Part shown: positions 1 through 36,465 of the stretch, in pieces | Position numbering within the stretch: the stretch's first letter is position 1 | How the letters are laid out: every line of letters begins with the position of its first letter | Source: an uncultured Pelagibacteraceae bacterium | Lineage (GTDB): Bacteria; Pseudomonadota; Alphaproteobacteria; Pelagibacterales; Pelagibacteraceae | Length of the DNA: 36,465 nt | Direction: 5' to 3' | Assembly: GCA_902561465.1 (NCBI GenBank) | Contig: CACEPH010000006.1 | Coordinates: 1-36,465, forward strand | The notes under the pieces: generated by a model | Databases searched by the model: none | Seen by the model: only the letters and a program-made list of their open reading frames with translations | Told to the model about the DNA's origin: nothing | Translations under genes and position numbers: made by a program

Positions 1-937
1 GGCCCGTGATTAAGTATTTTAATTCCGTTTCATAGTTTTTTGACTTACGTTCATACATAGCTAACAGATAATTTCCAAAAACTTCATTAATTTTTATTTT
101 TTCTTTATGTTCTTTACTTTTTAAAATTTTAATAATTTTATCTTTTAAATCAGAATCTAAAATTTCTTTTTTTAGTTCACTTAAATAATAAACATGAGCC
201 AAATTTTCTGGCTCATATTTTAATGCCATTTCGTGAGATTTAATTGCTTCATCAAATTTACCTAAATTTTTAAAAGTTAGTGCTAAATTATGGTGAGCTC
301 CAGCATGACTATCTTTTACTTTCACAGCATTTTTATATGAACTGATTGCATTGTGATGATCGTTCAATGCATTAAATACTAAGCCAAGATTATTATGAGC
401 GTTCCAAAGATTTGGATTTATTTCGATGGCTTTCTGATAGTTGCTAACTGCATCGTTAAATTCTTTTAAATCAGCATGTACATTAGCAAGCCAAAAATAT
501 GCAAGCGCATAATTCTTTTGGATATCAACTGTTTTTTTAAAATAACTTTTTGCTTTTTTAAGATCGTTAAGTTTATAGAAAGTTAATCCCAGATTGTAGT
601 GAGCATTTATGTGTTTTGGAACTATTTTCAACACCTTATTATAATAATTTATTGCTTCATCAAATTTACCTAACTCTTTGTAAACTGTTGCTAAATTATG
701 TATTGCGGATGTATTATTTTTTTCTATTTCGATTGCTTTAGTTAGTAATTCTTTTGCTTTAATAAAATCTCCCTTAATAGCTGCAAGAGTTGCCAACATA
801 GACATTGAACCAAAATGATTAGGATCAATACTTAATATTTTATAACAATAAATTTCTGAAGTTTTAAAATCTTTTTTATTGTAAAAATTTAATGCTTCTT
901 CAAAAATTTCTTTTAGAGAACCGCCATTTTTTTTCAT
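1..937 (-). CDS. TPR-repeat protein, C-terminus cut by window start
   Basis: The ATG at 937 opens a frame that stays open to base 1, giving 312 visible residues; the stop lies outside the window. The protein is a run of about eight 34-residue tetratricopeptide repeats with typical spacing, for example NLATVYKELGKFDEAINYY and NNLGLVFNALNDHHNAISSY, and has no signal peptide. TPRs are protein-interaction scaffolds. In SAR11-type genomes such N-terminal arrays are often followed by a sulfotransferase domain. The last visible residues (MYERKSKNYETELKYLITG) resemble the junction before such a domain, but the domain itself is not in view, so that is inference. The gene is divergent from ogt across a 52-bp spacer. 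Confidence 0.85.
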   Translation of the reverse strand, partial: MKKNGGSLKEIFEEALNFYNKKDFKTSEIYCYKILSIDPNHFGSMSMLATLAAIKGDFIKAKELLTKAIEIEKNNTSAIHNLATVYKELGKFDEAINYYNKVLKIVPKHINAHYNLGLTFYKLNDLKKAKSYFKKTVDIQKNYALAYFWLANVHADLKEFNDAVSNYQKAIEINPNLWNAHNNLGLVFNALNDHHNAISSYKNAVKVKDSHAGAHHNLALTFKNLGKFDEAIKSHEMALKYEPENLAHVYYLSELKKEILDSDLKDKIIKILKSKEHKEKIKINEVFGNYLLAMYERKSKNYETELKYLITG

Positions 938-989
938 CACTAATTAATATATTTAATTTTTATGTTTTTTGATATGTTTATACTAAAAA

Positions 990-1436
990 ATGATAAGACA
1001 AATTTCAATTAAAACAAAATTTGGGTGGATTACAGCCTTTGAGGAAAAAGATAAGATCATCAAGGTTAAATTTGGTAAATTTAAAAATATATCATCTAGC
1101 AAAAATTTAAAAAAATTTAGACACAGTTTGAATAACTTTTTTGCAAAAAAGGACAAATCTATTAAATTTAAATATTTGCTGAAAGGCAGCGCAATTCAAA
1201 AAAAGGTTTGGAGAGAGCTAAATAAAATAAAGTTTGGAAATACAAAAACTTATGGAGAAATTGCAAAAAAATATAATTTATCACCACGTCATGTAGGTAA
1301 AATATGCGGTCAAAATAAAATTGTTTTAGCCATACCCTGTCATAGAGTTATTAGATCTGACGGTACTGTTGGTGGTTTTTCTGGCTTAGGGGGGGCTATT
1401 TTAAAAAAGAAATTATTAGCTTTTGAAAAAACTTAA
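990..1436 (+). CDS. ogt: Methylated-DNA--protein-cysteine S-methyltransferase
   Basis: Suicide repair protein that moves the alkyl group of O6-alkylguanine (and O4-alkylthymine) in DNA to its own cysteine. The 148 residues contain the family active site AIPCHRVI with acceptor Cys117, the helix-turn-helix segment with the 'arginine finger' Arg100 ([12 protein letters not shown]), and the closing GGFSGLGGA loop. The length matches short bacterial Ogt/MGMT proteins without the Ada N-terminal domain. A run of seven G (1389-1395) lies in the codons after the active site. The stop codon shares the bases TTAA (1433-1436) with the stop of convergent rho. A TATACT -10-like box (979-984) ends 5 bp before the ATG, which may mean a leaderless mRNA. 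Confidence 0.93.
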
Positions 1437-2704
1437 CTTGGTTTATTCATTGAAACAAAAAAATCAGCATTATTCTTTGTACTTCTTAATTTAGATAAAA
1501 GGAATTCAATAGCATCCATTGTTCCCATTGAACTTAATATTTTTCTTAAAACATTCATTTTAAGTAAATCATCATTTTTGAAAAGCAGCTCTTCTCTTCT
1601 TGTACCTGACCTTGTTATATCAATAGCGGGGAAGATTCTTTTGTCAGAAATTTTTCTATCAAGAATTAATTCACTATTTCCAGTTCCTTTAAATTCTTCA
1701 AAAATTACTTCATCCATTCTACTACCAGTGTCTATTAATGCTGTTGAAATAATTGTAAGTGAACCCCCTTGTTCTATGTTCCGAGCTGCACCAAAAAATC
1801 TTTTTGGTCTTTGAAGAGCATTAGCATCGACTCCTCCCGTTAATACTTTTCCAGAACTTGGCACCACTGCATTGTAAGCTCTGCCGAGTCTTGTTATAGA
1901 ATCTAATAAAATAATCACATCTTTTTTATGCTCGGTTAATCGTTTAGCTTTTTCTATAACCATTTCAGCCACAGCTACGTGTCTGGAAGCTGGTTCATCA
2001 AATGTAGAGCTAATTACTTCTCCTTTAACCGATCTTTGCATGTCTGTTACTTCCTCTGGTCTTTCATCGATAAGCAAAACCATTAAATAACATTCAGGAT
2101 GGTTCTGCGCGATGGAATGTGCAATATTTTGTAAAATTATTGTCTTGCCTGCTTTCGGAGGAGAAATTATTAATGATCTTTGCCCTTTCCCAATAGGACT
2201 CACTAAATCTATTAACCTCGCAGTTTGGTCAGGTTTTTTTTCTACTTTTATTTTTTCTATTTCCATTTTTAATTGTTTATCTGGATAGAGTGGTGTCAAA
2301 TTATCAAAAGCGATTTTATTTCTAGCTTTTTCAGGATTATCAAAATTTATTTTATCTACTTTGAGTAAAGCAAAATATCTCTCTTGATCTTTGGGCGCTC
2401 TTATCTCACCTTCAACAGAATCTCCAGTTCTTAAACCAAATTTTCTTATTTGGCTTGGACTAACATATATATCATCAGGTCCTGGTAAATAGTTTGATTC
2501 AATAGCTCTTAAAAAACCAAATCCATCTTGCAAAACTTCAAGGACGCCTCCTCCTGTAATTTGCTCATTTTTTTCTGCAAGTTTTTTTAATATTGCAAAA
2601 AGAATTTCTTGTTTTCTTAAAGTGCTTGGATTTTCAATGCTCAGCTTTTCGGCTTGCGAAATAAGCTCAGCTGGGGTTTTTTTTTTAAGTTCTTCTAAGT
2701 TCAT
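1433..2704 (-). CDS. rho: Transcription termination factor Rho
   Basis: Hexameric RNA-dependent ATPase that terminates transcription. The 423 residues (E. coli has 419) show the N-terminal helical Rho_N domain (about 1-45), the cold-shock-like RNA-binding fold with GFGFLR (61-66), Walker A SPPKAGKT (181-188), Walker B in [12 protein letters not shown] (about 261-272), the Q-loop [15 protein letters not shown] (284-298) and the R-loop GTGNSE (340-345). No insertions or losses are seen. It is the last gene of the leftward haem-gene run, 65 bp after hemJ, and may also have its own promoter (2739-2766). Only one clear intrinsic terminator was found in this window, so much termination here is probably Rho-dependent (inference). 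Confidence 0.98.
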
Positions 2705-2738
2705 ATGTTGGTGATTTGTTTCCGAGAGGTGTATGGTT

Positions 2739-2766
2739 AATATAATATCTTTTTATAAAATTACAA
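2739..2766 (-). promoter_or_regulatory. Candidate sigma70 promoter for rho
   Basis: On the minus strand, TTGTAA (2766-2761) and TATATT (2744-2739) are separated by 16 bp, leaving a leader of roughly 25-30 nt before the rho ATG. It sits immediately downstream of the hemJ stop. In such AT-rich DNA a match of this quality can arise by chance. Confidence 0.35.
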
Positions 2767-2769
2767 GTC

Positions 2770-3213
2770 TCATAATGGTTTAAAAACTATGACTAATATT
2801 ATACCTATAAGCAAAACAGTAGGTATTTCGTTGATTATTCTATAAAATTTTGGTGAGTAAGTATTATTATTTTCAGCAAATTTTCTTAAGCATTGGAATA
2901 GAAAGAAGTGATAAATGGTTAAAATGATAACAAAAGCTAACTTTAACTGAAGCCAAACAGAACCTAAATTATCAAAACCGATAGTATGAATTAGTAACAC
3001 ACCAAAAATCCAGGACACAATCATTGCAGGATTCATAATATAAACAAGAAGTCTTCTTTCCATAACTTTAAAGGTTTCTATTAAATCTTCAGATCTATTC
3101 TTTTGTAAAGCTTCGCTATGATAAACAAATATTCTAGGTAAATACAAAAGCCCAGCCATCCAAGAAATCACAGCTATAAGATGAATTGATTTAAGTAGTA
3201 AATATGTATTCAT
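2770..3213 (-). CDS. hemJ: HemJ-type protoporphyrinogen IX oxidase
   Basis: Integral membrane protein of 147 residues, the usual length of the HemJ (UPF0093) family, which oxidises protoporphyrinogen IX to protoporphyrin IX in most Gram-negative bacteria. The N-terminal helix carries the conserved histidine in LKSIHLIAVISWMAGLLYLPR (His11), followed by the MERRLLVYIMNPAMIVSWIFG segment; four hydrophobic helices are visible. The neighbours hemE and hemH supply the steps before and after in the late haem pathway. Its ATG overlaps the stop of the polysaccharide-lyase gene by one base (TAATG), implying translational coupling. Confidence 0.9.
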   Translation of the reverse strand: MNTYLLLKSIHLIAVISWMAGLLYLPRIFVYHSEALQKNRSEDLIETFKVMERRLLVYIMNPAMIVSWIFGVLLIHTIGFDNLGSVWLQLKLAFVIILTIYHFFLFQCLRKFAENNNTYSPKFYRIINEIPTVLLIGIILVIVFKPL

Positions 3214-4091
3214 TATTTAATTTTTTGAATTTCATTTCCATTTACACATCGATAACCAATATGTTCTAATTTAATTTTTTCGCATGTCTTATTAGTTTTT
3301 CTTAGTTCGTCATAATAAATTATTTGTGTTTTATAAAGATCTTTAGAAATAAAATCTTCTTTAAAACCTCCTCTGTATAATCCCCACTTCCAATAAGGTT
3401 TGGAACCTTTCATTTTAGTTTTTCCAGAATGTGTAAGCTTCAGTTGTCCGTTTACCCAAACCTTAAAAAAACCTTTTTCTTTTTTATCTGTCCAATTAAC
3501 ATGAACAATAATATCGTTCCACTTACCTAAAACTTCTTTTTCTGATAAAAGTTGTAAAACATTATATTTTGAACCGTAACTTCTTTTCGCCAATTTATTT
3601 GGGTTTCCCATTCTATAATCTATACAGAGCCAATAACCACCTGCATGATCCCAAAACATAAAAATTGGAAAATCATCTTTTCCATTTGTATGATCTTGAT
3701 GAAATTGAGAAGCAACAAGCCAACCACGACCACTGAAATGTTTGTGTTCTTTAGGAAAATAAATTGACCAAGCATACCAATACTCTCCTGATGAAACAGG
3801 TTTATTCATAAGTTCCCATCGTTCTGCATCATTTTTGCAATCACTATATCCTCCTTTACTTTTACCACAATCACCCGGTCTGACTTCAAACTTCATGCTC
3901 ATTTCTCCTGCTCTTACGGGATGGCCATCTTCTGCCTTAACTTTCTTAAATCCATATTTTTTTTTATGGGATACTGAAGAGACTTTAGCTTTCAAACCTA
4001 TTCCTAAATCTTTTGAAAGTGAAATATTTTTTGCTTGTAATGGATTAACGAGCAACAAACTAAAAAATAAAATTCCTAAAAGTTTTTTCAT
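3213..4091 (-). CDS. Secreted polysaccharide lyase (heparin lyase I-like)
   Basis: The 292 residues begin with a clear Sec signal peptide (KKLLGILFFSLLLVNPLQA, cleavage likely after Ala20). The mature part resembles the Pfam 'Polysaccharide lyase' family (PF14099, related to heparin lyase I and alginate lyases): an AERWEL segment, the beta-strand YWYAWSIYFP, WLVASQFHQDH with candidate catalytic residues, and GKWNDIIVHVNWT, all typical of a beta-jelly-roll lyase. Two cysteines in DCGKSKGGYSDC could form a disulfide, fitting a periplasmic or extracellular site. The substrate cannot be read from the sequence. It lies in the haem run between the PhyH gene (start right after, no spacer) and hemJ (1-nt overlap), an unusual place for a carbohydrate enzyme. 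Confidence 0.75.
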   Translation of the reverse strand: MKKLLGILFFSLLLVNPLQAKNISLSKDLGIGLKAKVSSVSHKKKYGFKKVKAEDGHPVRAGEMSMKFEVRPGDCGKSKGGYSDCKNDAERWELMNKPVSSGEYWYAWSIYFPKEHKHFSGRGWLVASQFHQDHTNGKDDFPIFMFWDHAGGYWLCIDYRMGNPNKLAKRSYGSKYNVLQLLSEKEVLGKWNDIIVHVNWTDKKEKGFFKVWVNGQLKLTHSGKTKMKGSKPYWKWGLYRGGFKEDFISKDLYKTQIIYYDELRKTNKTCEKIKLEHIGYRCVNGNEIQKIK

Positions 4092-4919
4092 TTAATATTT
4101 TCCTACTTTTTTAGCATCTTTGTAAAAGATTTTAGATAGCTCCTCATTTGCTTTATTTTTAAAAATTATGTCACTTTTATTCATTAATTCAACTGGCCTT
4201 TTTGCGTGTTCGTGATACTTAAATGAATCTTCTCCTCTTGCTTGCTGCACAAAAATCTTACCTAGTACTTGATCAACATTCGCTCCTATATAGCTTTGAA
4301 TAACAAACCCAATTCTTCTTTGATTACTTTTATTCGATCCTGACCCATGAACTATCATTGGATGATGAAGAGATAATTGGCCAGCCTTAAGTATGTTGGG
4401 TGTGGTTTTTTCAATTGGAACATTTTGAACGGTTTGACCACGTGTTAATAAATTATTTTCATCATATGTATCTTTGTGATCTTTAATTTTTTCTTTATGA
4501 GATCCCGACCACATTCTCATACATCCATTTTCTTCATTAGCGTCGGTAATAGCTAGCCACGCTGTTACCCAATTATAGGGTTCAAAGCCAATGTACTTTG
4601 CATCTTGATGCCAGCTTACAAAACCCTTTTTGTCTGGGTCTTTAATAAATAGCGTAGTTCCACCAACTAAAATATCTTTACCAATAATACTTTCTACAGC
4701 ATCCAAAATTTTAAAATTATGACAAACTTGATCAAAAATGGGCGATATGTAATGAACATTATTTCTTCCTAATCCAATTAATTCATTGGGCCATTTCTTT
4801 TCAATGTATTCGATTTCTTTTTTAATTTCTGCTGCTTCTTCTAATGATAAAACATTTATAGGTGAAACAAATCCATTATCATTATAATCTTTCAGTTGTT
4901 TTGCATTTAAAGCACTCAT
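4092..4919 (-). CDS. Phytanoyl-CoA dioxygenase (PhyH) family protein
   Basis: Predicted Fe(II)/2-oxoglutarate-dependent oxygenase of 275 residues. The iron-binding facial triad is visible: His104-x-Asp106 in VSWHQDAKY and the distal His191 in HHPMIVHGSGSNKS, with Arg201/Arg202 after it as the 2-oxoglutarate-binding arginine. The spacing and the AGQLSLHHPMIVHGSGSN segment fit PhyH rather than other 2OG families. The substrate is unknown; PhyH members act on acyl-CoAs, ectoine, phosphonates and others. The ATG overlaps the stop of the 59-residue ORF upstream (ATGA), and its stop abuts the lyase start. Confidence 0.87.
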   Translation of the reverse strand: MSALNAKQLKDYNDNGFVSPINVLSLEEAAEIKKEIEYIEKKWPNELIGLGRNNVHYISPIFDQVCHNFKILDAVESIIGKDILVGGTTLFIKDPDKKGFVSWHQDAKYIGFEPYNWVTAWLAITDANEENGCMRMWSGSHKEKIKDHKDTYDENNLLTRGQTVQNVPIEKTTPNILKAGQLSLHHPMIVHGSGSNKSNQRRIGFVIQSYIGANVDQVLGKIFVQQARGEDSFKYHEHAKRPVELMNKSDIIFKNKANEELSKIFYKDAKKVGKY

Positions 4920-5095
4920 TTTTCATATAATTTTTTAATTTTATTTCTAAATTCTTCGTCCACTGTAAACGAACAGCCGCTTTGGGTATGTGTGCTAATT
5001 CCATTTTTATGATATTCATTTAAATGATCAAGAAACTCTTTTAAATTAACTTCTAGAGATTTTCCACTGTCATCTTTTAAAATTGTTTTTTTCAT
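4916..5095 (-). CDS. Small ORF (59 residues) linking hemH to the PhyH gene
   Basis: An ATG at 5095 overlaps the hemH stop as ATGA, and the frame ends with TGA at 4918-4916, which overlaps the ATG of the PhyH gene again as ATGA. The 59-residue product begins MKKTILKDDSGKSLEV and contains NGISTHTQSGCSFTVDEEF with a single cysteine; it is soluble and fairly charged, with no signal peptide. I do not recognise a family. The exact fit between two genes with 4-nt overlaps on both sides, in an otherwise unexplained 172-bp gap, argues that it is a real translated gene. Confidence 0.75.
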   Translation of the reverse strand: MKKTILKDDSGKSLEVNLKEFLDHLNEYHKNGISTHTQSGCSFTVDEEFRNKIKKLYEK

Positions 5096-6102
5096 TTACA
5101 TGGACACTTTATAAATTTATTTGGGCACATCACAGATGAAACAAAATTTCCTTTTGTTTCTTTTTGCAAAACTAACTCTGAAAGCCCATTGATAAAGCTT
5201 TCCTCTATGCCTAATGCTGGTACTCTTTTGTAAAAACTGCAACCGTTTTTTTCTGCTAATTTTTTATACTCTATGTCTAATTCTACTAGGGTTTCCGAGT
5301 GTTCTGAAACAAAAGCGACAGGGACTATGACAATTCCCTTTTTTTCTTTGGAATATTTTATAATTATGTCGTCTGTAGATGGTCCAATCCATTTAAGAGG
5401 GCCTACACGACTTTGGTAGCTTATTATATAGTCTGGATTTTCATTCGTTAGTTTTGACATTATTCCTTCAACAGTTTTCTCTACCTGCCATTGATAAGGA
5501 TCACCTTTTTTAATTTTAATTTCGGGCAAACCGTGAGCAGAGAAAAGTAGCTTAAAATCTTTAATTTCTAAATTTTTTATTGTTTTTTTAATGAGATTAG
5601 CGTGTGAATGCAAAAAATTATTTTCTGTTGGATAGCAACAAATGATTTTAGTTTTAACTTTATAATTTTCTTTTTTACATAAATCGTTCCACTCTTTAAT
5701 AGAAGATCCGGAAGTTGAAGCTGAATATTGAGGATATAAAGGTAAGAGAACTATTTCCTCGGGACCATATTCTTTAACTTTTTTTATTACATCGGCAGCT
5801 CGCGGATGCCAACAACGCATAATAACAAAACATTTATAATCTCCTTTGCTTAATAAACTATTTTCTAAACTTTTTGCTTGATGTTGTGTTAATTCAAGAA
5901 TTGGTGATTTATTTCCAATTTCTTTATAAATATTTTTTGCAATTGGTGTTCTCCTTTTCGAAATAAATTTTGCTAAAGGATATCTTAAAAAAGAAGGAAT
6001 GCTAATTATTGCTGGATCATTAAACAAATTAAAAAGAAATGGCTCAACATTTTCTAATTTATCTGGCCCTCCTAGGTTAAATAAAATAACCGCTTTTTTC
6101 AT
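5092..6102 (-). CDS. hemH: Ferrochelatase
   Basis: Inserts Fe2+ into protoporphyrin IX, the last step of protohaem synthesis. The 336 residues start with the family signature VILFNLGGPD, and carry the catalytic FSAHGLPE (His190), the YQSRVGPLKWIGPSTDD segment and VAFVSEHSETLVELDIEY (Glu270), the metal/porphyrin proton-relay region. Three cysteines near the C-terminus (Cys326, Cys333, Cys335) and Cys155/156 resemble the ligand set of [2Fe-2S] ferrochelatases known from Caulobacter, but the spacing would need checking. The gene begins one base after hemE ends and overlaps the next small ORF by 4 nt. Confidence 0.97.
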   Translation of the reverse strand: MKKAVILFNLGGPDKLENVEPFLFNLFNDPAIISIPSFLRYPLAKFISKRRTPIAKNIYKEIGNKSPILELTQHQAKSLENSLLSKGDYKCFVIMRCWHPRAADVIKKVKEYGPEEIVLLPLYPQYSASTSGSSIKEWNDLCKKENYKVKTKIICCYPTENNFLHSHANLIKKTIKNLEIKDFKLLFSAHGLPEIKIKKGDPYQWQVEKTVEGIMSKLTNENPDYIISYQSRVGPLKWIGPSTDDIIIKYSKEKKGIVIVPVAFVSEHSETLVELDIEYKKLAEKNGCSFYKRVPALGIEESFINGLSELVLQKETKGNFVSSVMCPNKFIKCPCK

Positions 6103-6103
6103 T

Positions 6104-7114
6104 TTATTTTTTTTTTCTTACTATTTGAATCACATATTCTATTGTTTCAGGTTTGATTTCTGGCAACACGCCGTGCCCTAAGTTAAATATGTAGGGATAA
6201 TTTTCAAATACATTAAGATATTTTTCAGTACTTTCTTTGATTGCTTCTTTATCACTTAATAATATTTTGGGATCTAACCCTCCTTGCACAGGAATGCCGT
6301 CCAGTTTTTCCTTTAGGTGTTGTGGATTAACTTCATAATCAATGCTTATACAGTCAGGCCTAACCTCTCTACAAAAATCAATGTAATTTTCTCCAATTCC
6401 TTTTGGAAAGCAAATTGATGGAATATTTTTAGATTTAATGTGTTCAACAATTGTTGAAATAGGTTTGTAACAATAATTTTGTAATTCTTTTTTAGGTAAC
6501 AATCCGGCCCAAGAGTCAAATATTTGTATTATGTTGGCGCCTGCATCAATTTGTTTATCAATGTGCAAACATATTATTTCTACTATTTTTTTTAATAATT
6601 TATTAATTGTAGTTTTGTCTTTATTAATATTATTAAAATCAAAACCATTTTTTGGCGAGCCTTTATTAAGCATATATAATAATAAAGTCCACGGCGCCCC
6701 AACAAATCCTATAAGTTCTTTGTCTTTTAAATCTTCCTTTACTTTTTCTATTCCTTTGTAAACAGGTAATAATTTTTGAATAAAATCATCTAAATTTGTA
6801 TTAACTATATTATCTAAATTTAAATCTCCCAATATCGGGCCGATACCTTTTTTAAATTCTACTTGTTGGCCAAGACCGTAAGGGATCATTAAAATATCAG
6901 AAAAAATTATAGCCGCATCTAAATCAAATCTTTTAAGTGGCTGTAGTGTAATTTCTTTTACTAAATCTGGATTTAAACATAATTTAATAAAATCATTATT
7001 TTTTTTTCTTATTGCTCTAAATTCTGGCAAATATCTACCAGCCTGTCGCATAAACCATATAGGTACGTAAGACGTTTTTTTTCCTTTAATGCATGCCTTT
7101 AATGTATCTTTCAT
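6104..7114 (-). CDS. hemE: Uroporphyrinogen decarboxylase
   Basis: Decarboxylates the four acetate side chains of uroporphyrinogen III to give coproporphyrinogen III. The 336-residue protein shows the family signature PIWFMRQAGRYLPEFR (18-33), the catalytic aspartate in AIIFSDIL (Asp73), GFVGAPWTLL, the GGLDP motif and the late histidine in NLGHGVLPE (His314). Length is standard. It is the first gene of the leftward haem run and borders the presumed replication origin, as hemE does in Caulobacter. Confidence 0.97.
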   Translation of the reverse strand: MKDTLKACIKGKKTSYVPIWFMRQAGRYLPEFRAIRKKNNDFIKLCLNPDLVKEITLQPLKRFDLDAAIIFSDILMIPYGLGQQVEFKKGIGPILGDLNLDNIVNTNLDDFIQKLLPVYKGIEKVKEDLKDKELIGFVGAPWTLLLYMLNKGSPKNGFDFNNINKDKTTINKLLKKIVEIICLHIDKQIDAGANIIQIFDSWAGLLPKKELQNYCYKPISTIVEHIKSKNIPSICFPKGIGENYIDFCREVRPDCISIDYEVNPQHLKEKLDGIPVQGGLDPKILLSDKEAIKESTEKYLNVFENYPYIFNLGHGVLPEIKPETIEYVIQIVRKKK

Positions 7115-7392
7115 TAATATCTTATATATAAAAGTTAGTATTAGTATTATCCTATGTTAATAACGTTATTAATTAGTTGTGTACAGTTTATCCATTAAAC
7201 CTGTTATTAATGTATATTATAAATTATTGATTTAATTGCATATGTTACATTTTGTTAATTTATATAATAATCTGTTTATATTTTACTAACGTATATAACT
7301 TACTTAAATTACTGTTGATTTTTCTTAACAACATTAATTTTTTTAAAAAAATGTACTAATATTCTTTAAATTAATAATTTATTAACAACGTT
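7115..7392. other. Probable chromosomal replication origin (oriC)
   Basis: A 278-bp spacer, the longest in the window and extremely AT-rich, between divergent hemE (left) and the PPDK-regulator gene (right). The Caulobacter crescentus origin maps between hemE and the same conserved gene, and a related arrangement is known in Rickettsia. Degenerate DnaA-box-like sequences are visible: TTATCCATT (7188-7196) and TTATCCTAT (7147-7155), each 7 or fewer of 9 matches to TTATCCACA. A perfect 16-bp palindrome TTAATAACGTTATTAA (7157-7172) and an imperfect copy of its half (7382-7394) bracket the region. No perfect DnaA box was seen, so the call rests mainly on synteny and gene orientation. Confidence 0.6.
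7157..7172. repeat. 16-bp perfect palindrome in the oriC candidate
   Basis: TTAATAACGTTATTAA equals its own reverse complement. The 13-mer TTAAYAACGTTAT recurs at 7157-7169 and 7382-7394, the second copy running into the start codon of the PPDK-regulator gene. The outer TTAA half-sites recall CtrA-type sites (TTAA-N7-TTAA), but the spacing here is 8, so this is only a resemblance. Confidence 0.6.
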
Positions 7393-8214
7393 ATGAACAA
7401 GATTTACCAAGTTTATCAAGTCTCTGATTCAACTGGAGAAACTCTAGATAGGATATTTACAGCACTTAAAGCTCAATTTTCTAATTTTGAGAGTAAAACT
7501 ATTCATTATTCTTTTACCAGGACAAAAAATCAGATAGATAAAATTATATCTAAATCTTTATCAGAAAAAAATGTAATAATTTTATATACGATTGTAGATA
7601 GCAATCTTTCTAAATATCTAGTTTCAGAAACAAAAAAAAATAATATACCTAGTTTTGAGGTTTTAGGAAATTTAATTACTGATTTTTCAAAACTACTTAA
7701 GCAAGAAGCTACACGTATACCAAGTGGTCAACACGCTTTAGATAAAGAATATTATAAAAGAATTGAAGCTGTCCAATTTACCATGTCACATGATGATGGA
7801 AAAATAGTGAATGATCTGAACAAATCAGATGTCATTTTGGTAGGAGTAAGTAGAACAAGTAAAACACCTACTTCAATGTATCTGGCAAACAGGGGTTATA
7901 AAGTTTCAAATATACCTATTATTCCTAACAAGAATCTACCAGAAGCACTTATAGAAAGTTGTAAAAAAACATTTGTCGTGGGTCTAGTTTGTGACACAAA
8001 TAGATTATTAGATGTTAGGAGAAATAGAATCCATTCTATGCACGAAGATAGACCTGGAGACTATACAAACGAAGAGGAAATTTTGAAAGAATTAGAAAAT
8101 TCTAAAAAATTATTTAGAAAATTCAATTGGCCCATTATTGATGTAACCCGCAAGTCCGTGGAAGAAACAGCGGCATCAATTATTAAAATATTAGACATAT
8201 TAAATTCTAAATGA
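7393..8214 (+). CDS. Pyruvate, phosphate dikinase regulatory protein (PPSR/DUF299)
   Basis: Bifunctional serine/threonine kinase and Pi-dependent phosphorylase that switches PPDK (or PEP synthase) off and on by ADP-dependent phosphorylation. The 273 residues begin with the family hallmark YQVYQVSDSTGETLDRI and contain the nucleotide-binding loop GVSRTSKTP (151-159), MSHDDGK (131-137) and the late RIHSMHEDRPGDY segment. Length is standard. Its orthologue borders the Caulobacter origin opposite hemE, exactly as here. The stop overlaps the start of maf by 4 nt (ATGA). Confidence 0.93.
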   Translation: MNKIYQVYQVSDSTGETLDRIFTALKAQFSNFESKTIHYSFTRTKNQIDKIISKSLSEKNVIILYTIVDSNLSKYLVSETKKNNIPSFEVLGNLITDFSKLLKQEATRIPSGQHALDKEYYKRIEAVQFTMSHDDGKIVNDLNKSDVILVGVSRTSKTPTSMYLANRGYKVSNIPIIPNKNLPEALIESCKKTFVVGLVCDTNRLLDVRRNRIHSMHEDRPGDYTNEEEILKELENSKKLFRKFNWPIIDVTRKSVEETAASIIKILDILNSK

Positions 8215-8798
8215 GTAGAAAAATTATTCTTGCATCGAAAAGTGGAGTAAGAAAAATAATATTAGATAAAAATGATATAAAGTGCACGGTAATACCATCA
8301 AATGTAGATGAAGATCAAATTAAAGAATCTTTAATAAAAGAAAAGGCTTCACCTAAAATAATATCTAAAAATTTAGCTGAGTTAAAAGCAAATAAAATAA
8401 GCCAAAAATATCCCAACCAATTGGTTTTGGGAGCTGATAGTGTTATTGATTTAAATAATGAACTTATATCAAAACCCCAAAATAGAGATGAGGCCTTTAA
8501 TATTCTAAAAAAACTAAACGGACAAAGGCACCAACTAATAAGTTCTGTTTGTATATCGAAAAATGGATCTATGATATGGAATTTTACTGATGCTTCTTCA
8601 TTAACAATGAAAAAACTTAATTCGGACGAAATTAAATCATATTTAGCAAAGATAAGAGATAAAGAATTATATGATTATGGAGTTTATCAGATAGAAGCTG
8701 GTGGTAGAGATTTGTTTTCCAAAATAGAAGGAGATGAGGATACTATTATGGGGTTACCAGTTAAACAAATAAAGGAATATTTAAAAACAATAAAATAA
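8211..8798 (+). CDS. maf: Maf-family nucleoside triphosphate pyrophosphatase
   Basis: House-cleaning enzyme that hydrolyses non-canonical or modified nucleoside triphosphates to monophosphates. The 195 residues show the substrate-binding start KIILASKSGVR (the usual form is LASxSPRR, so the Pro-Arg pair is altered here), the catalytic LGADSVIDLN with Asp76, the NGQRHQLISSV motif and the terminal GDEDTIMGLPV segment. It starts inside the stop of the PPDK-regulator gene (ATGA) and is followed after 17 bp by aroE, in a rightward run leaving the presumed origin. Confidence 0.9.
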   Translation: MSRKIILASKSGVRKIILDKNDIKCTVIPSNVDEDQIKESLIKEKASPKIISKNLAELKANKISQKYPNQLVLGADSVIDLNNELISKPQNRDEAFNILKKLNGQRHQLISSVCISKNGSMIWNFTDASSLTMKKLNSDEIKSYLAKIRDKELYDYGVYQIEAGGRDLFSKIEGDEDTIMGLPVKQIKEYLKTIK

Positions 8799-8815
8799 AA
8801 GTAAAATTTATAAAT

Positions 8816-9697
8816 ATGATTAAAACAAAAAAAGAATTTGCTGTAATAGGAAAACCCATTTCTCATTCACTATCTCCTTTTTTGCATAACCATTTTATAG
8901 TGGATTTTGAAATAGACGCAATATATCGACCTTACGAAGTAGAAGAAAATGAAATAAAAGAAGTAATAAATAGTTTAAAAAATAAAGAATTAAATGGCAT
9001 TAATGTAACAGTGCCGTATAAAAAAAAGATTATTGAATTTTTAGATGAGTTAGAAGGAGATGCTAAGATAGCTGAATCAGTAAATACGGTTTATTTAAAT
9101 AAAAAAAATAAATTAATAGGTTTAAATACCGATGTTTATGGTTTTGAGAAAGCTTTTATATCCGATAAAAAAAAACAATTTTTTGGCAAAAACGCCCTTG
9201 TGCTGGGGGCCGGTGGTGTATCAACTTCAGTAATCTTAGCTTTAAAAAGAAATAATATTGGCTCTATTTATTTAAGCAATAGAACAAAATCAAAAGCTGA
9301 AAACATTAAAAAAAAATATTTTAGTAATATAAATATTGTTGAATGGAATGATGTTAAATCAATTTCTAAAGATATGGATTATATAATTAACGCAACAAGC
9401 TTGGGATTAAAAAATGGAAATAAATTTGATTTTTATTTTGAGGAATTCAAACCAACACTTTCCTATATTGATTTGATTTATAATCCTAGAAAAACCGAAT
9501 TTATAAAATACTTTTCGGAAAAAAATATAAAAACTCAAGATGGATTAAAAATGCTAATTTATCAGGGGCTTAAATCGTTTGAAATTTGGAATAACGTAGA
9601 TTTGAATTCTGCTTATCCAGAGCTAGAAAAAAAAATAGAAGCTGTGGAATATCTTTTAGAAAGCACGGCAAACTATATTGATACACGAAATAAATGA
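8816..9697 (+). CDS. aroE: Shikimate dehydrogenase
   Basis: NADP-dependent reduction of 3-dehydroshikimate to shikimate in aromatic amino-acid synthesis. The 293 residues show the shikimate-binding IGKPISHSLSPFLHN (11-25), NVTVPYKK with the catalytic lysine at about 69, GLNTDVYGF with Asp106, and the Rossmann dinucleotide loop VLGAGGVSTS (129-138). The YQGLKSFEIW segment near the C-terminus is also typical. It lies between maf and coaE, a common alphaproteobacterial arrangement near the origin. Confidence 0.96.
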   Translation: MIKTKKEFAVIGKPISHSLSPFLHNHFIVDFEIDAIYRPYEVEENEIKEVINSLKNKELNGINVTVPYKKKIIEFLDELEGDAKIAESVNTVYLNKKNKLIGLNTDVYGFEKAFISDKKKQFFGKNALVLGAGGVSTSVILALKRNNIGSIYLSNRTKSKAENIKKKYFSNINIVEWNDVKSISKDMDYIINATSLGLKNGNKFDFYFEEFKPTLSYIDLIYNPRKTEFIKYFSEKNIKTQDGLKMLIYQGLKSFEIWNNVDLNSAYPELEKKIEAVEYLLESTANYIDTRNK

Positions 9698-9714
9698 AAA
9701 TATTAAAATAAGTA

Positions 9715-10293
9715 ATGATTAAAATTGGGATTGTAGGAGATATTGGTTCTGGGAAAAGTTATGTAGCTAAACAATTTGGATACCCAGTTTTTAGTGCTGA
9801 TAATGAAGTTGAGAAGTTATATAAAAAAAGTAGAAAATGTTACTACAAACTTAAAAAAAAACTTCCTAATTATATAACTTCTTTCCCTATACAAAAGAGC
9901 AATCTATCCAAAGCCATTATAAAAAATAGTAATAACCTAAAAAAAATTGAAAAAGTTATACATCCATTAATAAGAGTTCGAATGAAAAGTTTTTTTAAAA
10001 AAAATAAAAATAAAAAAATAGTTGTTTTGGATATTCCACTTTTAATAGAAAATAAAATTAACAAAAAAAAATATGTTTTAGTTTTTGTGGACGCTAAGCA
10101 AAAAGAAATTAAAAAAAGGTTAAAGAAAAGATTTAATTTTAACTCAAAAGTGTTTAATAAACTTAAGAAACTACAACTACCTGTAGAAACAAAAAGGAAA
10201 AAAGCAGATTTTATAATAAAAAATAATTTTAGACACCAAACAACTAAAAAAAATGTTAAAATATTATTGAAAAATATTTTATTAGATGCTTGA
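9715..10293 (+). CDS. coaE: Dephospho-CoA kinase
   Basis: Phosphorylates the 3'-hydroxyl of dephospho-CoA, the last step of CoA synthesis. The 192 residues have the P-loop GDIGSGKS (8-15), the substrate segment FSADNEVEKLY, the IHPLIR motif and VVLDIPLLIENK, where the aspartate is catalytic. It is unusually lysine-rich, a compositional effect of the AT-rich genome. The last 8 bases overlap the start of dnaQ in another frame. Confidence 0.94.
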   Translation: MIKIGIVGDIGSGKSYVAKQFGYPVFSADNEVEKLYKKSRKCYYKLKKKLPNYITSFPIQKSNLSKAIIKNSNNLKKIEKVIHPLIRVRMKSFFKKNKNKKIVVLDIPLLIENKINKKKYVLVFVDAKQKEIKKRLKKRFNFNSKVFNKLKKLQLPVETKRKKADFIIKNNFRHQTTKKNVKILLKNILLDA

Positions 10294-10963
10294 AGTTATA
10301 TTAGATACTGAAACCACAGGACTATCTACTACAGAAAAACATAGGATAGTTGAGATTGGTTGTGTTGAATTAGAAAATCAAATTCCTACAAATAGAATAT
10401 TTCATAAATATATTAATCCGCAAAGATCTGTTTCTGAAGATGCATATAAAGTACATGGATATTCGGATAAATTTTTATCAGAGAAAAAAACTTTTTCAGA
10501 AATTTCAGATGAATTTTTAAATTTTATTAAAGATAAAAAATTAATTATACATAATGCTCCTTTCGATTTAGCCTTTTTAAATTATGAATTAAAAATTATA
10601 AAAAAACCCTCAATTGATGTTAAAAATGTTGTAGATACGTTGGAAATAGCTCGCTTAAAATATCCAGGAGCTCAAAACTCTTTGGATGCCCTTTGCAAAC
10701 GTTTCAATGTTGATAATTCACGAAGGGAGAAACATAATGCTCTGATCGATTGCCATTTATTAAAAGAAATATATATAAATCTTGTAGAGCAAAAAGAACC
10801 AAAACTAAATTTAGAAAATGAAGATGTTGTAAATACTAATTTAAATAATGATAATATTATAAACAATAATATCGACAGAAAAATTATAAAACCTACCACC
10901 AGTGAACTTGAATTGCATAAAAAATTTTTAAAGTCTAGTTTAGTAAAAAATTACTATAAATAG
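10286..10963 (+). CDS. dnaQ: DNA polymerase III epsilon subunit (3'-5' proofreading exonuclease)
   Basis: DEDDh exonuclease that proofreads for the replicative polymerase. The Exo I motif LDTETTG (Asp7, Glu9), Exo II HNAPFDLAFL (Asp94) and Exo III EKHNALIDCHLL (His150, Asp155) are all present. After about residue 175 comes an asparagine-rich linker and a basic tail, where the epsilon subunit usually contacts the polymerase alpha subunit. It overlaps coaE by 8 nt, and its stop directly abuts the stop of convergent secB with no spacer. Confidence 0.94.
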   Translation: MLEVILDTETTGLSTTEKHRIVEIGCVELENQIPTNRIFHKYINPQRSVSEDAYKVHGYSDKFLSEKKTFSEISDEFLNFIKDKKLIIHNAPFDLAFLNYELKIIKKPSIDVKNVVDTLEIARLKYPGAQNSLDALCKRFNVDNSRREKHNALIDCHLLKEIYINLVEQKEPKLNLENEDVVNTNLNNDNIINNNIDRKIIKPTTSELELHKKFLKSSLVKNYYK

Positions 10964-11380
10964 TTATTTTTTCCTCTCATTAAACATTTTTTCAAAATCT
11001 ACTTTTTTGTCGATTTTAATATTATTTATACCTGATTGTTTGAATAAAAAAACAAAAGTTTCATATAGAGTGGGATAAACTTCAGCAGGAACTTTTATTA
11101 AAATAATTTTTTCCAATTCTTTTTTGTCATTAAAATCTTTTTCAATAGTAACTAAAGACGTACAAGTAATTTCTGTTAGTACTTTATGTTTTACTTCCTG
11201 GTTGGGTGAAATTTTTAAAGTAGTATTTACTTCGATGATATTATTTTTATAAGGATTGCTTTTTATATCAAAATTTAATGAGTAATTAGCAATTTCTTTT
11301 TCTAACATAACAAAAGCTTGAGCATTTGGTATTTCAAAAGAAACGTCCTTTATGAATTTTGATATAATTGTATAACTCAT
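10964..11380 (-). CDS. secB: Protein-export chaperone SecB
   Basis: Cytoplasmic tetrameric chaperone that keeps preproteins unfolded and hands them to SecA. The 138 residues show the SecB start (FIKDVSFEIPNAQAF), the central antiparallel sheet segments and the late KVPAEVYPTLYETFVFLF, which corresponds to the conserved FPYAR.....V region in diverged form. It is slightly shorter than E. coli SecB (155). It follows fxsA without any spacer and is one of the alphaproteobacterial secB-fxsA-timA-smr neighbours. Confidence 0.88.
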   Translation of the reverse strand: MSYTIISKFIKDVSFEIPNAQAFVMLEKEIANYSLNFDIKSNPYKNNIIEVNTTLKISPNQEVKHKVLTEITCTSLVTIEKDFNDKKELEKIILIKVPAEVYPTLYETFVFLFKQSGINNIKIDKKVDFEKMFNERKK

Positions 11381-11830
11381 TTAATTCTTATCTTCGTTTT
11401 TTTCATCCTTTTCTTCTTCAATACTTCCTTCAATAATATCTTCATTTCTTTTTCTGTATTTAAATTTAGAAGATATTGAGTTAATAAAGAATTTTCTTGT
11501 TATAGGTATTATTAATAAAAATCCAACTATATCTGTCATAAATCCTGGAATTATAAGTAATAAGGCTGCGAAAGCTAAAGCTGCGCCAGATATAATTTCA
11601 TATACTGGTATTTCATTTTTTACTAATTGATTGATTCCAGATTTTAATGTACTGAGACCTGCAATTTTTGCAAAATAAACTCCAGTTATAGCAGTAAAAA
11701 AAATTAGTAGGATGGTATTTAAAGCACCAATTATCCCCCCAACTTTAATCATTAAATAAATTTCAATTGCAGGAATTCCAATTATAAAAAGGATAACAGC
11801 GTTCATTTGTCTGCTTATTTGTATTTGCAT
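11381..11830 (-). CDS. fxsA: FxsA-family cytoplasmic membrane protein
   Basis: Small inner-membrane protein of 149 residues. Hydrophobic segments at about 9-27, 30-50 and 80-108 and the family pattern GIPAIEIYLMIKVGG and IIPGFMTDIVGFLLIIP match FxsA, known for easing F-plasmid exclusion of phage T7 in E. coli; its normal role is unclear. The tail is highly charged (DEKNEDKN). The start could also be Met9 (11806), which would place the first helix directly at the N-terminus; there is no Shine-Dalgarno sequence to decide. It is divergent from timA across 35 bp. Confidence 0.85.
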   Translation of the reverse strand: MQIQISRQMNAVILFIIGIPAIEIYLMIKVGGIIGALNTILLIFFTAITGVYFAKIAGLSTLKSGINQLVKNEIPVYEIISGAALAFAALLLIIPGFMTDIVGFLLIIPITRKFFINSISSKFKYRKRNEDIIEGSIEEEKDEKNEDKN

Positions 11831-11854
11831 ACTATATCATATAAGTATTATAAT
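11825..11854 (+). promoter_or_regulatory. Candidate sigma70 promoter for timA
   Basis: TTGCAT (11825-11830), 18-bp spacer and a perfect TATAAT (11849-11854), ending 11 bp before the ATG of the Tim44-like gene, which implies a leader of only about 5 nt. The -35 box lies over the first codons of divergent fxsA. Confidence 0.5.
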
Positions 11855-11865
11855 CAAAAAATCAT

Positions 11866-12468
11866 ATGAGTAGTCAGTTTGGATTTATAGATATAATTTT
11901 ACTAGCAATGTTTGCTGGGTTTATAATTTTAAGACTCAGAAATATTTTGGGTAGAAAAACAGGCCATCAAGGTAAACAGATGAGCAGATATTTTCCTAGG
12001 GGTATGGAAGTACTTAAAGATATAGAAAATAATGAAGCAATAAAAAGTGGAAATATAGACGAAGAAGCGAAAAAACAATTTTTAAAAGGGGCCGACGTCG
12101 CCTACGAACAAATCATAACTTCTTTTGCTAAAGGAGATAAGAAATCATTAAAGAGCTTGCTAGGTAAAGATTTATTCGAAAATTTTGCAGAAATAATTGA
12201 TGAAAGAGCAAAAAAACAGCTTAAATATGAAACAACTTTTATAGGATTAAAATCTTCAAAAATATTAGAATTTAAAAAAATAGAAAATATATATAAAGTA
12301 ACAGTGAATTTTGTAAGCGAAATAATTACCTGCGTAAAAGATAAAAATAATCAAATAATTGAAGGTAATCCAGATACAATTAAAACTGCTAATGATGTAT
12401 GGAAATTTTCAAAAAATATGTGGAGTCAAGATCCAACTTGGTACTTAGTCGAAACATCTAATAAATAG
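11866..12468 (+). CDS. timA: Tim44-like (TimA) membrane-anchored protein
   Basis: The 200 residues have one N-terminal membrane helix (about 8-23: IDIILLAMFAGFIILR) followed by a linker and a Tim44-like domain (about 75-195: GADVAYEQIITSFAKGD, the FVSEIITCVKD strand and the DVWKFSKNMWSQDPTWYLVET ending). Bacterial Tim44-like proteins are considered relatives of the mitochondrial import motor subunit, and a role in membrane-protein biogenesis is suggested. The position between fxsA/secB and the Smr gene is the alphaproteobacterial arrangement, except that mltA, usual between timA and smr, is missing. Its TAG stop overlaps the GTG start of the next gene. Confidence 0.87.
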   Translation: MSSQFGFIDIILLAMFAGFIILRLRNILGRKTGHQGKQMSRYFPRGMEVLKDIENNEAIKSGNIDEEAKKQFLKGADVAYEQIITSFAKGDKKSLKSLLGKDLFENFAEIIDERAKKQLKYETTFIGLKSSKILEFKKIENIYKVTVNFVSEIITCVKDKNNQIIEGNPDTIKTANDVWKFSKNMWSQDPTWYLVETSNK

Positions 12469-12905
12469 TGAAAAAAAAAATAGTTGCCTCATCCAAGGAC
12501 AAAGAAGATTGGATAGCATTTACTAAAGAGATGGCAAATGTAAATGTAAAAGAAGAAGATTTATTAAAAAAAAAAGAAAAAACAAATATAACTCCTAAAC
12601 TTGATTTACATGGTTTTTCGTTAGACGAAGCTAATAAAGCAGTAAAAAAATTAGTTAATGAATCTTTTAGTAGAGGTTACAAAAAAATCTTAGTTGTCAC
12701 AGGGAAGGGATCGAGATCAAAAACATATGATAATCCATATCTTTCCGAAAAACTTAGTATGCTAAAATATTCTGTTCCTGATTATATTAAAAATGATGAA
12801 AATCTATCACCCAAAGTAAGCAAGATTGTAAAAGCATCCTTTAAAGATGGAGGGGACGGTGCAATGTATATTTTTATTAAAATGAATAAAAAGTTTACAA
12901 AATAA
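12468..12905 (+). CDS. Smr-domain protein (putative DNA/RNA endonuclease)
   Basis: The 145-residue product carries a C-terminal Smr domain: [15 protein letters not shown] (about 45-59), [10 protein letters not shown] (about 75-84; the TGKG loop) and the terminal [12 protein letters not shown]. Smr domains, related to the MutS2 C-terminus, nick DNA or cleave RNA. The start is GTG at 12468, overlapping the timA stop by one base (TAGTG); the first in-frame ATG (12531) would remove 21 residues but keep the domain. The 3' end overlaps convergent hslU by 11 bp. Confidence 0.87.
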
Positions 12906-14268
12906 ATTTAGATAAGTCGGTATCTTTTGCAAGTTCGCCAAGATTTTTTGTTACATAATTTTTGTCAATTATAATTTTTTCTCCACCTCTATCAGTAGCG
13001 GTGAAACTAATTTCATCTAAAACCTTTTCAATAATTGTGTGGAGTCTTCGTGCACCAATATTTTCTATGCTAGAATTTATCTCAGTTGCCAGTTTAGCAA
13101 TAGTTTCAATTCCATCTTTTGAAAATTCAAGAGTTACTTTTTCCGTTTCTAAAAGGGCCCTATATTGTTTAATTAAACTATTATCAGGTTCTTCTAATAT
13201 TCTCTTAAAATCTTCACTGGTTAAGGCCTGAAGCTCAACTCTAATAGGTAATCTACCTTGAAGTTCTGGTAGCAAATCTGAAGGTTTAGCTAACTGGAAA
13301 GCTCCTGAAGCTATAAATAGTATGTGGTCAGTTTTTATAGGACCATGTTTTGTACTAACAGTTGTTCCTTCTATTAAAGGAAGCAAATCTCTTTGCACTC
13401 CTTCCCTAGACACATCTCCACCGATACGATCACCTCTTGCTGATACTTTGTCAATTTCATCCAAAAAAACAATTCCATTATTCTCAGTTGAAATTTTAGC
13501 AGTTTTTATAATTGTATCCTGTTCAATCATTTTATCTGATTCTTCAGCAATCAAAATTTCATGAGATTCTTTTACTGTCATTTTTTTCTTCTTACCCTTT
13601 TTAATATTTTTACCTAACATTTCAGATATATTTATCATTCCAACATTTGCACCTGGCATTCCAGGTATTTCAAAACTTGGCATATTTGGTGCATCATTTA
13701 CTTCAATCTCAATTTCATTATTATCAAGATCACCACTTCTTAATCTTTTTCTAAAACTTTCTCTTGTAGCAACGCTAGCTTTATTACCAACAAGTGCGTT
13801 TAATACTCTTTCCTCAGCAGCCTGTTGCGCTTTAGTGTAAACTTCTTTTCTCATTCTTTCTTTTTCTATTGCTATAGAAATTTCAAGCAAATCTCTTATT
13901 ATTTGTTCTACATCTCTACCTACGTAACCTACTTCAGTAAATCGCGTAGCCTCAACTTTTATAAAAGGGGCTTCAGCCAATTTAGAAAGTCTTCGAGATA
14001 TTTCTGTTTTTCCAACACCAGTTGGACCTATCATAAGAATATTTTTTGGCAGTACTTCATCTTTCATATCACCTTTGAGAGCTTGTCTTCTCCACCTATT
14101 CCTAAGCGCAATAGCAACTGCTCTTTTAGCTGCATTTTGACCAATTACGTATCTATCTAATTCAGACACTATTTCTCGAGGTGATAAAGATGAAACAACA
14201 GACTTTTCATCTTTTTCTTTAAAAGATTCTTTTTTTGGTAATGGTGTAATATTTGTCTTTTGTTTCAT
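12895..14268 (-). CDS. hslU: HslU ATPase subunit of the HslVU protease
   Basis: AAA+ unfoldase that feeds substrates into HslV. The 457 residues (E. coli 443) begin with an extra 25 or so polar residues, then [16 protein letters not shown], Walker A GPTGVGKT (81-88), the pore loop GYVGRD (114-119), the intermediate (I) domain (about 135-250), Walker [11 protein letters not shown], and sensor 2 in [14 protein letters not shown]. The C-terminal LSKFIL matches the tail that docks into HslV and activates it. It follows hslV after 3 nt. Confidence 0.97.
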
Positions 14269-14271
14269 TTG

Positions 14272-14811
14272 TTAAATTTTTTCTAAAGTTATATTGCTAT
14301 TTGTGTAAACACATATTTCTGAAGCAACTTGAATTGATTTTTTAGCAATTTCTTCTGCTGACATTTTAGAATCCATAAGAACTTTTGCTGCAGCTAAAGC
14401 ATAATTACCTCCAGAACCTATACCAATAATTCCTTCCTCTGGTTCCAGCACGTCACCAGTTCCTGAGATTATAAAACTTTTTTCTTTGTCAGCAATTGCC
14501 ATTAATGCTTCCAATCTTCTTAAATATTTATCAGTTCTCCAATCTTTTGCTAATTCAACAGCAGCTCTTGTAAGATTACCAGCATGCTTTTCTAACTTAG
14601 CTTCTAATCTTTCAAATAAAGTTAGAGCATCTGCTGTTGATCCAGCAAATCCTGCTATAACATTTCTTTTTTCAATTTTACGAACTTTTTTTGCTGTGCT
14701 TTTAATTACTGTGTTACCAAGACTTACTTGACCATCTCCTGCAACGACAACATCTTTGCCTTTTCTGATTAAGACAATTGTAGTTCCATGCCAGTTTGAA
14801 TTTTCACTCAT
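14272..14811 (-). CDS. hslV: HslV protease subunit (bacterial proteasome-like)
   Basis: Threonine protease of the T1 family. The nine-residue propeptide MSENSNWHG precedes TTIVLIRKG, so the catalytic nucleophile is Thr10 after processing. The [20 protein letters not shown] segment with the active-site lysine, and [16 protein letters not shown] near the C-terminus, are conserved. 179 residues is standard. It leads the hslVU pair, divergent from hisB, with a possible heat-shock promoter at 14823-14852. Confidence 0.97.
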
Positions 14812-14822
14812 CTTAACATTCT

Positions 14823-14852
14823 ATGTGGAGATTTATTTAATATCTTCAAGGG
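14823..14852 (-). promoter_or_regulatory. Candidate heat-shock (RpoH) promoter for hslVU
   Basis: Read on the minus strand, CCCTTGAAG (14852-14844) is followed after 13 bp by CTCCACAT (14830-14823), resembling the sigma32 consensus CTTGAAA-N13/15-CCCCAT. hslVU is a classical RpoH target, which raises the plausibility. The -10 part ends about 11 bp before the ATG, giving a very short leader. Confidence 0.4.
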
Positions 14853-14878
14853 TAAAAGTTAAATTTATCGATATATTC

Positions 14879-14906
14879 TTGAATTATTTATATACCCTGC
14901 TATTAC
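14879..14906 (+). promoter_or_regulatory. Candidate promoter and inverted repeat upstream of hisB
   Basis: TTGAAT (14879-14884), 16-bp spacer, TATTAC (14901-14906). The -10 box lies within an inverted repeat CCCTGCTATTACAGGG (14895-14910), whose GC-rich arms stand out in this AT-rich spacer and could be an operator for the histidine genes. It ends 7 bp before the hisB start codon. Confidence 0.35.
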
Positions 14907-14917
14907 AGGGACGCGAT

Positions 14918-15508
14918 ATGCCAAGAAAAGCTAAAATAAACAGGAAGACTAAAGAAACCAATATAGTTGTTGAAACAAATCTAGATGGTAAGGGATCTTA
15001 TAAAATCGATACCAAAATAGGTTTTTTAAATCATATGTTAGAACAATTATCTAAACATTCTTTAATTGATCTAAAGATAGCAGCTAAAGGTGATACTCAC
15101 ATTGACTTGCACCACACTACTGAAGATACAGGTATAGCTATAGGAGAGTGTATAAAAAAAGCACTTCAATCTTCAAAGGGCATTAAAAGATATGCCCATG
15201 CATTAATTCCTATGGATGAGAGCTTAACTAGAGTTTCTATAGATGTTTCAAATAGACCGTATTTAATATGGAAGGTAAAACTAAAAGTAGAAAAATTAGG
15301 AGAAATGGATACCGAATTATTTAAAGAATGGTTTCAAGCGTTTTCTCAAGCAGCAGGCATTACATTACACGTTGAAAATATTTATGGAGACAATAGTCAT
15401 CATATAATTGAGTCTTGTTTTAAAGGACTTGCAAGATCACTACGTGAGGCAATCGAAATAGATAAAAGAATTAAAAATAAAGTTCCTTCAACTAAAGGCG
15501 TTCTATAA
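14918..15508 (+). CDS. hisB: Imidazoleglycerol-phosphate dehydratase
   Basis: Dehydrates imidazoleglycerol phosphate to imidazoleacetol phosphate in histidine synthesis. From the ATG at 14918 the product has 196 residues, beginning [16 protein letters not shown], the usual length of single-domain HisB. The Mn-binding motifs are visible: [29 protein letters not shown] and the late [17 protein letters not shown] frame extending upstream to 14756 would run through hslV antisense and lacks HisB-like sequence, so the 14918 start is preferred. First gene of hisBHAFE. Confidence 0.95.
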
Positions 15509-15515
15509 AATTAAA

Positions 15516-16157
15516 ATGTCCATTGTAGTAATTGACTATGGTTCTGGCAATTTAAAGTCAGCAGCTAAAGCACTTGAGGCTGCTGGTAACAATATAAATA
15601 TAGGCTCTAAAATAGTAGTAACTTCTGACCCAAAAATAATCAAACAATCAGAAAAAATAGTTTTGCCAGGCCAAGGATCTTTTAGAGATTGCTATTTGGG
15701 TATAAAAAAAATTTCTGGATTAAATGAAACTTTAAATGAATTAGTTTTAGAAAAGAAAAAACCTATTTTAGGAATATGTGTTGGTATGCAATTATTCGCA
15801 AAAACTGGTTATGAATCTCAAGAAACGGAAGGCTTTGGTTGGCTTGATGCAGAAGTCAGAAAAATAAATAATATGAATAAAAAAATTAAACTACCTCACA
15901 TGGGATGGAATGAAATAGAACTGAAACAAGACAATTTTCTTTTTTCCAGAATAAAAAATAAAACACATATGTATTTTATTCATAGTTATGAATTCATGAC
16001 AAAACAAAAAGACTGTGTAATTGCTACAACTGAATATGGTAATTCAATAGTAGTCTCTATAGCAAAAGAAAATATTGTTGGTACACAATTTCACCCAGAA
16101 AAAAGTCAAAAAAATGGTTTAATAGTTTTAGAAAATTTTTTGAAGTGGAAGATGTAA
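15516..16157 (+). CDS. hisH: Imidazole glycerol phosphate synthase, glutaminase subunit
   Basis: Class I glutamine amidotransferase that supplies ammonia to HisF. The triad is seen as Cys88 in LGICVGMQLF and His193/Glu195 in GTQFHPEKSQKNG; the N-terminal IDYGSGNLKSAAKALE and the oxyanion-strand region around LPGQGSF (50-56) are typical. 213 residues is a normal length. It begins 7 bp after hisB and its TAA stop overlaps the hisA ATG by one base. Confidence 0.96.
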   Translation: MSIVVIDYGSGNLKSAAKALEAAGNNINIGSKIVVTSDPKIIKQSEKIVLPGQGSFRDCYLGIKKISGLNETLNELVLEKKKPILGICVGMQLFAKTGYESQETEGFGWLDAEVRKINNMNKKIKLPHMGWNEIELKQDNFLFSRIKNKTHMYFIHSYEFMTKQKDCVIATTEYGNSIVVSIAKENIVGTQFHPEKSQKNGLIVLENFLKWKM

Positions 16158-16876
16158 TGATTATTTTTCCTGCAATTGATATTAAAGATAGTAAATGTGT
16201 TAGGCTAATAAAGGGAGACTTTAATAAAATTACTTCTTATAATAACACTCCTCTAGATCAAGCTAAATTATATTTAGAAAATGGATTTAAAAATATTCAT
16301 ATTGTAGATTTAGATGGTGCTTTAGAAGGAAAATCATCTAATTCAAACATTGTTCAAGAAATAATTAAAAATCTTGATATAAAAATTCAAATTGGTGGCG
16401 GAATAAGAACATTAGAAGATGTAAATAATTGGGAAAAAAGTGGAGCTGATAAAATTATTATGGGAACTGCTGCGGTTAAAAATATTGATTTACTTAAAGC
16501 AGCATGTGAAAAATTTAAAAATAAAATTGCTGTATCTTTAGATGTAAGAGATGGATTTATAGCTTTATCCGGGTGGGAAAATCAAACTAATATATCTGCT
16601 ATAGATTTTATAAAAAAAATTGAAAATTTTGGAGTATCAAGAATTATTTATACAGATATCAATAAAGATGGAACAAAAAAGGGTCCTAACATAAAAGATA
16701 CTATAGAGGCATCGAGTAAAGTAAAAATTCCTTTTATAATATCAGGAGGAATTTCCTCTATAGAAGATATTAAAAAAATTAAATCTTTAAATAATCCAAA
16801 TATTGAAGGAGTTATAGTAGGTAAGTCAATTTACGATGGTGATATAAAAATAAACGAATTAGCAAAATATATATAA
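16157..16876 (+). CDS. hisA: Phosphoribosylformimino-AICAR phosphate isomerase (HisA)
   Basis: (beta-alpha)8 barrel that isomerises ProFAR to PRFAR. Starting at the ATG at 16157 (TAATG overlap with hisH) the 239-residue protein begins MIIFPAIDIKDSKCVRL, the standard HisA N-terminus with catalytic Asp8; a GTG four codons earlier (16145) is less likely. Phosphate-binding loops QIGGGIRTLED and ISGGISSIEDI and the YTDINKDGT segment with the second catalytic aspartate are visible. Followed after 3 bp by hisF. Confidence 0.95.
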   Translation: MIIFPAIDIKDSKCVRLIKGDFNKITSYNNTPLDQAKLYLENGFKNIHIVDLDGALEGKSSNSNIVQEIIKNLDIKIQIGGGIRTLEDVNNWEKSGADKIIMGTAAVKNIDLLKAACEKFKNKIAVSLDVRDGFIALSGWENQTNISAIDFIKKIENFGVSRIIYTDINKDGTKKGPNIKDTIEASSKVKIPFIISGGISSIEDIKKIKSLNNPNIEGVIVGKSIYDGDIKINELAKYI

Positions 16877-16879
16877 AAA

Positions 16880-17638
16880 ATGTTAAAAAATAGAATTATA
16901 CCTTGTTTAGATGTAAAAAATGGCAGAGTAGTTAAAGGAATTAACTTTGTAGATTTAGTTGACGCAGGAGATCCTGTAGAGCAGGCTAAAATATACGACG
17001 AACAAGGTGCCGACGAATTATGTTTTCTAGATATTACAGCCTCAAATGAGAATAGAAATATTATATTAGAAACGGTTAAGAAGACTGCAGAAAAATGCTT
17101 TATGCCGTTAACAGTTGGAGGCGGCGTTAGAACTTTGGAAGATATAAGAAATTTACTATTAGCTGGAGCCGATAAAGTATCAATAAACACAGCTGCGGTT
17201 AATAATAAAAATTTAGTTAAAGAAAGCGCTGAGAAATTTGGTTCTCAGTGTATCGTTGTTGCAGTGGATGCAAAAAAAGTTAAAGAAAACAAATGGGAAA
17301 TATTTACTCATGGAGGAAGAAAATCTACTGGGATAGATGCATTAAAATTTGTAGAAAAGATGGAAGCGATGGGCGCTGGAGAAATATTGCTTACTTCAAT
17401 GGATAGAGATGGAACCAAAAAGGGGTATGACTTAGATCTAACTAAAAAAGTATCTAATCTAGTTAATATACCTGTTATAGCTTCAGGTGGGGTTGGTAAT
17501 CTTGAACACTTACGTCAAGGTATAAAAATTGGAAGAGCAAATGCTGTATTAGCAGCATCAATTTTTCACTTTGGTGAGTTTTCAATAAAAGATGCAAAAA
17601 AATATTTAGACTCGAAAGGAATTCCTGTAAGAATCTGA
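16880..17638 (+). CDS. hisF: Imidazole glycerol phosphate synthase, cyclase subunit
   Basis: Uses HisH-derived ammonia to turn PRFAR into imidazoleglycerol phosphate and AICAR. The 252 residues show catalytic Asp11 ([14 protein letters not shown]) and Asp130 (VVAVDAKK), phosphate loops [13 protein letters not shown] and [12 protein letters not shown], and [15 protein letters not shown]. The AICAR by-product is the substrate of PurH, also encoded in this window. It is followed after 3 bp by hisE. Confidence 0.97.
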
Positions 17639-17641
17639 GAA

Positions 17642-17914
17642 ATGTTTAAAACTTTAGAAGAATTAATTACTGTTATTCGTCAACGAAAAGAATCTTCAGT
17701 TGAGGAGTCTTACACAAAAAAATTATTAAAAGATAAAAAGTTTAGTGTTAAAAAAGTAAAAGAAGAAATGGCAGAACTTATTGATGCTATCGAAAAAAAT
17801 TCAAATAAAATTCATGAATCAGCAGATGTTCTTTATCATTTCATGGTGCTTTTAGAAGCAAATGGTATTAAAATTGAAGATGTAATGGATGAGTTAAAGA
17901 AAAGGCAAAAATGA
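17642..17914 (+). CDS. hisE: Phosphoribosyl-ATP pyrophosphatase
   Basis: Hydrolyses phosphoribosyl-ATP to phosphoribosyl-AMP, the second histidine step. The 90 residues start with the family pattern FKTLEELITVIRQRKE and carry the MazG-like metal-binding helices KKVKEEMAELIDAI and HESADVLYHFMVLLEANGI, with the Glu/Asp residues expected to bind Mg2+. It is a separate gene, not fused to hisI. Its stop overlaps the ATG of the following 44-codon ORF (ATGA). Confidence 0.95.
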   Translation: MFKTLEELITVIRQRKESSVEESYTKKLLKDKKFSVKKVKEEMAELIDAIEKNSNKIHESADVLYHFMVLLEANGIKIEDVMDELKKRQK

Positions 17915-18045
17915 TAAATTGGCATAAAAGATATATAGAATATTGGAAAAAAAAATTAAACGTTTCTGATTATGGAGTTCTTTGGATATCATTTTTTAAG
18001 GGTATATTTATTGGATTATTAATTTATCATTTTTTTATTCATTAA
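17911..18045 (+). CDS. Small membrane protein ORF (44 residues)
   Basis: The ATG at 17911 overlaps the hisE stop as ATGA; TAA is at 18043-18045. The product starts with a basic, aromatic segment (INWHKRYIEYWKKKL) and continues into one hydrophobic helix (about 22-43: GVLWISFFKGIFIGLLIYHF). The pattern is that of a single-span small membrane protein with a cytoplasmic basic N-terminus. No family is recognised. It fills the gap between hisE and the HIT gene and is probably translated by coupling to hisE. Confidence 0.65.
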   Translation: MINWHKRYIEYWKKKLNVSDYGVLWISFFKGIFIGLLIYHFFIH

Positions 18046-18060
18046 TTGCAAACAAATAAA

Positions 18061-18417
18061 ATGACTTACGATAAAAATAATATTTTTGCTAAAATTCTTA
18101 GAGGTGAAATTCCTTGTAAAAAAATCTATGAGGATGAATATGTTTTGGCTTTTCACGATATAAATCCCCAAAAAAAAATTCATGCTTTAGTTATACCAAA
18201 AGGTGAATATGTAAATTTGGATGACTTCTCTTCAAAAGCAACAGAAAAAGAGATTGCTGGTTTAATAAAGGGAATCGGAATAGTGGCAAAAAAACTAGAC
18301 GTCTCTCAAGCAGGATATAGATCTTTAGTTAATGTAGGAGAAAATGGTGGACAAGAAGTACCCCATTTGCATTTCCATATATTTGGAGGTGAAAAAGTAG
18401 GCAAAATGGTTACTTAA
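18061..18417 (+). CDS. Histidine triad (HIT/HinT-like) nucleotide-binding protein
   Basis: Purine nucleoside phosphoramidase family. From the ATG at 18061 the product has 118 residues, beginning MTYDKNNIFAKILRGEIPC, the usual HinT start; an in-frame TTG at 18046 would add five residues but looks less likely. The catalytic triad HLHFHIFGG (His102, His104, His106) and FHDINPQKKIHALVIPK are conserved. It ends with a TAATG overlap onto a short fragment that runs into tRNA-Gly. Confidence 0.94.
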   Translation: MTYDKNNIFAKILRGEIPCKKIYEDEYVLAFHDINPQKKIHALVIPKGEYVNLDDFSSKATEKEIAGLIKGIGIVAKKLDVSQAGYRSLVNVGENGGQEVPHLHFHIFGGEKVGKMVT

Positions 18418-18557
18418 TGTTAAAAGAAGACAATTCAAAAATAGAAGAAATCCTTTCCAAAGCTATTGAAAACCACAAAAAAAATAATTTTAAAGATGAA
18501 TATGAGGCTCGTAGGATAAATATTACTTATCTTTTTGGTTCTCGATTAGTTAAAAAA
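18417..18557 (+). pseudogene. Possible remnant of a TPR-protein gene next to tRNA-Gly
   Basis: An open frame starts at 18417 inside the HIT stop (TAATG). Its first 30 or so codons (KIEEILSKAIENHKKNNFKDE) resemble the N-terminus of TPR proteins such as the one at 1-937, but the repeat pattern is then lost and the frame runs antisense through the tRNA gene to 18638. The part after 18557 (GRRELNPRP-like) is the common artefactual translation of an antisense tRNA. This could be a decayed gene start left by an insertion/deletion at the tRNA 3' end, or a chance ORF. Confidence 0.3.
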
Positions 18558-18632
18558 TGGAGCGGGAGAAGGGAATTGAACCCTCGACCTAAACGTTGGC
18601 AACGTTTCGCTCTACCACTGAGCTACTCCCGC
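18558..18632 (-). tRNA. tRNA-Gly (anticodon GCC)
   Basis: Read on the minus strand the gene begins GCGGGAGTAGCTC (18632 down) and ends CTCCCGC-T-CCA, with the CCA encoded (18560-18558). The 7-bp acceptor stem, D arm AGCTCAGTGGTAGAGC, anticodon arm AAACG-TTGCCAA-CGTTT with GCC at 18600-18598, and T arm with GGTTCAATTCC all fold. Total 75 nt including CCA. Confidence 0.97.
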
Positions 18633-18644
18633 TTATAATAAAAT

Positions 18645-18673
18645 ATTATAAAACAACGATTTTTTATAAGCAA
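18645..18673 (-). promoter_or_regulatory. Promoter for tRNA-Gly
   Basis: On the minus strand, TTGCTT (18673-18668), a 17-bp spacer and a perfect TATAAT (18650-18645) lie 12 bp before the tRNA 5' end. The rest of the 97-bp spacer up to 18729 holds no ORF or other structure that I can support. Confidence 0.6.
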
Positions 18674-18729
18674 GAGCTGCGAAGATCAAGTTAATTTAGA
18701 ATGAATTGCGATGTGAAAGTGACGAAATA

Positions 18730-20154
18730 TTAATCAGCTACATAAACTGATATACCTCTTTTATTAAGATCTATATCAAATTTTTTATGTAACGGTGGGA
18801 ATGCTCTTTGCTGACAATCCATTCGATCACATGTTCTACAATTTACACCAATTGGGGTTTCTGTTTTCTTATCAGTTAAATTTAAGGAGTCGGCATAAAC
18901 AAAGTCTTTTGCATATTTAACCTGGCATCCTAGGCCAATTGATAATAAAGTTTTTTCCATTCCATGTTTTCCAATTCCCTTTTCAACTGTTCGTGCAATA
19001 CATACATATTTTTCACCATTAGACATTTTTGATACAGCTGCATTTATTTTTCCAGGCATTGTAAAAGCCTTGTAAATATTCCATCTTGGGCAAGCTCCAC
19101 CGTAACGTGGTATTTCTATACCAGATAAAGAAAATCTTTTAGAAATATTTCCAGCAACATCAGCACGAAGCATATGAAATGGTATACCTTTCTTTTTTGG
19201 GTCTTGTAAACATGTAAGCCTATGCGCGACTTGTTCAAATGAAACGGCAAAAGTGTTTTGTAAAAGCTCAACATCATATCTCTGTTTTATGCACTCTTCA
19301 TAAAAAGGTCTGTAAGGCATTATTATTGCAGCACCAACATAATTAAGCAAAGCAACTTTTGATAATTTTTTTGATTCTTCGCTAGGAAAAGAAAAAGTAT
19401 TTAAATATTTATCTACAATATCAGAGGCTTCTAATTGAGCGACATGTGCACCTGCATATAATTTTTTAGTTTCAAGATTTAAATAGTCGGATACAAGAAA
19501 AATTTTCTTAATCTCATCATATTGCTTAGTAAACGGTTTGTTTTCATCTGGCACAAGATCTTTTACTTCTATTTTATGTTTATTTAGTAAATATTCACAT
19601 ATTGATGAATACCCAACTCGATTATTTGATTGAATTTTGTTAAACAAATTACTTGCAAACTCTTCTAATTCTGGAAAATAATTTTCGTTTTCTTGTATAA
19701 AATCAGCAACAACTTCACCAGGGAATGAATTTTTTCGACTATCAATAAATTTGCCTGATATATTTTCTACTTTACTAACTATATCTTGATTTTTTTTCTT
19801 ATAATTGTCTCCAAGCTTGATTAATGCTTTTGCAATTAATGGATTAGTATCAACCAATTGTTTTACATCAAAATTTGTTATATCTAAATTTTCAAATAAA
19901 TTATCTCCAAGCAAATCCATTAAATTTTGATATAGGCTTGTATCTGTTTTTTTTGATATATCCGATATGTTAACATTTAATTCATCTGCAATTTTTAATA
20001 GCAAATCTACATTTATTTTACGTTTACCACTTTCCATTAAGTTAAGATAAGTTGGTGATATAGATAGTTTTTTTGATAAATCAGCCTGGGTAATTCCAAG
20101 TTTTTTCCTTTTAGTCTTAATTTTATGGCCTATTTGCAGGTCTATTTGATTCAT
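18730..20154 (-). CDS. XRE-family regulator of the ScfR/RamB type (short-chain fatty acyl-CoA regulator)
   Basis: The 474 residues have an N-terminal Cro/C1 helix-turn-helix (about 7-62: GHKIKTKRKKLGITQADLSKKL...SPTYLNLMESGKRK), a middle region like the IrrE-type fold but without an HExxH zinc motif, and the DUF2083 C-terminal domain with CPRWNIYKAF and a cysteine set Cys439-x2-Cys442-x4-Cys447 (CRTCDRMDCQQRAFPP). Relatives are RamB of Corynebacterium and PccR/ScfR of alphaproteobacteria, which control acetate and propionate genes, including isocitrate lyase. It is divergent from aceA, with repeated ATTTACAAAT sites between them, so it is likely to regulate aceA and itself. The acyl-CoA effector is inferred from the family. 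Confidence 0.87.
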   Translation of the reverse strand: MNQIDLQIGHKIKTKRKKLGITQADLSKKLSISPTYLNLMESGKRKINVDLLLKIADELNVNISDISKKTDTSLYQNLMDLLGDNLFENLDITNFDVKQLVDTNPLIAKALIKLGDNYKKKNQDIVSKVENISGKFIDSRKNSFPGEVVADFIQENENYFPELEEFASNLFNKIQSNNRVGYSSICEYLLNKHKIEVKDLVPDENKPFTKQYDEIKKIFLVSDYLNLETKKLYAGAHVAQLEASDIVDKYLNTFSFPSEESKKLSKVALLNYVGAAIIMPYRPFYEECIKQRYDVELLQNTFAVSFEQVAHRLTCLQDPKKKGIPFHMLRADVAGNISKRFSLSGIEIPRYGGACPRWNIYKAFTMPGKINAAVSKMSNGEKYVCIARTVEKGIGKHGMEKTLLSIGLGCQVKYAKDFVYADSLNLTDKKTETPIGVNCRTCDRMDCQQRAFPPLHKKFDIDLNKRGISVYVAD

Positions 20155-20245
20155 ATTTACAAAATTTACATTTATTGAATTATTTATTTACAAATATTTA
20201 CAAGTAAAATCAACATAAATATTGCATATTTAATAATTTGTAAAT
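20155..20245. promoter_or_regulatory. Array of ATTTACAAAT operator-like sites
   Basis: Copies at 20155-20162, 20164-20170 (shorter), 20186-20195 and 20196-20204 (a 10-bp direct tandem), plus one inverted copy ATTTGTAAAT at 20236-20245. The tandem phase of 10 bp is one helical turn, and the inverted copy lies inside the spacer of the promoter at 20222-20250. RamB/PccR-type regulators bind sites built on TTTGCAAA/TTTGTAAA, so the array is most simply read as binding sites of the adjacent regulator. Confidence 0.6.
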
Positions 20246-20250
20246 ATAGT
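20222..20250 (+). promoter_or_regulatory. Promoter for the 42-codon ORF and aceA
   Basis: TTGCAT (20222-20227), exactly 17 bp, TATAGT (20245-20250). The -10 box ends 7 bp before the ATG at 20258, so the transcript should begin at or next to that start codon. The operator-like site at 20236-20245 fills the spacer up to the -10 box, which suits repression. Confidence 0.55.
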
Positions 20251-20257
20251 AAATATT

Positions 20258-20386
20258 ATGAATAGTTTAGTAGATCCTAAAGACCCAAAAAACAATCAAT
20301 TCTCAGAAAAAGGATTGTACGTAAATGATGACGACCAAGACTGGGGCAGCGGTGGAATGAACGACGTTCAGGAAGATTCAGAATAA
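20258..20386 (+). CDS. Small acidic ORF (42 residues) upstream of aceA
   Basis: ATG at 20258, TAA at 20384-20386. The product is strongly acidic (11 Asp/Glu against 3 Lys) and hydrophilic, with [21 protein letters not shown] at its end (Trp29, Gly30, Gly32, Gly33 near the centre of the acidic part). No family is recognised. It sits 28 bp before aceA and right behind a good promoter, so it is probably the first cistron of the aceA transcript; it could also act as a leader peptide. Confidence 0.55.
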
Positions 20387-20414
20387 AATCAAAAAGTTTA
20401 TTCAAAAAAAATCT

Positions 20415-21701
20415 ATGAGTTCGAAAATTAAATCTGGAAATGTGTCTTTTGATCTCAAAAGATTTTCAGGAATAAAAAGAGATTATACAAAAGAAGATGT
20501 AGCAAAACTTAAAGGAACGTTTAATATTGAATATACTCTCTGCAAATCGCAATCAGAAAAGCTTTGGAGTTTATTAAATACAGAAAATTATGTTAACACG
20601 TTAGGATCTCTTTCTGGAAATCAAGCGGTGCAACATGCCAAAGCTGGCTTAAAAGCAATTTATTTGAGTGGGTGGCAAGTAGCAGCTGATGCTAATAGCG
20701 CAGGAGAAATGTATCCCGATCAAAGCTTATATCCTTATGATAGTGCTCCAAAGTTGGTTGAAGCAATGAACAATGCTTTAGTGAGAGCCGATCAAATTCA
20801 ACATATGGAAGTTATTGAAGGAAAAATTAATCAAAATGATAAAGTAGATTATAAAATGCCTATCGTTGCTGATGGTGAAGCTGGATTTGGTGGACCTTTA
20901 AATGTATTTGAATTAACAAAAAAATTTATAAAAGCAGGTGCGGCCGGTGTACATTTTGAAGACCAACTAGCTTCAGAAAAAAAATGCGGTCATATGGGAG
21001 GAAAAGTTTTGGTTCCTACACAAACTATGATTAAAAATTTAAAATCTGCTAGACTTGCTGCTGATGTTATGGGAGTTCCTTTAATTATTTTAGCAAGAAC
21101 TGATGCAAACGCAGCTAAATTAATCACTAATGATTTTGATGAAAATGATAAACCATTTTTAACTGGAAAAAGATCTCCAGAAGGATTTTATTATGTTAAA
21201 GAAGGTTTAAATCAAGCTATTTCTAGAGGTTTAGCTTATGCTCCTTATAGTGATTTAATTTGGTGTGAAACAGCAAAACCCAATTTAGAAGAGGCAAGAA
21301 ATTTTGCTACAGCAATTCATGCAAAATTTCCTGGCAAATTATTAGCTTATAATTGTTCACCATCATTTAATTGGAAGAAAAATTTGTCAGATAAAGAAAT
21401 TGAAATTTTTCAAAAAGAAATTGGTAATATGGGATATAAATTCCAATTTATAACTTTAGCAGGCTTTCATGCTCAAAATTATGCTATTTTTGATTTAGCT
21501 AAGAAATATAAGCAGTATGGAATGGCAGCCTATTCAAGATTACAACAAAAAGAATTTGATAGTGAAAAAGAAGGTTATACTGCTACAAAACATCAAAGAG
21601 AAGTTGGTACTTCATATTTTGATGCAGTATCGAACACAATTTCTTCTGGAGAAAGTTCGACTACTGCAATGAAAGATTCTACAGAAACAGATCAATTTTA
21701 A
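20415..21701 (+). CDS. aceA: Isocitrate lyase
   Basis: Cleaves isocitrate to succinate and glyoxylate, the entry to the glyoxylate bypass. The 428 residues (E. coli 434) contain the signature KKCGHMGGK (189-197) with catalytic Cys191, [10 protein letters not shown] (151-160), the Mg-binding VHFEDQLAS (179-187) and [10 protein letters not shown]. The C-terminal [17 protein letters not shown] is typical. The regulator upstream and the nearby acs point to growth on two-carbon compounds. The stop abuts that of the convergent flavin hydroxylase with no spacer. Confidence 0.97.
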
Positions 21702-22853
21702 CTAAAATCTAAGTCCTTTATCTGCAATACTAAAAAAAATATTTTTTGCAAAATTATTTTTATTTAAAATTTTTAAAATATCATTTCTAAATTTTTCATT
21801 TGAAAAGGAAGTTTTTAGAACATCTGTTCCTACTGAAAAAATAAAATTTCTTGATTTTGTTTCACTAGAAAATTCATCAAGAATATCTGAGCTACCTATA
21901 TCTAAACCTAAATTAATTTTTTGATTTAATATTCGATTCAAACTATATAAATCTCTGAGGGTCATGTTAAAGCCCTGGCCAACAAAAGGGTGTATTACAT
22001 GTAAAGCATCTCCAAATAAGAGAATTCTATCCAAATAATATTTATTTCGAATTAGGAAATTTAAATCTTTATTTTCTATTTTAGTTGAAAAATTTATATT
22101 TTTTAAAAAATTTTCAGCATAAAACTTTATTTTCTCTTTTAATAAAAAATTATTTTTATTTTTAATACTGTTTTTTACTGACCAGACTATTGAAGTTTTA
22201 GTATTTGATATGGGAAGTAGTGCGAATATTTCATTTTTTAGAAAAATTTGTCTTACAGTATTATTCTTTAAATGTTTATGCTTTAAAATTGTAGTAATTG
22301 CAGATTCTTTATAAGAACTTTTTATAGTTTTATAATTAAAATAATCTTTAATTAAATTAGAATTCTGTCCAGTGCAAATAATAACTAGATGATATTTAAA
22401 ATTATAATTATTATTAAATTCTACTCTCTTTAATAGTCCTGAATTAGAAATTGATAAAACTTTTTTATTATTTTTTATAGAAATACTTTTAATTTTTTTA
22501 ATTTTTTTAATCATAAGTTTCATTATTTTTGAATTTTCTAGCATATATAAAATTTTTCTTTCTTTATCTTCATTATCTAGCTCAAATACTTCTGAAAATT
22601 TTTCTTTATTTCTTCCAGCATATAATTTCATTCTAGAGCAGCTCCATATTTCTTTTTTTAAGTTTTTAGAAATATTAAGCTTGTTAAGAAAATCTAAATT
22701 ATCCTGCGAAACAGCAATTGTTCTATTAGATTTTAGATTTTTACCAATATTGTCTGTTATTATATCAATGTCGCAGCCCAGTCTCGAAAGACTAATAGCT
22801 GTTACTAGTCCGGTTAAGCTTCCTCCAATAATGCAAATTTTTTGCTTTTTCAT
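21702..22853 (-). CDS. FAD-dependent hydroxylase of the UbiH/UbiF/COQ6 type
   Basis: The 383-residue protein starts with the Rossmann FAD motif ICIIGGSLTGLVTAISLSR (6-24) and has the second FAD signature ILLFGDALHVIHPFVGQG (about 276-293) with NMTLRDL. These are features of flavoprotein aromatic hydroxylases that act on ubiquinone precursors. Alphaproteobacteria use several such paralogues (UbiL, UbiM, UbiF), and the position hydroxylated cannot be told from sequence by eye. Very Lys/Asn-rich middle region. It is divergent from ftsK across 73 bp. Confidence 0.82.
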   Translation of the reverse strand: MKKQKICIIGGSLTGLVTAISLSRLGCDIDIITDNIGKNLKSNRTIAVSQDNLDFLNKLNISKNLKKEIWSCSRMKLYAGRNKEKFSEVFELDNEDKERKILYMLENSKIMKLMIKKIKKIKSISIKNNKKVLSISNSGLLKRVEFNNNYNFKYHLVIICTGQNSNLIKDYFNYKTIKSSYKESAITTILKHKHLKNNTVRQIFLKNEIFALLPISNTKTSIVWSVKNSIKNKNNFLLKEKIKFYAENFLKNINFSTKIENKDLNFLIRNKYYLDRILLFGDALHVIHPFVGQGFNMTLRDLYSLNRILNQKINLGLDIGSSDILDEFSSETKSRNFIFSVGTDVLKTSFSNEKFRNDILKILNKNNFAKNIFFSIADKGLRF

Positions 22854-22926
22854 GATTATATTTTTTAATAATTAATTTTAACAATTATTAATAAATGATA
22901 CAAAGTTAATTAACTGATTTAAAAAA

Positions 22927-25050
22927 ATGAAATCTCAAATTCTAATAAAAATCAATCATTTTCTAAAAAAAAGGTTGATAGAATTCTTGGGACTTTTGTT
23001 AATGTTCTTCAGTATTTTTCTTTTAGCATCAATTGTCACCTATTCTCCAAGTGACCCAAATTTTATTTATTCACCTGAAAATACTGAAATTAAAAATATT
23101 GGAGGGTTTTACGGAAGTGTTATATCTGATTTCCTGCTTCAGTCTATAGGATTAATTTCTATATTAATAGTCATAAATTTTTTTTACTGGGGTTTAAAAA
23201 TTGTTACTATAAAAAAAATAAACAATTTCATTACAAAAATTTTTTTTACTTTAGTTTATATAATTTTTGGAACTATTGTTTTAAACAGTTTTTATAATGA
23301 TTCATTTTGGTTGATTGATAATGGAAATGGTGGATTTGTTGGAAGAATAATTAGAGAAAATATTTATTATTTTAGCCCACTTATCGAAAATCAATATGTA
23401 ATTTATGGTTTTATTATACTGACACTTGCATTTTTTATCTTAAGCTTAAACATCAAAATGAATGAAATAACAAAAATAATTTTTTCCCCATATCTGGCAG
23501 TAAAAAAAATTGTTAATCTTTTATATAAAAATAAGAAAAGTACTGAAGTCGAAGTTAACGTTTCAACTGATTATACAGAATCAAAAGATTCTCAAAATAA
23601 TTTTGTAAAAGAGAAACAACCCATTTTGCCTTTTTCAACAAGTAAAGAAATCAAATATAAAAAAAATGAAAATAATTTTAAATTACCTGTGTTAAGTTTT
23701 TTAGAAAAAAATTCTGATTTAAAAAATAAAAAAAATGTTAATGATACAGAATTAATTAAAAATTCTGAGTTTTTAGAAAAAATTTTACTTGATTTTGGAG
23801 TAGAGGGTAAAATAAAAAATATAAGCTGTGGACCTGTAGTTACCTTAAATGAATTCGAGCCTGCATCAGGGATAAAAGTTTCAAAAATAGTTAACTTAGC
23901 TGATGATATAGCAAGACATACTAGTTCAATATCTACGAGAGTAGCTACTATACCTGGTAAAAATACAATAGGTATAGAAATACCAAATGCAAAAAGAGAA
24001 AAAGTTTTTTTAAATGAAATTATCTCAGATGAAAAATTTTATAAAAAAGAAATAAAATTACCTATAGCCTTGGGAAAAGATATTTCTGGAGTTCCTATAG
24101 TTGGTGATCTTTTTGCAATGCCTCATCTCTTAATAGCGGGGACAACAGGTTCAGGAAAATCTGTATGTATTAATACTATAATATTGTCTTTACTTTATAA
24201 ATACACTCCAGAAAAATGTAATTTAATTTTAATTGACCCTAAAATGTTAGAATTGTCAGCTTACGAAGGAATTCCACATTTACTTTGTCCGGTAATTACC
24301 GAGGCAAAAAAGGCTACAGCAGCACTTGGATGGGCGGTAAAAGAAATGGAAAATAGATATAAATTAATGACAAGTGTTGGTGTAAAAAATATAGACGGCT
24401 ACAATTCAAAACATAAAAAACATATGCCCTACATAGTAGTTATAGTTGATGAAATGTCAGATCTAATGTTGATAGCAGGAAAGGAAATAGAAAATTATAT
24501 TCAAAGATTATCTCAAATGGCACGAGCAGCTGGAATTCACATAATAATGGCAACGCAGAGACCAAGTGTAGATGTTATTACTGGAACAATTAAAGCAAAT
24601 TTTCCTACTCGAATTTCATTTCAAGTAAGTTCAAAAATTGATAGCAGGACAATTTTAGGTGAACAAGGTGCAGAACAACTACTTGGTAAAGGCGATATGT
24701 TATTTATGTCATCTGCAAACAGAATAGTGAGAATTCATGGACCTTTTGTTTCGGAGTCCGAAATAGAAAAAGTTAATAGCTTTTTGAGATCTCAAGGTGA
24801 ACCAAATTATATTGATGAAATTACACTAATTAAAGATAACGAGACAAGTAGCAGCGAAAGTAATGATGAAAAAGATGAATTATATTTTAAGGCAATAGAT
24901 ATAATTAAAGCTGAGGGAAGGGCGTCTACAAGCTTTTTACAGAGAAAGTTACAAATTGGATATAACCGAGCTGCTAGAATTATGGAAACAATGGAGAAAG
25001 AAGGAATTGTAGGACAGGCTAACCACGTAGGTAAAAGGGAAATTTTATAG
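22927..25050 (+). CDS. ftsK: DNA translocase FtsK
   Basis: Septal DNA pump that clears and aligns chromosome termini at division. The 707 residues are a compact version: four membrane helices (about 19-40, 75-95, 105-125, 155-175), a short charged linker, then the motor with Walker A GTTGSGKS (405-412), Walker B IVVIVDEMSD (503-512), MATQRPSVDVITGTIKANFPTR, and the winged-helix gamma domain (about 645-705: GRASTSFLQRKLQIGYNRAARIMETME) that reads KOPS sites. The long Pro/Gln linker of E. coli FtsK (1329 residues) is absent. lolA follows after 7 bp, a common pairing. Confidence 0.96.
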   Translation: MKSQILIKINHFLKKRLIEFLGLLLMFFSIFLLASIVTYSPSDPNFIYSPENTEIKNIGGFYGSVISDFLLQSIGLISILIVINFFYWGLKIVTIKKINNFITKIFFTLVYIIFGTIVLNSFYNDSFWLIDNGNGGFVGRIIRENIYYFSPLIENQYVIYGFIILTLAFFILSLNIKMNEITKIIFSPYLAVKKIVNLLYKNKKSTEVEVNVSTDYTESKDSQNNFVKEKQPILPFSTSKEIKYKKNENNFKLPVLSFLEKNSDLKNKKNVNDTELIKNSEFLEKILLDFGVEGKIKNISCGPVVTLNEFEPASGIKVSKIVNLADDIARHTSSISTRVATIPGKNTIGIEIPNAKREKVFLNEIISDEKFYKKEIKLPIALGKDISGVPIVGDLFAMPHLLIAGTTGSGKSVCINTIILSLLYKYTPEKCNLILIDPKMLELSAYEGIPHLLCPVITEAKKATAALGWAVKEMENRYKLMTSVGVKNIDGYNSKHKKHMPYIVVIVDEMSDLMLIAGKEIENYIQRLSQMARAAGIHIIMATQRPSVDVITGTIKANFPTRISFQVSSKIDSRTILGEQGAEQLLGKGDMLFMSSANRIVRIHGPFVSESEIEKVNSFLRSQGEPNYIDEITLIKDNETSSSESNDEKDELYFKAIDIIKAEGRASTSFLQRKLQIGYNRAARIMETMEKEGIVGQANHVGKREIL

Positions 25051-25057
25051 GTTTGCT

Positions 25058-25633
25058 TTGCTAAAAAAAATTAACTTAACTTTTTTAATTATATTTTTAT
25101 ACCTATGTTCAACTGGCATCTCTCAGTCGAGTTTTCAAACAAAACTTTTAGATAAATATAAAACAATAGATACCTTGTATTTTGATTTTACCCAAAAAAT
25201 TGGTGAAAAAATAGAATTTGGAAGTTGTTATATTAAATATTCTTTTCTTATGAGATGTGAATATCCTAACAAAAAAAAAATTATAATTGCAGATGGAAAA
25301 AGATTTGCAATTGTTCAAAAGAGATATAAAAAAGTTTATTATTATTCCTTAAAAAAAACACCTTTGTTCTATATACTTGACAAAGAAAATATTTTAAACT
25401 TGATGAGAGATTATGAACCTTCTGAATTCGATCTTAATATAATAGGTTATGAAATAATTGAAAATAATTCAAATAAACTTCAAATTTTTTTTGATAAAAA
25501 ATCTTTAGACATTTTAGGTTGGAAAACAATAGATGCATATTCCAATGAAGTGAATTTTCTAATCAGAAATGTAAAAAAAAATATTTCAGTTAAAAAAGTA
25601 ATATTCAAAATTCCAAGGGAGGAAGATCTTTAA
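25058..25633 (+). CDS. lolA: LolA-like outer-membrane lipoprotein carrier
   Basis: Periplasmic chaperone that carries lipoproteins from LolCDE to the outer membrane. The 191 residues start from a TTG codon directly followed by a signal peptide (LKKINLTFLIIFLYLCSTGIS); no in-frame ATG precedes the mature domain. The mature part has the LolA pattern FDFTQKIGEKIEFGSCYIKY, RCEYPNKKKIIIADGKR and DILGWKTIDAYSNEVNFLI. Sequence divergence is high, but the position right after ftsK matches the usual ftsK-lolA pair. The stop shares TTAA (25630-25633) with the convergent sulfotransferase. Confidence 0.83.
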   Translation: MLKKINLTFLIIFLYLCSTGISQSSFQTKLLDKYKTIDTLYFDFTQKIGEKIEFGSCYIKYSFLMRCEYPNKKKIIIADGKRFAIVQKRYKKVYYYSLKKTPLFYILDKENILNLMRDYEPSEFDLNIIGYEIIENNSNKLQIFFDKKSLDILGWKTIDAYSNEVNFLIRNVKKNISVKKVIFKIPREEDL

Positions 25634-26481
25634 ATATAACCTAGTTCTTTCATTTCTTCATTGAATTTTTCTCTAATTTTTTTTTCTATTTCAGGATCTA
25701 ATAAGTTTTTCCAATTATTTTTTTTTCCTAAATTAAAAAAATTAATTTTTTTTTTATTTTTCTTTGAATAAATAGCTTCCTGAAAACCAAATTTTTTTTC
25801 CATATCTGCCAAATTTTCAAAACCACAACTATTGATCGTTTTTAGAATTTTTTCATTATTTATATCTATCTCAATAAAATTTTGTAAGAATTCTATTATT
25901 TTTATTAATGAATTTTTAGTATCATTTATTAAATTTTCATATTTTATTATTAATATCGGTGCAAATTTAATTTGTTGCCACGATTTGAAATGATCGGCCC
26001 AACTGCCAAGCGCCGTAGCAATACCGAAGTCTTTGCCGCCCCATTCTTCTCCTGTTAAAAATTTATTTGTCTTAGTTATAAATTTAAAAGATTCTTCAAT
26101 ATCAAAAGAGTAGTGATTTGAAATTGAAGTAACTACATTTCTTGGATCTCTGACCACATAAATAACAGCTTTTGTATTATTTTTGTTTGTGAAAGAATTA
26201 TTTTCTAAGGTGCACAAAGCACTATGAGTTTTTAAAAAAATAGTTTTATTTTCATTAAATAAATTAATCCTATCTTGAGCAGCAATCCAATAATCTGAGA
26301 CTTTTTTAATATCTGAAAAATCTTTCAGAAAATATTCTAAAAATTTTTTATTTGGAAATTGCGCTATTTTATAAAGTAAATCAAAATTAAAATTCCCATC
26401 ATCTGTATATAAATAAGTACTTAAAAGACTTCTTATCCAAGTATTCCCGCTTTTCGGGTATGATGCGATCCAAATTATCAT
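25630..26481 (-). CDS. Sulfotransferase-domain protein
   Basis: PAPS-dependent sulfotransferase family, 283 residues. The 5'-phosphosulfate loop is ASYPKSGNTWIRSLL (about 6-20) and the 3'-phosphate-binding strand-helix is VIYVVRDPRNVVTSISNHYSF; GEEWGGKDFGIATALGSWADHFKSW follows as in cytosolic-type sulfotransferases. The acceptor (sugar, lipid or other) is unknown. It is inserted between lolA and the pterin dehydratase gene, where no functional link is evident, so it is probably accessory. Confidence 0.9.
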   Translation of the reverse strand: MIIWIASYPKSGNTWIRSLLSTYLYTDDGNFNFDLLYKIAQFPNKKFLEYFLKDFSDIKKVSDYWIAAQDRINLFNENKTIFLKTHSALCTLENNSFTNKNNTKAVIYVVRDPRNVVTSISNHYSFDIEESFKFITKTNKFLTGEEWGGKDFGIATALGSWADHFKSWQQIKFAPILIIKYENLINDTKNSLIKIIEFLQNFIEIDINNEKILKTINSCGFENLADMEKKFGFQEAIYSKKNKKKINFFNLGKKNNWKNLLDPEIEKKIREKFNEEMKELGYI

Positions 26482-26553
26482 TGGTTAAGTATTTTAATTA
26501 TCATAAAAATTAGTTTCGCACTACTGACGTTGTTAAAGTGCTATTATGCCCAT

Positions 26554-26582
26554 TTGACTAAAAATATACGTTGAAATACAAT
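26554..26582 (+). promoter_or_regulatory. Sigma70-type promoter for the pterin dehydratase gene
   Basis: TTGACT (26554-26559), exactly 17 bp, TACAAT (26577-26582): each box matches consensus at 5 of 6. The -10 box ends 10 bp before the ATG at 26593, so the leader would be about 4 nt and no Shine-Dalgarno sequence is possible. Confidence 0.6.
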
Positions 26583-26592
26583 ATTTATTAAT

Positions 26593-26934
26593 ATGTCTGA
26601 TTTACATGAAAAAAATTGCATACCTTGTCGTGGTGGAGTTCTTCCTTTTGATATTTCAGAGATACATAAGTATTTAAAAAAAATTGATGGATGGGATGTT
26701 AAAAAAAATAAAGAAGAATATTTTTTCCTTGAAAAGGCTTTTAAATTCAAAAATTTTAAGGAAAGCCAAAAATTTGTTAATGAAGTTGGTAATATTTCAG
26801 AAGCCCAAGGTCATCATCCAGATATAATTTTTGGGTGGGGGTATGCCAAGGTTCAAATTTTTACACATAAAATAAAAGGACTAGTGGAAAGTGATTTTAT
26901 TTTAGCAGCGAAAATTGATAAAATTTTAAATTAA
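26593..26934 (+). CDS. phhB: 4a-hydroxytetrahydrobiopterin dehydratase (PCD/DCoH)
   Basis: Dehydrates 4a-hydroxytetrahydropterin so that it can be recycled after aromatic amino-acid hydroxylation. The 113 residues contain the PCD motif EAQGHHPD (70-77; His74, His75), Tyr84, His92 and Asp101. No phenylalanine hydroxylase gene is in the window. In marine bacteria PCD proteins also occur alone, possibly in molybdopterin or other cofactor metabolism (inference). The last bases share TTAA (26931-26934) with the stop of convergent purH. Confidence 0.93.
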   Translation: MSDLHEKNCIPCRGGVLPFDISEIHKYLKKIDGWDVKKNKEEYFFLEKAFKFKNFKESQKFVNEVGNISEAQGHHPDIIFGWGYAKVQIFTHKIKGLVESDFILAAKIDKILN

Positions 26935-28472
26935 TGTTTAAAATGGCGTATTTTAGTAAATGCCATAATTACTCCTGACTCGTTAGCTGATTTTATTGCC
27001 TGCTTATCATTTATTGAACCGCCTGGCTGTATAATAGCTTTTACACCAGCTTCTGCTAGCTGCTCAATTCCATCAGGAAAAGGAAAAAATGCATCGGAGG
27101 CAGCCACAGAATTTATTATTTTATCTGGTGAAAATTCTAATGCTTTATTAGTTGCTATTTTGCAGCTATCCACCCTACTAGGCTGCCCAGATCCAATTCC
27201 TATAGTCGATTTGTTGTTAACTAAGACAATAGCGTTAGATTTGGTAAATTTACAAATATTAAATGCAAATTTTAAACTTTGCATTTGTTCTTTTGAAGGT
27301 TTCTTTTTAGTAACTATTTTTATTTTTTTATTTATTAATTTGTTATCTGAATCTTGTGCCAAAAAAGATTCTCCTAAAAAAAGAAAATGTTTTTTTCCTA
27401 TAAAATTGTAATTTTCACATTTAATTAATCTAATATTTTTTCTTTTTTTTAAAATTTTTAAAGCATCTTTCTTAAAACCTTTTGATATAATTATTTCAAA
27501 AAAAATTTTATTTAGCTCTAAAGCTAATTTTTTTGATACGATTGAATTAATAGCTATTACGCCTCCAAAAGCACTTAATGGATCACAAGATAAAGCATTT
27601 TTAAAAGATGCAATTTGATCTTTTTCTATAGAAACGCCACAGGGATTTGTGTGTTTAATTATGACAGTGCCCTGATTTTTCTTTAAAGATTTTAAAATGT
27701 GTAAAGCAGAATAAATATCATTATAATTGTTATAGCTTAGTTTTTTACCATGAATTTTTTTTAAATTTATATTGTCAGTTGAACTATATAAATTTCCTTC
27801 TTGGTGAGGATTTTCTCCATATCGAAGATTTTCAATTAATTTTCCATACAATGTTTTTTTCTCAGGAAATTTAATACTCAATTCATCGTTAAACCAGTTT
27901 GATATAACAGAATCATAATATGCAGTTAAACCAAATGCTTTTGATGACATAAGTTTCCTAAATTTATTTGATGTAGCACCTTTATTAATTTTAAGTTCTT
28001 TTGCCAAATTAGAATAATCATCTATATTTGAAATTACCGTTACATCATTAAAATTTTTAGCAGCTCCTCTTATCAAAGTAGGGCCACCAATATCTATATA
28101 TTCAATTAGTTTTTGAAAATTTTTTCTCTCTTTAAGTTTTTTCTCAAAAGGATAAAGATCAACTATTACCAAATCTATATCAGGTATTTTTTTTTCATTA
28201 AGAATTTGTCTATGTTTTTTATTTTTTCTTATATTAAGAATCCCAGCGTGAATTTTTGGATGTAGAGTTTTTACTCTTCCATCTAGCATTTCTGAAAATC
28301 CAGTATATGTTGAAACTTCAACACAATTATAATTCATTTGTTTAATTTTTTTAAAAGAACCACCAGAGCTTATAATTTCAACTTTAAATTTTTTTAAGAT
28401 TGGCAATATAAGTTTCAAATTGGATTTATCTGAAACTGAAATAATTGCTCTTTTAATTTTTTTTAAATTCAT
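26931..28472 (-). CDS. purH: Bifunctional AICAR formyltransferase / IMP cyclohydrolase
   Basis: Catalyses the last two steps of IMP synthesis. The N-terminal MGS-like cyclohydrolase domain (KRAIISVSDKSN..., SGGSFKKIK, DGRVKTLHPKIHAGIL) is followed by the AICAR transformylase domain (LRYGENPHQEG, IIKHTNPCGVS, SAFGGVIA, DAFFPFPDGIEQLAEAGV, IQPGGSINDK). The ATG at 28472 gives 513 residues and lies 2 nt after the heparinase-gene stop; an in-frame ATG at 28499 would add nine residues and overlap that gene by 25 nt. HisF in this window makes AICAR, one of its substrates. Confidence 0.96.
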   Translation of the reverse strand: MNLKKIKRAIISVSDKSNLKLILPILKKFKVEIISSGGSFKKIKQMNYNCVEVSTYTGFSEMLDGRVKTLHPKIHAGILNIRKNKKHRQILNEKKIPDIDLVIVDLYPFEKKLKERKNFQKLIEYIDIGGPTLIRGAAKNFNDVTVISNIDDYSNLAKELKINKGATSNKFRKLMSSKAFGLTAYYDSVISNWFNDELSIKFPEKKTLYGKLIENLRYGENPHQEGNLYSSTDNINLKKIHGKKLSYNNYNDIYSALHILKSLKKNQGTVIIKHTNPCGVSIEKDQIASFKNALSCDPLSAFGGVIAINSIVSKKLALELNKIFFEIIISKGFKKDALKILKKRKNIRLIKCENYNFIGKKHFLFLGESFLAQDSDNKLINKKIKIVTKKKPSKEQMQSLKFAFNICKFTKSNAIVLVNNKSTIGIGSGQPSRVDSCKIATNKALEFSPDKIINSVAASDAFFPFPDGIEQLAEAGVKAIIQPGGSINDKQAIKSANESGVIMAFTKIRHFKH

Positions 28473-28474
28473 AT

Positions 28475-30130
28475 TTAATTTACTTTTTCTATTATCCATT
28501 TTATCGAAACTAATTCCTGGGTAATATTTCCAGACATAGAAACAGATTCATTATTGATTATTTTATTTTTATTTCCAAGAAAAATATTTTTTTCAATTTC
28601 AAAGTTATTAGTTTCACTAAATAACGACCATCCCTCTCCATTCGGCAAACTGATTAATATTGAGTTTCCAGCCATGGTTTTAACAACTTTAGTATTAGGA
28701 TAAATATGAAACCTTACAAAATAATTTAACGAATCCGAACAATTTTTTGTTTTTTTTAATTCATCATGTCCAAAAATTTTATCCTCTTTTTTTGAAATTT
28801 TAACTAATCTTTTATGAATATAACCAAATTTTTTTTCATAGCCATTATGTGAAGCTGCTATAATATAAAAATCTTTATTTTCACTATAACTTTTTTCAAC
28901 AATTCTGTGTTTTTGTACTAGTGAATTTCCATAAACTTGGTTAATAAATTTATTTTTTTGAAAAATACATGACGAGGTATCATTTATGTATAAAGTAGAA
29001 TGTGCTGCTGTTGAGCGGCTAATTTCTGTAAGTTTTGGAGATAAATATTTTCCGTAACCTAAATTGCATATAATTTTTTGTTTTTTTGAAACTAGTTCAA
29101 ATGCTAAGCATCCAGCTTGATAATATTTTGCAAAAATGTTGGGAGGAGGATTGCCACAATCAATAAAAAATTCGAATTTGTTTTTTTTAATTTTAATTAA
29201 ATCTGAAATTTCATAGTTTTTATTTATAAATTTATATTTTAAGATTTTTAAAAAAACATCATAATCTTTATAATTAATTTCTGTCGCACCATTGAATAAA
29301 GGAAACTGTTTGTTTGAACAAGATAGCATAGTATAACAATTTCCGCATTTACTTATAATTTCGTTTAAGAAATCTGGAATAAGTTTTTGTGCTTCTTTGT
29401 GCCACTCTCTAATTATAATTAAATATTTTATACAAATAAATACTTCTTCAGGATTCCTTGACTTTGGAAAACCATTTTCATCAAAATAATTTTTTACAAC
29501 TCTTTCTAATTCTTTAATACCAACCTTGTAACTAGATTCGTTTTCCTTAAAAATCATACCTGAGAGTATAATTGCTGCACAGCAAATAATTTTTTTTGAT
29601 CCATGAAATAAACTATTTAAATTTTTAGAAAGAAAATTTGATTGTTTTATTATACTTAAAAAAAATCTATCCTTATATTCTTTGTCTGAATTTTCTAAAG
29701 TTATGTCTGTATTAGATGCCCAAGCAATAATTCTTTTAGCTATAATATCCATTTTCCATGTATTAGGATTATAGTTAGAAAAAATATTCATCCAGCTTCT
29801 AATTATATCTTTTGTTATTATTTTGTTATTTTTTCTATCTATTCTAGCCAGCCACAAAAAACTGTGTAAATTTTCAAATTTTAATTCATCTTTTGAATTT
29901 GTTTGCCATAATAATTCAGGAGTTACATCGGCGATTTTATAAAAATCATTACTTATTGTGCTCAGTGATGCACTTAAAAATGTACTGGGTGTGTAAAAAA
30001 TTCTGTCGGGAATAAAAGTAATTAATTTTTTATTATAGTAGCTACTTTTATAATAAAAGATTCTGAAATTTAAAAAAAATAATTTAAAAATAGAAAAAAA
30101 GTATAGTTTTATACTTTTAAGACTATACAT
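28475..30130 (-). CDS. Heparinase II/III-like protein
   Basis: The 551 residues have an alpha-helical N-terminal part (about 60-300) and a beta-rich C-terminal domain (about 310-550: EFFIDCGNPPPN, GCLAFELVSKKQKIICNLGYG, STAAHSTLYINDTSS, ASHNGYEKKFGYIHKRLVKIS) that matches the heparinase II/III C-terminal sandwich. The AAHSTLYIND segment holds the family's histidine. No convincing signal peptide is seen, although the start is hydrophobic (KLYFFSIFKLFFLNF). In many alphaproteobacteria a gene of this family precedes purH; its substrate is not known. It is 3 nt downstream of rpe. Confidence 0.85.
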   Translation of the reverse strand: MYSLKSIKLYFFSIFKLFFLNFRIFYYKSSYYNKKLITFIPDRIFYTPSTFLSASLSTISNDFYKIADVTPELLWQTNSKDELKFENLHSFLWLARIDRKNNKIITKDIIRSWMNIFSNYNPNTWKMDIIAKRIIAWASNTDITLENSDKEYKDRFFLSIIKQSNFLSKNLNSLFHGSKKIICCAAIILSGMIFKENESSYKVGIKELERVVKNYFDENGFPKSRNPEEVFICIKYLIIIREWHKEAQKLIPDFLNEIISKCGNCYTMLSCSNKQFPLFNGATEINYKDYDVFLKILKYKFINKNYEISDLIKIKKNKFEFFIDCGNPPPNIFAKYYQAGCLAFELVSKKQKIICNLGYGKYLSPKLTEISRSTAAHSTLYINDTSSCIFQKNKFINQVYGNSLVQKHRIVEKSYSENKDFYIIAASHNGYEKKFGYIHKRLVKISKKEDKIFGHDELKKTKNCSDSLNYFVRFHIYPNTKVVKTMAGNSILISLPNGEGWSLFSETNNFEIEKNIFLGNKNKIINNESVSMSGNITQELVSIKWIIEKVN

Positions 30131-30133
30131 TTT

Positions 30134-30793
30134 TTATCCTGTTTTCAGTAATTGAATATTCTTTTTTAAGTCTCCCCCATTTTCCTTAAAAATAGTAGTT
30201 CCTGAAACTAGTATATCTACACCTGCCTTTATGGCTATTTTTGAATTTTCGAAATTTATACCACCATCTATTTCAATTTTGGCATTATATTTTTTTGAGT
30301 CAATTTCTTTTCTAAGTATTTTTACTTTTTCCAGAGTTTCTTTCATAAATTTTTGTCCGCCAAAACCAGGATTGACACTCATTATTAAAACGATATCAAT
30401 TAAGTTTAAAACAGGAAGTACTTTATCTACTGGTGTTTCGGGATTTAAAGATACACCTGCTTTTTTATTATAGGACTTAATTTTTTTTATTGAACCAACA
30501 AGATCGTCAGTAGCTTCCGGATGTATTGTTATAATATCTGCCCCAGCCTCGGCAAAGTTTTTAATAAAATTGTGAACAGGAGATATCATTAGATGGACAT
30601 CAAATGGTAAGGAGGTATATTTTCTTAATTTATTTATTACTTCTGGTCCAATTGTGATGTTTGGAACGAAATGACCATCCATAACATCAATATGTATTAG
30701 ATCAGCTTTTGCCTTTTCTAAATCCTGAATTTCGCTTCCCAATTTACTAAAATCTGCTGATAAAATTGATGGTGAAATTTTAATATTATTCAT
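30134..30793 (-). CDS. rpe: Ribulose-phosphate 3-epimerase
   Basis: Interconverts ribulose 5-phosphate and xylulose 5-phosphate. The 219-residue TIM barrel has Ser9 in SPSILSADFSKLG, the metal ligands His34/Asp36 (LIHIDVMDGHFVPN), His67 (FDVHLMI) and Asp176 (IEIDGGI), and the loop VNPGFGGQ (140-147). Length is standard. It heads the leftward rpe-heparinase-purH group and has an almost perfect promoter immediately upstream. Confidence 0.97.
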   Translation of the reverse strand: MNNIKISPSILSADFSKLGSEIQDLEKAKADLIHIDVMDGHFVPNITIGPEVINKLRKYTSLPFDVHLMISPVHNFIKNFAEAGADIITIHPEATDDLVGSIKKIKSYNKKAGVSLNPETPVDKVLPVLNLIDIVLIMSVNPGFGGQKFMKETLEKVKILRKEIDSKKYNAKIEIDGGINFENSKIAIKAGVDILVSGTTIFKENGGDLKKNIQLLKTG

Positions 30794-30800
30794 AAGAAAA

Positions 30801-30829
30801 TTTATATTTTTATATTTGAATTATGTCAA
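30801..30829 (-). promoter_or_regulatory. Strong sigma70 promoter for rpe
   Basis: On the minus strand, a perfect TTGACA (30829-30824), 17-bp spacer, TATAAA (30806-30801). The -10 box ends 7 bp before the rpe ATG (30793), so transcription should start on or within a base or two of the start codon. The -35 box directly joins the A/U tract of the terminator of the upstream symporter gene. Confidence 0.7.
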
Positions 30830-30862
30830 AAAAAAAGAAGGGCGGAAATTCCCGCCCTTCTT
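30828..30862 (-). terminator. Intrinsic terminator of the symporter gene
   Basis: An 11-bp perfect stem: AAGAAGGGCGG (30835-30845) pairs with CCGCCCTTCTT (30852-30862) around a 6-nt loop. On the minus-strand transcript the stem is followed by a run of nine or so U (complement of the A run 30828-30836). It lies 27 nt after the symporter stop codon. It is the only clear intrinsic terminator in the window. Confidence 0.9.
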
Positions 30863-30888
30863 GAATATTTTAAGTATAAATTTGTAAT

Positions 30889-32832
30889 TTATGCTCTTGC
30901 TGAGTCTCCAATATCATCTACTAGAGCGCTCACTGATTTTTTAGGAAGTGTAGACATCTCCATTTTATAAGCTAAGAACCACATCATTCCAGTACCTAAT
31001 AACCAGAATAATATTTGCCAAGCCCAAATTGATGGAATTCCGAAAGTCCACGTACTGATATCATTTGGTGATCCAAATATATCATTTCCAATAACAGCTC
31101 CCGGTCCAATTCCGAAGAACAACCAAGCAATTGTAATTATCCAAGCCGCTGGCTTAAGACTTTGCTTGCTTGCTGGAAGACCAGCGTGGTCTGCTAAGAA
31201 GTCATGGTATTTTTGTCTATGAGCACGATCTCTTGAGTTTTGTGTCATTGCAGAAACTGGTAAACATACCAATAACTGGAAGAACATCCCCCAGAATGCA
31301 GAGTGCATTGTCCAAGGCCATCTTCCCCAAGGTATAGAATCACCGAATAAGTTTTGACCAATACTTTCAGTCATCATTACTGCAATAATTCCTGCTAATA
31401 GTCCCCAAGATACTCCTTCTCTCGTCAACCATGGGAAATAGCAAACCGCAGCTAGTGGTACCCACATTTGGAAACCAAACGCTACTGCTAATCCGCCAAG
31501 AAGTACTAATGCATCCGTAGAGAATGTAGCAACTAATAAAGCTGCACCAACTACAAGTACCACACAAACACGACCAAAAAGTTTTTGTTCGCCGTGTGAC
31601 ATCTTCGGTCTGAAGAATTTTTTGTAGATATCTCTAGTTAACATTGAAGCACAAGTTGACATGTACGCTGCACCTGTAGACTGCATAGCAGCTAGTGCAC
31701 ATACCGCAAGAAGACCAACAAACCATGGAGCCGCATCCCCGATCGTATTAATTAAATATGGAACAAGATTCCCTTGACCACCTTTACCAATCGATTCAGG
31801 AAGCACATTTGAAATGTTAGCTCCTGCTGCATTCACAACTGGATCGGCACCTAGTAAGTGCGCACCCATTCCTTGAGCTGCAGTAAATATGAATAAAGCG
31901 AACCCTATTCCAAATGATGAAGCCCAAACTTGTTGTGGTGCAAATGGTTCTGGATCTTTGTTAGAGAAAGCCCACATAGAGAATGCTGGTGAAGAATGAA
32001 TGCCCATAAGAGCAAACATATAAGTTAACACCATAACACCCGTCCACAATCCACCAACTGGAGTTTCTTTTCCTAAACCAGCCGTAAATTGTATGACACC
32101 AGGAATTGCGAAGTAGGCAGAGTAGTTATCACCGGGAGTTCGTCCCCACTTAGTGCCTTCTACCAAAGCTACTTTTGCTAATCCTTCATTTAATGAAGCC
32201 CAACCTCCAACGAGATCGTATGCTATAAAACCAATTGCTACAATTCCAAACCATAGAAGTACGCATTGCAGTGTATCTACGTAAGCCACGGATCTTAGTC
32301 CGCCTAAACCTACGTAAAGGGCTACGATAGCAGCTAGTACCCATGTACCAGTTGTTACGCCCCATAAACCATCTGATAAAACGTTAAATAGTTTTCCAGA
32401 TGCTGCAAGTTGTAAACCTAAATAAGGAACTGAGAAACATAAAGCTACGACAACGGTTAAAATACGAACCATATCACCTTTAAAGTAATCGGCTAACATT
32501 TCTCCCGGAGTTACGTAACCAAAACGTTTTCCTAATATCCATTGTCTCTTTAAGAACATCACTCCTGTAAAAGGAATAGTGATGACATAGAAAGACGCGT
32601 AGGCGTATTGGAAACCGTCTCTATAAATTAATCCTGGGTGACCCATAAAGGTCCAACCAGAAAATGATGTAGCTGTGGCGGCCAGAACGAATACCCACAT
32701 CGGAAGTTTTCTTCCTGATATAAAGTAGTCAGATGCTGTCTTCGCCATCTGTGCACCTCTTACTCCCCAGAATATACAATAAGCCCAGTAGAGTAGTACG
32801 AACACAATCAGCCACGTTACTTTTGCTGACAT
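30889..32832 (-). CDS. Sodium:solute symporter family (SSS) transporter
   Basis: Inner-membrane transporter of 647 residues with about 13 or more helices and the SSS features: TASDYFISGRKLPMWVFVLA, AATATSFSGWTFMGHPG (Na+-site region), LYVGLGGLRSVAYVDTLQ and CALAAMQSTGAAYMSTCASMLTRDIYKKF. The substrate is unknown; acs lies 1.8 kb away, so acetate or another short carboxylate is a reasonable guess, though ActP-like genes usually lie next to a DUF485 gene, which is not seen. The coding sequence is visibly richer in G+C and in C/G-ending codons than its neighbours, which suggests strong expression. It has a Shine-Dalgarno-like AAAGGGGGAA and a strong terminator. Confidence 0.93.
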   Translation of the reverse strand: MSAKVTWLIVFVLLYWAYCIFWGVRGAQMAKTASDYFISGRKLPMWVFVLAATATSFSGWTFMGHPGLIYRDGFQYAYASFYVITIPFTGVMFLKRQWILGKRFGYVTPGEMLADYFKGDMVRILTVVVALCFSVPYLGLQLAASGKLFNVLSDGLWGVTTGTWVLAAIVALYVGLGGLRSVAYVDTLQCVLLWFGIVAIGFIAYDLVGGWASLNEGLAKVALVEGTKWGRTPGDNYSAYFAIPGVIQFTAGLGKETPVGGLWTGVMVLTYMFALMGIHSSPAFSMWAFSNKDPEPFAPQQVWASSFGIGFALFIFTAAQGMGAHLLGADPVVNAAGANISNVLPESIGKGGQGNLVPYLINTIGDAAPWFVGLLAVCALAAMQSTGAAYMSTCASMLTRDIYKKFFRPKMSHGEQKLFGRVCVVLVVGAALLVATFSTDALVLLGGLAVAFGFQMWVPLAAVCYFPWLTREGVSWGLLAGIIAVMMTESIGQNLFGDSIPWGRWPWTMHSAFWGMFFQLLVCLPVSAMTQNSRDRAHRQKYHDFLADHAGLPASKQSLKPAAWIITIAWLFFGIGPGAVIGNDIFGSPNDISTWTFGIPSIWAWQILFWLLGTGMMWFLAYKMEMSTLPKKSVSALVDDIGDSARA

Positions 32833-32904
32833 AAAGGTTTCCCCCTTTGTTTTTTTTAACTTGTTTTATAAAACACAAAATGCTCAGAACGATAGTTCCA
32901 AGCA
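32833..32904 (-). promoter_or_regulatory. Hairpin-rich leader of the symporter gene, with Shine-Dalgarno in a stem
   Basis: Reading the minus strand 5' to 3': a 10-bp hairpin (32904-32881) with arms TGCTTGGAAC and GTTCTGAGCA around TATC, where two central pairs are G-U wobbles, so it pairs fully only as minus-strand RNA; a 14-bp palindrome TGTTTTATAAAACA (32875-32862); and AAAGGGGGAAACCTTT (32848-32833) directly before the ATG, in which AAAGG/CCTTT pair and the Shine-Dalgarno-like GGGGG (32845-32841) is in the stem and loop. This looks like a leader that could control translation. No known riboswitch class is recognised. Confidence 0.5.
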
Positions 32905-32967
32905 TTAATGACGAAAGTTCAGCATAATTAACTGTTCAAAGCAACACTTTAATAGCCCAAAATAGAT

Positions 32968-32991
32968 GCAACTATTAATTGAAATTGTTGC
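32968..32991. repeat. Imperfect 24-bp inverted repeat in the symporter upstream region
   Basis: GCAACTATT (32968-32976) and AATTGTTGC (32983-32991) form inverted arms with one mismatch (5 + 3 bp) around a 6-bp centre. It lies in the 196-bp spacer between the symporter and the divergent 79-codon gene and could be an operator for either. The remainder of this spacer shows nothing further that I can support. Confidence 0.35.
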
Positions 32992-33028
32992 TATATGGGT
33001 GTTATTTTAAGTATATAACTAGGTTTAT

Positions 33029-33268
33029 ATGAATTTAACATCTTTCTATATCGCTTTTCATGATCCTATTTGGGTCATTGTTTTAAGTGCAGCTTTATTT
33101 TTCCCCGTTCGTCAAATGATTTGGGTTTTGTACGTTAGAAAAAAGCAGAAATCACAAAAAATGGTATCTGATGATGAGAAAAAAATTTTAAAAAAAAGAG
33201 CAACATTTACTTCGGTGCTTTTGTGTATTGTTTTTAGTTATTTATATGTAACTCAGGTATTTAATTAA
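33029..33268 (+). CDS. Small membrane protein, 79 residues
   Basis: Two hydrophobic helices (about 13-37: DPIWVIVLSAALFFPVRQMI; and 58-75: FTSVLLCIVFSYLYVTQVF) flank a basic, lysine-rich loop (VRKKQKSQKMVSDDEKKILKKRA), predicting both termini on the periplasmic side. No family is recognised; it does not look like DUF485 or DUF4212, the usual small partners of SSS transporters. Its stop overlaps the start of the next gene (TAATG), so the two are probably one unit divergent from the symporter. Confidence 0.75.
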   Translation: MNLTSFYIAFHDPIWVIVLSAALFFPVRQMIWVLYVRKKQKSQKMVSDDEKKILKKRATFTSVLLCIVFSYLYVTQVFN

Positions 33269-33894
33269 TGAATATTAATCCAAATGTACTAAAAAGATTT
33301 GTCATATACATGGCAATATTAACTTTCGTCATGTTCACAGTCTGGGGATTTGTAAGATCTTTTATGGATAGACCTCCTGGTGATTACGAAACAGAAGTTT
33401 GTGATATTCGTTTAAAAGATAAAAAATACGAAGAAGCCTTAGAAGAAGCAAATAAAGCTTTAAGCAAAACTCCTAATCACAGAGGCGCCATGATGTGTAA
33501 GGCTCTAGTGTTTATTTCTGAAAAAAAATATATAAAAGCAGACAAAACTTTAAGCGATCTCATAATTTTTCTAGAAAAAAATCTTGAAGAAGATGACAGA
33601 ACAGGGATAGGAACTCTGGCAGCTGCGTATGCAAACCGTGGAATTATTAAAGATAGAAATAAAAATTATGAGGAAGAATTAAAAGATTATGTAAAAGCCC
33701 TTGGAATTGATTATGAGGCAGTTGCTGGACCTGGTCTTGGAACTGTTATACTTAACTATAAATTCAAGTCATCATCTGTAAAAGAAAGGGCTTTATATCT
33801 TAATGAGCAACTTCAGCTTCCAGAAGATGAAAGGATTTTAAGTATAAAAGAACTAGATGAAGGACAGGTAATGCACAAACCTGGTAAACTTTAG
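33268..33894 (+). CDS. Membrane-anchored TPR protein
   Basis: The 208 residues have an N-terminal membrane helix (about 11-29: FVIYMAILTFVMFTVWGFV) and then TPR-like helices (about 40-165: EVCDIRLKDKKYEEALEEANKALSKTP, YANRGIIKDRNKNYEEELKDYVKAL). A periplasmic scaffold attached to the inner membrane is likely. I do not recognise a specific family. Coupled to the 79-residue membrane protein by a 1-nt overlap, and sharing TTAG (33891-33894) with the convergent next gene. Confidence 0.75.
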   Translation: MNINPNVLKRFVIYMAILTFVMFTVWGFVRSFMDRPPGDYETEVCDIRLKDKKYEEALEEANKALSKTPNHRGAMMCKALVFISEKKYIKADKTLSDLIIFLEKNLEEDDRTGIGTLAAAYANRGIIKDRNKNYEEELKDYVKALGIDYEAVAGPGLGTVILNYKFKSSSVKERALYLNEQLQLPEDERILSIKELDEGQVMHKPGKL

Positions 33895-34094
33895 AAGCTT
33901 ATAAGTCCTAATACATCTTTAAAAAGTACTAGAAAAAAATAAGTAGCAGCTATACATCCAAATAATAGCCTTACAAAATCTCTTTCACCATCTTCTTTTC
34001 TATAAGTTATTCCGTGTCTTGCTATTAGGGCTGTTACTACTAAAAAAATAATATTTACTAATTTTTCATATTCTTGTGGAATAAAATCGAACAT
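33891..34094 (-). CDS. Small membrane protein, 67 residues
   Basis: Two hydrophobic helices (about 10-25: KLVNIIFLVVTALIARHG and 41-61: FVRLLFGCIAATYFFLVLF) with a charged loop YRKEDGERD between. No family recognised. It starts in the stop of the 163-residue protein gene (TAATG) and is the last member of the leftward acs group. Confidence 0.7.
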   Translation of the reverse strand: MFDFIPQEYEKLVNIIFLVVTALIARHGITYRKEDGERDFVRLLFGCIAATYFFLVLFKDVLGLISF

Positions 34095-34585
34095 TAATCT
34101 TTTTTATATAGCTCTGGATAAGCTATACTTTTTTCAAGATATGGAGGAAAAAGGTCAGCAGGTTCTTCTATGCTAACATAATTTGCAGCCATGTAATGGC
34201 TAGCTATAAAAACAAACGCAATAATACTAGCATAAAGTACCCCGCGTCTTTTCCTTTGTTTGTCGTTTTGGATATGTTCTCCGAATTCATGATCATAAAG
34301 GTGATATTTTTCATCATAACTATTTAACGCGTTAACTCCTTCCATTTTTATAATATCTCTAGCATAATAAGTGACCCAAATAGGTATAATTCCAGAGACC
34401 ATGTATTCACTAAATATTTTATTTATTTTTTCTTCAGGCAGGTCTTCTTTGTACCAAATTTTATATGCTAATTGTATTAATTGAAATTCTCCTATTTGAA
34501 GCAAATTTGCTGCATGTAAAATTTCAGATCTTTTAGGATTGTCATCCCAGTCAGGCTTGACTAATGTTTTCAACAAACCATTCAT
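34094..34585 (-). CDS. Conserved-looking membrane protein, 163 residues
   Basis: A soluble N-terminal region of about 110 residues (including LLQIGEFQLIQLAYKIWYKEDLPEEKINKIFSEYM; hydrophobic in part at 68-80) precedes one clear membrane helix (about 113-131: VLYASIIAFVFIASHYMAANYV) and an acidic, proline-containing tail. No domain is recognised. It starts 6 nt after the acs stop and overlaps the next small membrane gene by one base, so it is probably cotranscribed with acs; a role linked to acetate use is only guessed from this. Confidence 0.72.
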   Translation of the reverse strand: MNGLLKTLVKPDWDDNPKRSEILHAANLLQIGEFQLIQLAYKIWYKEDLPEEKINKIFSEYMVSGIIPIWVTYYARDIIKMEGVNALNSYDEKYHLYDHEFGEHIQNDKQRKRRGVLYASIIAFVFIASHYMAANYVSIEEPADLFPPYLEKSIAYPELYKKD

Positions 34586-34591
34586 TATTAT

Positions 34592-36465
34592 TTAATTGTT
34601 CTTTCTATTTTCTACTAAACTTTCAACTACACTAGGATCAGCAAGTGTTGTTGTATCTCCTAACTGATCATGTTGGTTTGCAGCGATTTTTCTAAGTATT
34701 CTTCTCATGATTTTGCCTGATCTCGTTTTTGGTAAACCAGGAGCAAATTGTATAAGATCAGGTGTAGCAATAGGTCCAATCTGTTTTCTAACCCAAAGTT
34801 TTAATTCTCTTTCTAAATCACCAGAAGGTTTTTCCCCAGCATTTAATGTTACATAACAATACAGACCGTTTCCCTTAATATCATGCGGATATCCCACAAC
34901 AGCTGCTTCGGCAACTTTTGAATGAGCAACAAAAGCACTTTCAAGTTCAGCAGTACCGAGATTATGACCAGAAACTATTATTACATCGTCTACTCTTCCT
35001 GTTATCCAATAATATCCATCTTCATCTCTTCTACATCCATCTCCTGTGAAATATTTTCCATCAAACTGTGAAAAATACGTATCTATAAATCTTTGATGAT
35101 CCCCATATACAGTTCTCATCTGTCCTGGCCATGATTGGGCCATGCATAATCTTCCTCTACATGGACCTTTTAATGTTTTACCTTTTTCGTCAACTATAAC
35201 AGGTTTAATTCCGTAAAATGGTTTTGTTGCTGAACCAGGTTTAAGATCAATCGCACCTGGTTGCGGAGAAATTAATATTCCACCAGTCTCTGTTTGCCAC
35301 CATGTGTCAACAATAGGACATCTAGAATCTCCAATAACCTTGTAGTACCAAAGCCAGGCTTCTGGATTAATTGGTTCCCCGACTGTACCCAATAGTTTTA
35401 AAGATTTTCTACTTGTTTTCTTAACTGGTCCCGCTCCTTCTTTCATTAGTGCTCTCAACGCAGTTGGAGCTGTATAGAAAATATTAACTTTATATTTGTC
35501 TACAATTTTCCACCATCTTGAAACATCAGGGTAGTTTGGGACACCTTCAAACATAATTGTTGTTGCACCATTAGAAAGAGGACCATAAATAATGTAACTA
35601 TGACCTGTCACCCATCCAATATCAGCCGAACACCAATAAATATCATTTTTTTTGTAATCAAAAATATACTGATGAGTCATAGAGGCATAGACCATATAAC
35701 CTCCTGTAGTATGGAGAACTCCTTTAGGTTTTCCTGTTGATCCAGAAGTATAAAGTATGAATAATGGATCTTCAGCACCCATCTCTTCTGGCTCACATTT
35801 ATCAGGAGCCATTTTGGTTATATCGTCATACGAAACATCTCTATCATTAACCCAATTTACTTCATTTCCTGTCCTTTTTACCACGATGCATTTTTTTACA
35901 TTTGGACATTGCGATAGAGCTTCATCAGTTATTTTTTTAAGAGGAATTATTTTGCCTCCTCTAACACCTTCATCGGCAGTAATAATGTAATCAGACTGAC
36001 AATCATTAATTCTTCCAGCTATTGAGTCTGGAGAAAAACCACCAAAGATAATAGAATGAATCGCACCAATTCTTGCGCAAGCCAACATTGAATATGCTAG
36101 TTCTGGTATCATAGTCAAATATATTGTAACTCTGTCACCTTTTTTAATCCCAAGTTCTTTTAAACCATTTGCAGTTTTACAAACATTTCTGTGAAGTTCT
36201 TTGTAACTAATATGTTTCGAATCTTTTGGATCATCTCCAACCCAAATAATTGCAGTTTTATTTTTTTTGTCTACTAAATGTCTATCTATGCAATTTGCTG
36301 AAGCATTAAGCGTTCCGTCATAATACCACTTGATTTTAACATCCTCTTTGCTGTATTTAACATCTTTTATTTTTGTATAAGGTTTAATCCAATCAATTCG
36401 TTTTCCTTCTTTTCTCCAAAAACCTTCATTATCTTTTATAGATAATTTATATTTTTTTTCATATT
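34592..36465 (-). CDS. acs: Acetyl-CoA synthetase, N-terminus cut by window end
   Basis: Activates acetate to acetyl-CoA through acetyl-AMP. The frame is open to the window end, giving 624 visible residues; about 20 N-terminal ones are missing compared with E. coli Acs (652). Seen in order: [35 protein letters not shown], the AMP-binding loop [44 protein letters not shown] (hinge), and [17 protein letters not shown], whose lysine is the catalytic and acetylation-regulated site. A shorter reading starting at an internal TTG (36118) would lose conserved N-terminal sequence and is rejected. Together with aceA it supports growth on acetate. Confidence 0.96.

Follow-up and report, generated by a model that had tools for sequence, protein, structure and literature searches.

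A covarying hairpin and an adjoining palindrome in the leader of a SAR11 Na+/solute symporter gene, with the same layout ahead of proteorhodopsin and an amino-acid binding protein

The stretch of DNA analysed here (the window, 36,465 nucleotides) is a contig of an uncultured Pelagibacteraceae bacterium and is part of a 770-kb partial Pelagibacteraceae (SAR11) genome. Its minus strand carries, at 30889..32832, a gene for a Na+/solute symporter of the SSF family (Pfam SSF, E=3.6e-34), the score of which against the NCBIfam sss superfamily is below that model's cut-off. Orthologues with 80-98% identity are found in Pelagibacteraceae, including single cells and MAGs (AAA288-N07, an ETNP 300-m MAG). 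The intergenic spacers of SAR11 are very short (PMC5069720), and in the HTCC7211 table of the same report (PMC5069720) the highest RNA-Seq count belongs to another SSF symporter gene, yjcG. The spacer between the symporter gene and a divergent plus-strand gene that starts at 33029 contains a hairpin, a palindrome and AAAGGGGGAAACCUUU before the ATG, and these elements are the subject of the present report. At the far end of the gene, between it and rpe, a GC-rich hairpin (GAAGGGCGGGAATTTCCGCCCTTC, 30837-30860, minus strand) followed by a T-run is likely to be the terminator of the symporter gene.

The surroundings of the gene offer hints of a short-chain acid as the symporter substrate. An acetyl-CoA synthetase-like ORF lies nearby, at 34592-36463 in the window, and in Pelagibius (L071 196-1734, minus strand) the symporter homologue has as its divergent neighbour a gene for a short-chain fatty acyl-CoA regulator (ScfRs). 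The Rhodospirillales homologues are ~70% identical, and the sequences read ahead of them held no obvious equivalent of the symporter leader; a search of viral contigs found no relatives.

The hairpin occupies 32879..32906 on the minus strand and consists of 12 base pairs closed by the loop UAUC. Read from 32906 to 32879 it is AAUGCUUGGAAC-UAUC-GUUCUGAGCAUU; two of the pairs are wobbles, one U-G and one G-U. The first-pass annotation had placed a 10-bp hairpin with two G-U pairs at 32881-32904, and was right as to location and the two wobble pairs but too short by two pairs. The best fold of the hairpin within a 110-nt leader reaches -14.0 kcal/mol, as compared with a mean of -6.0 and a best value of -12.7 kcal/mol for 20 shuffled sequences, and a 104-nt leader has a folding z of -2.6, with 3 of 200 shuffles folding equally well. 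When the upstream regions of the same genome were scanned for hairpins (about 659 kb), the symporter hairpin ranked 4th among 172 genes that have no other ORF in their upstream region. The strongest upstream hairpin of that scan was the one at 30837-30860, and the three hairpins that outrank the symporter hairpin look like terminators of adjacent genes.

Comparison with relatives argues that the pairing, and not the sequence, has been retained. A hairpin is found at the same place in all 28 orthologous Pelagibacteraceae leaders (27/27 of the initial set, plus L022, which was added later), and these represent 24 distinct hairpins. In leaders L059, L062, L017 and L057 and in the g7/g9 group the stem sequences are quite different and yet the pairing persists; no sequence of stem or loop is conserved across genera. 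In a MAFFT alignment that was built without structural information, both partners vary in 8 of the 12 stem pairs; the covariation score of 0.215 (0.132 in shuffled alignments) was reached by none of 500 shuffles and approached by no slid version of the pairing. Covariation among relatives had been proposed as a check on the leader, and the compensatory stem changes supply it. The expectation that the fuller fold belongs to the minus-strand, i.e. sense, RNA was also borne out: the antisense strand of the leader folds more weakly, in 26 of the 28 leaders it is the sense strand that forms the better hairpin, and 56 G-U pairs were counted across the leaders, in hairpins that had been picked on the sense strand. 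What is conserved is thus an RNA structure of the sense strand, within the leader of the symporter gene itself.

An alignment by eye of 22 leaders, from which g7/g9 were excluded, predicts a promoter just upstream of the hairpin. The predicted -35 element, TTGCTT (32939..32944, minus strand), is kept as TTG[CA]T[TC] across the g1, g6 and g10 leaders and L062, with a spacer of mostly 17 nucleotides, and the predicted -10 element, TGAACT (32916..32921, minus strand), is preceded by TG and corresponds to CACAAT, TACAAT or TCAGAT in relatives, although it is itself a weak match to the consensus. The seventh base after the -10 element is A in 19 of the 22 leaders, bases 3-6 being variable, and the predicted +1 is accordingly A32909 (minus strand), which puts the base of the hairpin at +4. 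In 21 of the 22 leaders the hairpin base falls between +3 and +5 relative to the predicted +1 (the hairpin of g10 is at +9), so that the conserved promoter would make the hairpin 5'-terminal; in the g7/g9 leaders the promoter is less clear. The first-pass annotation had held that a start downstream of 32881 would count against a folded leader, and the predicted start lies upstream of the hairpin. An imperfect dyad, TTTCAATTAATAGTTG (32969..32984, minus strand), lies upstream of the promoter and is kept, as judged by eye, with small changes in most g1, g6 and g10 leaders and in L062, its place being taken in the g7/g9 relatives by TTGCAWTGCAA-like dyads (likewise by eye); it is a possible transcription-factor site. 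A reading of the leader as an upstream ORF was rejected, as the ATG inside the stem is missing, by eye, in several relatives.

Beyond the hairpin, the leader ends in a strong Shine-Dalgarno sequence, AAAGGGGG (32841..32848, minus strand). Of 23 genomes of the genus, 14 contain a single copy of the combination AAAGGGGG..AACCTT, which in the places listed stands just ahead of the symporter gene. A pairing of AAAGG with CCTTT across this site, noticed at first reading, is located where it had been described: AAAGG (32844-32848) can pair with CCUUU (32833..32837, minus strand), which directly precedes the ATG and is kept in most orthologues, at a predicted energy of about -3.8 kcal/mol at 37 C. 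This pairing exhibits few compensatory changes among orthologues. As regards an RNA thermometer, in which the ribosome site would be sequestered and would melt on warming, the pairing is predicted to strengthen to -8.6 kcal/mol at 4 C, but the predicted pairing of GGGGG, part of which stays in the loop, is nearly unchanged with temperature.

A conserved leader structure ahead of a transporter gene, with the ribosome site partly within a small hairpin, might be taken for a riboswitch that binds a small molecule tied to the symporter substrate and thereby switches translation or transcription. Several results speak against such a role. No conserved aptamer nucleotides were found in the stem or loop across the leaders, and the Rfam search that had been suggested at the outset returned nothing relevant at either gathering or relaxed thresholds. 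Pairing of the Shine-Dalgarno sequence with the upstream leader is predicted in L061 only, being absent in the other 27 of 28 leaders (the mean pairing probability of GGGGG with the upstream leader is 0.02), so that no on/off coupling is visible. The recurrence of the layout ahead of unrelated genes, described below, weighs in the same direction, and we consider a riboswitch very improbable. Much the same low probability attaches to an attenuator, in which the hairpin and the U residues after it would stop transcription conditionally: the hairpin does score as terminator-like in the window, but no U-tract follows the hairpin in the g9 and g10 orthologues or in the proteorhodopsin leaders, and no competing antiterminator was seen in the leaders.

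The first-pass annotation had proposed an RNA switch or a protein-binding RNA, and the second half of that proposal fares a little better than the first. An RNA-binding protein that acts on the hairpin or on the ribosome-site hairpin might control translation or stability, as AAAGGGGGAAACCUU hardly varies within a leader that is otherwise largely divergent, and the small loop at the ribosome site contains GGA. Against this, the sequence of the hairpin varies freely, there is no candidate protein, and CsrA was detected in none of the 23 genomes of the genus, almost all of which are incomplete, in a search that was positive for the control genomes. We therefore regard control by a protein as unlikely.

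The palindrome noted at first reading is also present: TGTTTTATAAAACA, a perfect palindrome of 14 bp (32862..32875, minus strand), begins 3 nt past the hairpin. Palindromes of at least 10 bp that are perfect through the centre occur in 25 of the 28 symporter leaders, as compared with a mean of 3.1 and a maximum of 9 in mononucleotide shuffles. Their sequences differ between genera. A perfect, gene-specific palindrome of this kind could be an RNA element or an operator, or could reflect some mutational effect.

The symporter leaders also served to build a covariance model for searches. All of its 28 matches at or above 52 bits lie at the symporter gene, and there are weaker matches in many Pelagibacter genomes. 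Among 12 weak matches that were read, ten are proteorhodopsin leaders, which share with the symporter leader a layout of hairpin, abutting perfect palindrome, A-rich stretch and strong Shine-Dalgarno sequence. A hairpin abuts a palindrome in 49 of 49 proteorhodopsin leaders, representing 41 distinct hairpins, and in 29 of 30 leaders of YhdW-type amino-acid binding proteins, representing 28; the hairpins of the YhdW-type leaders are rich in A and U, and most of them are weak (about -3 to -12 kcal/mol). The genes behind these sister leaders encode, respectively, a bacteriorhodopsin-like protein and a solute-binding protein of family 3. As the same layout precedes unrelated genes, a general element of expression fits better than a switch for one substrate, and the layout looks like a common leader for strongly expressed SAR11 genes and not like a metabolite-sensing switch. 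The hairpin is not required for high expression, since the highly transcribed housekeeping genes hupA and groS are without it.

The two remaining weak matches were not retained. One, from genome G110, is terminator-like and has a different layout. The other, ahead of the TRAP gene dctP of the same genome as the window, is not a full member, as its palindrome is kept in most g1 relatives and its hairpin is not conserved. Elsewhere in that genome (L204, contig C14), the dctP-dctQ spacer of TRAP genes contains a terminator-like hairpin, then AGTTTTATATAAACT and a GAGGGG ribosome site.

Published start sites bear on the position of these elements. Genes of HTCC7211 are listed in Table 2 of Hou et al. 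2016 (PMC5069720); their coordinates match genome G053, which we infer to be HTCC7211. The gene bounds in that table appear to run from the start site, as glcB then has exactly the stated leader of 162 nt (PMC5069720). On that reading of PMC5069720 the proteorhodopsin transcript starts at 529616, with the hairpin at +6, and that of yhdW at 1015259, with the hairpin at +3. Both leaders, like that predicted for the symporter, begin with A, and a 5'-terminal position of the hairpin in the two sister leaders is supported by the published starts on the present reading. Perfect palindromes of at least 10 bp are present in 9 of 15 leaders from Table 2 (mean 1.07 and maximum 5 in shuffles), a count that is only indicative because the leaders were selected (usable leader of at least 11 nt, start site outside other genes) and that includes one possibly doubtful leader (locus 1419). 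Several of the palindromes lie at +1 or +2, namely those of potD, tauA, opuAC, dctP and the gene that precedes the symporter gene yjcG. Among the G053 leaders L349-L376, gene-specific perfect palindromes at or near +1 were seen in PB7211_130 and PB7211_641 as well as in potD, tauA, opuAC and dctP. On the same reading of the start sites, palindromes occur at or near +1 also in other highly transcribed transport genes.

Such positions would suit a DNA operator for a dimeric regulator near the start site, in which case the hairpin would be a separate element. The perfection of the symporter palindromes through their centres, the length of 14-18 bp in 49 of 49 proteorhodopsin leaders, the palindromes at or near +1 of several other transport genes, and the GTT...AAC that many of them share are consistent with that idea. 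However, both the sequence and the half-site spacing differ between genes, and in 659 kb of the window's own genome the exact palindromes turn up only rarely and mark out no visible regulon; an operator accordingly has, in our judgement, a small chance of being the explanation.

We think it somewhat probable that the symporter leader consists of an mRNA-protecting, 5'-terminal stem-loop and a strong ribosome site. The hairpin, its covariation, its strand preference, its place relative to the predicted promoter and its recurrence in unrelated genes were computed here, and the protection is what we infer from them. A 77-nt 5' UTR would begin at A32909 with a tail of ~3 nt, then the stable hairpin, followed by the palindromic AU-rich stretch, an unstructured A-rich stretch and the strong Shine-Dalgarno sequence. 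The hairpin would most likely shield the 5' end from 5'-end-dependent decay by a pyrophosphohydrolase and the RNase E family, while the ribosome site would stay free of upstream pairing, and the outcome would be a long-lived and well-translated mRNA. A gene of the RNase E/G family is present; RppH did not turn up in a crude motif search that covered part of the genome.

The mRNA of E. coli ompA is protected by a 5'-terminal hairpin in a sequence-independent manner. A stabilising 5' stem-loop is described also for papA (Emory, Bouvet and Belasco 1992; Bricker and Belasco 1999, both as cited in PMC3997798), and 5' hairpins prolong the life of mRNA by denying RppH and RNase E the single-stranded 5' end that these enzymes require (PMC3997798). 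The symporter leader resembles ompA and papA in having a stable, sequence-independent hairpin a few nucleotides from the (predicted) 5' end, followed by an accessible ribosome site. It differs from them in that the SAR11 hairpin abuts a perfect palindrome and recurs in unrelated genes, and in that stabilisation is here presumed. Like the RNA candidates of Cand. Pelagibacter ubique (Meyer et al. 2009, PMC2704228), the present leaders are cis elements that emerged from comparative genomics of SAR11, but the motifs of that report (rhtB, pntA, babIM, SAR11_0636, rpsB and SAM-V) are other elements, and its main text, as searched, makes no mention of rhodopsin or yhdW. The SAR11 glycine riboswitch (glcB, gcvT) likewise forms a long leader where the spacers of the genome are short; unlike it, with its conserved aptamer, the symporter leader has neither a conserved aptamer core nor an Rfam match.

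A broader generalization, which we put forward tentatively and as rather doubtful, is that the most strongly transcribed transport genes of SAR11 and proteorhodopsin carry, at or just downstream of +1, a perfect palindrome that is specific to each gene, in some cases with a 5'-terminal hairpin before it. If true, this would be a 5'-end code that is undescribed in the open-access literature, acting on mRNA stability or on transcription initiation, and it would be self-complementarity, not sequence, that is under selection in the palindromes. Few bacterial groups of the ocean are as abundant as SAR11, and the ways in which expression is set in its streamlined genome are poorly understood. A layout common to proteorhodopsin, a major amino-acid binding protein and the symporter would indicate a post-transcriptional or start-site mechanism.
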